Notes under the pieces: generated by a model
The model's database searches: none
What the model was told of the DNA's origin: nothing
The model's input: only the letters and a program-made list of their open reading frames with translations
Made by a program: the position numbers and the translations under genes
Source: an uncultured Pseudomonadota bacterium
Lineage (GTDB): Bacteria > Pseudomonadota > Gammaproteobacteria > Steroidobacterales > Steroidobacteraceae
DNA length: 64,000 nucleotides
NCBI GenBank assembly: GCA_903832085.1
Contig: CAIKZZ010000040.1
Location: 1 to 64,000, forward strand
Reading direction: 5' to 3'
Shown: positions 1 to 64,000 of the stretch, piece after piece
How positions within the stretch are numbered: position 1 is the stretch's first letter
How the letters are laid out: each line of letters opens with the position of its first letter

Positions 1-2
1 AA

Positions 3-707
3 GCCGATGCGTATGGCCGTGACGGTTGGGCTGGGATACGGGATACTCTTGGGAATAAGAATTCTAAGATCGTGGGAGAGGCAACCTACAAACGCAATAG
101 CCACTTTACGGATAGCTATGATCCGCAAGTGGCGATTCTTGAACGCACCACCCCTGATGCCATCATTTGCATCGCGTCATACGCCGCTGCGGCCGGCTTC
201 ATCCGCGACGCCAGACGCGCAAAATTCAAAGGTCCGATCGCGAACGTATCCTTCGCGGGTCTTTCTAATATGATTGAGCTACTACAACAAGCTGGCAAAG
301 AAGATGGTCGCGACTACACTGCTGGCCTGATTAATTCAACTGTGGTGCCTCCATACGGTGACGATCGCATCCCCGCGGTACACGAGTATCGAGAACTGAT
401 GCAACGGCGCTCACACGATAAACTGGTCGCGCCACTTGAGGCTGATTACAAGGGCGCCGCATTTGGGCCGGTGAGCCTTGAAGGATTTCTCAACGCAAAG
501 CTGCTCGTCACCATCTTAAAGCAGCTGGGCAAAAATCCTGAGCGGACTGCAATTCCGGCGGTGCTGTCCGGCATGACGGGTATGGATCTCGGTATTGGTA
601 TGCCACTGTCTTTTCATGAGAGCAACCAAGGCCAACATGCGGTGTACTACGACACGTACCAAAACGGCGTGACACCGATCACCGACTGGACGCGGTGGCG
701 GCAATGA
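3..707 (+). CDS. ABC-type branched-chain amino acid-like substrate-binding protein (5' truncated by window edge)
   Basis: The reading frame is open to the left edge. Upstream of the first internal ATG (72) it continues as ADAYGRDGW, a typical mid-protein segment of periplasmic binding proteins of the Leu/Ile/Val type (Peripla_BP_6 fold), so the N-terminus and signal peptide lie outside the window. Such proteins bind small amino or carboxylic acid ligands in the periplasm and deliver them to an ABC permease or to a membrane sensor. The visible part is about 234 codons, the C-terminal half or more. Its TGA overlaps the ATG of the next gene, a membrane sensor-like protein (ATGA), and a transporter follows, so this copy may feed a sensor rather than an ABC importer. 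No permease or ATPase gene is visible downstream. The ligand cannot be read from the sequence. Confidence 0.85.
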   Translation, partial: ADAYGRDGWAGIRDTLGNKNSKIVGEATYKRNSHFTDSYDPQVAILERTTPDAIICIASYAAAAGFIRDARRAKFKGPIANVSFAGLSNMIELLQQAGKEDGRDYTAGLINSTVVPPYGDDRIPAVHEYRELMQRRSHDKLVAPLEADYKGAAFGPVSLEGFLNAKLLVTILKQLGKNPERTAIPAVLSGMTGMDLGIGMPLSFHESNQGQHAVYYDTYQNGVTPITDWTRWRQ

Positions 708-1453
708 GTAACGTCAGAATGTTTAGGGGCGCTTCCTTTGGTATCTACGCGCTCTTTGGCATCATCGCTGTGGCGACATCGGCGCTATGCGTACACACCG
801 TCGATAAGCAGCTGACGAGTGAGTATGAGGAGAATGGCACGCAAATCGCTGCAGTCATCGCAAGCTCCAGCGAAGACGTGCTCCTGAATCGTGACTTATC
901 CACACTACAGGCGCTGATTGATCAGTACATGACCATACGTGCCATTAAGTACGTTTATCTTGTTGATGAGAAAGGCGAGATGCTCGTCCATACATTTGTG
1001 CCGGAAGTTCCGCCTGCCATTCGTGATAGCGATATGACTCGTACGCTTACCGTCAGGCGCGATCTGGCGGGCATCGGAGCCGTCATGGAGGTCGGTGCAC
1101 CCATACTCGGCGGACTGGCAGGATCAGTACATCTCGGCATGGATTCGAGCATGATCGGTCTTAAGATTAAGTCTGCTGTGGGACAGCAGATTTACCTGAT
1201 CTCCATCATTTTCATCTTGAGCATTGCTTTAAGTGCGCTGCTACTGCGTCGGGCAGCACGTCCTTTACAGGACCTCGAGCAGTGCATCGTGAATTTGCGC
1301 AAAGCACCTAGCCCTGAACAAACCGAGTCCACGAATCAACTCGCGGCACTTGCTGGCCGTCGGGATGAAGTTGGCGCACTCGCTAGAGCCGCATGGGCAT
1401 TAGCAAATAAATCAAACGGGTCAGACGAGCGCTCCCCATCAGAGCACGGCTGA
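704..1453 (+). CDS. Membrane sensor protein with periplasmic domain and HAMP-like end, no output domain
   Basis: The protein is 249 residues. A hydrophobic N-terminal segment (about residues 9-30) is followed by a roughly 130-residue periplasmic region, a second membrane span (about 160-182) and a basic, HAMP-like segment starting RRAARPLQDLE. The chain stops about 65 residues after the second span, with no histidine kinase, GGDEF, EAL or methyl-accepting domain. The ATG at 704 overlaps the upstream binding-protein stop (ATGA), which makes it a better start than an in-frame GTG at 695. Topology resembles the sensory half of a two-component kinase. Coupling to a periplasmic binding protein suggests that the two form a ligand-sensing pair that signals to an unlinked partner. 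The function is inferred; only topology and linkage are seen. Confidence 0.7.
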   Translation: MSNVRMFRGASFGIYALFGIIAVATSALCVHTVDKQLTSEYEENGTQIAAVIASSSEDVLLNRDLSTLQALIDQYMTIRAIKYVYLVDEKGEMLVHTFVPEVPPAIRDSDMTRTLTVRRDLAGIGAVMEVGAPILGGLAGSVHLGMDSSMIGLKIKSAVGQQIYLISIIFILSIALSALLLRRAARPLQDLEQCIVNLRKAPSPEQTESTNQLAALAGRRDEVGALARAAWALANKSNGSDERSPSEHG

Positions 1454-1454
1454 T

Positions 1455-2705
1455 TTGAGCGCCTTAACTAACCGTTGGCAGTTAGTCCTTGCGGGTACAT
1501 TCCTGCAACTAGGCCTTGGGACGATTTATGCGTGGAGCTATTTTCAGTCTCTATTGATCAAATGGTACCGCTGGAGCTACACGGAAACTGCGCTCGCGTT
1601 TAGTCTGCTGATCCTAACCATCGGCATATCAGCCGCATGGGCTGGTTTTAATCTGCCACGCATTGGTGCGCGGCGGCTGGCAGTGACTGGCAGCGCTCTT
1701 TTTAGTATCAGTTTTTTTTTGGGTGGCTTGGCGCTACATTTAAAAAGCCTATCTCTTTTTTATTTTGGGTTTAGCGTGGTCGGAGGATTGGGCGTGGGTT
1801 TGGGCTATGTCACGCCGGTATCGACGGTAGCTAAGTGGTTTCCTGAGGCGAAGGGCTTTGTCACGGGCATCGTGGTGATGGGCTTTGGATTTGGCGCCTT
1901 CGTCATGAGTAAGTTACTGGCACCTATTTTACTGCACAGCTTAAAGGGTGATTTAGTCGGCGCGTTTTATATTATGGGTATTTTCTTTTTAGTGACGTTG
2001 GTGCCCATTTCTGCTGTGCTGCGCGAACCAGAATTAAGGCCTGCGGCCGCTAACGCTGCTCCAACCGTAGTTCAGCACTCCAACAAACCCTATCTATTGT
2101 CAGGCGAGTACGCGCGGCTCTGGCTGATGTTCTTCTGCAATATCAGTGCCGGTATTGCTGTGATTAGTCTCATGTCACCGTTACTACAAGAGATCTGGGG
2201 AGTAAAAAATCCCGAACTTGAGCCTGCCGTATTGGCAAGGTATGGCGCCACCTTGATTGCTGTTAGTTCGCTGTTCAATGGCATTGGCCGGCTCTTTTGG
2301 GCATTAATTTCGGACCGGTTCGGTCGTATCGTCACTTTTCGGATCATCATCGCAACGCAAATGGTGGTCTTCGGCGCGCTGCTCACCGAACGTAACCCGT
2401 GGATTTTTAGCGCGCTGATTTGCTATGTGTTGTTATGCTTTGGTGGCGGCTTTGGTGTGATGCCCGCGTTCGTCTCGGAATTGTTCGGCGAGAAACGCAT
2501 GCCCATAATGTACGGCACCATGCTCACCGCCTGGTCAAGTGCCGGCGTCGCAGGACCTCTCATTGTAGCGGTGCTTGCCGATGATTTTCCGGACCGCGCC
2601 GTCATTTACTGCCTGCTTACAGGCGTGTTATTTCTTGGTTGCGGCTTTATCGCGAGTTACCTGAGCGACGATGAACCCTACGAGCTAGTTACTCGTCCTC
2701 AGTAG
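1455..2705 (+). CDS. MFS transporter, OxlT-like (oxalate/formate or monocarboxylate family)
   Basis: This 416-residue major facilitator has about 12 hydrophobic segments. The N-terminus (GLGTIYAWSYF) and the GVGLGYVTPVSTVAKWFPE region are typical of the OxlT/YhjX-like MFS group, whose members exchange oxalate/formate or carry lactate and other monocarboxylates. A central hydrophilic loop falls around residues 190-210, and a conserved DRFGR loop lies in the second half. The start is TTG at 1455, one base after the sensor gene's stop, so the three left-end genes are probably one operon. A carboxylate substrate would fit a sensing module upstream, but that is inference. A T-run follows the stop around 2713-2719. 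The 171 bases to mnmE show no further gene that I can support. Confidence 0.8.
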   Translation: MSALTNRWQLVLAGTFLQLGLGTIYAWSYFQSLLIKWYRWSYTETALAFSLLILTIGISAAWAGFNLPRIGARRLAVTGSALFSISFFLGGLALHLKSLSLFYFGFSVVGGLGVGLGYVTPVSTVAKWFPEAKGFVTGIVVMGFGFGAFVMSKLLAPILLHSLKGDLVGAFYIMGIFFLVTLVPISAVLREPELRPAAANAAPTVVQHSNKPYLLSGEYARLWLMFFCNISAGIAVISLMSPLLQEIWGVKNPELEPAVLARYGATLIAVSSLFNGIGRLFWALISDRFGRIVTFRIIIATQMVVFGALLTERNPWIFSALICYVLLCFGGGFGVMPAFVSELFGEKRMPIMYGTMLTAWSSAGVAGPLIVAVLADDFPDRAVIYCLLTGVLFLGCGFIASYLSDDEPYELVTRPQ

Positions 2706-2876
2706 GCAACGCTTTTTTTGAGCCTTTCATTAGCTATTGTTTCATCCATGCCCTGCACACCGGCCACATGGAGCACCTCGTGCAGCGCCAAAAGATACGG
2801 GCGGATTCTTAAGTTATTTATTAAAAATAAAGTAGTGCCTAGGCGGACTTTATTTATTAACTCTCTCAATTCAAGA

Positions 2877-4229
2877 TTATTTTCCGATGCAAAAGCTCGC
2901 GAATATTGCGCCCAACAGATCCTCTGATGTGACCTGCCCGGTAATTTCGCCTAAGGACGCGTGCCCAAGCTTGAGTTCCTCGGCAATAATTTCAACGCCT
3001 AAAGTGCTATCGAGCGCATGCAGCGCGGCCATCACATGCACATGAGCGCGCTGCAGTGCATCGACGTGGCGACGGCGCGCACTAAAAGCACTCGCCTCGC
3101 TCGACTGATAACCAAGACTTTCTTTTAAGTGGGAGCGCAGCGCACTAAAGCCCTCGCCGCTCGTCACAGATACCCGCAAACTCGGCGCACTAGTGGCATG
3201 ATCAGGAACAAAGGCTTTGCCACATAAATCGATTTTATTCAGCACCACGGTCACCGGCAATTCTTGCGGTAACGCCAATAGATCCGCGCTTAAGCCGGCA
3301 ACACTGAGCTGATCCGCGCTATCAACCACATACAGCACTCGATCGGCACGCTCGATTTCTTTGCGGGCACGGCGCACGCCCTCTTGTTCAATGGCATCCT
3401 CACTGACGCGTAGCCCTGCGGTATCAAGCAGCAGCACTGGCAAGCCATCGAGTGTGACGGTGGCGCGCAACACATCACGCGTCGTGCCAGGGGTTGCACT
3501 TACAATCGCGACATCCTCGCCACTGAGCGCGTTCATCAGACTCGACTTGCCGGCGTTGGGACGACCCGCAATCACGACTGTACAACCATCGCGTAAGAGC
3601 ATTCCTTGCTGAGCGAGGTCCTGCAAACGGCTGGACGCCGTTAACCAATCGCGGATGCGCTGCGCGATGGCACCCTCCTCGAGCAAGGTCAAATCTTCGT
3701 CCGCAAAGTCGATGGCAGCTTCCACATGCATACGTAATTGCAGAAGTGCATCGGCAAGCGTATTGACGCGAGCGGAGAACTCGCCTTGTAGTGAGCGCAC
3801 AGCAGCTTTAGCCGCCGCTGCAGAACTGGCGTTGATCAGATCAGCCACGGCTTCCGCTTGCACAAGGTCGATCTTGTTATTGAGAAAGGCCCGCTCTGAA
3901 AACTCCCCACCACGTGCAGCGCGAGCACCTAAGTCGAGTGCTGCTGCAACAACTAGATCTTGCACCACCGGCCCACCATGACCGTGTAGCTCAAGTACGT
4001 CCTCGCCCGTGAACGAGCGGGGCGCTGCGAAAAAAAGCGCAACGCCATTGTCTAAAATGGCGCCGTTTGAGTCTTTGAAGTCTCGCCGCACGGCATGTGC
4101 GTGGGGAGGTACGTCGCCCAACATTGCAACCGCGATGTGTGCAACCGCGGGCCCAGATACGCGCACGATACTAATGCCGCCACGCCCAGGCGGCGTGGCA
4201 ATGGCGACGATGGTGTCAGTGCCCGTCAT
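2877..4229 (-). CDS. mnmE: tRNA uridine-5-carboxymethylaminomethyl modification GTPase MnmE
   Basis: MnmE, with MnmG, installs the (carboxymethyl)aminomethyl group on C5 of the wobble uridine of several tRNAs, using a formyl-tetrahydrofolate-derived carbon and GTP hydrolysis. The 450-residue protein is full length. It has an N-terminal folate-binding domain (IVAIATPPGRGGISIVR), a helical domain, and an inserted G domain with GRPNAGKSS (222-230), PGTTRD (247-252), DTAG (269-272) and NKID (331-334). It ends with the diagnostic FCIGK, whose cysteine (447) is required for modification. The gene begins 14 bases after yidC, the usual order in proteobacteria. The usual next genes mnmG-rsmG-parAB are absent here: a convergent MFS gene follows instead. 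Confidence 0.97.
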   Translation of the reverse strand: MTGTDTIVAIATPPGRGGISIVRVSGPAVAHIAVAMLGDVPPHAHAVRRDFKDSNGAILDNGVALFFAAPRSFTGEDVLELHGHGGPVVQDLVVAAALDLGARAARGGEFSERAFLNNKIDLVQAEAVADLINASSAAAAKAAVRSLQGEFSARVNTLADALLQLRMHVEAAIDFADEDLTLLEEGAIAQRIRDWLTASSRLQDLAQQGMLLRDGCTVVIAGRPNAGKSSLMNALSGEDVAIVSATPGTTRDVLRATVTLDGLPVLLLDTAGLRVSEDAIEQEGVRRARKEIERADRVLYVVDSADQLSVAGLSADLLALPQELPVTVVLNKIDLCGKAFVPDHATSAPSLRVSVTSGEGFSALRSHLKESLGYQSSEASAFSARRRHVDALQRAHVHVMAALHALDSTLGVEIIAEELKLGHASLGEITGQVTSEDLLGAIFASFCIGK

Positions 4230-4243
4230 CGCCGGAGCGTCGG

Positions 4244-5986
4244 TCAGCCGCGAACCTTATGCTCACTCGCTTCCACCATCTTGTTAATGCGCCATTGCTG
4301 CGCGATGGACAAGACCGTGTTGGTAATCCAGTACAGCACAAGGCCCGCCGGAAAAAACGCCATCATGCCCGTCATAACGAGCGGCATGAACGCAAACACC
4401 TTGGCTTGTACCGGATCCGGTGGCGCAGGATTCATCTTGAACTGACCAAACATCGCCACGCCCATCAGTGCCGGCAAAATCCAATACGGATCGCGCACCG
4501 ATAAATCCTGTACCCAAAACAGAAACGGTGCTTGGCGCATTTCAACGCTTTCCATCAGCACCCAGTAAAAGGAAATAAAGACGGGGATCTGCACCACCAT
4601 CGGCAGACAGCCAGCCACTGGATTCACTTTCTCCCGCTTGTACAGCTCCATCATTTGCTTGCCGAGCTGCTCACGATCGTCTTTGTAACGCTCTTGGATC
4701 GCCTTCATACGTGGCCCCAAAGCGCGCATCTTGGCCATCGAGCGCCCGCTGGTTTGTGCTAGCGGATAAAAACACAGCTTGATCAAGAAGGTCACGATAA
4801 TGATCGTAAAGCCCCAGTTGCCTATTACGCGATGTACATGATCGAGCACCCAAAACAGTGGCTGCGCAATAATGGTCAGTCGGCCATAGTCTGCGGTGAG
4901 CTCAAGCTTAGGTCCCGCGAGAGCAAGTTGCTCTTGCAACTTAGGCCCCACATACAAAGTGTCCTTAAAATCTGTCGCACTGCCAGGCGCCACTTCAACG
5001 ACGGGTCCCACGACACGCAGCAGAAAGTTTTTGTCCTTAACACTTAAGTTATAGTCCTGCGCTGTTGCTGGGTCCGGAACGATAGCGGCCACAAAATGGT
5101 GCTGCATCGCCGCGGCCCAACCGCCGGCGAGAGCCGCTTTCGGTAGCTTGTCTGCGTCTGGTTTTTCCAGATCGAGTTTCTGGTATTTCTTGCCATCGTA
5201 TAGCGCCGGTCCCACAAAGGCGTAGCTGTCTGGATTCCACATCGAGCGATCCACGTGCTGCCAATGTCGCGCAATTTGGCTATAGGAGCGCGCCCGCCAC
5301 GGTGTCGTACTGTCATTTTGGACTCGCTGGTCTAAGTCAATCGCATAACGACCGCGGGCAAAATGCAAAGTGCGCGTGACGTTAAGGCCTGCGCCATTGG
5401 TCCAGGTGAGCGGCACGCTAAGGCCCGCCTCGCCATCTTTCAGTGTGTACTGTGTTTGCACCGCGCTAAACAGCGCTTTGTGGTTCGGTTCTGCGTCCGT
5501 GCCACCTGCAGTCAATCCCCACTGAAACACGGCTTGCGCCATGTTAGGCGCATCACCAAAGAGTTTGACTAACTCATGGGGCGTGTCTTTATGAATCGGA
5601 TACTGCAGTAGCGTTGCATCGCGAATGTCTGCGCCTTGCAAAGCGATCGTGACGTCCAACACATCCGTCCGCACATGCACCAGAGCGCTGTGCTCAGCAG
5701 GGGCTGGCATCACCACCGCATCATTTGTCAGGCTAGGCATTGCGCCATTGGCAAGTACCGGAGCTGATCCTGCTGCGGGCGCCTGAGTGCCTGATTCTGG
5801 CAATGCCGGCAGCCCATCGGTCAGTTCGGCACCCTTCGCGGCCGCTACGCTCCCGCTAGCGGCACTCGGTGCGCTCACGGTAGATGGCGCTGCCGTCACC
5901 GGCGCATAGTCATGCTGCCAAGCTTGGTAGTTCAAAAACAGGATCGCCGCGAGGGCTGACCATAAAATGAGGCGCTGGTTATCCAT
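4244..5986 (-). CDS. yidC: Membrane protein insertase YidC
   Basis: YidC inserts and folds inner-membrane proteins, alone or with SecYEG. I start it at the ATG at 5986 ([23 protein letters not shown]), which gives 580 residues and the canonical opening of the gammaproteobacterial form. An upstream in-frame start would add 22 residues that overlap yidD. The N-terminal anchor is followed by an Ala/Pro/Ser-rich linker, a large periplasmic beta-sandwich domain, and the conserved C-terminal insertase domain with about five membrane spans, including the motif region [19 protein letters not shown] and the cytoplasmic helical hairpin. A basic tail follows. The gene overlaps yidD by eight bases and precedes mnmE by 14, so translation is probably coupled along the rpmH operon. 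Confidence 0.97.
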
Positions 5987-6278
5987 GAAGCGTGCTCTTG
6001 CAGTGAGAGTGGCAAAGGGCGTGCGGATCATCGCGCGCAGGGACTGGATCATAGCCGCCCGCGTTCCAGGGATGACAGCGCAACACGCGTTTAATCGCGA
6101 GAAATATCCCCGCTCCTGACCCGTGCTGACGCAGTGCGTCGAGCGCGTACTGCGAACAGCTTGGATAAAACCGGCAACGTGGACCTAACAGCGGGCTAAT
6201 CCCGTAACGGTACAATTGTATAAGACCCACACAGAAGCCGTTAACGGACGCACGCAGCACATGACGTAGACGCTTCAT
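5979..6278 (-). CDS. yidD: Membrane protein insertion efficiency factor YidD
   Basis: This small 99-residue protein carries the signature of the family: [22 protein letters not shown] followed by SQYALDAL and [12 protein letters not shown]. It has conserved cysteines and an N-terminal amphipathic helix that docks at the inner membrane. It assists YidC-dependent insertion. The start codon overlaps the stop of rnpA (ATGA), and the 3' end overlaps the start of yidC by eight bases, the standard arrangement. The C-terminal tail after the conserved core ([19 protein letters not shown]) is longer and more His/Cys-rich than in most members. It coincides with the overlap region, so it may be a by-product of the overlapping yidC start. 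Confidence 0.95.
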
Positions 6279-6661
6279 GCGGACCTCGGCGTGGAACTCT
6301 GCGCTGGCGTTTGTGGTCGTGTGGCGCGCTCGATCAGCGCCTGCAAGCTGCCCGCGATAGCGTCACGCATAGCGGTTTTCGCGCCCGGACGGCTAGTAAC
6401 CACAAAATCCATGGCGGGCAACTCGGTCAAATGAGCACGAAATACTTCGCGAATAATGCGCCGGACGCGGTTGCGATTGACGGCATTGCCAACGGTACGC
6501 GTGCTCACCGACATCCCAAGACGGGCGCAACCACGCTCGTTAGGTAGGGCATTCACAGCAAACAGATTATCCCCCGCACGCCGACCCTGCCGGTAGACGC
6601 GCTCGAACTCTGCTGGCGCGTGTAACCGATGGTGGGGTCTGAACGGATAGAGGTGAATCAC
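6275..6661 (-). CDS. rnpA: Ribonuclease P protein component
   Basis: RnpA is the basic protein subunit that helps the RNase P RNA bind and process the 5' leader of precursor tRNAs. The 128-residue product has the RNR motif in [17 protein letters not shown], preceded by the conserved [12 protein letters not shown] strand. The start is GTG at 6661, giving [13 protein letters not shown]; no better ATG lies upstream. The gene follows rpmH by 36 bases and overlaps yidD by four bases. The C-terminal 20 residues (Pro/Ser/Thr/Ala-rich) are a poorly conserved tail. The RNA subunit gene is not in the window. Confidence 0.96.
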
Positions 6662-6697
6662 GGCGCCGCGTTAGACATGCGGCTAAGCCCGTAGTCT

Positions 6698-6832
6698 TTA
6701 AGGAATCAACCGCTTGCGGCCTTTCGCGCGTCGGCGCGCCAAGACCTGACGACCCTTCTTGTCCGCCATGCGGGCGCGAAAGCCGTGTGTCCGATTGCGT
6801 TTGACCTTACTCGGCTGATAAGTGCGCTTCAT
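6698..6832 (-). CDS. rpmH: 50S ribosomal protein L34
   Basis: This 44-residue, strongly basic protein starts [18 protein letters not shown] and ends AKGRKRLIP, which is unmistakably ribosomal protein L34. It is short enough to be missed by length-filtered gene finding. L34 is a late-assembling protein of the large subunit near the peptide exit side. The ATG at 6832 is preceded by a GGAAG ribosome-binding sequence about eight bases upstream. It is the first gene of the rpmH-rnpA-yidD-yidC-mnmE operon and is transcribed away from dnaA, as in most bacteria. Confidence 0.97.
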
Positions 6833-6883
6833 AGCAAAAACTTCCAAGGAAACAAGTAGATGGCGAATCGATTTGAGCCGCGC

Positions 6884-6912
6884 AGACTAACTGGCGCGCG
6901 AGCACTTGTCAA
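6884..6912 (-). promoter_or_regulatory. Sigma70 promoter of the rpmH operon
   Basis: On the minus strand a perfect -35 box TTGACA (6907-6912) is separated by exactly 17 bases from a -10 box TAGTCT (6884-6889). It sits about 50 bases upstream of the rpmH ATG and is the only strong promoter match in the rpmH-dnaA gap. A high-output promoter fits a ribosomal-protein operon. Confidence 0.7.
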
Positions 6913-7052
6913 CTTCATCGCAATCACGGTCGGATGGGCTGCACGAGCGGGCGGCCCACGACCCATGCAATAGCCGTTGCATCCGGCTGGTGCGGGTATA
7001 GACTCCTCTGCCCCCTTTTTACCTCACCTTCGACCACGAGCGAACACAACGG

Positions 7053-8402
7053 ATGTCCCCAGTCGAAGTGAGTAGTCTTTGGAGTGAGTGTTTACGGCAG
7101 CTAGAGGCTGAAGTGCCCGAGCAGCTGTATAACGTATGGGTGCGGCCTTTACAGGCTGTATTTGAAGAGCGCCTCATTCGCCTGCTCGCGCCAAACCGTT
7201 TTGTCGTGGATTGGGTCAAACAAAATCTACTCGAGCGAGTTGGCGCCATCCTCGGCAGCTTAGCGCCCGATCATCCCCCGCAAGTGATTTTGGAAGTGGG
7301 TACGCGCGCTGTGACGAGCACCGTGAGCGCCGAGGACCCCACCCCGAGCCGCACCCCCGAACGCGCAGGGCCCACTGTCACAGGTGCGCGCGTTAACCCG
7401 GATTTTACCTTCGACAGTTTTGTTGAAGGCAAAAGTAACCAGCTAGCGAAAGCCGCTGCACGACAAGTCGCCGATAACCCGGGTAAAGCGTATAACCCCT
7501 TGTTTTTATACGGTGGTGTAGGTTTAGGCAAAACCCATTTAATGCATGCGGTGGCCAACGCCATGCGTCAAAAGCGGCCCAACGCCCGCATTGCGTATGT
7601 GCACTCCGAACGCTTTGTGAGCGAAATGGTGCGCGCCTTACAGCACAACACCATGGGCCAGTTTAAACAGGCGTACCGATCGCTCGATGCGCTGTTTATC
7701 GACGATATCCAATTCTTCGCCGGCAAAGACCGCTCACAAGAAGAGTTTTTCCACACCTTCAACGCCCTGCTTGAGGGACAACAGCAGGTCATCTTGACCT
7801 GTGATCGCTACCCTAAGGAGGTCACGGGCCTCGAGGAGCGCCTCAAATCTCGCTTCGGATGGGGACTGACGGTGTCCATCGATCCGCCCGAACTCGAGAC
7901 CTGTGTGGCGATCCTGATCTCTAAAGCACAGAGCGCGAACGTCGACTTGCCCGAGGAAGTCGCGTTTTTCATTGCCAAGCGCATACGCTCCAATGTGCGT
8001 GAGCTCGAGGGGGCCTTACGTCGAGTCGCCGCCAACGCGCAGTTTACCGGCCGGCCGATCACCTTGGATTTCGCCAAAGAGGCGCTACGCGACTTGCTCG
8101 CCCTCCAGGAAAAGCTCGTCACGATCGAAAACATCCAAAAAACCGTCGCCGAATACTACAAAATCCGCGTGGCCGACCTGCTTTCCAAGCGCCGTAATCG
8201 CTCTATCGCGCGGCCTCGCCAAGTGGCGATGTCGTTGTCCAAGGAATTAACCAACCATTCGCTGCCGGAAATAGGCGATGCATTTGGTGGTCGGGATCAC
8301 ACCACCGTCATGCATGCCTGCAAACGGATTAAGGAATTGCGCGATACTGAACGGCGCACCGGCGAAGATTTTTTAAACCTGTTAAGAACACTCACGAATT
8401 AA
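7053..8402 (+). CDS. dnaA: Chromosomal replication initiator protein DnaA
   Basis: DnaA is the AAA+ ATPase that binds DnaA boxes at oriC, melts the unwinding element and loads DnaB. The 449-residue product shows the N-terminal domain I ([25 protein letters not shown]), a short variable domain II (about residues 83-110), and the AAA+ core with Walker [10 protein letters not shown] (154-162) and Walker B LFIDDIQ (214-220). The C-terminal DNA-binding domain IV carries the [12 protein letters not shown] signature near 422-433. The ATG at 7053 gives the usual MS-start. The gene diverges from rpmH. In the 220-base gap between them I see no DnaA box, only a tentative -10-like TATAGA (6997-7002) for dnaA. 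The stop codon abuts a perfect DnaA box. Confidence 0.98.
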
Positions 8403-8411
8403 TGTGCATAA
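8403..8411 (-). promoter_or_regulatory. DnaA box (perfect match)
   Basis: TGTGCATAA on the plus strand is the reverse complement of TTATGCACA, a full match to TTATNCACA. It begins at the base immediately after the dnaA stop codon. It could act in origin function or in autoregulation of the downstream dnaN-recF genes. Confidence 0.65.
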
Positions 8412-8666
8412 CGTGTGTAGGATCACAACGACCCAAAAGCGTGGCAACATATCCACACGACGCTAACAAGGTATACGGTAGTTCGCGGTGCTCTATCCAG
8501 AGGGTTATGAATGCTGCAACTGATCGCTGTTTATCGAGTTTTTAGAGTTATCCCGTAAAAATGGCGCTACAGCTGTAACTACAGCTTTCTTAATTCTTAA
8601 AGATATTCATTAAGACTAAAGAGCAGATGGTTTACCAATGAACAACGATATCGTTAAGGTGATGCG
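8403..8666. other. oriC: Probable oriC: dnaA-dnaN intergenic region
   Basis: This 264-base noncoding gap lies between dnaA and dnaN. It holds one perfect DnaA box on the minus strand (TGTGCATAA, 8403-8411, reverse of TTATGCACA) and one single-mismatch box (ATATCCACA, 8449-8457). Weaker, partial matches occur near 8500 and 8547. Its right half (about 8540-8625) is rich in A/T (attcttaaagatattcatta), suitable as an unwinding element. Gene orientation flips just upstream, between rpmH and dnaA, consistent with an origin nearby. Few strong boxes are visible, so the assignment rests on position and composition as much as on motifs. Confidence 0.6.
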
Positions 8667-9761
8667 ATGAAATTCACAAGCGAACGCGAGCGGATCCTTG
8701 AACCCTTGCAAGCAATCATAGGCGTCGTTGAACGACGTCAAACGATGCCTGTACTGGCCAATGTCTTACTGAGCGTCAAAGGCGGACTACTGTCTGTTAC
8801 CGCAACGGATCTCGAAGTAGAGCTCGTTGCCACCACACAAGTGACCGGCAGCAGTGATGGCGATATCACAGTCCCTGGGCGCAAGTTTCTAGACATCGTC
8901 CGTGCTCTTGCCGACAAGGTAGTTGTTACTTTCAGCGTAACCGGTGACAAAGCGACCGTAAAAGCTGGGAAAAGCCGCTTTACCCTCACCACCCTCCCCG
9001 CGAGTGAATTTCCATCAATTGATGAGATTAATGCCCAACTCGCTTTTGACGTAGAGCAATCTGCCCTTAAGTCATTGATTGATAAGACACATTTTTCAAT
9101 GGCACAGCAAGATGTGCGGTATTACCTGAACGGAATGTTGTTGGAATCTGATGGGAAAATGCTGCGAACAGTCGCGACTGACGGCCATCGTCTGGCATTG
9201 TGCGAGATGGAACTCAAAACTAAGCCGGGTGTGCAGCAAGTGATCGTGCCCCGTAAAGGCATCTTAGAACTCCAGCGCCTATTGGGTAACGAAGGTACCG
9301 TTGCTGTACAAATTGGTAGCAATCACGTTCGCATCACGTTAGGCGACATTCGCTTCACTTCAAAGCTTATTGATGGACGTTTCCCGGAATACAACCGCGT
9401 CATACCCGCGAATCCGAACCGCATCGTCACGGCGGACCGCGAAGTGTTGCGCGCGGCCTTACACCGGACCGCGATCTTGTCTAACGAAAAATACCGCGGT
9501 ATCCGTTTAGCACTGCGGCAAAATATGCTGCTGCTGACCGCCCACAATCCAGAGCAGGAAGAGGCGGAAGAAGAAGTCGAAGTCAGTTATGCCGGTGAAG
9601 AGTTTGAAGTGGGCTTCAACGTGAATTACCTGCTCGACGCACTATCGGCTGTAGGCGGCGTGGAAGTCGAGCTGGGACTCACCGATGCCAATAGCAGTTG
9701 CTTGGTGCGAGCACCTGGTAACGCATCAGGACGCTATGTCGTGATGCCGATGCGTCTCTAG
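8667..9761 (+). CDS. dnaN: DNA polymerase III subunit beta (sliding clamp)
   Basis: The 364-residue clamp forms a ring dimer around DNA and tethers polymerase III and other partners. The sequence shows three repeated clamp domains and typical segments MPVLANVLL, TATDLEVEL, FPEYNRVIP and the terminal VVMPMRL that lines the partner-binding pocket. Length matches the family. The start ATG at 8667 is preceded by AAGGTGATGCG, a reasonable ribosome-binding region. It follows dnaA after the putative origin and precedes recF by nine bases, so dnaN-recF are probably co-transcribed. Confidence 0.98.
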   Translation: MKFTSERERILEPLQAIIGVVERRQTMPVLANVLLSVKGGLLSVTATDLEVELVATTQVTGSSDGDITVPGRKFLDIVRALADKVVVTFSVTGDKATVKAGKSRFTLTTLPASEFPSIDEINAQLAFDVEQSALKSLIDKTHFSMAQQDVRYYLNGMLLESDGKMLRTVATDGHRLALCEMELKTKPGVQQVIVPRKGILELQRLLGNEGTVAVQIGSNHVRITLGDIRFTSKLIDGRFPEYNRVIPANPNRIVTADREVLRAALHRTAILSNEKYRGIRLALRQNMLLLTAHNPEQEEAEEEVEVSYAGEEFEVGFNVNYLLDALSAVGGVEVELGLTDANSSCLVRAPGNASGRYVVMPMRL

Positions 9762-9770
9762 CCGAGGGCA

Positions 9771-10847
9771 ATGTCGCTTAAACGCCTAGAGATTGAGCAG
9801 TTTCGCTGCTTGCAACGGGTCGAGATCACGCTCGACCCGAGCTACAACCTGTTTTATGGAGCAAACGCTTCCGGCAAAACCAGTTTGCTGGAAGCACTAT
9901 TTTTGTTGGGTCGTGGTCGTTCGTTCCGGACGCGACGATTAGATCGGCTGGTGCGACACGGTGAAGCGGGATTCCGCATCGTGGGTTGGACTGAAGCAGC
10001 AGGGCACCAAACCGTGCTGGGTATAGGCGGAAGCCGTCGAGCCACAGAGATTCGTATTGGCGGGCAGGCCGCTGGCAGCGCCGCTGAGCTAGCAGCGCAT
10101 TTTCCGCCGCAAGTGATTGATCCTGAAGTACATAAATTATTAGAAGAGGGCCCGCATCGACGCCGACGGTTCTTGGATTGGGGAGTGTTTCACGTGGAAC
10201 ACACGTTTATGGACGTGTGGACCCGCTACCATCGCGCGTTGCGCCAGCGCAATGCGGCACTCAAACCGGGTTCATCCACTGCCGCTGTGCACGCGTGGAC
10301 ACCTGAACTGTTACTCACCGGCACGCAATTGGCCGAAATGCGCCGCGGCTACTTAGAGTTACTAGGCCCAGCATTGCGGGAGATTGGGCAGCAGCTGCTC
10401 CAGGACGAGGTGAGCTTGGCTTATCAAACCGGTTGGGCAGCTGAGGAAAGCTTTGAGAGTGCATTAGGAAAAAGTGCGGATCGAGACCGGCGTTACGCCG
10501 TCACGCACGTCGGCCCGCATCGTGCGGATGTCGTGGTGCGGGTGGGTGGGCAAGCTGCCAAGGATCGTGTATCACGCGGCCAGCAGAAGTTGTTGGCGGC
10601 TGCGCTAACGCTTGCTCAGCTCAGCGTGCAAGAGCAACGGCAGCCTGGACGTAGCGCATTGCTGTTGGATGACCCTGCCGCTGAATTGGATGTGGGCAAT
10701 CTAGAGCGTTTGTTGAGCGTGGTGCGAGGTTTACGGGTGCAGCTGTTTGTGACTGCGCTGAGCGCCGACCTGCCGGGTTTGGGTACACCGGGCGCATTGT
10801 TTCACGTGGAACATGGGCAGATTAGGCGACACAGCGCAGACAATTGA
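9771..10847 (+). CDS. recF: DNA replication and repair protein RecF
   Basis: RecF is an SMC-like ATPase that binds gapped DNA at stalled forks and, with RecO and RecR, loads RecA. The 358-residue product has Walker A GANASGKTS (30-38), an ABC signature VSRGQQK (277-283) and Walker B with D-loop in LLLDDPAAELD (about 297-308). The pentapeptide FHVEH occurs twice (residues 140-144 and 344-348). Both copies are encoded by an identical 16-base palindrome that matches parS, so the gene doubles as a carrier of centromere-like sites. The gene follows dnaN by nine bases, and gyrB comes 205 bases later with its own promoter. Confidence 0.97.
   Translation: MSLKRLEIEQFRCLQRVEITLDPSYNLFYGANASGKTSLLEALFLLGRGRSFRTRRLDRLVRHGEAGFRIVGWTEAAGHQTVLGIGGSRRATEIRIGGQAAGSAAELAAHFPPQVIDPEVHKLLEEGPHRRRRFLDWGVFHVEHTFMDVWTRYHRALRQRNAALKPGSSTAAVHAWTPELLLTGTQLAEMRRGYLELLGPALREIGQQLLQDEVSLAYQTGWAAEESFESALGKSADRDRRYAVTHVGPHRADVVVRVGGQAAKDRVSRGQQKLLAAALTLAQLSVQEQRQPGRSALLLDDPAAELDVGNLERLLSVVRGLRVQLFVTALSADLPGLGTPGALFHVEHGQIRRHSADN
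10186..10201. promoter_or_regulatory. parS: parS-like ParB binding site 1 (inside recF)
   Basis: The 16-mer TGTTTCACGTGGAACA is a near-perfect inverted repeat centred on CACGTG. It differs from the widely conserved bacterial parS TGTTTCACGTGAAACA at one position. It lies in the recF coding sequence and encodes FHVEH with its flanks. An identical copy lies about 600 bases downstream. parA and parB are not in this window. Confidence 0.75.
10798..10813. promoter_or_regulatory. parS: parS-like ParB binding site 2 (inside recF, near 3' end)
   Basis: This is a second exact copy of TGTTTCACGTGGAACA, 612 bases after the first and in the same reading frame, so it again encodes FHVEH. Two identical 16-base palindromes in one gene next to the origin are very unlikely by chance. 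Confidence 0.75.
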
Positions 10848-10883
10848 AGCGCGCAGACGGCGTACTTAAACAGGCCGAAAAAA

Positions 10884-10892
10884 TGTGCATAA
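10884..10892 (-). promoter_or_regulatory. DnaA box in recF-gyrB gap (perfect match)
   Basis: TGTGCATAA is identical to the box that follows dnaA and is the reverse complement of TTATGCACA. It lies 37 bases after recF and about 125 bases upstream of the gyrB -10 element. It may titrate DnaA or modulate gyrB, or be a remote part of the origin. Confidence 0.55.
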
Positions 10893-11007
10893 GTTTTAAA
10901 CGCACCCTGCAACAGCCATTGTAGGCGCGTGAGGTGAGGGCGCTTTAGACTCTGAAGCACTCTCACACGCAGGCTTAAAAATCAACACAATAGTTGCCTC
11001 ACACTAA

Positions 11008-13476
<2,469 letters not shown>

Positions 13477-13535
13477 GGCGGCGCATCGGCGCTGTTTTCG
13501 TTAACGACTTTAGACGCTGATGAGATGGGGTGTTT

Positions 13536-14237
13536 ATGATCGAGCTATTTTACTGGCCGACGCCAAACGGCCATAAGATCACGTTGTTTCTTGAAGAAAC
13601 AGCGACGCCCTACCGCATCACGTCGGTTGATATCGGCACAGGCGAGCAGTTCAAGCCAGAATTTTTGGCGTTTAGTCCGAACAACCGCATCCCAGCGATT
13701 ATTGATCACGCGCCCACCGATGGGGGAGAGCCCATCACTGTATTTGAGTCAGGCGCCATACTGGTCTACCTAGCTGATAAATACGGCGCGTTTTTGCCAA
13801 CGCCTGTGCGTGCACGCACCACAGTGCTCGAATGGTTGTATTGGCAGGTGGGCGGCTTAGGTCCGATGCTTGGGCAAAACCATCACTTTAATAAGTACGC
13901 GCCCATCGACGTGCCCTATGCCAAGGACCGGTATACGCGCGAGACCAATCGTTTATATGGCGTGCTCGATCGTCGCCTGCAGGGTAGGGCGTTCATTGCG
14001 GGAGCCGATTATTCCATCGCTGATATGGCGTGCTATCCATGGGTCGTGCAGCACCCCGTACAGAAGCAGAACCTCGATGACTTTCCGAACGTGAAGCGCT
14101 GGTTCTATACGATCGCTGCGCGGCCGGCCACTATCCAAGCGTATGCGAAAGCTGCGCCCTATCAGAGCCAAGCAGTGGTCAGCGACGAGCATAAAAAAAT
14201 ACTCTTTGGGCAGACCGCCGCGAATCTCAAATCCTAG
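13536..14237 (+). CDS. Glutathione S-transferase family protein (YfcG/Ure2-like)
   Basis: A 233-residue two-domain glutathione transferase. The N-terminal thioredoxin fold begins IELFYWPTPNGHKITLFLEE and contains the cis-proline segment NNRIPAI and the glutathione-binding GGEPITVFESGAIL. The all-helical C-terminal domain has YWQVGGLGPMLGQNHHF. This pattern matches the Nu-class/Ure2p-like enzymes such as E. coli YfcG and YghU, which act mainly as glutathione-dependent disulfide reductases. I use the ATG at 13536; a GTG at 13530 is also in frame. It is separated from gyrB by 59 bases and converges on the minus-strand catabolic block. A role in that pathway or in stress defence is possible but unproven. 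Confidence 0.88.
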   Translation: MIELFYWPTPNGHKITLFLEETATPYRITSVDIGTGEQFKPEFLAFSPNNRIPAIIDHAPTDGGEPITVFESGAILVYLADKYGAFLPTPVRARTTVLEWLYWQVGGLGPMLGQNHHFNKYAPIDVPYAKDRYTRETNRLYGVLDRRLQGRAFIAGADYSIADMACYPWVVQHPVQKQNLDDFPNVKRWFYTIAARPATIQAYAKAAPYQSQAVVSDEHKKILFGQTAANLKS

Positions 14238-14243
14238 GGCAGG

Positions 14244-14262
14244 GCGCGTGACTGCGCGCTTT
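14244..14262. terminator. Weak bidirectional hairpin between convergent genes
   Basis: GCGCG (14244-14248), loop TGACTG, CGCGC (14255-14259), followed by TTTAA, sits between the converging GST and NTF2-like genes. The stem is only five G/C pairs and the T-run is short. Confidence 0.3.
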
Positions 14263-14815
14263 AACCACCGTGGTACTGCTTCCACGTAGCTAGTGACTCA
14301 GGCCAGTCCGCGGCGCGATGCTCATCATAGGCCCGCATGCGCGTACTGATGCCCTCGCCAAATGCGTCTAGATACTCAGCCGTTGCGACGTAATAGAAGA
14401 ACGTGAGCAGCCGCTCTTCGAACTTCCATACGCCGTCATCGCGTCGATACTTGTCGTGGTAACGCATGGCAGCGAGCATTGGCTGACCTTTGCGCTGCAT
14501 CTCTGCGTGCGACAACACGAGTCCCGTGGCATGGTTTGGATCGGTGTCGCTGAAGGTTAAGAGCTTATCGTGTGACACATGATTGCTAGGCCCCAGCACC
14601 TTAAAGCGCCCACGGAATAACTCGGTAATAACGCGAAGCCCAGCGGCGTTCATCACTCCATCTTGTGACCGAATCACGCAATCATCAGTAAACAGCACCG
14701 GGAAGGCATCAAGATTGCGGTCATCCATGGCGACGCCATACCGGCCGATCAGCTCATGCAATGCTGCTCGATCCTCAAGTCGCTGAATGCGTGCTTCTAA
14801 AGAGTGTGTGGTCAT
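14261..14815 (-). CDS. NTF2-like / SnoaL-like protein
   Basis: The 184-residue product fits the nuclear transport factor 2-like fold of the SnoaL_4 type: a helical lead-in (LEARIQRLEDRAALHELIGRYGVAMDDRNLDAFPVLFTDDCVI), then strands with FEERLLTFFYY. Family members include steroid delta-isomerases, scytalone dehydratase-like enzymes and dioxygenase small subunits. The opening EDRAALHELIGRY plus the Asp around DDRNLD resemble uncharacterised hydratase/isomerase homologues from sterol- and aromatic-degrading bacteria. The ATG at 14815 overlaps the stop of the acyltransferase gene (ATGA), so the two are translated together. It is the last gene of the minus-strand catabolic block. Substrate unknown. 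Confidence 0.75.
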   Translation of the reverse strand: MTTHSLEARIQRLEDRAALHELIGRYGVAMDDRNLDAFPVLFTDDCVIRSQDGVMNAAGLRVITELFRGRFKVLGPSNHVSHDKLLTFSDTDPNHATGLVLSHAEMQRKGQPMLAAMRYHDKYRRDDGVWKFEERLLTFFYYVATAEYLDAFGEGISTRMRAYDEHRAADWPESLATWKQYHGG

Positions 14816-15519
14816 GCGCCGAGCTCCGCTACAGTGGTGTCGATCCAAAGACGCACCGCCTCATTCACGGCGCGTACATCTTTGTCCTTCGTCTCAATGG
14901 CAGGTCCAATAATGACACGGATGGTGCCGCGTTTTTTGATCCAACCCCGCTTCGCCCAATACTTGCCGGCATCGTGCGCCACCGGGATGATCAGCGCACC
15001 CGTTTCAACGGCAAGCAGCGCGCCGCTTGTGCCATATTTGCGGGTCTGGCCTACCGGCATGCGGGTTCCTTCTGGAAAGATTGTCACCCAGCGCCCACGA
15101 GCCAAGCGTGCGCGGCCCTGCGCCACGACCTGTTTGGCCGCTGCCATACCGGCGCCGCGGTTAATGGCGATGGGCTCCATGCAGCGGATGGCCCAGCCCA
15201 GCAGCGGAATCCAAGTGAGCTCGCGTTTCAGCACCCACACTTGTGGTGGGAAAATCGCCCCTTGAGCAATCGTCTCCCAAGCCGATGAGTGTTTCCACAT
15301 GGCAATGTGCGCACCCTTGGGAATGTTTTCACGCCCTTCAACAGTGTAATCGAGGCCGCACAGGAGCTTGAGAGCTGCCATTTCGACATTTGCCCACTGG
15401 CGGGCGATCCAGTAGCGCTTGAGGAAGGGCACCCAGCCAAACAGGAGCGTTACCAACGAATACAGTAACGTTGAGACGAATAAAAAGCCCGTGTAGATGA
15501 TGGACAGTAACAACTGCAT
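14812..15519 (-). CDS. 1-acyl-sn-glycerol-3-phosphate acyltransferase family protein (PlsC-like)
   Basis: The 235-residue protein has a hydrophobic N-terminal segment (about 1-32) and the two hallmark blocks of glycerolipid acyltransferases: KHSSAWET, where the catalytic His77 is followed after four residues by Glu82 instead of the usual Asp, and FPEGTR (148-153). Such enzymes place the second acyl chain on lysophosphatidic acid at the inner membrane. I chose the ATG at 15519 because it has AGGTG seven bases upstream; an in-frame TTG at 15534 would add five residues. It is coupled to the NTF2-like gene by ATGA overlap and lies 44 bases after the SDR gene. It may be a second plsC rather than the housekeeping copy. 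Confidence 0.85.
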   Translation of the reverse strand: MQLLLSIIYTGFLFVSTLLYSLVTLLFGWVPFLKRYWIARQWANVEMAALKLLCGLDYTVEGRENIPKGAHIAMWKHSSAWETIAQGAIFPPQVWVLKRELTWIPLLGWAIRCMEPIAINRGAGMAAAKQVVAQGRARLARGRWVTIFPEGTRMPVGQTRKYGTSGALLAVETGALIIPVAHDAGKYWAKRGWIKKRGTIRVIIGPAIETKDKDVRAVNEAVRLWIDTTVAELGA

Positions 15520-15563
15520 AGGCGCACCTGGCAAGCGGCGGGTAGCTCTAGCGGCGCTGCCGC

Positions 15564-16361
15564 CTAGGCGGGTTTCGCCGCAGCTTTAAGGGCTGCGTTG
15601 ATTTCAAACGGACTCGGATTACGTCGTAGGGTCAGACCACCATTGATCTGCAATACCTGTCCGGTCATAAAGCTCTCGTCACTCGCCAGCCACAGCGCAG
15701 CATTTGCCACATCGTGTGCGTCGCCAACGCGGCCCAGTGGATACTCTTTCAGGAAGGTCTCTTTAAGACCCGGCATGTTCAACTCTTTCTCCGTCATCGG
15801 CGTTTCGGTAATGCCAGGTGCAATGGAGTTGATACGTATCCCTTTGGCCCCAAACTCATTAGCAAAGCAGCGCACCAGCGCATCGCCAGACGCTTTGGTC
15901 GCGATGTAGGCTGCGTGGTGGTAAAGCAATGCATACACTGATGCCGATGAGATCGTGATGATGGAGCCGCCGCCGGTTTGCGACATGGCGCTGACGAAAG
16001 ACTGCAGAAAAAAGTAAGGGCCCTTAAATTGCAGAGCCGCCAATTGATCCAGCTGCTGCTCAGTGGTTGCTAGCAGCTTGGCCAGCAAACCCCAGCCGGT
16101 GCAGTTCACCGCCACATCAATGCGACCATATTTAGCAACCGCAAACGCGACCAGCGCATCGACCTCAGCTTTTTGGGTGATATCACACAGCGCGTGCGTG
16201 CCGTTGATTTCTTGAGCCAGAGCGGCCAGAGGTTCAGCTTTACGGCCTGCCACGACCACGGTGGCCCCTTCGGCTGCAAAGCGCCGTGCCATGACCTGGC
16301 CCATGTTATCGCGGCCCGCAGCGCCAACAATGACAGCAATTTTTCCAGTTAAACGCGCCAT
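15564..16361 (-). CDS. Short-chain dehydrogenase/reductase (SDR)
   Basis: A 265-residue classical SDR. The Rossmann fold opens with a slightly unusual glycine pattern, VGAAGRDNMGQ (12-22), in place of TGxxxGIG. It then shows the NC(T)G strand near residue 86, catalytic Ser138/139 (ISSAS), Tyr152 and Lys156 (YIATK), and the INSIAPGITETPM segment. Such enzymes interconvert alcohols and ketones with NAD(P)H. The AGR stretch after beta-2 suggests NADP preference, but this is weak evidence. It lies within the minus-strand block, 34 bases after a VOC protein gene, and could act after or before the PQQ dehydrogenase on the same carbon skeleton. Confidence 0.88.
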   Translation of the reverse strand: MARLTGKIAVIVGAAGRDNMGQVMARRFAAEGATVVVAGRKAEPLAALAQEINGTHALCDITQKAEVDALVAFAVAKYGRIDVAVNCTGWGLLAKLLATTEQQLDQLAALQFKGPYFFLQSFVSAMSQTGGGSIITISSASVYALLYHHAAYIATKASGDALVRCFANEFGAKGIRINSIAPGITETPMTEKELNMPGLKETFLKEYPLGRVGDAHDVANAALWLASDESFMTGQVLQINGGLTLRRNPSPFEINAALKAAAKPA

Positions 16362-16394
16362 GCCACAGTTCCTTTAAAAAACGAATTAGATAAG

Positions 16395-16910
16395 TTACGC
16401 GAGGCGCCGTAACGGATCGCTGCCATCCCAACCGGTGGCTTTGCGGCGCACAAACGCATAAAACTTTGCAAGATCGTCGCGCGCCTCGTAGACCTCCAGC
16501 ATGTGGCCTAACTCCTTGACGGTATCGACCATCGCGAACTCAACCCCCGTGATGGTGCACGCTTCCAGCGCAATCACGCGGCCCAGCGCGCGGTGTTGGT
16601 CGAGTGCCGTTGCATAGTTTGGGACGAACACTGCAACGTGATGTAAACCGGATTCTTGAGGCCCATACAGATCACGCAACGCCGATGGCGCATCATTGTG
16701 CTGGGTGATGAACTCCACCATCAGATCACCCGCTTGACCATACGCCGAACTATGATCAAACACCGTTTCGGTGCCCCGATAGCTCGCCCGTGCGAGCGCA
16801 ATGTGCTCCATCAAATAAAAGGGCCCCCAGCCAAAAGCCTCGGCAGCATGTAGTGCTGCCGAGGCCGGATCTGGTACGTGGTACGCCATTTGTACCGGCG
16901 CAAGCATCAC
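16395..16910 (-). CDS. VOC (glyoxalase/dioxygenase fold) protein A
   Basis: A 171-residue vicinal-oxygen-chelate protein with two beta-alpha-beta-beta-beta modules. The positions expected to bind a divalent metal are all filled: His11 (YHVPD), Glu66 (MVEFI), His90/91 (LHHVAV) and Glu139 (MLEVYE). The family includes glyoxalases, epimerases and extradiol dioxygenases; none of those can be singled out here. It ends with ATGWDGSDPLRR, a motif shared with the second VOC protein of this block (18862-19386), so the two are paralogues. The start is GTG at 16910 or ATG at 16907, overlapping or adjoining the stop of the PQQ dehydrogenase (TAGTGATG), which implies coupled translation. Confidence 0.8.
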   Translation of the reverse strand: MMLAPVQMAYHVPDPASAALHAAEAFGWGPFYLMEHIALARASYRGTETVFDHSSAYGQAGDLMVEFITQHNDAPSALRDLYGPQESGLHHVAVFVPNYATALDQHRALGRVIALEACTITGVEFAMVDTVKELGHMLEVYEARDDLAKFYAFVRRKATGWDGSDPLRRLA

Positions 16911-18859
16911 TATTTGCCGTCTACTGAGAAGGCGACCAGCAAGTTACCTGGCATGTGTGCATAGAGACCATAACCGGAATTCACGTAGACCATTCCGTTA
17001 TGAATCACAGGACCACCACCGCCGATGGAGCCGCCGTGTGCGTTGCCACCGCCGAGCGTGGGTAGAGCCGCCGATGTATCAAATTGCCAGAGCACTTTGC
17101 CGGTGTTTGACTCGTATGCACGTACCCGACCATCCATGTGGCCCGCAAACACAGCGCCTGGAATCGCGGCGATGGACGCCAGGATTCCGCTATCGCAAAA
17201 CGCACGACCTGCACAGATATCATCCGCTGCGGTCTGCCACAACAGTTTGCCGTCGGTAGGATTCAGCGCATACAAGCCAGGACGCGAGGGGCCTAGCGTC
17301 GCGTCGCGCTCAGCTTGTGAGGCATCCCCCGTGTTTGCCATATCCGAGATTGGCACGTACAGCCGCTGGCTATCAAAAGCCATACCGAACTGTACGCCAC
17401 CCTGAATAGAGCCACGGCCCACACGATTGGACCACAATGATCCTGTGTGGGTATCGGGGTCTATCGCCATCACGGTCCCGCTCTTCAAACCCACGAAGAT
17501 GCGATCACTGCCATCTTTGAGCTTGACCAGCATCGTGCCTGAGCCGATGTCAGCATCAGGGCCTGAATTTTCCGGACAGCTGTCAAGCCCGATCATGCAG
17601 CCGACGTTCCACGCATCGCCAGCAACTACCTGCCAGGACCATTTAACTGTACCGGTCTTAAGATCCAGGGCAACCACGGAGTTGGAGCGATCGTTCGCAG
17701 GGCCTGTGTAGTTATTGCCGGTACCGAAGTACAGGAGTCCGCGCTTCGCGTCGACCGTGGGCGTATTCCATACCGCAGCACCTGATGGCGCAAAAATCTT
17801 GGTGCCGACTTTGGTTGTGCCGACCTGTTTGGGAGTATCGCTGATGGTGTAGTACTTCCACGCGCGCTCACCAGTCACCGCATTTAGTGCAACGACCGAG
17901 CCGCGGAAGGTGCAGCACGGGTAGCTCGCGTTGGCAGTGGCTTCTTCCAGTGAGGACACTGCGACGTAAATCATGCCGTCGTGATACACAGGCGCGCCCG
18001 TCACGGTGGCGCTCGGATGATCATCGACCTTGTGGCGCCACAGCTCGCGCCCGGTGAGTGCATCGACCGCATATACACGCCCGATGATGTCACCAAAGTA
18101 TGCGACGTGGCTGGGGCCTTTGATGGCCGGGATCGTCACTGGGGTACGCACTTCCGCCGATGTCTCGAACGTCCAACGCTTGCAGCCTGTTTTTGCATCC
18201 AGCGCATAGACCACGCCGTTCTGGCTACCGAAGTACACAGCTCCAAACGCAAACGTGGGTCGTGAACGCGCACGCACAGCGCTTGGATATGCGAGCGCCC
18301 ATTTTACTTTTAGGCGAGGAATGTCAGCCGTCTTTAAATTGGCAACAGCTCCTGGAATAAAGTGACTATTACCCTCATCGAAACCCCAGCCCGAGATATC
18401 AGGCGCGTGGCTCACATCAAATTTAGAAGCACTCGCGGTGCACTGAGCAGGCCCTGGTGTTGCGGGGGCGCCGAATGCGCTGCCTGATAGGTACTCAGCA
18501 ACATGGCGTTTGTCGGCATCGGTGAGTCCGGCGGCTTGCTGTTGCATGATGCCAACCGAGAGCGCACGGTGGACGGACTCGGCTGACATCATCTCGATGA
18601 AGGTGCGTGATGGCGCTTTAGGCGCCTGTCCTTCGTGACAAGACTGGCAGCGGGCTTTGTAAATCCCCGCTCCCGGCATGGCTTCACGATCGACTCCTGC
18701 CTTGGAGGCATCCATGGCAGCTTGAAACTTGTCCAAGTCCTGTTCGGCGGCAGCTGGCGGCTGCGCGGCTGTGCTGACTGACTGCGGTACCACGGCTAGG
18801 GCCGCACCATTGATCAAAAAGCCGCTCATGACTAGAAAAGCGAGATGGATCTTTTTCAT
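16910..18859 (-). CDS. Cytochrome c-PQQ alcohol dehydrogenase, polyvinyl-alcohol-dehydrogenase-like
   Basis: The 649-residue protein has a cleavable signal peptide (residues 1-22). An N-terminal cytochrome c domain has heme motif CQSCH (71-75) and a likely Met ligand in GIMQQQ. A beta-propeller follows with repeated blades such as GRVYAVDALTGRELW, VVALDLKTGTVKW and LYALNPTDGKLLW. A vicinal cysteine pair, C315-C316 in YPCCTFRGS, matches the disulfide of PQQ dehydrogenases. This domain order (heme first) is that of polyvinyl alcohol dehydrogenase and relatives, which oxidise secondary alcohols in the periplasm and pass electrons to the heme. PQQ synthesis genes are not in the window. Two VOC genes flank it with almost no gaps. 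The natural substrate is unlikely to be polyvinyl alcohol itself; a hydrophobic alcohol is my inference. Confidence 0.88.
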   Translation of the reverse strand: MKKIHLAFLVMSGFLINGAALAVVPQSVSTAAQPPAAAEQDLDKFQAAMDASKAGVDREAMPGAGIYKARCQSCHEGQAPKAPSRTFIEMMSAESVHRALSVGIMQQQAAGLTDADKRHVAEYLSGSAFGAPATPGPAQCTASASKFDVSHAPDISGWGFDEGNSHFIPGAVANLKTADIPRLKVKWALAYPSAVRARSRPTFAFGAVYFGSQNGVVYALDAKTGCKRWTFETSAEVRTPVTIPAIKGPSHVAYFGDIIGRVYAVDALTGRELWRHKVDDHPSATVTGAPVYHDGMIYVAVSSLEEATANASYPCCTFRGSVVALNAVTGERAWKYYTISDTPKQVGTTKVGTKIFAPSGAAVWNTPTVDAKRGLLYFGTGNNYTGPANDRSNSVVALDLKTGTVKWSWQVVAGDAWNVGCMIGLDSCPENSGPDADIGSGTMLVKLKDGSDRIFVGLKSGTVMAIDPDTHTGSLWSNRVGRGSIQGGVQFGMAFDSQRLYVPISDMANTGDASQAERDATLGPSRPGLYALNPTDGKLLWQTAADDICAGRAFCDSGILASIAAIPGAVFAGHMDGRVRAYESNTGKVLWQFDTSAALPTLGGGNAHGGSIGGGGPVIHNGMVYVNSGYGLYAHMPGNLLVAFSVDGK

Positions 18860-18861
18860 CT

Positions 18862-19386
18862 TTAAGTCATCCTACGTAGAGGTTTGGAGCCGTCCCAGCC
18901 TAGCGCAGCCTTCTTCACGATTGCGAAGAAGCCATCAATGGCAGGTCCATGTTCGATTAGTTCAATCATTCCACCGGGATGTCCGCCGGTAACGCGATCG
19001 CTTGCCACATAGGCAAAATGAATGCCATTGCCAGTGGATCCCCACTGAACGGGCTCAATGCCAAGCGCGGCGTAGCGGGCGAGCTCCGCTTTGACAGAAT
19101 GCGTCATCACGCCTAAGTGCTGTAGTGCGCCCTGCGGGCCCACTGCAACCTCTGTGTAAATGCTGGATGTCGCATTGTGCTGGGTGATGAGCTCAACTTG
19201 AACTTCGCCCCACTGCCCTACCGCGACGGACATATCAATATGTGTGGGGTTTCCTTTGTAGAAGCATTCACCAAAGCTGATGTGCTCCAGCAGAAAAAAC
19301 GGACCCACTCCTAGTTTCACCCAATGATTCGCGGCGGCTTCAAGGTCGGGGACCACGAAGCCTAATTGCATGACCGGACCGTGCAC
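18862..19386 (-). CDS. VOC (glyoxalase/dioxygenase fold) protein B, one metal ligand missing
   Basis: This 174-residue paralogue of the VOC protein at 16395-16910 has the same layout and the same C-terminal motif GWDGSKPLRR. Three ligand positions are kept (Glu65, His90, Glu142), but the first His is replaced by Val11 (LGFVVPD where the other copy has AYHVPD). It may bind metal weakly or serve as a partner subunit. The start is GTG at 19386; ATG at 19371 is also possible. It sits two bases upstream of the PQQ dehydrogenase start and six bases after the ABM protein gene, so it is in the same transcript. Confidence 0.78.
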   Translation of the reverse strand: MHGPVMQLGFVVPDLEAAANHWVKLGVGPFFLLEHISFGECFYKGNPTHIDMSVAVGQWGEVQVELITQHNATSSIYTEVAVGPQGALQHLGVMTHSVKAELARYAALGIEPVQWGSTGNGIHFAYVASDRVTGGHPGGMIELIEHGPAIDGFFAIVKKAALGWDGSKPLRRMT

Positions 19387-19392
19387 GACTGT

Positions 19393-19692
19393 TTATCCGA
19401 CGAAGCTATAAAACGCCAGATCCATGCCCGCAGCCCCGCCTTCTAGGCAATCAACGATCGGTGGGACTAAGCGGTCATGAAACGGTGTGGTTTGGTGCAG
19501 CTGAAAGGCCGCTTCGTCTTTGAAGCGCGCGTACACCGCATACAGACCAGGCGTTTCGCTGTGCTTGATCACGTCATACACGTGGGTATCAGGCTCGCTG
19601 TCGTGCGTGAGCTTCGACAGCTCTTGCTGCAGCTTCTCGAAATCCTTTTCTTTACCAGCTTTCACTTTCAGCGTTGCAAAAAAAATCTTCAT
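19393..19692 (-). CDS. Antibiotic biosynthesis monooxygenase (ABM) domain protein
   Basis: This 99-residue protein is a single ferredoxin-like ABM module: FFATLKVKAGKEKDFEKLQQELS, then a Tyr/Val-rich strand and FKDEAAFQLHQTTPFHDRL with the conserved FxxHxxxPxH-like segment. Stand-alone members include quinol or anthrone oxygenases and many small proteins of unknown role. The ATG at 19692 has GGAGTAATGAT upstream. It follows the CoA ligase gene by 36 bases and precedes VOC protein B by six, which makes it part of the catabolic operon. It could oxygenate a ring or quench a reactive intermediate; neither is shown by the sequence. Confidence 0.8.
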   Translation of the reverse strand: MKIFFATLKVKAGKEKDFEKLQQELSKLTHDSEPDTHVYDVIKHSETPGLYAVYARFKDEAAFQLHQTTPFHDRLVPPIVDCLEGGAAGMDLAFYSFVG

Positions 19693-19728
19693 ATCATTAC
19701 TCCGAAATGATGATGGAAAAGCGCATGT

Positions 19729-21549
19729 TCAGGTGAGCTTGAGCTCTTTAACGAGCTCGGTACGTAGCCGGAATTTCTGAATCTTGCTACTCGACATTGG
19801 CCACTCCTGCACGAACCGGACATGGCGCGGCACTTTGAAGCCGGCGATCTCTTTGCGAGCAAAGGCAATCAACTCTTGCTCGGTCGCCTTGCCGTTAGGC
19901 TGCAGTTCCACAAATGCCGCGGGGACTTCAACGTACTTAGCGTCCGGAATGCCAACCACCTGCGCAAGTTTCACGGCAGGGTGTCGCTGCAGCATCGCCT
20001 CAATTTCAGCAGCAGCCACATTCTCGCCACCCACCTTCAGCATGTCTTTAATACGGCCATGGAACAAAATGGTACCGTTGCTATCAAGCGAACCAATATC
20101 GCCCGTATGGAACCAGCCTGCTGTATCGAGCGCTTCTGCCGTTTTGACAGGATCGCGGTAATACCCTTCAAATAAGCTATAGCCATGCACTAAAACTTCG
20201 CCGCGCATGCCGGTAGCCACATCATGACCGCTTTCAGGATCAAGAATGCGTACTCTTAGGCCGGGCAGTGGTTTACCTAAGCGCGTGATCCGTGCCGACA
20301 ACGGTTCTGAGGCGGCGCCGGTACAGACAGTGCCTGCAGCCTCCGTCATACCGAAGCTACCAACTTGTAGGGCATTTGGCATGGCTTCCATGATGGGTTC
20401 CGCAACGCCCGGTGGCTGCATTGCAAAATTAGAATTCATCAATCGAATATGACTTAAGTCCGACTTCTTGAAGTCCGGGTGATAAATCAGGCCTTGCATG
20501 ATGGTTACGAAGGACGGATAGGTCGCTGTGACTTTGTAATGATCAAGCATTTTGAGTGCGACACCCGGATCGAAGTAACCCATCGTCAGGTATGTGCCGC
20601 CCACATCAAAAATTGCGAGCATTGGGAGCACTGAGGCGATGTGGAACATCGGCAATGGCGACCAAAACTTGTCCTTGTGCGTCAGCCGATACCGGTGCCG
20701 GCCAAGTGCAATGGAATTACGCACTTGTGCTTCATGGGTGATCAGGCAGCCTTTAGGATTTGCGGTCGTTCCCGAGGTGTAGAGCATCAGTCCCACATCG
20801 CGCACACGCACGCCGAGGCGAGCTTTGTGGACCTCAATCTCGGCAACGCTCTTGCCCGCCGACTCGAATTCTTTTTGTGTAATGAAGCCAGGGGCTTTTG
20901 TTTTGCCGAATAACACGACATTGCGCAGCTTAGGCGCACCCTTGACCTTAATGTTGCGCGTGTCTTTTTGCTTGGCGAGCGCTGGGAAAGCGCTGGTGAT
21001 GCGTTCAACAAAGTTGACTTGCTCAGCGACAGCATCTGTTGTGACGACGGTCACCAAATCGCCATTTTCAATGACGTAATTGATTTCGTTGGCACGGTAG
21101 CGGGCGTTGATGGGAACTGCGACACCGCCACATAGCATGATCGCAAAGAAGATCTCTACGAACTCGGGGCACGTGGGCATTAAGATACCAACGTGGTCGC
21201 GTGGTTTGACGCCTAGTGCCAGCAAGCTGCGTGCGCGACGAATGGCAGCGTCGCTAAGCTCGCCATAGGTGAACTTAGCATCAGGAAAAATCAGGGCGAG
21301 TTTATTGGGGTCCCGATCACGCGCGGTTAATAGCAGGTCTCCCATAGTGGTAACGCCAATGCGCAACCGCGAAAGATCCTCTCCCGCATAGGTCGTGAAC
21401 GGTACCGTTACCCCAGCGTCAGCTGTCCGCTTGGATTTATCCGTAGCTTTTGGCTTAGGTTTCATGGGCGCTTTTTTCAGCGCGCGTGAGGCCTTGACCG
21501 GGCCTGTTGGGCGCTGTCGCGCCGCTGGCCGCCGTTTTGCTTTTGCCAT
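19729..21549 (-). CDS. AMP-dependent acyl-CoA synthetase/ligase with basic N-terminal tail
   Basis: The 606-residue enzyme activates a carboxylic acid with ATP and joins it to CoA. The P-loop motif YTSGTTANPKG, FGMTEAAG, GWFHTGDIG, GRIKDMLKVGGENV and a C-terminal catalytic lysine in SSSKIQKF are all present. The ATG at 21549 is preceded by GGGGGGA. It gives a tail of about 45 residues, made almost only of Lys, Arg, Ala and Pro, ahead of the first catalytic-domain residues. Medium- or long-chain, aryl or steroid side-chain acids are all possible substrates. It is the first gene of the minus-strand block, and a palindrome in the 243-base divergent gap may control it and the opposite SDR. Confidence 0.9.
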   Translation of the reverse strand: MAKAKRRPAARQRPTGPVKASRALKKAPMKPKPKATDKSKRTADAGVTVPFTTYAGEDLSRLRIGVTTMGDLLLTARDRDPNKLALIFPDAKFTYGELSDAAIRRARSLLALGVKPRDHVGILMPTCPEFVEIFFAIMLCGGVAVPINARYRANEINYVIENGDLVTVVTTDAVAEQVNFVERITSAFPALAKQKDTRNIKVKGAPKLRNVVLFGKTKAPGFITQKEFESAGKSVAEIEVHKARLGVRVRDVGLMLYTSGTTANPKGCLITHEAQVRNSIALGRHRYRLTHKDKFWSPLPMFHIASVLPMLAIFDVGGTYLTMGYFDPGVALKMLDHYKVTATYPSFVTIMQGLIYHPDFKKSDLSHIRLMNSNFAMQPPGVAEPIMEAMPNALQVGSFGMTEAAGTVCTGAASEPLSARITRLGKPLPGLRVRILDPESGHDVATGMRGEVLVHGYSLFEGYYRDPVKTAEALDTAGWFHTGDIGSLDSNGTILFHGRIKDMLKVGGENVAAAEIEAMLQRHPAVKLAQVVGIPDAKYVEVPAAFVELQPNGKATEQELIAFARKEIAGFKVPRHVRFVQEWPMSSSKIQKFRLRTELVKELKLT

Positions 21550-21646
21550 GCTCTTTAAATTCCCCCCAATTTCCGAGGCCCACCCTCGGTGCCACCCGGC
21601 CAACCTGTCGTCGGATGATGCTCGACACTACACCGCGATGCGAGCA

Positions 21647-21672
21647 AAAGAAACAGTCAGTCCTGTTTCTTT
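21647..21672. promoter_or_regulatory. Perfect inverted repeat, candidate operator between divergent catabolic genes
   Basis: AAAGAAACAG (21647-21656), spacer TCAGTC, CTGTTTCTTT (21663-21672): ten perfectly matched pairs across six bases. It lies in the gap between the CoA ligase (minus) and the PECR-like SDR (plus). A TTCAGT/TATAAA pair (21701-21706 and 21725-21730, 18 apart) just downstream could be the SDR promoter. Size and symmetry are those of a dimeric repressor site such as TetR or GntR. No regulator gene is adjacent. Confidence 0.5.
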
Positions 21673-21792
21673 CGTGGCGGCGGCATGTCTATACTGCCGG
21701 TTCAGTGACTAAAAAAGCCTGTCGTATAAAACGATAGCGCGCGTGCGCCCGGTGATACTACGGGGTGCCGGTGCAGATGAGGAAGACGAGCC

Positions 21793-22695
21793 ATGGATTC
21801 GACGACTAAAGCCCAACGTGCTGTGCTTGAGCCTCCCAAAGAATGGGGGTTCACGGACGACGAATTGGCGGCGCACCCAATCGCGTACCGTCCTGACCTA
21901 TTTAAGGGTCAGGTTGTACTGATCTCGGGCGGCGGCAGCGGACTCGGCCGCGGCATGGCATACCTGTTTGCTCGCCTAGGCGCTCAGGTCGTGGTGTGTG
22001 GCCGGCGTATTGAAAAACTGCAATCCACCGCCGATGGCATCAAACAGCGCATTGGTGGCGAGGTCGGTACGCATGCGATGACGATCCGCGACGCAGCGGC
22101 CGTCGATACGATGATGGCAGAGATTTTCGACACCTACGGGCGGCTTGATCTTGTCGTCAACAACGGCGGTGGTCAGTTTCCGCAGGCGGCTATCGACTAC
22201 ACGGTAAAAGGTTGGAATGCCGTCATAGACACCAATCTCAACGGCACCTGGTACATGATGCAGTCCGCCGCCCGTCAATGGCAGGCCCGAGGCCAAGCCG
22301 GCAATATCGTCAACATCGTGGCTGTAGTGGCTCGTGGCATGCCGCAGGTCGCACACACCTGTGCCGCCCGTGCTGGCGTTATTTACTTAAGCAAGTCGCT
22401 GTCCACTGAATGGGCGCCTTTAAAGATTCGCGTGAATTGCGTGGCGCCGGGCTCCATTGCCACTGAGGGCCTTAACGTGTATCCACGAGCGGCAGCAGAG
22501 GCTTTTCGTCAATCAAATCCCATGTTGACGCTAGGGGATGCCTACGACATTGCCAATGCCGTGGCATATCTGGCATCGCCCGAAACTGGCAAATTTATCA
22601 CCGGCGAGTTGCTGTGTGTCGATGGCGGCCGGCAGCAGTGGGGCGAAGACTGGCCGGCGGGCATTCCGGATTACTTCAAGGTGCATTCCCGCTGA
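21793..22695 (+). CDS. SDR family oxidoreductase, PECR/2,4-dienoyl-CoA reductase-like
   Basis: A 300-residue SDR with an N-terminal extension of about 40 residues before the cofactor motif SGGGSGLGRG (45-54) and NNGGG near 123. In place of the usual Tyr-x-x-x-Lys it has VAHTCAARAGV, with Thr189 and Arg193 at the Tyr and Lys positions. From memory, the peroxisomal trans-2-enoyl-CoA reductase (PECR) and relatives have a very similar HSGAARAGV segment, and the following SKSLSTEWAPLKIRVNCVAPGSI also fits. I therefore infer an enoyl- or dienoyl-CoA reductase acting on CoA esters, possibly those made by the divergent ligase. The ATG at 21793 is preceded by GAGGAAGACGAGCC. Confidence 0.82.
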   Translation: MDSTTKAQRAVLEPPKEWGFTDDELAAHPIAYRPDLFKGQVVLISGGGSGLGRGMAYLFARLGAQVVVCGRRIEKLQSTADGIKQRIGGEVGTHAMTIRDAAAVDTMMAEIFDTYGRLDLVVNNGGGQFPQAAIDYTVKGWNAVIDTNLNGTWYMMQSAARQWQARGQAGNIVNIVAVVARGMPQVAHTCAARAGVIYLSKSLSTEWAPLKIRVNCVAPGSIATEGLNVYPRAAAEAFRQSNPMLTLGDAYDIANAVAYLASPETGKFITGELLCVDGGRQQWGEDWPAGIPDYFKVHSR

Positions 22696-22720
22696 TCGAA
22701 GCGCTGGGCCTGACAGTGTG

Positions 22721-24823
22721 TTAGCCAGGCAAGCGCGATAGATCTGCAACCCCAAGAAATAGCTCCCTGAGTGTTGCCAGCAGAGCTAATCGATTCGCGC
22801 GTATTGCTGCATCTTCGTGCATCACCATGACCTTATCAAAGAACGCATCCACTGCTGGCCGCAGTTGCGCGAGTTCTTTTAAGGCAGTGGTGTAAGCGCG
22901 CGCACCGAGCTTGTCACTAACGGTAGGTATCAGCACTCGCAGCCGCTCGCCTAGCTCTCGCTCCTCATCCTGCACGAATAGATCCGCACGCATGGTGCTC
23001 AGAGGCTCTGGATTTTTGCGCAGTATATTTGCGATACGCTTATTCGCGCTCGCCAAAGCTGGCGCATCGGCTTGGGTCAAAAATTCTCGTAGCGCATGCA
23101 GGCGTGCGACAAAATCGAGCAGTGACCGCGGCCTGCGATCAAGTACCGCATCGAACATCTCGATCGTCACATCGTTACTTTCCAGCACATGCCCGCGCAA
23201 GCGCTCAAGGATGTAGTCATACACGTCCACAGCCACGTCACTCGCAGCTAAGGCAACCTTATCCGGCGCCTTCAGTGTCACCGCATCATGCAAATTCAAC
23301 TCAACGGCACTATGGATCAGCGCTGGTAGATCGAGTTCCAAGTGATTTTCGAGCACGATGCGCAAAAACCCTAAAGCCGCGCGACGCAGACCAAACGGGT
23401 CCCGTGTACCAGACGGCTTTTGGCCAATGCTGAAAATCCCACAAATCGTATCGAGCTTGTCGGCTAGCGCCAAGACGGTGCCGACCTGACTGACAGGCAA
23501 TTGATCACCAGCAAAGCGCGGCAGATAGTGTTCGGAGATTGCGCTCGCAACATCTGCTGCTTCTCCATCAAGACGCGCGTAGTAGCTACCCATTGTGCCT
23601 TGCAGCTCTGGAAACTCACCCACGAGACCCGTGAGTAGATCCGTTTTAGCAAGTTGTGCTGCACGACCGCATTGTTGCTGATCGGCCTTGGTGGCCGCTG
23701 CAATCAGTAAACTAAGCGCTTTAATCCGCTCACTTTTCTGAAAATACGAGCCTAGCTCTGCTTGAAAGGTGACCTTCTTGAGATCATCGCATCGAGATGC
23801 CAGACTGCGCTTACGGTCTGACTCAAAGAAAAAAGCAGCATCGGCGAGTCTTGGTCGCACCACGCGCTCGTTACCGGCGCGAATTTCGTTAACAGCGCGA
23901 CTTTCGATATTGGCAACAGTGATAAATAAAGAACTCAGCTCACCACCAGGCTCGCGCACTGGAAAATATCTTTGGTGATCCTGCAGCGTTGCGATGAGGA
24001 CTTCTGCTGGCAACTCAAGAAAGCGCTCCTCAAAGCGCCCGGCAACTGGCGCAGGCCACTCGACGAGCCCCGTCACTTCATCAAGTAGCGCTGCACTCAT
24101 CACTGCAGTTAGGCCATGTTCGTCGGCGAGGGCTGCAACCCCCGCCCGAATTTTTTCGCGTCTAGTCGCAAAACTTGCGATCACCTTGCCGGCAGTGGCG
24201 AGCCGTTTTTCATAGCTTGCTGGCGTTTTAAGGGAAATTGCTTTAGGCGCCATAAAACGGTGGCCACGCGTATGGCGTCCCGCCTCAATATCAAACAGGC
24301 GGCCTGGGATGATCTCGTCACCAAACAGCATTACGACCCAGTGAACGGGGCGGACGAATTCCGCACTACCACTGCCCCAGCGCATACGCTTTGCGATGGG
24401 GAGCTTTTGCAATGATTCACTGACGATCCCATGCAGTAACGAACGTGTCGGGGCGCCTTCCTTAATGCCGGTGTAATAGAGAAATTCGCCCTTGGCTTCA
24501 CTGATACGGGCAAGCGCATCTATCGTGGTGCCGCAGGATTCTGCAAATGCAGTCGCAGCCCGCGATGGACTACCGTCAGCACCAAACGCGGCGCTGACAG
24601 GAGGGCCCTTACGCTTCACTGCTTGTGCTGCCTGAACGTCATCTAAGCGGCGCACGAGTACTGCGAGGCGTCTAGGTGCTGCAAACGACTCGACTTTGCC
24701 GTGCCTTAGTCCCGCTGCTGTTAAGCCTGCAACCACGCCATCCGTAAAAGCAGTGCTGAGCGTTAGCAGTGATTTCGGCGGCAGTTCTTCAGTGCCAATT
24801 TCGACCAGAAAATCGTGCTTCAT
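22721..24823 (-). CDS. glyS: Glycine--tRNA ligase beta subunit
   Basis: The 700-residue beta subunit of the tetrameric bacterial glycyl-tRNA synthetase carries the tRNA-binding and anticodon-recognition parts. The start [19 protein letters not shown] is diagnostic; the core includes the FVRPVHWVVMLFG segment and the HD-like middle region, and the C-terminus ends with the helical anticodon domain (FFDKVMVMHEDAAIRANRLALL). The ATG overlaps the stop of glyQ by one base (TAATG), so the subunits are translationally coupled. It ends 25 bases from the convergent SDR gene, where no strong terminator is evident. Confidence 0.98.
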   Translation of the reverse strand: MKHDFLVEIGTEELPPKSLLTLSTAFTDGVVAGLTAAGLRHGKVESFAAPRRLAVLVRRLDDVQAAQAVKRKGPPVSAAFGADGSPSRAATAFAESCGTTIDALARISEAKGEFLYYTGIKEGAPTRSLLHGIVSESLQKLPIAKRMRWGSGSAEFVRPVHWVVMLFGDEIIPGRLFDIEAGRHTRGHRFMAPKAISLKTPASYEKRLATAGKVIASFATRREKIRAGVAALADEHGLTAVMSAALLDEVTGLVEWPAPVAGRFEERFLELPAEVLIATLQDHQRYFPVREPGGELSSLFITVANIESRAVNEIRAGNERVVRPRLADAAFFFESDRKRSLASRCDDLKKVTFQAELGSYFQKSERIKALSLLIAAATKADQQQCGRAAQLAKTDLLTGLVGEFPELQGTMGSYYARLDGEAADVASAISEHYLPRFAGDQLPVSQVGTVLALADKLDTICGIFSIGQKPSGTRDPFGLRRAALGFLRIVLENHLELDLPALIHSAVELNLHDAVTLKAPDKVALAASDVAVDVYDYILERLRGHVLESNDVTIEMFDAVLDRRPRSLLDFVARLHALREFLTQADAPALASANKRIANILRKNPEPLSTMRADLFVQDEERELGERLRVLIPTVSDKLGARAYTTALKELAQLRPAVDAFFDKVMVMHEDAAIRANRLALLATLRELFLGVADLSRLPG

Positions 24824-25803
24824 TAGGCAACGCTCCCACGCGTGTCAGCGGTAGGCATGGTTTCCGGCAATGGCGCATCAACCAACGCTTTCAGTTTGTG
24901 CAGCATCGGGAACCCAAGCGCTTCGCGACTCTTGTGATAGGCCTCTGCAACACCACGAGCGAGCGTACGCACCCGCAAAATGTAGCGCTGTCGCTCAGTG
25001 ACCGAAATTGCTCCACGCGCATCAAGCAAATTGAAAGTATGTGAGCTTTTCAGCATGCGCTCATAGGCTGGTAACGCCAGTGGCACGGCGAGCAGTCGTT
25101 TGCAGTCGCGCTCATAAAAATCAAACTGCGAAAGTAATTCTGCAGTGTCTGCGTATTCAAAATTGTATTTGGACTGCTCCACTTCGTTTTGGTGGTACAC
25201 ATCGCCATACGAAATGCGCCCTAGCGGACCATCCGCCCAAGTCAGGTCAAACACACTTTCGACGCCCTGCAGATACATGGCCAGACGCTCAAGCCCATAA
25301 GTGATCTCGCCCATGACTGGCCGGCAGTCGATGCCGCCAACTTGCTGAAAATACGTGAACTGAGAGATCTCCATACCATTTAGCCAGATTTCCCAGCCAA
25401 GTCCCCAAGCGCCGAGCGTGGGTGATTCCCAGTTGTCCTCAACCAAACGGATGTCATGCGTCAGTGCATCAAAGCCGAGGGCTGCGAGTGACCCTAAATA
25501 CAGGTCGATGAAGTTGTCCGGAGAGGGTTTGATGACGACCTGAAACTGGTAGTAATGCTGCAAGCGAAACGGATTTTCGCCATAGCGACCGTCGGTGGGC
25601 CGGCGCGAAGGCTGCACATAGGCGGCGCTCCATGGTTCAGGCCCCACGGCTCGTAAAAATGTGGCCGTGTGGAAAGTGCCGGCGCCAACTTCTAAGTCGT
25701 ATGGCTGCAGCAGTACGCAGCCCTGTTCAGCCCAATAGCGCTGGAGGGTAAAGATCAGGTCTTGAAAAGTGCGGGGTCGCGCACCGTTGCGAGGGCGTGC
25801 CAT
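24823..25803 (-). CDS. glyQ: Glycine--tRNA ligase alpha subunit
   Basis: The alpha subunit holds the class II aminoacylation site that activates glycine with ATP. The start at the ATG at 25803 gives [20 protein letters not shown] and 326 residues, slightly longer at the N-terminus than the usual roughly 300. The conserved run [42 protein letters not shown]-like (here ENPFR) and [12 protein letters not shown]-like (here [11 protein letters not shown]) are clear. In the typical motif the Asn of ENPNR is Phe here, a small deviation from what I recall. It is divergent from glnA across a 322-base gap. Confidence 0.97.
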
Positions 25804-25943
25804 GAGGTGCCTTTGACTGGGTCGCCGGCAATCCGGCATTCATTGATTCTGCGTGGATTATAGCCGAGCCCGAGGACAGTCCGGGCAGTTTGCAATTGCA
25901 GAGCAGCATAAACGCACCACAATAGGGCGTATGATCTGGTATA

Positions 25944-25960
25944 TGCACTATATTGGTGCA
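25944..25960. promoter_or_regulatory. NtrC (GlnG) binding site 1 upstream of glnA
   Basis: TGCACTATATTGGTGCA is a 17-base near-palindrome. It matches the enteric NtrC operator pattern TGCACCA-N3-TGGTGCA at all but one symmetric position. It lies 166 bases upstream of the glnA start, and the ntrBC genes lie downstream in the same cluster. Confidence 0.7.
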
Positions 25961-26006
25961 ATATTGCAAGTGATGGGCGACTGTGTGATGATTAATCTGC
26001 TGTAAA

Positions 26007-26023
26007 TGCTTTGATATGGTGCA
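26007..26023. promoter_or_regulatory. NtrC binding site 2 (half-conserved) upstream of glnA
   Basis: TGCTTTGATATGGTGCA has one perfect half (TGGTGCA) and a partial left half (TGC). Its centre is 63 bases, about six helical turns, from site 1, so both face the same side of the helix, as in enhancers bound cooperatively. Confidence 0.5.
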
Positions 26024-26125
26024 TCTGTATCCACAGAGCTGATCAGACAGCAACGAACTGGTCCGGCTCGAAGGATCAGGAAGCGAATGAACTTTGGCCA
26101 CGCCACAATTTTTTGGAGGTCTGCG

Positions 26126-27535
26126 ATGACGCCTGCTGATGTCGTGAAAATGATCAAGGAAAAAGAGGTCAAGTACGCAGACCTGCGCTTTACCGATACA
26201 CGTGGCAAAGAACAGCATGTGACTGTGCCGTCACGCTTCATTAATGAAGAGTTCTTTGTCGATGGCAAGATGTTCGATGGTTCATCCATCGCGGGTTGGA
26301 AGGGGATCAACGAGTCAGACATGATTCTGATGCCCGATGCCAGCACGGCAGTGCTAGACCCTTTCTTTGATGAAAGCACCGTCAACATCCGCTGCGACAT
26401 TGTGGAGCCCGCCACCGGACAAGGCTATGAGCGCGATCCTCGCTCACTCGCAAAGCGCGCTGAGGCATATCTTAAGAGCACGGGCATTGCTGATACGGCC
26501 TACTTTGGCCCAGAAAACGAGTTCTTCATTTTTGACAGCGTGCGCTGGGGCTCGGAAATGCACACCGCATTTCATGAAGTCGAATCTGCACAAGGCGCCT
26601 GGAACTCAGGCTCTGACCTCGATGATGGCAACCGTGGGCATCGGCCAGGCGTTAAGGGTGGGTACTTCCCAGTCCCGCCAGTGGATGCGTTTCAGGACAT
26701 CCGCGGCGCCATGTGTGGCGCACTCGAGCAGATGGGCCTGAACGTTGAAGTGCATCATCACGAGGTGGCCACTGGTGGTCAGAGCGAAATCGGCGTGGGC
26801 TTTAACACGTTGGTTAAGAAGGCCGATGAAGTACAGATTCTCAAGTACGCCATTTTGAACGTGGCGCATAACTACGGCAAAACGGCGACGTTTATGCCAA
26901 AGCCTTTAGTTGGTGATAACGGCAGCGGTATGCACGTACACCAATCCTTGGTCAAAGATGGTAAAAACATTTTTGCCGGTGACAAGTACGCAGGGCTTTC
27001 AGAGATTTGCCTTTGGTATATCGGCGGCATCATCAAACATGCCAAGGCGCTGAACGCGTTCACCAACCCAGGTACCAATAGCTATAAGCGCTTGGTGCCA
27101 GGTTTTGAAGCGCCAGTCATGCTCGCCTACTCAGCGCGCAACCGCTCAGCCTCCATTCGTATTCCATGGGTTTCGAGCCCGAAGGCGCGTCGCATCGAAG
27201 TGCGCTTCCCTGATTCGTTGGCGAACCCGTATTTCGCGTTCGCTGCGATGATGATGGCCGGACTCGATGGTATACAAAACAAGATCCACCCCGGCGATGC
27301 CGCGGACAAGGATTTGTATGACCTAGAGCCTGAGGAGGCAAAGCATATTCCGACCGTATGTCATTCCTTAGATCAGGCGCTCGATTCATTGGACAAGGAC
27401 CGCGACTTCCTGAAGAAGGGTGGCGTGTTCACGGATGATGTGATCGACGCTTACATTGCGCTCAAGATGCAGGAAGTGACCCGTTTGCGTATGACGACGC
27501 ATCCGGTCGAGTTTGATATGTACTACAGCCTCTAA
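26126..27535 (+). CDS. glnA: Glutamine synthetase, type I
   Basis: GlnA makes glutamine from glutamate, ammonia and ATP as a cytoplasmic dodecamer. Starting at the ATG at 26126 (with TGGAGGT seven bases upstream) the protein is 469 residues, the length of the enteric enzyme; an earlier in-frame ATG at 26087 would add 13 non-homologous residues. Conserved blocks include FDGSSIAGW, the [14 protein letters not shown] region and the adenylylation loop DLYDLEPEE with its Tyr, so the protein is probably regulated by GlnE. Upstream NtrC-like operators and the nearby ntrBC genes point to nitrogen-responsive transcription. A strong hairpin follows the stop. Confidence 0.98.
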
Positions 27536-27548
27536 CAGGCTCAAGTTA

Positions 27549-27575
27549 CCCGGCCAAACGACTCGTTTGGCCGGG
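27549..27575. terminator. Strong hairpin after glnA
   Basis: CCCGGCCAAAC (27549-27559), loop GACTC, GTTTGGCCGGG (27565-27575): eleven perfect pairs starting 13 bases after the glnA stop. It lacks a T-run, so it may attenuate rather than fully stop transcription into the downstream ntr genes, or protect the glnA mRNA 3' end. Confidence 0.65.
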
Positions 27576-27672
27576 CCGACTTGCGGCGCCGCACCAGCCA
27601 AAGCTCCGGCACATGCTGCGGCTCGGGGTTTTCCACTTTGATAGTCGGGAGGCGAGGGGCTATGCTCGGGGT

Positions 27673-28218
27673 ATGCGTACACGACATTTACTGCTTAGCC
27701 TCTCGCTGGTTACTGCGCTCATGGCTAACACCGCGCTGGCAACCACGCTATATAAGTGGATTGATGCCAATGGCGTTACGCATTACTCCGATCAGCCGAT
27801 GCCAGGCGCTCAAAAAATGGATGTCGCGAGCGCACAGACTTATAAAGCCTTGGGCACAGCACCAACACGTCCTCAAAAATCAACACAAGCGCCGGTCGCA
27901 GGATATAGCCGGCTTGCCATCACTCAGCCAGTGCCTGAGCAAACGTTTCAAGTGGGCCGGATTGATATCAGTGCGGTCCTTGATCCCGGCCTCAGGCCAG
28001 GGGATGCGCTGTGGTTTCTGATCGACGGTGCCCGCGACGCGGAGCCCGCACAGGGGCTATCCACTTCCATCGAGCTGAGCCGGGGCTCGCATACAGCATC
28101 AGTGTTGGTTGCCGACGCGACGGGTACCGTGATCATCGCCTCCGAGGCCGTGACCTTTTACGTCCACGGAGCCTCAATCTTGCAGCCGCCCAAAGGCCCG
28201 CTGCTTATGAAGAAATAG
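27673..28218 (+). CDS. DUF4124 domain-containing exported protein
   Basis: The 181-residue product begins at the ATG at 27673 with a signal peptide (MRTRHLLLSLSLVTALMANTALA). A DUF4124 module follows directly: TLYKWIDANGVTHYSDQPMPGA. This short beta-rich unit is common in periplasmic or envelope proteins of beta- and gammaproteobacteria; its role is unknown. The rest of the chain folds into an Ig-like strand region (VLDPGLRPGDALWFLIDGA...SHTASVLVADATGTVI), which suggests an extracytoplasmic binding or structural role. It lies between glnA and ntrB, 28 bases from ntrB, and probably shares the ntrBC transcript. Confidence 0.82.
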   Translation: MRTRHLLLSLSLVTALMANTALATTLYKWIDANGVTHYSDQPMPGAQKMDVASAQTYKALGTAPTRPQKSTQAPVAGYSRLAITQPVPEQTFQVGRIDISAVLDPGLRPGDALWFLIDGARDAEPAQGLSTSIELSRGSHTASVLVADATGTVIIASEAVTFYVHGASILQPPKGPLLMKK

Positions 28219-28246
28219 CTGAGCGTCTACCGCAGGACGCGCGCGT

Positions 28247-29329
28247 ATGGCAGTAGACGCGCGCTATGTCAGTCCATTCGTGGCAGACGGCGAACTCATC
28301 GACGCTCTGTCTTTGTCCGTCGTGATTGTGGACTCCAGAGATGCCATTGATTACCTGAATGCGTCTGCACAGGCCTTGTTTGCAACAGGCATTAAGCAGG
28401 CGCGGGGCCGCCAGCTGGCTGACTTGGTGCGTGATCCAAGCGCTATCGCTGCAATGATCCATCGTGCTCGCACCAGCGATGAGCCTACTGCACATCGCGA
28501 ACTCCGCTTAGCTCCCAGTGCACGCAGTGACTCTGAGTTTTTGGTTGATTGCACAGCGTCGCAGCTCGACAGTGAGCGAGTCCTACTCGAAATAGCTGAT
28601 ACGACACGGCAACGTCGCATCGATCGCGAAACAGCGTTACTCGCACAGCTCGGCGGCAACCGACTGATGGTGAGGCAGTTAGCACATGAGGTAAAAAATC
28701 CATTGGGTGGTTTGCGTGGAGCCGCTCAATTGCTCGAGCGTGAGCTGCCATCACAGATGCTGAAGGAATATACGCAACTGATCATTCGCGAAGCAGATCG
28801 GCTGCATAAATTGGTAGATAACTTGCTAGGCCCAGGTGGACCACCGAACAAAGAGCTCGTTAATCCTCACGAGCTTTTGCAGCATGTCTATCAACTATTG
28901 CGTAGTGAAGCGAGCGACGGCATTGCGATTGTGCGGGACTACGACCCGTCATTGCCCACGCTATACGCGGATCGTGACCAGCTGATCCAGGCCATGTTGA
29001 ATGTGGGCCGTAACGCAATTCAAGTGTTAGGACAGAGTGGCCGGCTGATACTGCGTACACGCGCCATGGTTAGCTCCACCATTGGGACACGCCATCATGG
29101 CGTGGTTGTGAGCATCCAGTTTGAAGACAACGGTCCTGGAGTATTGCCCGAGATTGCTGACACCATTTTTTATCCGTTGGTCACTAGCCGTCCCGACGGT
29201 AATGGTCTGGGTCTTGCGGTTGCGCAGGATCTCGTCACCCGACACGGGGGCTTAATCGAATTTGATAGCCGTCCGGGCCACACAGTTTTTACAATATTAT
29301 TGCCATTGAAGGATCTCACCGATGGCTGA
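28247..29329 (+). CDS. glnL: Nitrogen regulation sensor histidine kinase NtrB
   Basis: This 360-residue cytoplasmic kinase has no membrane span, as expected for NtrB. It has a PAS-like N-terminal domain (about 15-125), the H-box LAHEVKNPLGG with phospho-acceptor His147, the N-box NVGRNAIQ (252-259), and G-boxes DNGPG (284-288) and GNGLGLA (308-314). It phosphorylates NtrC under nitrogen limitation and is controlled by PII proteins. The gene overlaps the ntrC start by eight bases. Its position after glnA and the DUF4124 gene is the classical glnA-ntrBC arrangement. Confidence 0.95.
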   Translation: MAVDARYVSPFVADGELIDALSLSVVIVDSRDAIDYLNASAQALFATGIKQARGRQLADLVRDPSAIAAMIHRARTSDEPTAHRELRLAPSARSDSEFLVDCTASQLDSERVLLEIADTTRQRRIDRETALLAQLGGNRLMVRQLAHEVKNPLGGLRGAAQLLERELPSQMLKEYTQLIIREADRLHKLVDNLLGPGGPPNKELVNPHELLQHVYQLLRSEASDGIAIVRDYDPSLPTLYADRDQLIQAMLNVGRNAIQVLGQSGRLILRTRAMVSSTIGTRHHGVVVSIQFEDNGPGVLPEIADTIFYPLVTSRPDGNGLGLAVAQDLVTRHGGLIEFDSRPGHTVFTILLPLKDLTDG

Positions 29330-30737
29330 AGCACTGACTGTTTGGCTAGTGGATGACGATGCATCGATCCGTTGGGTGCTAGAACGCGCATTGAAAGGCA
29401 GTGGTATGAAGCCACGCGCATTTGATAGCGCTCGTGCGGTACTCGAAGCGCTGACACACAGTGAGCCGGATGTGTTGATTACCGATATACGCATGCCCGG
29501 CGAAAGCGGCCTGATGCTGCTCGACAAGGTGTTGCAAAGTCATCCGCGCTTGCCAGTGATTGTAATGACTGCACATTCGGATCTAGATGCGGCTGTCGCC
29601 GCATATCAGGGTGGCGCCTTTGAATATCTGCCAAAGCCTTTTGACATTGATGATGCTGTTGCTTTAGTACAGCGCGCCGCTCAGCAGACCAATCAACCAG
29701 TGACACCGGCCGCCGAGACAGCTGCCATCAGCGGCTTGCTCGGTCACGCACCGGCGATGCAAGAAGTGTTTCGATCGATCGGGCGCTTGTCGCGCTCTAG
29801 CATGGCCGTGTTAATTACCGGCGAATCCGGTACTGGCAAGGAGCTTGTTGCTCGCGCTTTGCATCGCCACAGCCCACGCGCGACCAAAGCATTCATTGCA
29901 TTAAACACAGCGGCGTTCACGCCGGAGCTACTGGAGTCAGAGCTCTTTGGTCATGAGAAGGGAGCTTTTACTGGCGCCGATGCGCTACGCCGGGGCCGCT
30001 TCGAGCAGGCTGACGGCGGGACGCTCTTTTTAGATGAAATCGGTGATATGTCGAGTGCCCTACAGACTCGCCTACTACGAGTTCTTGCAGAGGGCGAGTT
30101 TTATCGTGTGGGTGGCAACAGCCCAATCCGAGTTGACGTACGCGTCATTGCAGCAACACACCAGGACTTAGCCGCACGAGTACTAAGCCAGCAGTTTCGT
30201 GAGGACTTGCTGCATCGCCTGAATGTGATCCATATCGCCTTACCGCCGCTACGCGCCCGTGCACAAGACATTCCAGAGCTGCTGCGCCACTATCTGATCC
30301 AGGCCGCCCGCGAGATTGGCACCGAGCCTAAATCGCTGTCAGCTGCGGCAGAGCAGCGGCTGATGCTCTGCGAGTGGCCCGGCAATGTGCGCCAACTGGT
30401 CAATGTCTGCCGTAGGCTGACAGTTGCCTCGCCAGGGCATGAGATCCGTGTGGAGGATTTGCCCGCTGAATTACAACATACCAACCAAGTTGATACTGTC
30501 GGCGGTTGGTCACAGTTACTTGCGCGATGGGCAAAGAGCCACACAGCGGGCGCCTTGCTTGAGCTTGCACTGCCCGAATTTGAGCGTACTTTGATTCGGG
30601 TGGCGCTAGAGCGGTCTGGCGGTCGTCGGCAAGATGCTGCCAAATTACTCGGTTGGGGGCGCAATACCCTGACGCGTAAGATTCGCGAATTGGGACTTGA
30701 ACTGTCAGTGGTTGATGATGAGCCTAATGTGGCCTGA
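29322..30737 (+). CDS. glnG: Nitrogen regulation response regulator NtrC
   Basis: The 471-residue protein is a sigma54-dependent activator. The receiver domain has the acidic pair at 11-13 and phospho-acceptor Asp55 (ITDIRMPG), plus the conserved Lys in LPKPFD. The AAA+ domain carries GESGTGKE (Walker A), the sigma54-contact loop GAFTGAD, and LDEIGDM (Walker B). The C-terminal Fis-type helix-turn-helix is in RRQDAAKLLGWGRNTLTRKIRELGL. It would bind the operators upstream of glnA. Full-length and intact. Confidence 0.96.
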   Translation: MAEALTVWLVDDDASIRWVLERALKGSGMKPRAFDSARAVLEALTHSEPDVLITDIRMPGESGLMLLDKVLQSHPRLPVIVMTAHSDLDAAVAAYQGGAFEYLPKPFDIDDAVALVQRAAQQTNQPVTPAAETAAISGLLGHAPAMQEVFRSIGRLSRSSMAVLITGESGTGKELVARALHRHSPRATKAFIALNTAAFTPELLESELFGHEKGAFTGADALRRGRFEQADGGTLFLDEIGDMSSALQTRLLRVLAEGEFYRVGGNSPIRVDVRVIAATHQDLAARVLSQQFREDLLHRLNVIHIALPPLRARAQDIPELLRHYLIQAAREIGTEPKSLSAAAEQRLMLCEWPGNVRQLVNVCRRLTVASPGHEIRVEDLPAELQHTNQVDTVGGWSQLLARWAKSHTAGALLELALPEFERTLIRVALERSGGRRQDAAKLLGWGRNTLTRKIRELGLELSVVDDEPNVA

Positions 30738-30804
30738 GAGGCGCGCTCCTTACGCGTATTGCTGCAAGGTCACTGCCTGAATCTCCAAGGTCAAGGATAC
30801 CGCT

Positions 30805-32517
30805 ATGTCAAAGGTCACGCGCCGTCATTTCTTAGGGGCCGGTGCATTGCTCGCGGCTCCTGCGATTGCAGCAACTAAGCCGCGCGGTAAAGCAGCTACA
30901 GGCGCTGTGAGCCGCGCCGATTTGATCACGATCAACGCCAATGTGTTGACGCAAGATGTCACACAGCCGCTTGCACAAGCGTTTGCTGTGCGTAACGGGC
31001 GTTTTGTCGCAATCGGCAGTAATGCCGAGATGAGTGCTCACAAGGGGCCATCCACCGAAGTTATTGATGCTGCTGGCGCCACCATCACGCCCGGCTTTAT
31101 TGATGCGCATTGTCATCCAGGCGAACTAGAAGAGCTTTACGATGTGAATGCTGACTTGCGTAGCATCGAAGCCATACAGGCAGCGTTAGCTGCACGGGTT
31201 GCCACGACCCCCGAAGGATACTGGGTCCGTGGATTTAAGTTCGACGACACAAAGCTCAGCAATGGCAGGCCACTATCGCGCCGTGATCTAGATGCTGTTT
31301 CAACGCGCCACCCACTATGTGTTGAGCACCGTGGTGGGCATACTACTTGGTATAACAGTAAAGCATTCGAGCTTGCTGGTATTACCCGCCATACACCTGA
31401 CCCAACTGATGGCCGCTACTTCCGTGACGACACAGGGGAGTTGCAAGGCGAGGTCGCTGAGAATGCGCGAGACATCTTTGAGCGCGTCGGTAAGCGCGAA
31501 AGTTTTACCCCGGAGCAGCAACGCGAGCGTGGCCGTGCGGCGATGGCCTACATGTCAAAACTGCTGACACGCGTGGGTTTGACGAGCGTGCACGATGCTT
31601 GGGCTGACTCCAATAAAATTCGTACCTATCAGGACACGCGTGCCGCAGGTGAGCTGTTGCACCGAGCATACATCATGCCGTTTGGCACAGGGAGCAACAG
31701 CCCATTTCACCAGCTCCGGGCTGCTGGCGTTTATACTGGTCTTGGAGATGATCGGGTCAAGATCGGCCCCGCTAAGTTCGTGGCCGACGGTTCCGCATCC
31801 GAGCGCACCATGCGTATGAGCACACCGTATGTGGGTCGACCAAACGACTTTGGCATACTGACTATGGACCAACAGCAAATTCACGACGCGGTAGAAGAGG
31901 CGCATCGTAGTGGTTGGCAAGTCGCGATTCATGCTAATGGTGATGTCACGATTGATATGGTGCTCAACGCCTATGAGCGCGTACTAAAATTATGGCCGCA
32001 TCCCGATCGGCGTCATCGGATTGAGCACTGCTCATTAATAAATCCGTCGCTAGTTGCCCGCATTAAGGCCACCGGTACCATTCCCGCGCCGTTTTGGACT
32101 TACGTGTATTACCACGGTGAGAAGTGGCGCGAGTACGGCTCCGACAAAATGAACTCTATGTTTGCGCACCGCTCGTTTCTAGATGCTGGGATTCGCGTCC
32201 CAGGGGCGTCTGACTATACGCCTGGACCATTTGACCCTTTAATGGCGCTACAAAGTTTAGTTACACGCACAGATTATGCGGGACGCGAGTGGGGCCCAAA
32301 ACAGCGGGTAACTATTGAGGAGGCGCTACGCATAGCGACTCTCAATGGCGCCTATGCCTCCTACGAGGAGCACCTCAAAGGCTCGATAAGTGTCAATAAG
32401 TATGCTGACTTTGTGTTGCTCGACAAAGACCCACGCATAACGGATCCGATGCGCTTGAAAGATATTAGCGTCCTGCGCACCGTCGTCGGCGGGCAGAGTG
32501 TTTACGTGGCAAGCTAA
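30805..32517 (+). CDS. Tat-exported amidohydrolase (YtcJ-like, metal-dependent)
   Basis: The 570-residue protein begins with a twin-arginine signal (TRRHFLGAGALLAAPAIAA) for export in folded form by the Tat system; tatABC lies further right in this window. The mature part is a composite-domain amidohydrolase of the YtcJ/imidazolonepropionase-like class. The metal motif HCH lies in GFIDAHCHPGELEE, later ligands in the IHANGD and RIEHC segments, and the final Asp in GASDYTPGPFDP. The true substrates of YtcJ-like enzymes are mostly unknown; hydrolysis of a cyclic or N-acyl amide or ester is likely. The ATG at 30805 is preceded by AAGGTCAAGGATACCGCT. It stands alone between ntrC and an MscS gene. 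Confidence 0.86.
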   Translation: MSKVTRRHFLGAGALLAAPAIAATKPRGKAATGAVSRADLITINANVLTQDVTQPLAQAFAVRNGRFVAIGSNAEMSAHKGPSTEVIDAAGATITPGFIDAHCHPGELEELYDVNADLRSIEAIQAALAARVATTPEGYWVRGFKFDDTKLSNGRPLSRRDLDAVSTRHPLCVEHRGGHTTWYNSKAFELAGITRHTPDPTDGRYFRDDTGELQGEVAENARDIFERVGKRESFTPEQQRERGRAAMAYMSKLLTRVGLTSVHDAWADSNKIRTYQDTRAAGELLHRAYIMPFGTGSNSPFHQLRAAGVYTGLGDDRVKIGPAKFVADGSASERTMRMSTPYVGRPNDFGILTMDQQQIHDAVEEAHRSGWQVAIHANGDVTIDMVLNAYERVLKLWPHPDRRHRIEHCSLINPSLVARIKATGTIPAPFWTYVYYHGEKWREYGSDKMNSMFAHRSFLDAGIRVPGASDYTPGPFDPLMALQSLVTRTDYAGREWGPKQRVTIEEALRIATLNGAYASYEEHLKGSISVNKYADFVLLDKDPRITDPMRLKDISVLRTVVGGQSVYVAS

Positions 32518-32584
32518 GACACTGTCTGACCTAAAGTACCCATCGGTGATCGATTAGTCTGATGTTTTTCGTTATGCTGACCTC

Positions 32585-33652
32585 ATGCACGCACTGTATG
32601 CTCAATTAGGCTTGTCGGGAGATGCCGTTTATCTCGGCAACTCGCTCTCTGACTGTGTCAATGCGCTTGCCATCGCGCTACTGACCTTCGTGGCGCTCAT
32701 CCTGATACGTCGTCAAGTGCTAGTACGCACTCGGCGATTGCTCGGTATGGACTTGCCACGCAGCATTCGACTCGTGATTGACATCGTGGCCACGACACGA
32801 CGCTTTGTGCTGTTGGCAGTCTCCTTACTTGTCGGCGCGAAATTTTTGGACCTAGGCCTGCACATCGAGCATCGTGTGGATGCGTTTATTGCGACACTGG
32901 TGCTGCTACAAATCGGTATCTGGTTGTCAGCCGTAGTACGGTTTTACCTAGATACACAAGCCCTTGATACGAGCAATCGTAGCGTGCAGTCCGTGGTGAC
33001 CATCGCACGGTTTCTTGCCAATACAGTCATCTGGTCGCTGGTCTTACTGTTGGCACTTGATAATATGGGGTTTCAAGTCAAGCCCTTGCTTGCAGGACTT
33101 GGTATAGGCGGCATTGCGGTCGCTCTCGCCGTACAAAACGTTCTTGGTGACTTGCTGGCATCTGTCGCGATCGCGTTGGATAAGCCCTTCGAGGTTGGTG
33201 ATGCATTGACCCTTGATGGTGGATATACCGGTACGGTTGAGACGATTGGCATCAAAAGTACCCGCTTAACGAGTAACACCGGCGAGCAGATTGTGATATC
33301 GAATGCTGAATTAGTGAAAGCGCGCGTACGTAATTTTGGACGGTTGCAACAGCGTCGAGCCATCATGCGTTTTGGTATCGCTTACAACAACAAAGCTGAT
33401 GGTCTTGCTGATATACCACGCCTGCTCAGTACGGCGGTTAGTCACCATCAGAATGCGCGATTCGAACGGGCGCACTGTGTGGGCTTTTCAGCCGCCGCCA
33501 TCGACTTTGAGGCAACCTATGTAGTGATGAGCGCTGATTACACAGTGTTTTTAAATGTGCAGCACGCCATCAACCTGGAGTTTGCACGCAGTCTAGAGGC
33601 ATGTGGGATCGTGTTTGCGGCGGCACAGCCGCTCGTCGCAGCTAAGATCTGA
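32585..33652 (+). CDS. Mechanosensitive ion channel, MscS family
   Basis: The 355-residue inner-membrane protein has about four or five membrane spans. The family-defining pore helix and beta domain follow: GLGIGGIAVALAVQNVLGDLLASVAIALDKPFEVGD, then the beta-rich VETIGIKSTRL and a C-terminal cytoplasmic vestibule domain (RRAIMRFGIAYNNK onward). Such channels open under membrane tension to release solutes during osmotic downshift. It is larger than E. coli MscS (286 residues) because of an extra N-terminal membrane segment. No partner genes are linked; the amidohydrolase upstream ends 67 bases before. Confidence 0.9.
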   Translation: MHALYAQLGLSGDAVYLGNSLSDCVNALAIALLTFVALILIRRQVLVRTRRLLGMDLPRSIRLVIDIVATTRRFVLLAVSLLVGAKFLDLGLHIEHRVDAFIATLVLLQIGIWLSAVVRFYLDTQALDTSNRSVQSVVTIARFLANTVIWSLVLLLALDNMGFQVKPLLAGLGIGGIAVALAVQNVLGDLLASVAIALDKPFEVGDALTLDGGYTGTVETIGIKSTRLTSNTGEQIVISNAELVKARVRNFGRLQQRRAIMRFGIAYNNKADGLADIPRLLSTAVSHHQNARFERAHCVGFSAAAIDFEATYVVMSADYTVFLNVQHAINLEFARSLEACGIVFAAAQPLVAAKI

Positions 33653-34130
33653 GGGTTTGTAGTGGTGGGTGCTTTCGCCCCTATTAGTGGTTTTTGTGCG
33701 TTTGGCCCTGGGCGAGGCGGGCGAAGGGCACGTCCGCACGCTGCGGCGTTTCGCTTTCTCGCCGCTCGTGCCAAAGGCTCAAAGTCGCTTGTTTGTCGGT
33801 GTCGATGAGCCAGACTGGACGTCAAGTGGATGGACGAATCCGCTGGCGTTACAGCGATGCTCACGAGAGCCTTGACGGTGAGCGTGGCTGATCCTGTTAT
33901 ACCGGACAAAGTTGCCGCGATCCGCCAACAGCGATCGATGAGTCACGGGGCGTTACAGAAATACTGGCGAGTTGGGGTCTCTCGCCCCCTTCACCACATC
34001 CAGTGTCCGAAAAAAACTGTGAGAAGACTGAATCCAATAATACGTAATACGTTTTTCAGTGTTCCTTAAGTTTCATGGCGCCGGCACGACGATACCGCAA
34101 CGCTGTTCTTTCTTCGACTTTGCCGCCACT
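33653..34130. other. 478-base noncoding stretch with ParA-like remnant
   Basis: This is one of the two longest gene-free stretches of the window. It holds the minus-strand ParA-like fragment (33684-33821), reading frames broken by stops on both strands, and an A/T-richer right half (around 34010-34070). No intact gene, tRNA or strong terminator was seen. Confidence 0.6.
33684..33821 (-). pseudogene. ParA-family ATPase remnant
   Basis: On the minus strand a 45-codon stretch bounded by in-frame stops (TGA just before, TAA at 33684-33686) reads VWLIDTDKQATLSLWHERR and continues with SETPQRADVPFARL. This is the Walker-B-region style of ParA/MinD-like proteins (xVLLIDTDxQ followed by a Trp and basic residues). 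No P-loop KGGxGKT precedes it and no start codon fits, so it is a decayed fragment rather than a gene. Its origin, plasmid or integrated element, is unknown. The identification is by motif recall only. Confidence 0.4.
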
Positions 34131-35096
34131 TCACGACAGGCCTGCGTGCGCTGTGTCGAGTGTGCCCACTAAGGCCGCCACGTTTTTAAATTGATGCTCT
34201 GCTAGATAGGCTGCGATCCCGGCGTTGATCTTGCGACAGACATGCGGGTCATAGAAGAGAGCGGTTCCCACACCAACCGCACTTGCGCCTGCTATTAAAA
34301 ACTCCAAGGCGTCGGTGGCGCTGACGATACCACCCTGACCGATGATCGGTACCCCATGGCGGCGTGCAACATCGTAGACCTGATGCACTTTCAGTAGTGC
34401 GATCGGCTTAATGGCAGGCCCCGATAGGCCGCCTTGCGTATTACCAATGATTGGCCGGCGCGACTTCGCATCAATCGCCATGCCCATCACGGTATTGATA
34501 ACCGCAAGCGCATTGCTGCCGGCCTCTATACATAGACGTGCATTTTCGCGAATGTCTGTTTGATTGGGGCTGAGTTTAGTTATCAGTGGTTTTTTGGTCA
34601 CCGCGCGGCATGCGGCAACGACGCGAGCGCTCATATCTGGATAGTTACCAAACTGCACGCCGCCTTCTTTGACGTTGGGACAAGAGATGTTGATTTCCAT
34701 CGCATCAATGGCCGAGTCGTCAAACTGGCGTACGACTTCCACATATTCATCGATGGTTGAGCCGGACACGTTGGCGATGAAGCGTGTTTCACTAAAATCC
34801 AACGTCGGGAGTATCGTTTGCACTACATGACGGGTGCCCGGATTTTGTAGACCAATCGCGTTTAGCATGCCCATGGACGTTTCATAGACGCGATGCGCTG
34901 GATTACCGAGCCGTGGCTCGCCAGTAGTCCCTTTGAGCACCACCGCCCCACAGTCACGGTTGCTAAAACCCTCGACGCGGGTGTACTCCTCGCCAAAGCC
35001 CACGCAACCGGAGAGTAAGACGATTGGTGAAGCGAACTTGAGTCCGCAGAACTCAAACTGCAAGGTGGCGGCAGGGGCTTCACGAACGGCTGACAT
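34131..35096 (-). CDS. pyrD: Dihydroorotate dehydrogenase, class 1B catalytic subunit type
   Basis: This FMN enzyme oxidises dihydroorotate to orotate in pyrimidine synthesis. The 321-residue product has the class 1 pattern GCVGFGEEY, KGTTGEPRLGNP, MLNAIGLQNPG, and INISCPNVKEGG with the catalytic Cys that defines the 1B (NAD-linked) group; class 2 enzymes have Ser there. IIGNTQGGLSGPAIKP and IIGQGGI bind FMN. The ATG at 35096 is favoured; longer starts reach into the divergent trmL leader. Class 1B enzymes usually need the electron-transfer partner PyrK, but no pyrK lies nearby. Most gammaproteobacteria use the class 2 membrane-linked enzyme, so this may be an additional or acquired copy, or a relative such as a dihydropyrimidine dehydrogenase domain. 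Confidence 0.88.
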   Translation of the reverse strand: MSAVREAPAATLQFEFCGLKFASPIVLLSGCVGFGEEYTRVEGFSNRDCGAVVLKGTTGEPRLGNPAHRVYETSMGMLNAIGLQNPGTRHVVQTILPTLDFSETRFIANVSGSTIDEYVEVVRQFDDSAIDAMEINISCPNVKEGGVQFGNYPDMSARVVAACRAVTKKPLITKLSPNQTDIRENARLCIEAGSNALAVINTVMGMAIDAKSRRPIIGNTQGGLSGPAIKPIALLKVHQVYDVARRHGVPIIGQGGIVSATDALEFLIAGASAVGVGTALFYDPHVCRKINAGIAAYLAEHQFKNVAALVGTLDTAHAGLS

Positions 35097-35132
35097 GGGG
35101 GGATTATAGCGAACCATTAGGAGGTTCCGGGC

Positions 35133-35612
35133 ATGTTCCACATCATTTTGCTAAACCCTGAGATTCCGCCGAATACCGGCAATGTGATCCGGTTGTGCGC
35201 CAATACGGGTTCTCATCTGCATTTGGTGCATCCGCTCGGCTTTAGCATTAATGATGCGCAATTACGCCGCGCAGGTCTTGATTACCACGCCATGACGCGC
35301 GTGCGTGAGCATCCGGATCTGCCTAGTTGCTTGACCGCGCTTGCGCAGCGGCGAGTTTTTGCAGTCGAGACGGGCGGAGCCCGTTGCTATGCCGAGGCAA
35401 CGTTTCAGCCTGAGGACGTGTTCTTGTTTGGTTGTGAGACGGCGGGGCTATCAGCCAATGTCCTTGCCGGCTTCACGCCTGACAACGTATTAAGCATCCC
35501 CATGCAACCGGGGAATCGCAGCGTGAACCTGTCGAACTCTGTGGCATTGGTTGTTTACGAAGCCTGGCGTCAGAATGGCTTTCGCTTAAGCACTGCTACA
35601 GTTCCGGTTTGA
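35133..35612 (+). CDS. trmL: tRNA (cytidine/uridine-2'-O-)-methyltransferase TrmL
   Basis: This 159-residue SPOUT-fold enzyme methylates the 2'-OH of nucleotide 34 in two tRNA-Leu isoacceptors. The knot motifs are LLNPEIPPNTGNVIRLCANTG, FGCETAGL and IPMQPGNRSVNLSNSVALVVYE. The second motif has FGCE where most homologues have FGxE with Pro, Lys or Arg. The start ATG at 35133 has a perfect AGGAGGT at 35118-35124. It diverges from pyrD with a 36-base gap, and its last 17 bases overlap the convergent gpsA. Confidence 0.95.
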   Translation: MFHIILLNPEIPPNTGNVIRLCANTGSHLHLVHPLGFSINDAQLRRAGLDYHAMTRVREHPDLPSCLTALAQRRVFAVETGGARCYAEATFQPEDVFLFGCETAGLSANVLAGFTPDNVLSIPMQPGNRSVNLSNSVALVVYEAWRQNGFRLSTATVPV

Positions 35613-36618
35613 GTTGTCGCTCAAGCAGCGCTTTGACGGCGCTGGCGACATCCATATTCTCGTACAGCACCCGATAGATCTGTAGAACAATTGGCATATC
35701 GACTTGTGCTCGAGTCGCTACATCGCGCGCGGCGCGGGCGGCAGGAATGCCTTCGACGACAGAGCCTATCGCTTTTGCCGCTGCTTGCGAGTCACTGCCT
35801 TTGGCAATTAATAGACCAAGCCGCCGATTACGTGACTGATTATCGGTGCAGGTCAGTACTAAATCACCAAGGCCTGATAGACCCATGAATGTGTCTGGTT
35901 TTGCGCCGAGCGCAACGCCGAGGCGCGTGATTTCAGCAAGCCCGCGGGTGATCAGCGCAAGACGCGCATTGGCCCCGAGCTCGAGCCCATCGGCAATACC
36001 GGCACCGATGGCGATGACATTTTTAAGCGCCCCTCCCACCTCGACACCAATGACATCAGTGGAGGTATAGGCACGAAAGTGATCGCCCGACAGTGCCACG
36101 GCAAGTGCAGTAGCAAACTGAAGCTCCGTGGAGGCCACAGTGATGGCGCAAGGCAATCCTTTGGCGACTTCGAGCGCGAACGTGGGCCCGGACAACACGG
36201 CGAGTGGGATCACATCACCGAGTATGGCGCCCGCAATTTCGTGAGGTAGGCGGCCGCTGGCGAGCTCAAAGCCTTTGGTAGCCCAAGCCACTTTGTGTTT
36301 TGGGGTCAGTAGCGGCTTGATGGCCTGCAGCATCTCCGGAAACGCATGGCTCGGCACCGCGATGAGTAGCGTATCTGCTAGCGCAACGGTTTCGGTCAGC
36401 GATTGGCGTGGTGTGAGCTGCGCAGGGAAAACAATGCCTGGTAGAAACCGGTCATTGCGACGTTCAGCCTGCAGGCGCTGCATGGCTTGCGCATCGCGGC
36501 CCCACAGATCACACGGTGTGCCTGCGCGTGCGAGTTGTATAGCGAGCGCCGTACCCCAAGCCCCTGCTCCGAGTACGGCGACACGTCCCGCGCTCATCAC
36601 ATTCGAGTTGCCGGACAT
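35596..36618 (-). CDS. gpsA: Glycerol-3-phosphate dehydrogenase [NAD(P)+]
   Basis: GpsA reduces dihydroxyacetone phosphate to sn-glycerol 3-phosphate, the precursor of phospholipids. The 340-residue product has the Rossmann motif VLGAGAWGTALA, the substrate-binding catalytic Lys region KNVIAIGAGIADGL and the GLGDLVLTCTDNQSRNRRLG block. Two starts are possible: 36618 or Met8 at 36597. It is the last gene of rhodanese-grxC-secB-gpsA on the minus strand, the usual gammaproteobacterial order. Its 3' end overlaps trmL by 17 bases tail to tail. Confidence 0.97.
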   Translation of the reverse strand: MSGNSNVMSAGRVAVLGAGAWGTALAIQLARAGTPCDLWGRDAQAMQRLQAERRNDRFLPGIVFPAQLTPRQSLTETVALADTLLIAVPSHAFPEMLQAIKPLLTPKHKVAWATKGFELASGRLPHEIAGAILGDVIPLAVLSGPTFALEVAKGLPCAITVASTELQFATALAVALSGDHFRAYTSTDVIGVEVGGALKNVIAIGAGIADGLELGANARLALITRGLAEITRLGVALGAKPDTFMGLSGLGDLVLTCTDNQSRNRRLGLLIAKGSDSQAAAKAIGSVVEGIPAARAARDVATRAQVDMPIVLQIYRVLYENMDVASAVKALLERQLKPEL

Positions 36619-36635
36619 GAATTGCCCGGGAGCAG

Positions 36636-37130
36636 TTAGTTAACCGAGTCGGTGGGTGCTTGCGCCGCGGCTTGCTGTAGCGACTGCTGGTATAGACCGT
36701 CAAAATTTACCGGTGGCAACAAGAACGGTGGGAAACCGCCACGGGTGATCAGGTCTGATATCACTTGACGCGCATAGGGAAATAGCACGTTCGGGCAGTA
36801 GCTACCAATAATGCGGCGACTTTCTTCGACCGGGTAGCCGCGCATCATAAATAGACCGGCCTGCTTCACTTCGACCAAAAAAGCGGTCTTGTCGGCGAGC
36901 TTGGCGTCGACCGTAATGGTGAGCACTACTTCGTGCATGTTCTCAGCAACCGTTTCGCCAGCGGTGGTCATGTTCAAGCCGATCTGTGGGTTCCATTCAG
37001 TGACCTGCAGATTTGGGCCCAAAGGAGCCTCAAATGAAACATCTTTGACGTACACGCTTTGGAGGGTGAACTCCTGCGCGGGCGCATCGCTGTTTTGAAC
37101 CGGTACGTCGGTGGTTGGTGTGTCTGCCAT
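36636..37130 (-). CDS. secB: Protein-export chaperone SecB
   Basis: SecB is a homotetrameric cytoplasmic chaperone that keeps preproteins unfolded and hands them to SecA. The 164-residue product shows the family core: FTLQSVYVKDVSFEAP, MHEVVLTITVDAKL, VEVKQAGLF and the SYCPNVLFPYARQVISDLITRGGFPPFLLPPVNFDGLY block, which holds the substrate groove. The N-terminal 18 residues are an acidic Pro/Thr-rich tail. The ATG at 37130 has AGGAC seven bases upstream. It sits between grxC and gpsA. Confidence 0.98.
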   Translation of the reverse strand: MADTPTTDVPVQNSDAPAQEFTLQSVYVKDVSFEAPLGPNLQVTEWNPQIGLNMTTAGETVAENMHEVVLTITVDAKLADKTAFLVEVKQAGLFMMRGYPVEESRRIIGSYCPNVLFPYARQVISDLITRGGFPPFLLPPVNFDGLYQQSLQQAAAQAPTDSVN

Positions 37131-37187
37131 GGGAACGTCCTACAAGTGACTTAAAGTCGAATAGTGCAAGTTTAAGCGGTATTGAGG

Positions 37188-37469
37188 CTAATTACTCGCA
37201 CGTTCTGGGGTATTTAGACCCAAAAGTGCGTTGAGCGTGCCTGCCTGCTCTAAAGCGTACAAATCATCGCAGCCGCCGATGTGGCGCTCGCCAATGAAGA
37301 TTTGGGGTACGGAGCTGCGACCGGCTCGTTGGATCATTTCCGCGCGACGCTGCGGCTCTGTGTCGATATCGATCTCGGTCCAGCGAGCGCCTTTTTGGGC
37401 TAGAAGCTGTTTGGCGCGGGTGCAATAGGGGCACCAACTGGTGAGATAAATGACCGTCTCGATTGCCAC
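37188..37469 (-). CDS. grxC: Glutaredoxin 3 (GrxC)
   Basis: A 93-residue dithiol glutaredoxin with active site CPYC in YLTSWCPYCTRAKQLL, the cis-proline segment SSVPQIFIG, and the GGCDDLYAL glutathione-binding turn. It reduces protein disulfides and mixed glutathione disulfides. The start is GTG at 37469, seven bases after the rhodanese gene's stop. The linkage to secB and gpsA is conserved widely in proteobacteria. Confidence 0.95.
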   Translation of the reverse strand: MAIETVIYLTSWCPYCTRAKQLLAQKGARWTEIDIDTEPQRRAEMIQRAGRSSVPQIFIGERHIGGCDDLYALEQAGTLNALLGLNTPERASN

Positions 37470-37475
37470 GGGGGG

Positions 37476-37898
37476 CTACTCTTTGATGAGTGGCAGGTTA
37501 TCTCCCCGCCACGCGACGAGTCCGCCACGCAGGTTATAGGCCTGCTTAAAACCTAAGCGACCCAAGTGACGGGCTGCAGCACCTGCCGTCATGCCATCGT
37601 TGCAGTAGGCAATGATGGCTTTTTCTTTGAATCGTTCCAGCGCCGAGGCCCCATCAGCAATCGTGGCACCCGGCAGATGTCGGGCCCCACCGATATGGCC
37701 TGCTTTAAAGTCCTCGCTGCCACGCACATCGATCAGGATGGCGCCGCTATTCATGAGCCGCACCGCATCCGCAGGGGCAATGGACCCAAATGAAGCGGTG
37801 CGCAGACGCTGTTCATTGATGGCGACCAGTAGCAGCACCAATACGGCGCCGCCAACCAGGGCGTAGTGGTGGGTCGCAAATTGTAAAAATTGTTCCAT
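37476..37898 (-). CDS. Membrane-anchored rhodanese-like protein (YibN-like)
   Basis: The 140-residue protein has an N-terminal membrane segment (HHYALVGGAVLVLLLVAI) and a rhodanese domain with the active-site loop CNDGMTAG, in which Cys is followed by the short six-residue loop typical of sulfurtransferases. It also shows LIDVRGSEDFKAGHIGGARHLPGA. Proteins of this type precede grxC-secB in many gammaproteobacteria (yibN). Sulfur or redox handling near the membrane is likely; YibN has been linked to YidC partners, but nothing in this sequence shows that. It diverges from the EnvC gene. Confidence 0.9.
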   Translation of the reverse strand: MEQFLQFATHHYALVGGAVLVLLLVAINEQRLRTASFGSIAPADAVRLMNSGAILIDVRGSEDFKAGHIGGARHLPGATIADGASALERFKEKAIIAYCNDGMTAGAAARHLGRLGFKQAYNLRGGLVAWRGDNLPLIKE

Positions 37899-38004
37899 TG
37901 TTGTGGGGCGGCCAGGTAGTTAAGGGGTAGGGTTGTGAGTATACCAGTCGGCGGCCACCCCTTAAGCTCCGTTACAGTAGGCAGATGCAATTGATGGTCC
38001 TTCC

Positions 38005-39189
38005 ATGACGGCCCGGGCTTGGTGCGTGATCGGCGCAGGCTGCTGCCTGCTGCTTGGGCTGATGCACCCAGCGCCGGTTTCGGCCGCGGAGGCCAACAGC
38101 CAGGATGCGGCTGCACAACTGCGACGTGTGGAGGCGCGGATTCGGGCGGTTACTGACGCTGTGAAGTCTGACGTGGCACAGCGTGACACGGTGGCGGCAG
38201 CGTTGCAGTCAGCGGATCAGGCCCTTGGCTATGCGCTGACCCGGGGACGTACTTTGCATACGCGCCGTGTTGAGATCGAGTCGCAACGCGGCCATCTGCA
38301 AGCACAGCGGGCACAGCTGCGCGCTCGGCAGGACACCGAGCGTGCGGGCCTTGCGGCTGACGTGCGTAGCGCCTACGCGACTGGGCCACAGGAAGAACTG
38401 CAGGTGTTGCTCAATGCAGAGGATCCGGCGACTTTAGGCCGCATGCTGAGTTACTACGGCTATTTAGGCCGCGCCCGAGCAAAGCGCATTGGTGCGATCA
38501 GTGTGCGAGCCACACAACTGAAAGCCATGGAAAGTACGCTCAAAGAGCAAGAAAGCGCATTGCGCACTCTCGAATTAGATGAGCATCAACTTGCCCTTGC
38601 CGCTGACTCCGCAAGGGCAGCAAGGCTGCGTGCGCTGACCCAGCTTAAAGAGCGCATTCAGACCGGCAGCGATGAGCTCAAAACCTTGAAGTCCAATGCC
38701 GCGGTGCTTGAAAATTTACTGAGCAAACTACGCACCGCACTCGTTGAGCCTGCTGTACTTAAGCCGACGCTACCGCCGAATCGGCGCCCCTTTGAAGTAG
38801 TACGCGGTCAGCTGCCGTGGCCAGCACAGGGTAGTGTGCGAGCCGCCTTTGGCGCGCCGCGTGCAGGCGGCCTTAATTGGAACGGTTTGCTTATGAATAC
38901 CCATAGTCGGGGCGAGGTCCACGCCTTGTATTTTGGCCGTGTCATTTACGCCGATTGGTTACCTGGGCTCGGATTATTGCTCATCATTGACCACGGTGAC
39001 GGGTACTTAAGCTTGTATGGTTACAACGATCGGCTGCAAAAAAACTTAGGTGATAGCGTCATTCCCGGCGAAGTGATCGCTACGAGTCCCGCGAATGAGG
39101 CCGCACGTTCCGAACTGTATTTCGAGATACGGCAAGGCGCTCATCCGCTAGATCCGAAGCTCTGGCTCGCGGGTCTACCGAAGCCCTAA
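38005..39189 (+). CDS. envC: Murein hydrolase activator EnvC-like (degenerate LytM/M23)
   Basis: EnvC-type proteins activate amidases at the septum during division. This 394-residue product has a signal peptide (about 1-27), long coiled-coil segments (about residues 35-115 and 150-245) and a C-terminal LytM domain. In the LytM domain the zinc-binding motifs are lost: the first His of the family motif is missing (NWNGLLMNT), and the second motif reads IIDHGDGYLSLYGYN, with Tyr in place of the final catalytic His. This is the expected non-hydrolytic form of an activator. The amidase partner is not in the window. The last four bases overlap the convergent MAPEG gene. Confidence 0.93.
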   Translation: MTARAWCVIGAGCCLLLGLMHPAPVSAAEANSQDAAAQLRRVEARIRAVTDAVKSDVAQRDTVAAALQSADQALGYALTRGRTLHTRRVEIESQRGHLQAQRAQLRARQDTERAGLAADVRSAYATGPQEELQVLLNAEDPATLGRMLSYYGYLGRARAKRIGAISVRATQLKAMESTLKEQESALRTLELDEHQLALAADSARAARLRALTQLKERIQTGSDELKTLKSNAAVLENLLSKLRTALVEPAVLKPTLPPNRRPFEVVRGQLPWPAQGSVRAAFGAPRAGGLNWNGLLMNTHSRGEVHALYFGRVIYADWLPGLGLLLIIDHGDGYLSLYGYNDRLQKNLGDSVIPGEVIATSPANEAARSELYFEIRQGAHPLDPKLWLAGLPKP

Positions 39190-39572
39190 GCGAGATAAGC
39201 GTGTATTGCGCCGATAGTGCCACCAATGACCAGCACGATGAGTGGCAAAAACGACAGTACAAAACCCAGCGCGCGTTTTTCTGGCGCTTTAATGTACGCC
39301 AGTGCAAACAAAACGCGACCAACGAGATACACAGCTCCCAAAACGGCGGCCCACAGAGCGCTGACATAGTGACCGAACAGTGGCAGGGCTGGTATGAACA
39401 CTACTAATAGCTCGAGCGTATTTTGCTGCACCCGAAAATAACGCTCAAACATCTCATGCCCAGACACCGCCGGTGCTTTGACGCCGTACAAGCCGCGTGC
39501 GCGGCCAACTAAAAACCCGAATACTTGGAACTGAATCAGTGCAAGTCCGATAATGACGTAGATTAGAGTCAT
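39186..39572 (-). CDS. MAPEG family membrane protein
   Basis: A 128-residue protein with four hydrophobic helices and the MAPEG signature RARGLYGVKAP, FERYFRVQQNTLE and FIPALPLFG, similar to microsomal glutathione transferases and eicosanoid synthases. The ATG at 39572 has GGAG six bases upstream; the ATG at 39587 would add five residues. Bacterial members conjugate glutathione to hydrophobic electrophiles or reduce lipid hydroperoxides. The gene converges with envC by four bases. Confidence 0.88.
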   Translation of the reverse strand: MTLIYVIIGLALIQFQVFGFLVGRARGLYGVKAPAVSGHEMFERYFRVQQNTLELLVVFIPALPLFGHYVSALWAAVLGAVYLVGRVLFALAYIKAPEKRALGFVLSFLPLIVLVIGGTIGAIHAYLA

Positions 39573-39708
39573 GGCTGCTCCGTGCATGTGATCGAGTGTG
39601 GCGATGCTTCATTAAAAAGGACCTACGCAGGCGTGTCCTTTATAGGCAGAATACACCGCCCACGCTGGCCGCGTCAGCTGGATGTACGTACCGTTAGGGA
39701 GCCGTGGC

Positions 39709-41103
39709 TTGACTGACCGCCTGCGATTGTCACGATGCTTTGCCGGCAGGTTGCGACTAATGCTGTCGTTGCCGGCAGTCCTCATCGTAGTGTTTGGTGT
39801 GCTGTGGATAGTGACGCCGTTGCAGGCGCACGCCGGCACACTCAAAGCGCTAGTGGGCGGCGTGCTGATTGACGGCACGGGTGCCGCGCCACTGAGCAAT
39901 AGCGTCATTTTGATCGATGGCGAGCGCATTGTGGCGGTCGGTAAGCAGGGTACAGTCGTTATTCCTGATACAGCGCAGATCATTTCGACCGCAGGGCTGA
40001 CTGTATTGCCTGGGCTTTGGGATCTGTCGGTGCACTTAAGTCGACTTGGGCATCTTGATACTCGGCATTGGGATGAGTTGTATCTGGCATTGGCGGATCG
40101 GGTCGTGATGCCGCTCGCCGCCAAACAGCTACTGCAAAGCGGCGTGACAAGCGCACGGGATGTAGCCTCACCCCTAGGCGCGGCACTGTCTGTGCGCGAT
40201 CGCATCAATACCCAACGTATCCCGGGACCTACCTTGTACATCGGCGGTCCCGCGCTTGATAAAAAGGCCGCCCCCTCGATGCATGCCTATCGCTGGCAGA
40301 TACAAGGTGCGATGGACGCACAACAAAAAGCTCAGCGATTGGCGAACGCGGGCGTTGATTATTTACTCGTCACGAACCCCGCCGCTCTTGCGCCTGCTGA
40401 GCTCGAGGCAATCGCGCGCGTAGCCTATGACAGCGGTATTCCATGGAACGCCGAGATTTCTGGTGATGAAGATATCGCCGTCGCGCTCGCTCACAATGCC
40501 TCAGGCTTACTCGGCGTGGGGTTAGATCTGCATCCGAGCTTGCCGGCCACTGCGGCAACTGTTTTAGGTGCACGTGCCGCGAGTAATGAAGCGGTCCCGT
40601 GGGTGGCTGGCGCCTCACTACTAACGAACTACTCTTGGCTGCGCCACAATTTAAATGCGCTCGACGCCCTTCCTTGGAATGACGGGTTACCAGCCATTGT
40701 AACGGATGACATCCGTACATCTTTGAATGCGATTAGTAATACGGATGCTGTGGCCTTACCGGCCGAGCGCCGTGCCGTCGTGGGCTCACGCCTTGCCAGT
40801 GCGCGCGCGATGGGCGCGCGTCTTTTAGTCGGCTCAGACAGTGGCATGCCTGGACACTTTCATACGCGCGCCGTTGTGCAAGAAATCGATGCGCTAGTGA
40901 CCGACGCGGGTCTGTCGCCGCTGGAAGCAATTCGTGCGGCCACTCTTGATGCTGCGCGCCTCATGAAAGCCGCGAATGACAATGGCAGTATAGAGACTGG
41001 CAAATATGCCGATATCATTGCGGTTAAGGGTGATGTGCTACAAAGAATTAGCGCATTGCACGACATTGAATTGGTAATGCGCCATGGACTGCGCCAACGA
41101 TGA
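39709..41103 (+). CDS. Amidohydrolase-like protein with lost metal ligands
   Basis: The 464-residue product has an N-terminal membrane/signal segment (LSLPAVLIVVFGVLWIVTPLQAHA) and the composite architecture of imidazolonepropionase-like amidohydrolases: KALVGGVLIDGTG, the barrel, and SIETGKYADIIAVKGDVL. The metal motif HxH after PGLWD is replaced by SVH (Ser codon at 40027-40029). The AHA-type third ligand reads NAEISG and the IEHG-type fourth ligand is absent (GLLGVG); only the final Asp (GSDSG) remains. The protein is probably not a working metallohydrolase. The start is uncertain: TTG at 39709 with GGGAG eight bases upstream, the ATG at 39682, or the ATG at 39760 just before the hydrophobic segment. 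It may share a transcript with the small holin-like gene that follows 22 bases later. Confidence 0.75.
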   Translation: MTDRLRLSRCFAGRLRLMLSLPAVLIVVFGVLWIVTPLQAHAGTLKALVGGVLIDGTGAAPLSNSVILIDGERIVAVGKQGTVVIPDTAQIISTAGLTVLPGLWDLSVHLSRLGHLDTRHWDELYLALADRVVMPLAAKQLLQSGVTSARDVASPLGAALSVRDRINTQRIPGPTLYIGGPALDKKAAPSMHAYRWQIQGAMDAQQKAQRLANAGVDYLLVTNPAALAPAELEAIARVAYDSGIPWNAEISGDEDIAVALAHNASGLLGVGLDLHPSLPATAATVLGARAASNEAVPWVAGASLLTNYSWLRHNLNALDALPWNDGLPAIVTDDIRTSLNAISNTDAVALPAERRAVVGSRLASARAMGARLLVGSDSGMPGHFHTRAVVQEIDALVTDAGLSPLEAIRAATLDAARLMKAANDNGSIETGKYADIIAVKGDVLQRISALHDIELVMRHGLRQR

Positions 41104-41125
41104 CGCGACGAGCAGGAGTGGATAG

Positions 41126-41473
41126 ATGAATAAGCTGATATTGCGTGGCAGTTTTGCAGCCATTGGTCTTTGGGCCGCGACCTTTATGATCACTGGCTTG
41201 CAATTTGACAGCGGTAGCACGTTGCTGATTGCCGGCTTATTGCTAGGCTGTGCAAATGCGTTTTTAAGGCCCTTGTTGGTGCTACTGACTTTGCCGCTAG
41301 CGATTTTAAGCTTGGGCCTGTTCGTGCTCGTGATCAATGCCGCGTTAGTTGGATTCGTTGCGTGGCTACTCCCCGGGATGCATGTCACTGGATTTTGGGC
41401 AGCACTGGGCAGCGCGATGATTGTGAGTCTCGTCAGTTGGATCGGCGGCAGGTTTGCCCCGCGCACGAGTTGA
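41126..41473 (+). CDS. Phage holin-like small membrane protein (holin superfamily IV, DUF360 type)
   Basis: A 115-residue protein with about four hydrophobic helices and little else: LILRGSFAAIGLWAATFMITGLQF, then GLLLGCANAFLRPLLVLLTLPLAI and LFVLVINAALVGFVAWLLPGM. The NAFLRPLLVLLTLPL block is typical of the PF04020 'phage holin family' of chromosomally encoded membrane proteins, which have no proven holin function. AGGAG at 41112-41116 precedes the ATG. No other phage gene is nearby, so prophage origin is not supported. Confidence 0.8.
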   Translation: MNKLILRGSFAAIGLWAATFMITGLQFDSGSTLLIAGLLLGCANAFLRPLLVLLTLPLAILSLGLFVLVINAALVGFVAWLLPGMHVTGFWAALGSAMIVSLVSWIGGRFAPRTS

Positions 41474-42409
41474 TTATGGCGGCGCTTCGGATGGTGGTGC
41501 GTCAAGCTGCGTGAGGGTGCTGCGGCTGTCGGGTATGGACACCAAGACCACGCCAGTCAGAATGATCGCCATACCTACGATTTGTACGCGAGATAAGTGC
41601 TCGCCAAGTACCGCCCAGCCGATGAGTGCCGCTACAGCAGGATTCACGTAGGCATAAGTCGACAGGCGTATCGGCGTGGTGTTGCGCATCAAATAGGCGA
41701 AAGCGCTATACGCGATACCTGAACTGAAGACCGTTAGGAAAAAAAGACCGCCAAGACTCGGCGCGGTTAAACGCCAGTGCTGCGTGTCACCGAAGCACAG
41801 CCCCAAAATGCCGAGTCCGATACCACCACAGACCATTTCCAGAGCCGTAAACATGAGCGCCGGCGTCATCGAACGAATGCGTCGATAGTACAAAGTACCG
41901 CAGGCCCAACCAAAGCAGGCGAGCAAAATGACCAACTGCCAGCCCAAGTTGGTCAGAGAAAATCCTCCCTTGGGCCACATCAGAAAAATGACACCCGATA
42001 GACCCAAAATGAGTCCCACAGTGCTGCGCGCGCTGAGCGGATGCCCGCGTTTGCCGAGCGTACCAAGCAGCGGAATCCAAAACGCCGCGCTGACATTTAA
42101 TAAAGCGGACTCACTCGAACTGACGTAGCGGATAGCCAGTGCATTTAAGCCACTCGCTGCCATCACCAAGAAAAAACCCATGACAGCAAAGTGCTGCCAC
42201 TCTTTTAGAATGAACGGAATACGACTACCACGCCACCGCGCCACGGCCATCAGTCCAATTCCGGCGATTAAGAAGCGGACGCTCTGCGCGAGCAGCGGCG
42301 GCAGATCGTGCATGACGAGCTTTGAGGCGGCAAAGGAGGTGCCCCAAATGAGATAGATCGCTGCAAATGACAGATACAGCAGCGTGGAGTTCGGTTTTGT
42401 ACCACTCAT
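41474..42409 (-). CDS. EamA/DMT superfamily transporter
   Basis: This 311-residue membrane protein has about ten helices in two EamA repeats (IYLIWGTSFAASKLVMHDLPP and LLACFGWACGTLYYRR onward). It resembles exporters of amino acids or purine metabolites such as YedA. The ATG at 42409 (MSGTKPN) is chosen because the longer frame reads into the OPT gene. Substrate unknown. It is the last gene of a minus-strand run of membrane transporters (OPT, POT) and lies back to back with the holin-like gene. Confidence 0.88.
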   Translation of the reverse strand: MSGTKPNSTLLYLSFAAIYLIWGTSFAASKLVMHDLPPLLAQSVRFLIAGIGLMAVARWRGSRIPFILKEWQHFAVMGFFLVMAASGLNALAIRYVSSSESALLNVSAAFWIPLLGTLGKRGHPLSARSTVGLILGLSGVIFLMWPKGGFSLTNLGWQLVILLACFGWACGTLYYRRIRSMTPALMFTALEMVCGGIGLGILGLCFGDTQHWRLTAPSLGGLFFLTVFSSGIAYSAFAYLMRNTTPIRLSTYAYVNPAVAALIGWAVLGEHLSRVQIVGMAIILTGVVLVSIPDSRSTLTQLDAPPSEAPP

Positions 42410-42438
42410 ATCAACAGCGCGCTCAGTCGACAATGACG

Positions 42439-44376
42439 CTATGGCGCATGCGTTTTCGCTGAAGCGGTGTTCTTTGCACAGGCGGCGCGATACAGCTGCC
42501 AAGTGATAAGACCCAAGCCCACAAGGCCCAGCCATTGATTAAAGTGCAGGCTTGCGGGAAGCGCGAGTACATTCACATTGCCAGTCAGTACGATCGGTAT
42601 TGCAATGAGCACACCGACAATGGCCTCACCCGCGATGAGTCCCGAGGCAAATAGTAAGCCTGAGCGACGCTGCGTCTCAGGATCACCATGGCGTTCCCGC
42701 TTGGCATGCCAGCGATCCGCCAGTTCTGCGATCAAGCCACCTAAAAAAATCGGACTGGTGTATTCGAGCGGCAAGTAGATGCCTACAGCGACCGCAAGGA
42801 CTGGGGCACGCCAGCGCCCGCCCGTGCGGGCAAGCAATCGATCCAAAATAATCACGGTGGCGCCGACGAGCGCACCAAGCGTAATCATGTCCCATGGCAG
42901 ACCACCACCGAATATGCCTTTTGCGACTGCTGCCATCAAGGTCGCTTGTGGTGCATTCAGTGCATGCACGCCCGCGTGGGCGGGCGTACCAATGCCATAG
43001 GCTTTTAACAGCAAATTAAGTACAGGAGCCATGATGGCAGCCCCTGAAACCGCGCCGATCGCCAGCATCACTTGTTGCTGCCAGGGTGTGGCCCCTAGCA
43101 ACCGACCGGCCTTGAGGTCTTGCAGATTGTCCCCCGCAACGGCTGCGGCACTGCAGGTGACTGCTCCAATGAGTATGGCAGCGACTGGGCCCACAGGATT
43201 CCCCGCGCCCATAAAGCCGAGCAAAACGAGAGAGGCAAATAGTATCGTGGAGATGGTAATGCCTGAGACGGGGTTATTGGAACTGCCCACGAGCCCAGCC
43301 ATGTAGCCACTGACAGATGAGAACACAAAGCCTGCCACAACCATGATCACGGCCATGGTCGCGGCGATCCCGATACTGCCAACCACCGCGTAATACAACA
43401 CAAACAGTGGAATGACGAACAGCACGATGCCGATCAGGATGGCACTCATCGGTAAGTCGCGTTCCGTGCTAACCACGCTCGTGGTGTTGCTGCCCACCTT
43501 CAGCCCACTTTTGATACCCGACAGCAGTGAGCCGCGCAAAGTCCATAGCGCCCACAGACCGCCAATGAGCATCGCGCCGACACCGATGTAGCGGACCTTC
43601 TTAGTCCAGATGAGTCCCGCAGCCGTTTCGGCATCAACATTTATGAGTTGCGATGCCAGCACTGGGTCGTGACCAAAGAAAAACGTGTTGTAAAGCGGGA
43701 TGAAGACCCACCAGGCAAGGAGCCCTCCCGCAACCATCACAAGGCCGATATTCAGGCCGACGATATAGCCGACACCGATCAGTGCAGGCGAGAGGTTAAC
43801 GCCGATATACGCAATAGCGCGTTTGCCCAGATAGCTCGCCAGCGTGAAGGATTCCGGGACGAATCGCAGGGCGGACATGAGGAGCTTAAATCCGGCGCCT
43901 ATACATGCCGCTAAACCCAAGACCTTAGCGCCGCCCGATGAGTCGCTCCCCGCTCGTAAAAGTTCTGCAGTTGCTACGCCCTCAGGGAACTGTAAATTTT
44001 GATCAATAATCAGAGTGCGACGTAGTGGCACTGAAAAAAGCACACCCAACAGACCACCAAGACCAATGATCGCGAGTACCCACCAGTAGTCGAATGTCGT
44101 CCAGTGCCCAAGGATAATCAGCGCCGGCATGGTAAACACAGTGCCTGCAGCGATCGACGATCCGGCTGATGCGCCGGTCGCTACGATATTGTTCTCAAGT
44201 ACGCTCGTGCGCCCAAGTAAGCGCAATACGCCCATCGACACTACCGCTGCGGGTATGGCCGTGGCAACAGTCAGTCCTGCGAACAGGCCCAAATACGCAT
44301 TCGCTGCCGACAGCACAACTGTCAGTGCAATCGACAACAAAATGGCACGCAGCGTCAGCTGGGGAGGTTGATCCAT
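42439..44376 (-). CDS. OPT family oligopeptide transporter
   Basis: The 645-residue protein has many hydrophobic helices and OPT landmarks: ANAYLGLFAGLTVATAIPAAVVSMGVLR, LENNIVATGASAGSSIAAG, and AGSSNNPVSGITIST-like text (here GSSNNPVSGITIST) near the middle. OPT carriers are proton-coupled importers of oligopeptides or metal-siderophore complexes. The start is placed at the ATG at 44376 (AGGCGG upstream); the ATG at 44394 would overlap the POT stop in ATGA style. It follows a POT peptide transporter, so two unrelated peptide uptake families are encoded side by side. Confidence 0.92.
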   Translation of the reverse strand: MDQPPQLTLRAILLSIALTVVLSAANAYLGLFAGLTVATAIPAAVVSMGVLRLLGRTSVLENNIVATGASAGSSIAAGTVFTMPALIILGHWTTFDYWWVLAIIGLGGLLGVLFSVPLRRTLIIDQNLQFPEGVATAELLRAGSDSSGGAKVLGLAACIGAGFKLLMSALRFVPESFTLASYLGKRAIAYIGVNLSPALIGVGYIVGLNIGLVMVAGGLLAWWVFIPLYNTFFFGHDPVLASQLINVDAETAAGLIWTKKVRYIGVGAMLIGGLWALWTLRGSLLSGIKSGLKVGSNTTSVVSTERDLPMSAILIGIVLFVIPLFVLYYAVVGSIGIAATMAVIMVVAGFVFSSVSGYMAGLVGSSNNPVSGITISTILFASLVLLGFMGAGNPVGPVAAILIGAVTCSAAAVAGDNLQDLKAGRLLGATPWQQQVMLAIGAVSGAAIMAPVLNLLLKAYGIGTPAHAGVHALNAPQATLMAAVAKGIFGGGLPWDMITLGALVGATVIILDRLLARTGGRWRAPVLAVAVGIYLPLEYTSPIFLGGLIAELADRWHAKRERHGDPETQRRSGLLFASGLIAGEAIVGVLIAIPIVLTGNVNVLALPASLHFNQWLGLVGLGLITWQLYRAACAKNTASAKTHAP

Positions 44377-44393
44377 AGAACCGCCTTTAGTCA

Positions 44394-45902
44394 TCAGTGA
44401 ATGCCGCCCATCCAACGTTTGAATATGGGCGACAGTAACAGCACGATACCGCCTGAAATGACGCCGATGAGCGTCATGTGTAAGAACTCAGCAGGCATCG
44501 TGGTCACATCACTGCCGATACGACCGCCGATTTGCCCGGCTGCCAGATTACCGAGCGCGGTGCCTAAAAACCACAGCCCCATCATTTGGCTTTTGAAACG
44601 TGGTGGCGCGAGCTTGGTCACATTCGAAAGGCCAATAGGACTCAAGCACAGCTCACCTGTGGTGTGTAGCAGGTACGTGAGCAACAGCCACTGCGGCCCT
44701 ACTTTGCCGCCATGCGCGATGATTAAGTTGGCGGCAAAGATCAGCACCATAAACCCAAGGCCGAGCGAGGCAAGCCCTAAGCCAAACTTTAGCGGTGCCG
44801 ATGGGTCGAGGTTGCGCCTTCCTAAGGTGACCCACAGCCAGGCAAAAAATGGTGAGAGCAAGATGATGAACACCGAGTTAATCGATTGATACCAAGTTGC
44901 TGGGTGCTCGTGGGCTTCAAAGTAACTGCCGAGCAGTGAGCGATCCGTCAAATCGCGCGCAAATAGATTGAGCGTACTTCCCGCCTGCTCAAAGCCCGCC
45001 CAGAAAAGAGCTGCGCATAGAAAAAAGACAATGATGACAACAACACGCTTTTTTTCAACGGTGCTTAAGCCACCAAACAGCAGCACACTGCCGAAGAACA
45101 GCACGGCAAGACCAACCATAAATCGATTGAACCACTCTGCGAGCTGCTGCACTGAGACATGGATGATGCCTGCTGCGAACAACGCGGAAAGTACAGCAAG
45201 CGTCAAGGCACCTAAAATCAGCCAGCGCACGTTGGCTGCTCGAGCTGTGACAGTTTGATCTTTAGGAGCATTCCCCGCAGCGCCAAGATAGTGCTCAGTT
45301 AAGCGGTACTGGACCAAACCAATCATCATCGCGATGCCCGCGGATAAAAACCCCCAGCGATAGCCGATGGTCTCGCCAACCGTGCCTGACACTAAAGGCG
45401 CAATCATTGCGCCGAGGTTGATGCCGACATAAAAAATGGAAAAGCCCGCATCTCGCCGCTCGCCAGGCGCATTTGCATACAACTCGCCGACGACCGCACT
45501 CACATTGGGTTTCAGTAGTCCCGTACCGAGCGCTGTGACTAACAAGCCAGCGTAAAAGATGCTCATGGGACCTAATGCCAGCAATACGTTGCCGATGGCA
45601 ATGAGAATGCCACCATACCAGACGCATTGCCTTTGGCCGATGAGTCGATCCGCGATCCAACCACCCGGAACACAGAACAGGTATGCGCCTGCTGCATAGA
45701 GTCCATAGATGGCACCGGCCGTTGCGTTATCAACACCAAGTCCACCCTTGGCGACTTCCGCGGTGAGGAACAACACTAAGAGCGCCCGCATCCCGTAGTA
45801 ACTGAAGCGTTCAAAAAATTCAGTGAAGAACAGCGTAGCGAGCCCGCGAGGATGGCCAAGAAAGGTCGCAGTCGATGCTGTTGCGTCCGTCATTGAGAGC
45901 AT
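44394..45902 (-). CDS. Proton-dependent oligopeptide transporter (POT/PTR, MFS fold)
   Basis: The 502-residue carrier has the POT proton-coupling motif ExxERFxYYG in the first helix (ATLFFTEFFERFSYYGMRALL) and the family blocks GGWIADRLIGQRQ and NVSAVVGELY plus FSIFYVGINLGAMIAP. Such proteins import di- and tripeptides using the proton gradient. Possible starts are the ATG at 45902 or Met4 (45893). It is followed by the OPT gene and preceded by tatC 69 bases upstream, so it may be transcribed on its own or with tatABC. Confidence 0.94.
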   Translation of the reverse strand: MLSMTDATASTATFLGHPRGLATLFFTEFFERFSYYGMRALLVLFLTAEVAKGGLGVDNATAGAIYGLYAAGAYLFCVPGGWIADRLIGQRQCVWYGGILIAIGNVLLALGPMSIFYAGLLVTALGTGLLKPNVSAVVGELYANAPGERRDAGFSIFYVGINLGAMIAPLVSGTVGETIGYRWGFLSAGIAMMIGLVQYRLTEHYLGAAGNAPKDQTVTARAANVRWLILGALTLAVLSALFAAGIIHVSVQQLAEWFNRFMVGLAVLFFGSVLLFGGLSTVEKKRVVVIIVFFLCAALFWAGFEQAGSTLNLFARDLTDRSLLGSYFEAHEHPATWYQSINSVFIILLSPFFAWLWVTLGRRNLDPSAPLKFGLGLASLGLGFMVLIFAANLIIAHGGKVGPQWLLLTYLLHTTGELCLSPIGLSNVTKLAPPRFKSQMMGLWFLGTALGNLAAGQIGGRIGSDVTTMPAEFLHMTLIGVISGGIVLLLSPIFKRWMGGIH

Positions 45903-45971
45903 GCCTTTAGCCGTTACAGGCTAGTCACAGTGGTGAATTCAATCGATTGGCTTACCTACCAATCGCATTGG

Positions 45972-46757
45972 CTAGCCGCTATTGTCTGCCTCGCGCTGCG
46001 CCTTCGCTCGAGCCTCTAATTTGCCACGCGTTAAAATACGCGCCATCAAAATACCGATCTCATACAGCGCATAAATAGGCAGCGCTGTAATGCATAGAGA
46101 AATCACATCTGGAGGACTAATCACCAGAGCTTGTATAAACACCGCAATGAGTACGTAGCCTCGATTCGTCGTCAAAGTGTGGAGTTTAACAACGCCCGTA
46201 TAGACCAGCAGTACGATAGCAACCGGAATCTCAAAGGCCACGCCGAAAGCCAAAAACAGGACGAGTACCAGATCAAGGTACTGAGTCATATCCGTCATCA
46301 TCTGCACGCCTTCGGGGGCGGTGGCAGTAAAAAACTTGAACATGAGTGGGAAGACCACAAAATAGGCGACGGCAACGCCCATATAAAAGAGCATGACGCT
46401 AGACACTAATAAGGGCACCGCGAAACGTTTTTCGTGTTTGTAGAGCCCTGGAGCGATAAAGCCCCATATTTGGTACAGCACGTAGGGCATGGCAATCGCG
46501 ATGCCGCAATACATGGCCAGCTTAAATGGCGTGGTCAGTGGTGCTACTAGACTAATAGAGATCAGGGTCGCCCCTTTGGGTAGGGCTTTGATCAAAGGGC
46601 GTGCCACAAAGGCAAACAGTTGGTTTGCGTAGAACATACATGGAATACAGCCGATCCCAATGGCGACGATAGACCGCAATAAACGGGATCGCAGTTCCAA
46701 CAAGTGGGACATCAGCGAGCTTTCTGACAGTGTTTCGGTACCAGGCTCAGTGGTCAC
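45972..46757 (-). CDS. tatC: Sec-independent protein translocase subunit TatC
   Basis: TatC is the six-helix membrane receptor that recognises twin-arginine signals. The 261-residue protein has the conserved MSHLLELRSRLLRS start, the FKLAMYCGIAIAMPYVLYQIWGFIAPGLYKHEKR loop and the FGVAFEIPVAIVLL helix. The start is GTG at 46757, overlapping the tatB end by 11 bases. It completes tatA-tatB-tatC. A strong Tat substrate (the amidohydrolase at 30805-32517) is in the same window. Confidence 0.97.
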   Translation of the reverse strand: MTTEPGTETLSESSLMSHLLELRSRLLRSIVAIGIGCIPCMFYANQLFAFVARPLIKALPKGATLISISLVAPLTTPFKLAMYCGIAIAMPYVLYQIWGFIAPGLYKHEKRFAVPLLVSSVMLFYMGVAVAYFVVFPLMFKFFTATAPEGVQMMTDMTQYLDLVLVLFLAFGVAFEIPVAIVLLVYTGVVKLHTLTTNRGYVLIAVFIQALVISPPDVISLCITALPIYALYEIGILMARILTRGKLEARAKAQREADNSG

Positions 46758-47133
46758 GAGATGCCTCGCCCGTCACCGTGGGTGCCGCAGCCGGAATGCT
46801 CGTAGGCTGAACGGTGGCGCCACTGTCTGCTTGAGGCGTGTGTGGGTGCTCGGTTGTTAGGTGAATCGTTGGCGTGGTGGTCGGAGTGACGGTCGGCGGC
46901 GCTTGGGCCGCGTCCGTGTGTGTAGCAGGGGGGGCTGGCGTCGCGCTAGGTGCGCTTTGGGTGCGCAGAAATTCTTCGGCTTGAATTTCTTGATCCAGTT
47001 GGCTCCTTAACTGACGGGCCATTGCTCTGGCCCGTCCGGTCCAGCGGCCAATGTCGGCAGCGAGCTTTGGAAGTTTGGCAGGGCCGAGCACCACCAAGGC
47101 GATGACCATGATCAGCAGAAGTTCAAAGCCCAC
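46747..47133 (-). CDS. tatB: Sec-independent protein translocase subunit TatB
   Basis: The 128-residue protein has the single N-terminal helix FELLLIMVIALVVLGPAKLPKLAADIGRW, then an amphipathic helix and a Pro/Thr/Ala-rich tail. The Pro in VLGPAKLP distinguishes TatB from TatA. The start is GTG at 47133. The tail is much longer in Thr-Pro repeats than in E. coli, with unstructured character from about residue 60. It overlaps tatC by 11 bases. Confidence 0.94.
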   Translation of the reverse strand: MGFELLLIMVIALVVLGPAKLPKLAADIGRWTGRARAMARQLRSQLDQEIQAEEFLRTQSAPSATPAPPATHTDAAQAPPTVTPTTTPTIHLTTEHPHTPQADSGATVQPTSIPAAAPTVTGEASRDH

Positions 47134-47170
47134 GGCGCTGGTGTTTGACTAAAGAATACGAAGTCTGAGG

Positions 47171-47413
47171 TCAGACGCCGGTCTTTTGTTCGGGCTTCGT
47201 GCCTGTTTTATCAGCGGCGCTGAACTCAGCGTCTTGATCTGTAATCTGTTTTGGAGGGGCTGACTGCGCTTTGTCGCCCGCATCCATGGATTTTTTGAAT
47301 TCATGAATTGCGCCTCCGAGATCGGAGCCGATGGAGCGCAGTTTCTTGGTGCCAAAGACCACCAATGCGATCACCAAAATGATAAACAGTTCTTTGATGC
47401 CGACGCCACCCAT
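47171..47413 (-). CDS. tatA: Sec-independent protein translocase subunit TatA
   Basis: An 80-residue protein with the short membrane helix ELFIILVIALVVFGTKKLRSIGSDLGGAIHEFKKSM, the FGxKKL hinge and a polar tail. TatA oligomers form the pore after TatBC binds the substrate. The ATG at 47413 has AGGAGAAGATC directly upstream. It is the first gene of tatABC and follows dtd by 75 bases. Confidence 0.96.
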   Translation of the reverse strand: MGGVGIKELFIILVIALVVFGTKKLRSIGSDLGGAIHEFKKSMDAGDKAQSAPPKQITDQDAEFSAADKTGTKPEQKTGV

Positions 47414-47488
47414 GATCTTCTCCTACAACCAGCAATACCGCGGACCCTGATCATACCCCAAAGGGCGTCTGGCTAAACCTCGATAAGT

Positions 47489-47962
47489 TCATGTTTTTTG
47501 GTCTGAAGATGGGGGTTTTACCGGTGGGACTTGCAGCCAAAACGTGACCGGCCCGTCATTCGTCAGCTGGACCTGCATGTGCGCACCAAATTCCCCGGTC
47601 GCAAGCGTGCCAATCTTGGCGCGCGCGAGATTCACCATGTAATCGTATAGGCGACGGCCTTCCGCTGGTGGCGCGGCCGGCCCAAAGCCCGGTCGCGTCC
47701 CGTTAGCTGTGTCAGCGGCGAGCGTAAATTGCGATACCAGCAGCAGGCCCGCGCCCGTGTCGGTCAGACTACGGTTCATGCGACCCTCGCCGTCATCAAA
47801 TATCCGATAACTCAGTACGCGTTCGAGGAGCCGATTCGCCTGTGTTTCGGTGTCAAAGCGTTCCACACCTAGGAACACCAGCAGGCCCGGGCCGATTTCG
47901 CCAATCACGTTGCCGGCCACACGAACGGATGCCTGAGTGACGCGTTGCAAGAGTGCAATCAT
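47489..47962 (-). CDS. dtd: D-aminoacyl-tRNA deacylase
   Basis: This 157-residue enzyme hydrolyses D-aminoacyl-tRNAs and mischarged glycyl-tRNA-Ala. It has the catalytic blocks VSQFTLAAD (SQxxL type) and [10 protein letters not shown] (the cross-subunit Gly-Pro motif that checks chirality), plus [13 protein letters not shown] at the start. The tail of about ten residues after the motif is slightly long. It is the minus-strand gene next to the AT-rich island and is followed by tatA. Confidence 0.96.
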
Positions 47963-48416
47963 GGTAAGGATGCTCGCAATGAGTACGTATCATCGCAGGA
48001 AAATCGCTTGGCATCAAAAGCGCACTTAATGATTCATTTTCAGAGATTAAAAAGCCGTTCTTTAAATCTATAAACCCACAATTATAGATTTAATAGCTAC
48101 AAATTGGATTTTATATCCCACATATATGATAATTTAGAAAAAGAATAAATAAAATGAACAATAAACCGACTATTTATCAAATAGTGGTATTTATTTAATT
48201 AAAATAGCAAAAATAAACGTGTAAGTGGGATATTAACATCTATTAATAGTGATTTTATCAATTAAAAATAGAAAAAAGTTATTTAACATATTCCAATATA
48301 CAAATCCCCTCGCTCCACGACCGGCAGACTTGCTGATATCCGCATGGGCCGCTTTCTAGGCTTCGCAGTCGGCCTGCTACAGTAGGCTCCAATTTGTTAA
48401 CCGTGCTGGATCATTT
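47963..48416. other. 454-base gap with extreme AT-rich island
   Basis: Between divergent dtd and fum lies a gap in which 48061-48300 contains 47 G/C out of 240 bases by hand count (about 20 percent), against a moderately GC-rich surround. It holds no supported gene. Inside are a perfect 12-bp inverted repeat (48062-48073 with 48082-48093), a CTATTAATAG palindrome (48240-48249), and a spaced inverted pair ATATCCCAC / GTGGGATAT (48112-48120 and about 48224-48232). The composition changes back abruptly at about 48305. Confidence 0.85.
48062..48093. repeat. Perfect inverted repeat in the AT-rich island
   Basis: TTAAATCTATAA (48062-48073), loop ACCCACAA, TTATAGATTTAA (48082-48093). Twelve matched pairs, nearly all A/T, so a hairpin would be weak; a symmetric protein site is as likely. 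Confidence 0.6.
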
Positions 48417-49940
48417 ATGGCCCTCATACGTGAAGCCGACCTTGTACAAAGCGTTGCTGACGCACTGCAATACATTTCGTATTACCACTCTCCAGATTTC
48501 ATCCAAGCGATGGGTGTCGCCTATGAGCTCGAACAAAGCCCCGCTGCACGGGATGCCATCGCACAAATCCTGACGAACTCCCGCATGTGTGCCGAGGGGC
48601 ACCGACCACTGTGTCAGGACACAGGGATCGTCGTGGTCTTTGTTAAAGTTGGCATGCAGGTGCAATGGGATAGCGCGCGTCCATTGGCTGACATGATCAA
48701 TGAGGGCGTGCGTCGCGCGTATCTTGACAAGGACAATCGCTTACGCGCCTCAATCGTTGCGGACCCTGCGGGCACGCGCACCAATACGCGCGATAACACA
48801 CCTGCGGTAGTGCACGTGGAGCTTGTGGCAGGCGATGGTGTTGATGTGACCGTCACCGCCAAAGGCGGCGGTAGCGAAAACAAAGCCATGTTCGCCATGT
48901 TAAACCCATCGGATTCAGTCGCTGACTGGGTGGTGGAGATGGTGCCTAAGATGGGGGCTGGTTGGTGCCCACCAGGTATGCTCGGCATCGGCATCGGTGG
49001 GAGCGCCGAAAAGGCGCTGCTACTCGCAAAAGAATCTTTAATGGCGCCTATCGACATGCCGGCACTCAAAGCACGCGGCGCGCGTACACGCTTAGAGGAA
49101 CTGCGCATCGAGATCTTCGATCGCGTCAACGCGCTCGGCATAGGCGCTCAAGGCCTAGGTGGATTGACCACGCTACTCGATGTGCAAATTCTGGATTATC
49201 CAACGCACGCAGTGTCACTACCGGTAGCCGTTATTCCTAACTGCGCTGCGACGCGCCATGCGCATTTTCATCTCGATGGCACGGGACCTGCGCAGCTTGC
49301 GCCGCCGGACTTAAAGACGTGGCCGAAGGTTGCGTGGACTCCAGATGCTAGCGTGCGACATGTCGCTCTTGACGGGCTCACGAAAGCGGATATCGCGACA
49401 TGGAAGCCTGGTGAGCGGCTGTTGCTGTCGGGTAAATTTCTGACCGGACGCGATGCGGCGCATAAACGCATTTGCAGCCTCTTAGATGCGGGGCAGCCAT
49501 TACCAGATGGCCTGTCATTCAAGGATCGATTGATTTATTACGTGGGACCGGTTGATCCGGTTGCCGGTGAGGTCGTGGGTCCTGCGGGCCCTACCACAGC
49601 AAATCGCATGGATCGCTATACCGAGACGATGCTAGAAAAGGCGGGCCTACTTGCCATGGTGGGCAAAGCAGAGCGTGGCCCACAAGGCATTGCGGCGATT
49701 AAAAAGCACAGAAGCGCCTATCTGATCGCGGTCGGTGGAGCTGCTTATCTTGTGTCCAAAGCGATTCGTTCGAGTCGCGTCGTCGCATTCCCGGAGCTCG
49801 GCATGGAGGCGGTGTATGAATTTGAAGTGAAAGATATGCCCGTCACTGTTGCTGTTGATGCAGCGGGCGAATCCGTGCACGACTCGGGTCCACGACTGTG
49901 GAAGGCAAAACTTGCCGGGATACCGATACTGACGGAGTAA
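48417..49940 (+). CDS. fumA: Fumarate hydratase, class I (iron-sulfur)
   Basis: The 507-residue enzyme hydrates fumarate to malate in the TCA cycle, using an oxygen-sensitive 4Fe-4S cluster. It joins the two class I halves: the alpha part with CQDTG (first cluster Cys66) and TRDNTPAVVHVE, plus PNCAATRH (second Cys), and the beta part with KRICSLLDAG (third Cys) and YVGPVDP-VVGPAGPTTANRMDRYT. Length equals the single-chain FumA/FumB type. It starts at the ATG at 48417 and is followed by trkH on the opposite strand after five bases. Which allele of fumA/fumB this is cannot be told. Confidence 0.94.
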   Translation: MALIREADLVQSVADALQYISYYHSPDFIQAMGVAYELEQSPAARDAIAQILTNSRMCAEGHRPLCQDTGIVVVFVKVGMQVQWDSARPLADMINEGVRRAYLDKDNRLRASIVADPAGTRTNTRDNTPAVVHVELVAGDGVDVTVTAKGGGSENKAMFAMLNPSDSVADWVVEMVPKMGAGWCPPGMLGIGIGGSAEKALLLAKESLMAPIDMPALKARGARTRLEELRIEIFDRVNALGIGAQGLGGLTTLLDVQILDYPTHAVSLPVAVIPNCAATRHAHFHLDGTGPAQLAPPDLKTWPKVAWTPDASVRHVALDGLTKADIATWKPGERLLLSGKFLTGRDAAHKRICSLLDAGQPLPDGLSFKDRLIYYVGPVDPVAGEVVGPAGPTTANRMDRYTETMLEKAGLLAMVGKAERGPQGIAAIKKHRSAYLIAVGGAAYLVSKAIRSSRVVAFPELGMEAVYEFEVKDMPVTVAVDAAGESVHDSGPRLWKAKLAGIPILTE

Positions 49941-49945
49941 CGGCG

Positions 49946-51397
49946 TCAGTGTCGCCAGAAGGCGGGCATGAATAGTACTACGAGCGTAAAAACTTCGAGT
50001 CGACCCACCAGCATCGCCGTGATACAGACCCACTTCGCTGCATCCGGAACATGCTGAAATGTAGAGGCAACCGACCCGAGCCCTTGGCCCGCGTTGTTGA
50101 TGCAAGCTGCGATGGCAGACCAAGCGCTGATCTGATCAAGGCCCGCAGCCATCACTAGCAGCATCATTAGACCAAAGAGCACAAGATAGATAGCAAAAAA
50201 CCCTGTTACGGCTGCGAGTACCCGGCCGGGCACAGGTTTGTCGGCTACTTTGACATGCAGCTCGGCGCTTGGATGCACCAGTCGCGTCAGCTCGCGTTGT
50301 GCCTGCTTCAGTACGAGCTGCCAGCGAATAATTTTCATTCCGCCCGCGGTTGAGCCTGAGCAGCCCCCCACAAACGTGATCAGCATTAAAAGCACTGGCA
50401 ACATTCCTGGCCAGGACGCAAAGCCAGTTCCAGCAAAGCCTGTGGTCGTGAGCATGGAGGCGACTGCTAGTGACCCGTATCTAAATGCCTCCCCTGAGGT
50501 TACATACACACCAGTCGCCAGCAGATAGCAGCCGACCAGCGCGATCAGCAAGACAAGCAATGCCAGATAACCCTTAAATTGTGGATCACTTAAATAGGCA
50601 CCAACATCTTTATTGCGCCAAGCAATAAAGTGCAGCGCAAAATTTGTGGCGCCCAAAAACATGAACACGGTTGCAACCAGTTCGATAGCTGCCGAGTGGA
50701 AATGTCCAAGTCCAGCGTCGTATGGCGAAAACCCGCCAGTCGACACGGTGGCAAACGCATGCGTGATGGCGTCAAAAGTATCCATGCCAGCAAATGCAAA
50801 ACAAAATATGCATGCAACAGTGAGTAACAGATAAATACCGGATAGCGAGCGCGCCGTTTGCATTAAGCGTGGCGTGAGCTTGTCATCCTTAACAGGACCA
50901 GGCGTTTCGGCTTTGTATAGCTGCATACCGCCGATCCCAAGCACCGGCAGTAACGCCACAGCGAGAATGATGACGCCAGCACCTCCCAGCCATTGTAGTT
51001 GCTGGCGATACCAGAGGAGTGATTTTGGTAGCGCATCAAGTCCGGTGAGTACCGTTGCACTCGTGGTCGTGATGCCAGCGACTGACTCAAAAACTGCATC
51101 GGTAAATCCGAGTCGCGGAGTCATACCGAGCAGTAGCGGCAACGCGCCGGCAACGCTTAACAGAATCCAGAACAGTGCGACGACCAAGAACCCGTCTCGC
51201 AGACGCAAGTCACGCTGGACGTTTCGTACCGGGAGCCACAATAGCAAGCCACTGAGGAGCAGGGCAGCAAAAGACAGCGCAAAAGACGCTAATTCTTGGT
51301 CGCCATAAATGAGGCCAACGATGACGGGGGGCACCATCGTGAGGCTGAATAGCGTGACAATAATACCGAGGATGCGTTGTACGCTCGACGGGTACAT
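49946..51397 (-). CDS. trkH: Potassium uptake protein TrkH
   Basis: TrkH is the pore subunit of the Trk potassium system. The 483-residue protein has four membrane-pore-membrane repeats with selectivity segments such as ITTTSATVLTGLD, STGGFSPYD, TTTGFAGTGFASW and NNAGQGLGSV. The GGCSGSTAGGMKIIRW block near residue 350 is characteristic. It follows trkA by 20 bases and ends tail to tail with the fumarase gene. Confidence 0.96.
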   Translation of the reverse strand: MYPSSVQRILGIIVTLFSLTMVPPVIVGLIYGDQELASFALSFAALLLSGLLLWLPVRNVQRDLRLRDGFLVVALFWILLSVAGALPLLLGMTPRLGFTDAVFESVAGITTTSATVLTGLDALPKSLLWYRQQLQWLGGAGVIILAVALLPVLGIGGMQLYKAETPGPVKDDKLTPRLMQTARSLSGIYLLLTVACIFCFAFAGMDTFDAITHAFATVSTGGFSPYDAGLGHFHSAAIELVATVFMFLGATNFALHFIAWRNKDVGAYLSDPQFKGYLALLVLLIALVGCYLLATGVYVTSGEAFRYGSLAVASMLTTTGFAGTGFASWPGMLPVLLMLITFVGGCSGSTAGGMKIIRWQLVLKQAQRELTRLVHPSAELHVKVADKPVPGRVLAAVTGFFAIYLVLFGLMMLLVMAAGLDQISAWSAIAACINNAGQGLGSVASTFQHVPDAAKWVCITAMLVGRLEVFTLVVLFMPAFWRH

Positions 51398-51417
51398 GGT
51401 TATGAGTCGTGCTTTGG

Positions 51418-52809
51418 CTAGATGAAGGCGACGCCAGTCTGAAACAGTTTTTCTACTGCCTCAACATGGCGTCGGTCGGTAAGAAACAAAATGACATGAT
51501 CCCCTTCGCTGATCACGATGTCATGGTGTCCCATCAGAACATTATCACCACGCACAATGGCGCCAATGGTAGTGCCCTCAGGCAGTTTGATGTCCTCGAT
51601 TTTGCGTCCAACCACCTTCGAGTTATCGGCATCGCCATGGGCAATGGCCTCGATCGCTTCCGCCGCACCACGACGCAGCGAATGCACATTGACCACATCA
51701 CCGCGGCGGACGTGAGCAAGCAGTGAGCCGATGGTGATCGTCTGCGGCACGATGGCGATGTCGATCCGATCGTTTTCTACAAGCTCAGCATAGGAGGGCT
51801 TATTGATCAGCGCCATCACTTTGCGACAGCCCAACCTTTTAGCCAACATCGCCGAGAGCATATTGGCTTCTTCGGCGTTGGTGACTGCAACAAAGGCATC
51901 GGCTGTGTCAATGTTTTCCTCAAGCAATAGCCCTTCGTCGGCTGCATCACCATGTAGCACAATCGTGCTTCGCAGGAGTTCTGATGCGCGGCGTGCTCGG
52001 CGCTGATCACGTTCAATCAGTTTGACTTGATGTGCTGACTCGAGGGCCTGCGCGAGTCGAATGCCGATATTCCCAGCCCCCGCGATGACCACGTGCCGCA
52101 TCGGGGCTTCAAGCTTGCGCAGTTCGCTCATGACTGTGCGGATGTCTTCCCGAGCCGCAAGGAAAAACACTTCATCATCGGGTTCGATGATGGTATCTCC
52201 CTCGGGTTTTACGCTGCGGCCTTTTCGATAAATGGCCGCGACGCGCGAGTCCATATTGGGCGTGTGCTGCTTGAGTTTATTGAGCGGCTGCCCGACCAGT
52301 AAGCCGCCCTCAACCGCCCGCACACTGACCAAGCGCACACGACCATCAGCAAAATCAAGCACTTGCAGAGCGCCTGGGTGCCGGAACAGCTGTTCCACGT
52401 ATTCGGTGACGAGCTGTTCTGGGCTGATCCACACATCCACGGCAAAGCCGGCGGTGTCCGAAAACAGGTCCGGCCGCGCGGTGTAGGAGGCGCTACGGAT
52501 GCGCGCGATTTTGGTGGGCGTCTTAAATAACGACCACGCGACGTGGCAGGCAACCATGTTGACTTCATCGCTATTGGTGAGCGCGACGAGTAGCTGCGCA
52601 TCTGCACAGCCAGCCGCTTCGAGTACTGCAGGATTTGCGCCATTACCGCTGACCGTGCGTACGTCCATACGGTCCTGCAATTCGCGCAAGACCGTATCGT
52701 CTGAGTCAACGACAGTGACTTCGTTGGCCTCTTCCCTAGACAGATGATAGGCAGCCGTTCGGCCAACCTGTCCGGCACCGACAATGATGATTTTCAAAGA
52801 GTCACGCAA
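51418..52809 (-). CDS. trkA: Trk system potassium transporter TrkA
   Basis: TrkA is the cytoplasmic nucleotide-binding regulator of TrkH. The 463-residue protein has two tandem RCK units, each with a Rossmann glycine motif (GAGQVGR near 11-17, GAGNIGIR near 244-251). The annotated start is TTG at 52809; TTG at 52797 would give the more usual LKIIIVGAGQVG beginning. A seven-codon ATG reading frame (52794-52817) overlaps both candidates and has a GGGG run upstream, so it may be a leader. The gene sits upstream of trkH in the same transcript. Confidence 0.95.
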   Translation of the reverse strand: MRDSLKIIIVGAGQVGRTAAYHLSREEANEVTVVDSDDTVLRELQDRMDVRTVSGNGANPAVLEAAGCADAQLLVALTNSDEVNMVACHVAWSLFKTPTKIARIRSASYTARPDLFSDTAGFAVDVWISPEQLVTEYVEQLFRHPGALQVLDFADGRVRLVSVRAVEGGLLVGQPLNKLKQHTPNMDSRVAAIYRKGRSVKPEGDTIIEPDDEVFFLAAREDIRTVMSELRKLEAPMRHVVIAGAGNIGIRLAQALESAHQVKLIERDQRRARRASELLRSTIVLHGDAADEGLLLEENIDTADAFVAVTNAEEANMLSAMLAKRLGCRKVMALINKPSYAELVENDRIDIAIVPQTITIGSLLAHVRRGDVVNVHSLRRGAAEAIEAIAHGDADNSKVVGRKIEDIKLPEGTTIGAIVRGDNVLMGHHDIVISEGDHVILFLTDRRHVEAVEKLFQTGVAFI

Positions 52810-52985
52810 TGCACCATGGTGCCCCTAGTCTAACAGGGCGCGACGCGTTTACAGCTGGCCGCCTGATCTAGTCTGTAGAAGCTTTACAAGTCTTTGCTTT
52901 TAAAGGACGTGTTCAATCTACCATAGTGTGGGACAATGGTACGCTGGACAACGCCACGGTGACGGTGTCGACAGGAGTGATCCCA

Positions 52986-54263
52986 GTGACCAGACGACAA
53001 AAGCAGATGATCCCGTTGGTTTTGATCGTCATCGCGATCGCCACAGCCGTTTATGTCACACGGTGGCGTGATGTGGGTGGCCCAGCGGGGCCTGGCTTTG
53101 GTCGAGGCGCTCATGGCGGCGGCCCCCCCGTGCCGGTGCGCGTTGTGGTGGCGGGTCGTGGTTCTATCGATATGACCCTCGATGCTCTTGGGACTGTGAC
53201 CGCGCGCAACACAGCGGTTGTGCGAACGCGTGTTGATGGCTTGCTGCAGAAGATCAATTTTCAGGAAGGCCGCGAGGTTAAGGCAGGGGATGTGCTTGCG
53301 CAGCTCGACCCACGACCCTACCTCGCCGCTTTGGATCAGGCGAATGGCCAATTAGCACGTGATAGCGCGCTGCTTGCCAGCGCTCGCAATGATCTAGATA
53401 GATATCAAACGTTGCTCGCGCTCGATTCCATCGCTAAGCAGCAAGTCGACGATCAAGCGGAGCTGGTGCACCAGTACGAAGGAACGGTGCAGACGGATGC
53501 AGGCACTGTAGCCACCGCAAAACTTAATCTCGATTGGACACATATCAGCGCACCCATCGCAGGTCGCGTCGGATTAAAACAGGCGGATGTCGGTAACGTC
53601 GTGCACACCACGGATGTTGCAGGAGTGGTGGTACTAACGCAGACAGCCCCCATCAATGTGATCTTTGCGATACCCGCTGACCGTGCTCCAGAGGCCTTAA
53701 GTCGCTGGCGTGGCGGGCAGCATCTCAAAGTAGAAGCGTATGATCGCGATGGCAGCACCCGACTTGCGGTGGGCACACTGGAAAGCACTGATAACGTCGT
53801 CGATCCCACCACTAGCACTGTCAAACTTAAAGGCGTTTTCGATAATGCTGACGGCAACTTGTTTCCGAATCAGTTCGTCAATGCGCGACTGACGCTGGTT
53901 ACATTGACGGATCAAACGCTCGTCAAAGCGAGCGCTATTCAACGTGGCACCCCAGGCACTTTTGTTTACGTCGTGAACGAAGATAGTACGGTTTCTATGC
54001 GACCTGTCACAGTCACCACCACATTCGCAGATACTGCTGCCATTGCAAAAGGACTGCAGCCCGGCGAACAAGTGGTGATCGACGGTACCGATAAACTCAA
54101 GGAAGGCGCCAAGGTCGCGATTGCCGCAGAAATGCCAGTGCCGAGCCGTGACCCCACGGGCAAGGGCAAGTGGGGCGGTGGTGGTCGCGGTGCTGCTGGG
54201 CATGCGGCTGATGGTGGAACCCGCAAGCGCTCGCAACCAGCCGACCTCAGAACCAATCCGTGA
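52986..54263 (+). CDS. mdtA: RND efflux periplasmic adaptor (MdtA-like)
   Basis: The 425-residue membrane-fusion protein links the RND pump to the outer-membrane channel. It starts at GTG 52986, chosen because AGGAG (52973-52977) lies eight bases upstream; the open frame extends further to 52926. A membrane segment ([17 protein letters not shown]) is followed by a Gly/Pro-rich linker ([18 protein letters not shown]), a lipoyl half-motif ([26 protein letters not shown]), a helical hairpin, beta-barrel and membrane-proximal domains, and a Gly/Lys-rich tail. The stop overlaps mdtB (GTGA). Confidence 0.92.
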
Positions 54264-57200
54264 ATCCATCGCGTCTCTTTATAGAGCGCCCCGTCGCGAC
54301 GTCACTCGCGACGCTCGCCATCGTACTTGCCGGATTCATGGGATATTTTGGGTTGTCGGTATCGGCACTGCCCGAAGTTGATTATCCCACCATCCAAGTG
54401 ACCACGCTGTACCCGGGTGCGAGCCCAGACGTGATGACCTCGGCCATTACGGCACCTCTTGAGCGACAGTTTGGTCAGGTGCCTGGGCTTATGCAGATGA
54501 TCTCAACGAGCTCAGGAGGGGCATCCGTCATCACGCTGCGCTTCACGCTTGATCTGACTTTGGATGTAGCCGAACAAGAAGTACAGGCGGCGATCAACTC
54601 GGCGGCAACGTTTTTACCCAACGATCTACCGATGCCGCCAATCTATGCAAAGGTCAATCCGGCCGATGCACCAATCATGACGCTTGCCGTGGCCTCCGAC
54701 ACCTTGTCGCTGCCAGCAATCGAAGATTACGTTGATACACGTCTTGCGCAGAAGCTATCTGAAATCTCAGGCGTTGGCCTCGTATCCATTGGCGGCGGCC
54801 AGCGTCCTGCCGTACGTGTACAGATTGATCCGGTTGCACTCGCGGCCGCAGGCTTAACACTAGAGGACGTGCGTACGTCTGTAGGAGCTGCCAACGTTAA
54901 TGGTGCCAAAGGCAGTTTTGACGGCAGTGTGCAGGCTTCCACGGTGGGAGCTAACGATCAACTCAGATCTGCCGCGGACTACCGTCACCTCGTTGTTGCG
55001 TTTAAAAATGGCGCAGCGATCCGTCTTGGCGATGTCGGTCGTATTGTTGATGATGCCGAAAATAGCAAGCTAGCAGCCTGGGCGACAATCGATGGCCGCA
55101 TGCGACCAGCTGTCATCCTGAATATACAGCGTCAGCCGAGCAGTAATGTCATCGACACTGTCGACAGAATTCGCGCGACATTGCCGCAACTCACTGGATC
55201 GTTGCCCGGTGGTCTGCAAGTCCACGTCTTAAGTGACCGTACCGCCACGATTCGTGCATCCGTGCGTGACGTTGAGTTTGAACTCGTTTTATCAGTCAGT
55301 CTTGTCGTGCTCGTAATATTCTTGTTTCTACGCAATCTACGCGCCACGATTATCCCGAGCGTTGTCGTGCCAGTGTCACTCATTGGCACTTTTGGAATCA
55401 TGTATCTGATTGGATTTTCAATCAACAACCTAACTATTATGGCGCTAACCATTGCCACAGGTTTTGTGGTCGATGATGCCATCGTCATGATTGAGAACAT
55501 CAGTCGCTATATAGAGCAAGGCGAGAAACCCCTTGATGCCGCACTACGGGGCTCAAAACAAATTGGCTTCACAATCATCTCGCTCACGTTATCTTTAATT
55601 GCGGTGCTGATACCACTGCTTTTTATGCGCGAGGTGGTCGGGCGCTTATTCCGTGAATTTGCGGTCACGCTCGCTGTTGCTATTGTGTTATCTGCCATCA
55701 TCTCGCTGACACTTACGCCGATGATGTGTGCCCGTTTCCTTATCAAGCATGACGAGTCTAAGGAAAGCCCTTGGCTCGGTCGCCTCAAAACTGGCTTTGA
55801 CCAATTGAGCGCAGCTTACGGCCGGTGGTTGACTGTAGTTTTGCGCTATAAGCGCACGACTCTATGGGTGGCAGCCGGCACGTTAGTATTAACCGTCTTG
55901 CTGTATGTGGTCGTGCCTAAGGGGTTTTTCCCTCTACAGGATACCGGCGCGCTGCAGGGACTGACCGAGGCACCTCAGACGATCTCTTTTGCTGGCATGT
56001 CCGAGCGACAACAACAGTTGGCTGAAGAGTTGACCAAGGATCCGGCTGTAAAAAGCGTGGCATCGATCATTGGTGTTGATGGCATTAATGCCACACTCAA
56101 CAGTGGACGTCTGCAGATTGAGCTGAAAGACCGATCTGTCCGTGGCTCTGATCTTCAAAACATTGTGCACCGGCTAGCAGATCGAGCCACGCACGTGAGC
56201 GGCATCACTTTATATCTGCAACCCGTACAAGACCTTACGATCGAAGATCGTGTGTCACGTACGCAGTATCAGTTCACTCTGGAGGATGCTAATTACGAGG
56301 AGTTGGCAGTTTGGGTGAAGCGGCTGGTGGAGCGCTTGGCTAAGTCGCCTTTAATGTCTGGTGTCGCGAGTGACTTACAAGATCAAGGCTTGCAGGAGTA
56401 TGTGGATATCGACCGGGGTAGCGCTGGACGACTAGGCGTGACGGTGGCTGCGATCGATAACGCGCTCTACGATGCCTACGGGCAGCGTTTAATTTCAACA
56501 ATATTTACGCAAGCCAACACCTACAGAGTCGTGCTTGAGGTGCGTCCGGAGCAGACACGCGGACCAAAAGCACTCACAAGTCTTTATGTTGCAGGCGCCA
56601 GTGGTCCGGTGCCGTTGTCTAGCGTTGCGCATTTTGTCGAGCGCACAACCCCACTTGCCGTAAATCACTTAGGCCAATTTCCGGCAGCGACTATTTCATT
56701 TAATCTTGCTCGCGGCGCATCTTTAGGTAGTGCAGTCGCTGAAATTCACCAAGTGGAGCAGGAGCTACAACTGCCGCAGAGTATTGCGACGAGCTTTCAG
56801 GGTGCGGCACTCGCCTTTGAGGGCTCATTAACAAGTACCATCTGGTTGCTGATTGCTGCGATTGTCACGATGTATATTGTGCTCGGCGTTTTGTACGAAA
56901 GTTACATTCACCCAATTACGATTCTGTCCACGCTGCCATCGGCTGGCATTGGCGCGCTGCTGGCGTTGATGTTAAGCGGTACGGATCTTGGCATTATTGC
57001 GATCATTGGCATCGTGTTGCTCATCGGCATCGTCAAAAAGAACGCGATTATGATGATTGACTTCGCGCTGGCTGCAGAGCGTGAAGAAGGGTTAGCCCCT
57101 GAGGAAGCCATTTTTCAGGCCTGTCTATTGCGCCTACGGCCGATCTTGATGACGACAGTCGCGGCGCTTGCAGGAGCGCTACCCTTGATGCTCGGCAGTG

Positions 57201-57385
57201 GCGTAGGCTCAGAGTTACGCCATCCACTTGGACTAACAATGGTGGGCGGCCTGCTCGTAAGCCAAGTGCTTACGCTATTTACAACTCCGGTCATTTATCT
57301 TGCGTTCGATCAATTGAGTCGGCGCTTTGCCAAGTACCGGACAGATTCGTCCACCTCTCGGGGCAGCGACTCCGTCGTATTATGA
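54260..57385 (+). CDS. mdtB: RND multidrug efflux pump subunit MdtB-like
   Basis: A 1041-residue RND transporter (12 membrane helices and two large periplasmic loops). The N-terminal [42 protein letters not shown] and the middle proton-relay helix region ([16 protein letters not shown]) are of the MdtB type. It starts with GTG at 54260 overlapping the adaptor gene. It is followed by a second RND gene in ATGA overlap; pairs of different RND subunits in this order define the MdtABC heterotrimer, which in E. coli exports bile salts, novobiocin and other amphiphiles. Confidence 0.93.
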
Positions 57386-60300
57386 GCCCGATACCACTGA
57401 CTAGTAGTCTCTCGAAGCCGTTTATCGATCGGCCGGTAGCGACCACATTGCTGACCATCGGCATTGCGATCGCAGGTTTAATTGCCTTTAGCGGTCTTCC
57501 GGTTGCATCCTTGCCGCAGATTGACATGCCCACTATCTCGGTACAGGCCTCATTGCCAGGTGCTGCAGCTGAAACTATGGCAGCCACAGTTGCCATGCCG
57601 CTCGAACGCTCACTCGGACGGATCGCGGGTGTCAATGAGATCACTTCATCGAGCTCGCTAGGCTCAAGCCGGATCACGCTGCAATTTGATCTGTCGCGCG
57701 ACATTGATGGTGCCGCGCGCGACGTGCAGGCCGGTTTAAATGCTGCACGGGCGCTACTGCCATCGGGACTGCCGAGTAACCCCACCTGGCGCAAGGTCAA
57801 TCCAGCTGATGCGCCTATTATGGTGTTTGCACTGACCTCACCGACGAAAACGCCGGGTGAGCTTTATGACATTGCCTCCACGGTACTTGCGCAAAAGATG
57901 GCACAGGTTACCGGCGTCGGTCAGGTCACCGTGGGTGGCGGCTCCCTGCCAGCAGTCCGCGTGGATCTAGATCCGGTCGCGCTTGCGCATGCGGGGCTGT
58001 CGCCAGAACAGGTACGCACAGCCATTGCCACCGCCAACGTCAATCGGCCGAAGGGGGCTTTGGAGGACGGTGACACACGTTGGCAATTGCTAGCGAGTGA
58101 TCAGGCCCGCAAGGCTGCTGATTATCTGCCCACCATAGTCGCTTACAACAACGGCGCAAGTGTCCGAGTCCTTGATGTCGCCACGGTGACTGACTCGGTA
58201 GAGGACGTTCACAACGGTGGACTGGCCAATGGCGAGCCGGCAGTCTTGCTATTCGTCACGCGTCAGCCGAACGCTAACATCATAGACACCATTGCGCGAA
58301 TACGCGCCGTACTACCGCAGTTAAGAGCGTCATTACCCTCTGCGGCCAACTTAGACATCATGATTGATCGGACACCAACCATACGTGCCTCGCTGCGCGA
58401 GGTTGAACGTACGTTAGCCATCTCCGTTCTGTTGGTCGTTCTAGTCACCTGGGGGTTTTTGGGAGACTGGCGTGCCTCACTGATCCCAGTGATCGCGGTG
58501 CCCGTGTCTTTGCTAGGCACGCTGGCTGTCATGCATTTCGCTAATTTCAGTCTCGATACATTTTCGCTGATGGCGCTGACAGTGGCTACTGGCTTTGTCG
58601 TTGATGATGCCGTCGTCGTTTTGGAAAACATCATGCGCCATGTAGAAGCGGGCATGTTGCCATTGCAGGCCGCCTACCGAGGCGCCAAGGAAGTCGGCTT
58701 TACAGTCCTTGCGATGAGCGTCTCGCTGGTTGCGGTATTCATTCCAATTCTTTTTATGCCTGGGCTCACAGGCCGCTTATTTCGAGAGTTTGCCGTGACG
58801 CTTGCAAGCGCAATCGTGGTGTCATTAGTCGTCTCGCTCACCGCCACACCTATGATGGCCTCACGCATGTTACGTCTCCCGGGCCTACACCAGACGGGAC
58901 GTTTCGCGGCGTTGTCGCAGCGCTGGTTCGACCGACTAAAAGATGGCTACCGACGCTCGCTGGACTGGTCCTTAAACCATAGCCGTGCTGTGTTACTGAT
59001 CTTACTGGGCACTGTTGCCTTAAATGTCTACTTGTATATGGTTATCCCAAAAAGCTTCTTGCCGCAACAAGATACCGGTCGCATGAGCGGCAATATCCAA
59101 GGCGATCAGACGCTATCGTTTCAAAGCATGAACGAGAAGCTTAAAAAGTTTGTGCGCATCGTTAAGAATGACCCGGCAGTAGATAATGTGGTTGCGTTCA
59201 CTGGCGGCGGGCAAAAAAACACCGGGTTCATGTTTGTTGCCCTAAAACCGGTCGCTGAACGAGGCGTCACGGTGGATCAGGTGATTAATCGGCTGCGCTT
59301 TCCATTGACGCACGAGCCGGGTGCGGTACTTTACTTACAAGCAGCACAAGATATCCGTTCTGGGGGACGCTCCTCCAACGCTCAGTATCAGTACACGCTG
59401 CAGGCTGACTCACTGGCCAACTTACGTCTGTGGGGCCCGCGTTTACGTGCAGCGATGTCGGCTTTACCCGAACTTGCTGATGTCAACACAGATCAGCAAG
59501 ACAAAGGGTTGCAGACGATGGTGACAATGGATCGCGATGCGGTTGCACGCGTCGGCTTAGATGTAGCGACTATCGATGCAACCCTGTACGACTGGTTCGG
59601 CCAACGTCAAATCGCGACTATTTATGAACCGCTGAATCAATACCATGTAGTGATGGAAGCAAATGCACGGTACTTACAAAGCCCCACAGCATTAACTGAT
59701 GTCTATGTATCAAAGCCTGTTACTGGGCAAGTGCCGCTAGCTTCGATAGCCACATTTGGGCCGACCAACACAGCGCTGTCGGTCAATCACCAAGGGCAGT
59801 TTGCTGCCACAACAATTTCCTATAACTTGCCTGCTGGTGTGTCGATGTCACAGGCATCCAAGGCCATTGATAAAGCATTTGCGGGTCTAGGAGCTCCTAG
59901 CAATGTACGCGGCAGTTTTCAGGGGACTGCTAAATTATTTCAAGCGTCGATGGACAGTGAGCCGCTTCTGATACTTGCGGCTATTGTGGCGATGTATTTG
60001 GTTCTTGGCGTATTGTATGAAAGCACTATCCATCCGTTGACAATTTTGTCGACTTTGCCTTCTGCGGGCGTTGGCGCGTTACTTGCACTGCTTGCGCTGC
60101 GCTTTGATTTTTCATTGATCGCCCTTATCGGGGTGATTCTGTTGATTGGTATCGTTAAGAAAAATGCCATTATGATGATTGATGTCGCGCTTGCGCTTGA
60201 GCGGGACAGTAAACTTGATTCACGGACAGCGATTTATGACGCATGCCTACTGCGCTTCCGGCCAATTTTAATGACAACAGTCGCAGCACTCGCAGGCGCG

Positions 60301-60510
60301 GTTCCGCTCGCATTCGGCCATGGCGACGGTGCTGAGCTGCGCCAGCCCTTAGGAATTGCGATTGTGGGTGGGTTGTTACTGAGTCAGGTGCTCACTCTGT
60401 ACACCACGCCTGTGATTTATTTATCTTTAGATCGCATGCGTAAAAAATGGATATCTCGGCGTCGTGACGCGCTCAATATGAACTCGCAATCTGTTGTGGA
60501 GAGTAATTAA
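57382..60510 (+). CDS. mdtC: RND multidrug efflux pump subunit MdtC-like
   Basis: The 1042-residue paired RND subunit opens [40 protein letters not shown], very close to MdtC. It has the same [16 protein letters not shown] proton-relay helix and ends at the outer-membrane gene without a gap (TAA, then ATG). Overlap with mdtB by four bases makes the subunits stoichiometrically coupled. It is full length. Confidence 0.93.
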
Positions 60511-61926
60511 ATGGTGCTGCGTCGTTATACGGTCGCGCTGTATTTAGGGCTGTTGGCAGGTTGTGCTGTGGGCCCGAATTACCATCGTCCTGAGGTGGGG
60601 TTACCTGCCGTGTTTAAGGAGACATGGCTGCCGGCGGAACCTGCTGATGTGTTGCCGCGCGGCCCTTGGTGGACCATGTACGACGATCCGGTGCTGAGTG
60701 ATTTGGTCAATGCAGCCGATACGGCTAATCAGACCATTCGCCAAGCGGAGGCAGCGTACCGCGTCGCGGTCGCCGTGGTGGGCACTAGTCGCGCGGTGCT
60801 GTTGCCGACTGTGGGGGTTTCAGCGAGCAGCGGGCGCTCATCGACCGGAGCGGCAGCTGCAAACCTTGCTATCCCCACGGTCCCCGTGTCGGCTAAGACC
60901 CGCGTCGTGACGAGTGATAAAGCGTTAGGCAGCGCTTCGTGGGAATTAGACCTGTGGGGACAGCTGCGCCGGCAGCTAGAGGCGAGTCGTAGCAATGCCG
61001 AGGCGAGTGCCAGTGATCTTGCCGCCGCACGGCTATCCATCGCTGCCACGGTTGTTAAAAACTACGTGCAGCTGCGCGCCTTGGATGTACAGCAGGAACT
61101 GTTATCGAGCACCGTTACTGCCTACCAGCGTTCGCTCGACATCACAAAAAATCGTTATAACGCCGGTGTTGCCGCAAACACTGATGTGACTCAGGCAGAA
61201 GTGCAGCTTGCCACGGCGCAAGCGCAATTAACGGATAGTCACTTGCAGCGCGCTACACTCGAGCATGCCATTGCTGTGTTGACTGGTAGGCCGCCGGAGG
61301 GCCTGACTATTACGCCGCGGGCAACATTGCCTGTGTTGCCGCAAGTACCCAAAGAGTTATCAACTGCATTGCTACAGCGCCGTCCCGATGTGGCCGCGGC
61401 TGAGCGGCGCGTCCAGGCCGCGAATGCCCAGATCGGCGTGGCCCATGGGGCGTTTTTTCCAAGCTTGAGTCTTACTGCAAGCAGCGGTTATCAAGGAAGT
61501 CAGTGGGCTAATCTGTTCAATGCGCCGAATAAACTATGGAGTTTTGGCCCATCGCTCGCGGGGACTCTATTTAATGGCGGTGCACGGCTTAGCCAAAATG
61601 CGATTGCCAATGCCAATCATGACAGTGCGGTGGCGGCTTACCGACAGACCGTACTTGTCGCACTACAGAGTGTGGACGATGCCCTATCGGCACTAAACGA
61701 CTTAGCGCTTGAAGAATCGGCAGACACGCGCGCCGCGAGCGCCGCCCATGAGACGTTGCGGGCGACAGAGAATCAATACCGTGCCGGTACCGTGAGTTAC
61801 TTAAACGTCGTGATTGCGCAAAGCACCGCGTTGTCGGCAGATAATAATCTGATTAACGTACAGAGCCGTCGGCTTCAGGCCCATGCGGCGCTGTTGACTG
61901 CCATGGGCGGCAATCCAAATCCTTAA
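60511..61926 (+). CDS. NodT/OprM-family outer-membrane efflux lipoprotein
   Basis: The 471-residue protein carries a lipoprotein signal with LLAGC (Cys18) and the outer membrane factor layout: two repeats of long coiled-coil helices and beta-strands, with the usual RRPDVAAAERRVQAANAQIGVAHGAFFPSLSLTASSGYQG block in the second half and NQYRAGTVSYLNVV near the end. It is the third component of the pump encoded upstream; E. coli MdtABC uses TolC, which is not linked. The start ATG immediately follows the mdtC stop. Confidence 0.94.
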   Translation: MVLRRYTVALYLGLLAGCAVGPNYHRPEVGLPAVFKETWLPAEPADVLPRGPWWTMYDDPVLSDLVNAADTANQTIRQAEAAYRVAVAVVGTSRAVLLPTVGVSASSGRSSTGAAAANLAIPTVPVSAKTRVVTSDKALGSASWELDLWGQLRRQLEASRSNAEASASDLAAARLSIAATVVKNYVQLRALDVQQELLSSTVTAYQRSLDITKNRYNAGVAANTDVTQAEVQLATAQAQLTDSHLQRATLEHAIAVLTGRPPEGLTITPRATLPVLPQVPKELSTALLQRRPDVAAAERRVQAANAQIGVAHGAFFPSLSLTASSGYQGSQWANLFNAPNKLWSFGPSLAGTLFNGGARLSQNAIANANHDSAVAAYRQTVLVALQSVDDALSALNDLALEESADTRAASAAHETLRATENQYRAGTVSYLNVVIAQSTALSADNNLINVQSRRLQAHAALLTAMGGNPNP

Positions 61927-61933
61927 GCTTTCT

Positions 61934-64000
61934 TTAAATAGGCTCAAGGTTGGCGTAGGCCAGCATCAGCACCTTGCGGCCTAAACGTTCAAAATTCACC
62001 TCGACCTGCGCCCCTTGTCCTTGGCCATCGAGCCGCAGAATGACCCCGTCACCAAATTTTTTATGGCGCACTCGCTGTCCGAGGCGCAACCCAGATGAGT
62101 GACTCGGCTCTTCTATTTTTCGGGTATCGCGGCTGCCGCTCGTGTCACCCGAGCGACTGGAATACAGCGGTCTAGAGACCTGTACTCGTGGACGCACCTC
62201 TTCTATTAGTTCAGCAGGTATTTCCGCAATGAACCGAGACGGCATACCGAATTGGTCAATCCCGTGCAGACGGCGCTGCTCAGCATACGAGATGTACAGT
62301 CGACGCATGGCACGCGTCACCCCCACATATGCCAAGCGGCGTTCTTCTTCAAGACCGCCGATATCATTGACGGACCGTTGGTGTGGAAAGAGCCCATCTT
62401 CCAAGCCACACAGAAAGACGAGTGGAAACTCCAGACCTTTCGCTGAGTGCAGAGTCATCATCTGCACGCTGTCTTCCCATTCGTTTGCTTGACCTTCACC
62501 GCTTTCAAGTACTGCGTGTGCTAAGAATGACTCAAGCGGCGCAAGATCGGATCCCTCTTCAGGACTATAGCCATTGGCTGCAGAGACTAGTTCCTCCAAG
62601 TTCTCAACCCGTGCCTCGCCACGCTCGCCTTTTTCCTTGCGGTAATGATCAATCAGCCCGGACAGGTGAATGACTTTATCGACTTGCTCGTGTAACGGCA
62701 TACCAGATGTTTCTTTGGCAAGGCGCTCAATTAATGTGAGGAAGCCATGCAAAGATTGTGCCCCTTTAGGCCCTAGAGTGCCCCCGGCGATGGTCGCTGC
62801 AGAAGCCTGCCATAGCGCACAACCCTGCGCCCGCGCGTAATCCCGCACGGTCTCAAGCGTCTTCGCGCCGATCCCGCGTGTCGGTAAATTAACGACACGC
62901 TCGAACGACGCATCATCGATGCGACTAGAGACGAGCCTGAGATAGGCAAGGGCGTCTTTGATTTCGGCGCGCTCGAAGAAACGTTGACCGCCATACACAC
63001 GGTAGGGAATACGCGCAACAAGCAACGCTTCTTCTAGTACTCGGGACTGCGCGTTCGAGCGGTATAAAATCCCACACTCCTCGCGCTTCCCGCCTTGGCG
63101 TATCCATTCTCGAATCTGGGTAATGACAAAGTCGGCTTCATCGCGCTCATTGAAAGCGGCATACAGGCGGATAGGCTCACCACGTGCGCCATCCGTCCAG
63201 AGCGTTTTACCCATTCGCCCCGAGTTATTGGCGATCAGCGTGTTAGCAGCATTTAAGATAGTGGCCGTCGAGCGGTAGTTTTGCTCGAGGCGAAAAACGG
63301 TGGTTCCCGGAAAATCGCGCTGATACTTGTGGATGTTTTCGACGCGCGCCCCGCGCCAGCCATAGATGGACTGGTCATCATCGCCCACCACAAATGGGAT
63401 GCTTTTTGGACCGGCGAGTAAGCGTACCCACTGGTATTGAATGGCATTGGTATCCTGAAACTCATCAACCAGCACGTGACCAAAGCGATGCTGGTAATGG
63501 GCCAGTAGGTCCGGCTGATCACGCCACAGCTCAAACGAACGTAGCAACAGTTCTGCAAAGTCGACAACCCCCGCGCGCCGGCAAGCCTCTTCGTAGGCTG
63601 CATAGACCTTGATCATGACCTGTCGGGTTTGATCGCCCTCATCGGCAAGCATCTTGGGCCGTCGGCCCTCGTCTTTTTGCGCATTGATGAAGTACACGAG
63701 CTCTTTTGGCGACCAACGTGTCTCGTCGAGTTCCATGGCGCGCACGACTTTTTTGACGACACGGAGCTGGTCATCGGAATCCAGAATCTGAAATGTCTGT
63801 GGCAGCCCCGCTTCACGCCAGTGCAGGCGCAGTAATCGGTGGGCCAGCCCATGAAACGTACCAATCCACAGAGTGCCACTAGGACCGCCGAGCAGTGACT
63901 CGATACGTCCGCGCATCTCGCCGGCCGCCTTGTTGGTGAAGGTGACGGCGAGTACCGCATGGGGTGACACCCCCTCGTGACTGATCAGCCAAGCGACCCG
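61934..64000 (-). CDS. uvrD: DNA helicase II UvrD (5' end beyond window)
   Basis: This superfamily 1A helicase unwinds DNA for mismatch and nucleotide excision repair. The minus-strand frame is open to the right edge: before the GTG at 63970 it reads RVAWLISHEG, normal UvrD sequence, so the N-terminus with the Walker A motif lies outside. Visible are the Ia segment AVTFTNKAAGEMR, VDEFQDTN, GDDDQSIYGWRGA, QNYRS, LHSAKGLEF, and VTRAMRRLYISYA. The C-terminal GQRVRHKKFGDGVI...VNFERLGRKVLMLAYANLEPI is the RNA-polymerase-binding tail of UvrD, which PcrA-like and Rep proteins have in other forms. It converges on the efflux operon seven bases away. Confidence 0.96.
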   Translation of the reverse strand, partial: RVAWLISHEGVSPHAVLAVTFTNKAAGEMRGRIESLLGGPSGTLWIGTFHGLAHRLLRLHWREAGLPQTFQILDSDDQLRVVKKVVRAMELDETRWSPKELVYFINAQKDEGRRPKMLADEGDQTRQVMIKVYAAYEEACRRAGVVDFAELLLRSFELWRDQPDLLAHYQHRFGHVLVDEFQDTNAIQYQWVRLLAGPKSIPFVVGDDDQSIYGWRGARVENIHKYQRDFPGTTVFRLEQNYRSTATILNAANTLIANNSGRMGKTLWTDGARGEPIRLYAAFNERDEADFVITQIREWIRQGGKREECGILYRSNAQSRVLEEALLVARIPYRVYGGQRFFERAEIKDALAYLRLVSSRIDDASFERVVNLPTRGIGAKTLETVRDYARAQGCALWQASAATIAGGTLGPKGAQSLHGFLTLIERLAKETSGMPLHEQVDKVIHLSGLIDHYRKEKGERGEARVENLEELVSAANGYSPEEGSDLAPLESFLAHAVLESGEGQANEWEDSVQMMTLHSAKGLEFPLVFLCGLEDGLFPHQRSVNDIGGLEEERRLAYVGVTRAMRRLYISYAEQRRLHGIDQFGMPSRFIAEIPAELIEEVRPRVQVSRPLYSSRSGDTSGSRDTRKIEEPSHSSGLRLGQRVRHKKFGDGVILRLDGQGQGAQVEVNFERLGRKVLMLAYANLEPI

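Follow-up and report, generated by a model that had tools for sequence, protein, structure and literature searches.

Two probable parS centromere sites within the recF coding sequence of an uncultured Steroidobacteraceae bacterium and their conservation at codon level in the class

The location of parS in recF is already published for Pseudomonas aeruginosa, and the genome considered here adds another case; in other phyla, parS sites lie mostly outside recF. In P. aeruginosa, recF contains parS1 and parS2 (PMC5521831, PMC3909081), ParB is bound in vivo at parS1-parS4 with an enrichment extending over more than 20 kb (PMC5098823), and any one of these four sites, parS2 alone included, suffices for segregation (PMC4368675). 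Double mutants of the sites nearest to oriC behaved as the parent, an effect being seen only when all four origin-near sites were lost; moreover, a protein-neutral recoding of parS1 and parS2 abolished the ParB silencing of plasmids bearing them, and almost all the variants tested had an in vitro affinity lowered 2- to 10-fold (PMC4368675). In Xanthomonas citri, parS has been located to the 3' end of dnaN (PMC3937727), and in Caulobacter the recF-gyrB region is a hot spot for the insertion of additional parS (PMC5815017). A partial literature search, in which the Livny 2007 survey was not included, found neither a description of class-wide conservation of parS in recF nor a test of it at codon level.

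The DNA analysed here, referred to as the window, is a stretch of 64,000 nucleotides from an uncultured bacterium of the family Steroidobacteraceae. An exact search showed that it contains the 16-mer TGTTTCACGTGGAACA exactly twice, at 10186-10201 and 10798-10813, in agreement with the original prediction. When up to three mismatches were allowed, the only extra matches in the window came from these two sites themselves on the complementary strand; the shuffle control for this search (n = 100) gave a mean of 0.49 matches and a maximum of 5, one shuffle reaching 4. A chance origin of the pair was ruled out by these shuffles together with the whole-genome search described below. Both copies are carried in frame by a single open frame of the forward strand, where, as had been claimed, each encodes FHVEH; residues 139-144 (VFHVEH) correspond to site 1 and residues 343-348 (LFHVEH) to site 2. 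The frame scored 334.1 bits against the RecF profile TIGR00611 (cut-off 172), and recF is intact. The features of the locus are as follows:

7053..8402, + strand: dnaA (initiator), whose end is 1.8 kb from site 1; identified by sequence and by a gene order as in E. coli K-12
8667..9761, + strand: dnaN (sliding clamp), upstream of recF; named on the same grounds
9771..10847, + strand: recF, 358 aa, host of both sites; TIGR00611, 334.1 bits
10186..10201, + strand: parS site 1 (probable), TGTTTCACGTGGAACA; recF codons 139-144 (V F H V E H)
10798..10813, + strand: parS site 2 (probable), TGTTTCACGTGGAACA; 612 bases past site 1; recF codons 343-348 (L F H V E H)
11053..13476, + strand: gyrB, downstream of recF; named as dnaA and dnaN

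The gene order around both sites is dnaA-dnaN-recF-gyrB. The cumulative GC skew dips at dnaA, and a comparable dip is present near 24-26 kb. DnaA-box-like matches in the window numbered 4, against 4.06 expected by chance; at this chance-level count, the DnaA-box-like 9-mer TTATGCACA was observed on the reverse strand at 10884-10892, in the recF-gyrB gap, and at 8403-8411, directly after dnaA.

Both copies match the parS consensus TGTTNCACGTGNAACA with 0 mismatches. The description of the 16-mer as one base from the canonical site holds with respect to the perfect palindromes TGTTTCACGTGAAACA and TGTTCCACGTGGAACA, but not with respect to the consensus, which is fitted exactly. The forward and reverse strands of TGTTTCACGTGGAACA differ at 2 bases, and its reverse complement, TGTTCCACGTGAAACA, is the classical Bacillus form of parS. 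The same 16-base consensus is shared with the Spo0J-parS and Caulobacter ParB-parS systems, and the ParB of the present genome has relatives among the solved ParB and Spo0J proteins.

The locus resembles that of P. aeruginosa PAO1 in having a pair of parS embedded in recF, and the two sites occupy the same two columns of the RecF alignment as those of Pseudomonas and Stutzerimonas loci (e.g. L007, L013). The published PAO1 letters, TGTTCCACGTGGAACC and TGTTCCACGTGGAACA, are those found at the two aligned positions of the Pseudomonas locus L013, PAO1 itself being outside the alignment. The present site 1 ends with A, in a His codon, whereas that of P. aeruginosa ends with C, in a Pro codon, and P. 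aeruginosa adds parS3, parS4 and six weaker proposed sites, only the recF pair having been found here within one mismatch. X. citri is similar in that its parS, which is near the origin, is likewise embedded in a gene of this cluster, the difference being that the gene is dnaN. Three Xanthomonas loci (L070, L072 and L086) have a strict site about 250-470 bases upstream of recF, together with two inexact copies in recF itself.

The draft genome comprises 2,649,145 bases in 48 contigs, with a completeness of 98.89%, and in this draft no third site within one mismatch was found. With up to two mismatches only two extra places were found genome-wide (contigs C10 and C45), each with 2 mismatches. 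No form of the consensus with C/T and A/G as its free bases is more than one step away from the query on one or other strand, so that this two-mismatch search spans all such forms with one mismatch. In P. aeruginosa degenerate parS with two mismatches were not bound by ParB in vivo (PMC5098823). Unlike P. aeruginosa, the present genome has no reserve sites beyond the recF pair, no further site having been found, and recF holds the whole parS set of this chromosome, provided that the draft misses no site.

The genome encodes a ParB of 309 aa on contig C28 (195.3 bits, above the TIGR00180 cut-off), directly preceded by a ParA of 267 aa, which was named by reading its sequence (locus L156). A rsmG-like gene upstream of the parA-parB pair and ATP-synthase genes downstream were likewise named from their sequences. 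The ParB matches 13 distinct solved sequences, among them ParB, Spo0J, Noc and KorB, and SMC is also encoded (family search, 1065 bits). We infer that the ParB of C28 is the cognate ParB of the recF sites. A second, plasmid-like ParA/ParB pair was observed on contig C21 (L157, G000:C21:28000-40000, at 6266-8467 and 8532-9635); a gene adjoining it may be a replication gene, and the contig, which is 140 kb long and carries metabolic genes too, may be a large plasmid, free or integrated.

The original prediction had proposed that an alignment of RecF from relatives could tell whether the FHVEH codons are kept at the DNA rather than the protein level. In a sample of 118 genomes (the present one and relatives up to the rank of order), 105 had a RecF above the cut-off, and 102 were used; the partial sequences of G063, G077 and G090 were left out, whereas L202, L227 and L229, also partial, were kept. 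Codon excess over the pooled RecF usage was scored for 124 columns in which at least 70% of sequences share one residue, Met and Trp being excluded. The columns fixed by parS, namely V139, H141, V142, E143, H345, V346 and E347, took ranks 1-7 of the 124, with log-likelihood ratios of 45.6-96.8, against 17.1 for the column next in rank; the two Phe columns, whose wobble base is a free parS base, ranked 14 and 80. Since one tree is common to all columns, kinship alone is insufficient to account for this gap. In site 1 His was encoded by CAC in 102/102 sequences, Val by GTG in 102/102 and Glu by GAA in 91/91, and in site 2 the corresponding values were 85/85, 87/91 and 82/86, while the background usage in RecF of the order is 0.58 for CAC, 0.39 for GTG and 0.37 for GAA.

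When the peptide FHV[EK] was considered as a whole, it was written CAC-GTG-RAA in 100/100 cases at site 1 and in 81/83 at site 2, the swap of E for K (GAA-AAA) falling on a free G/A position of parS. Among CAC-GTG-RAA peptides of the order and the class at both sites, the Val or Leu codon before Phe ended in TG in 89/89, 44/44, 80/80 and 39/39 cases. Of the 102 RecF of the order, 100 had the inner core (any base followed by TTYCACGTGRAAC) at site 1 and 81 had it at site 2; both sites had it in 81, and one or more in 100; L202, whose sequence ends, and L226, which has a gap, were counted as lacking site 2. One or both of the places held a full 16-mer in 64/102.

The class was sampled by a draw of 140 genomes, of which 115 had a RecF above the cut-off (113 after G000 and G029 were dropped); leaving out G145, G192 and G217, 110 RecF were used, each with a different family label. 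The core was found at site 1 in 91, at site 2 in 88, at both in 79, at one or more in 100 and at neither in 10, and at least one full 16-mer in 76/110; in L324 site 2 has A in place of the outer G. For 101 columns with at least 60% of one residue (V139 is absent from these, its column being split between Val and Leu), the six parS-fixed columns took ranks 1-6, and the Phe columns ranked 12 and 17. FHV[EK] was written CAC-GTG-RAA in 91/93 and 88/90 cases, the share of GAA among Glu codons being 0.52 in this sample. The FHVEH codons are thus kept at the DNA level, and the codon usage shows that the letters of the parS sites are under selection as DNA beyond the need of the peptide. This codon-level conservation and the ParA-ParB genes of the genome support the earlier reading of the pair as centromere sites in recF.

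In whole genomes of the class, strict 16-mers were present in 94/140 and a ParB match in 135/140. A closer set of 60 genomes, including the present one, contained 59 strict sites distributed over 43 genomes, 50 of the sites being at the recF positions (19 at site 1 and 31 at site 2) and 5 elsewhere in or beside recF; the other 4 belong to G019, where they neighbour a second ParB gene on a contig other than that of recF. The RecF was examined in 12 of the 17 genomes without a strict 16-mer, and in 11 of these 12 the inner core was retained at one place at least, mostly as ...GAACC at site 1, which is how P. aeruginosa parS1 and parS4 end. As separate observations, the four palindromes of G019 lie within about 420 bases (C97:186-607), 1 kb before the second ParB match (C97:1563-2096), and L142 (G045) and L121 (G105) have a strict parS at a third place in recF, 188 bases before site 1, the usual two being inexact.

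The distance between the sites, where both cores are present, was 603-693 bases in 81 RecF of the order (612 in 48), 600-669 in 79 of the class and 612-678 in 73 of a named set (L007-L086), which was gathered partly by peptide patterns overlapping the sites and was used for placing and spacing only and not for conservation counts. A fixed spacing was rejected as a signal, since the distance varies over these ranges and so tracks RecF length. In L122, L131, L141, L143, L183 and L193 site 2 is lost and a parS core lies 2-29 bases past the last recF codon. Cores past the end of recF occurred in 6/20 sequences of the order without site 2 against 8/80 with it (Fisher p 0.032; two rows with short flanks dropped), and in the class in 2/21 against 6/88 (p 0.65; one dropped). 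A relocation of site 2 past the end of recF was consequently unsupported overall, as the association seen in the order is absent in the class.

The standard core is missing from both places in 10/110 RecF of the class, 4 of which carry near-parS letters and 6 of which do not. L325 (G200) has TGTTTCATATGAAACA at both recF places and L254 (G138) has TGTTCCACATGGAACA at both, with CATATG and CACATG cores respectively, and in each genome the recF pair accounts for the only TGTTNCAYRTGNAACA matches. In L303 (G120) the core is CACATG at site 1 but CATGTG at site 2, and L329 (G122) has CATGTG at site 1 only; two genomes of the order, G051 and G099, show CACATG in site 2. The alignment with 6t1f was used to place ParB residues by eye: Gly170 is replaced by Ser in G200, and G138 carries Leu at position 171 and Lys at position 204; these positions are among the DNA-contact positions common to ParB and Noc (PMC7383237). 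Unusual contact residues were found in 2/5 of the altered-site genomes aligned. That ParB residues change together with the recF sites is only a lead, and a simple link of this kind is weakened because the ParB of G120, G122 and G051 are ordinary at these positions and G125 has Lys204 together with near-standard sites.

The six RecF lacking the sites and not near-parS are L253, L267, L272, L295, L327 and L330, and a ParB match was found in 5/6 of the site-less genomes of the class (G165, G248, G161, G176 and G159). Drafts negative for ParB disagree, G229 being without both sites, G230 having site 2 and G049 both cores, and these negative calls may reflect misses in incomplete drafts; in the order around G144, ParB was found in 10/10 genomes. 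The contrast between loss of the sites and loss of ParB among relatives is thin and mixed, being weakened by G049, which is ParB-negative and keeps both cores. RecF of E. coli K-12 has CFHNEP and MFTVEK at the two places and neither site. ParB and parS are both described as absent from E. coli (PMC7383237) and from the Enterobacteriaceae (PMC3909081). The control search with TIGR00180 gave a match in E. coli.

It could be supposed that RecF needs FHVEH twice and that the likeness to parS is a by-product. FH.EP is indeed in part a motif of RecF itself, being kept at site 1 in some RecF where parS is missing (E. coli CFHNEP, L272 LFHAEP, L286 VFHSEP), and RecF seems to have offered at site 1 a ready motif one residue from FHVEP. 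However, a constraint on the peptide only was rejected by the codon tests in both order and class: synonymous positions are invariant nowhere but at the bases that parS requires, GAA is used there although it is the minor Glu codon of the order, and both the last residue (H, P, Q or R) and the E/K swaps follow what the DNA consensus allows, which makes this explanation very improbable. It is similarly hard to credit that the palindrome is the site of another protein reading CACGTG, or a signal in the mRNA. Codon conservation alone leaves the DNA reader unnamed, and the five ParB-positive genomes without recF sites and the one ParB-negative relative that keeps them could be quoted in its favour, but the informative positions beyond CACGTG are also frozen while the free ones are free, ParB is found nearly throughout the class draw, and the experiments with P. 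aeruginosa identify ParB as the reader (PMC5098823, PMC4368675); such an origin is extremely unlikely.

A further possibility is that ParB does bind, the selected role being control of the dnaA-dnaN-recF-gyrB operon and not segregation. Excess ParB in P. aeruginosa reduces the expression of almost all genes in PA0003-PA0015, and the authors attributed what happens at the dnaA-gyrB operon to parS1 and parS2 in recF, but loss of ParB or parS raised only genes near the intergenic parS3 and parS4 and not those near the intragenic sites (PMC5521831). The loss of the oriC-nearest sites alone gave no segregation phenotype, yet any of the four origin-near sites, including parS2 in recF, is sufficient for segregation (PMC4368675), and in the draft searched here the recF pair is the only match at up to one mismatch. 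A purely regulatory role is thus highly unlikely.

The two 16-mers in recF are almost certainly parS centromeres, and they very probably are the parS sites of a ParABS system overlaid on recF codons, on which ParB would load and spread while ParA and SMC would separate the origins. The elements at hand are the sequence match, the selection at DNA level, ParB and SMC by family search and ParA as read from its sequence; binding, spreading, segregation and SMC loading would follow by analogy with P. aeruginosa and other species. By this analogy, ParB from the parA-parB pair of C28 would load on both recF sites, the loaded ParB would spread across the neighbourhood beside dnaA, and ParA, together with the loading of SMC, would separate the freshly copied origin regions.

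It is tempting to speculate that recF is an old and often the main or only centromere of the class, with two sites set in two fixed stretches of RecF, selected as DNA and able to change together, although we hold this wider view tentatively, with slightly less than even confidence. A caution follows for the use of the gene, in that conserved synonymous codons of recF may have causes other than RecF. G138 and G200 are natural variants with which the question of a joint change of ParB and its sites could be approached. Across much of the class a repair protein and a centromere use the same letters, and the constraint on individual bases can be made out, as the bases free in parS drift and the others stay; most of the families sampled have a site in recF.
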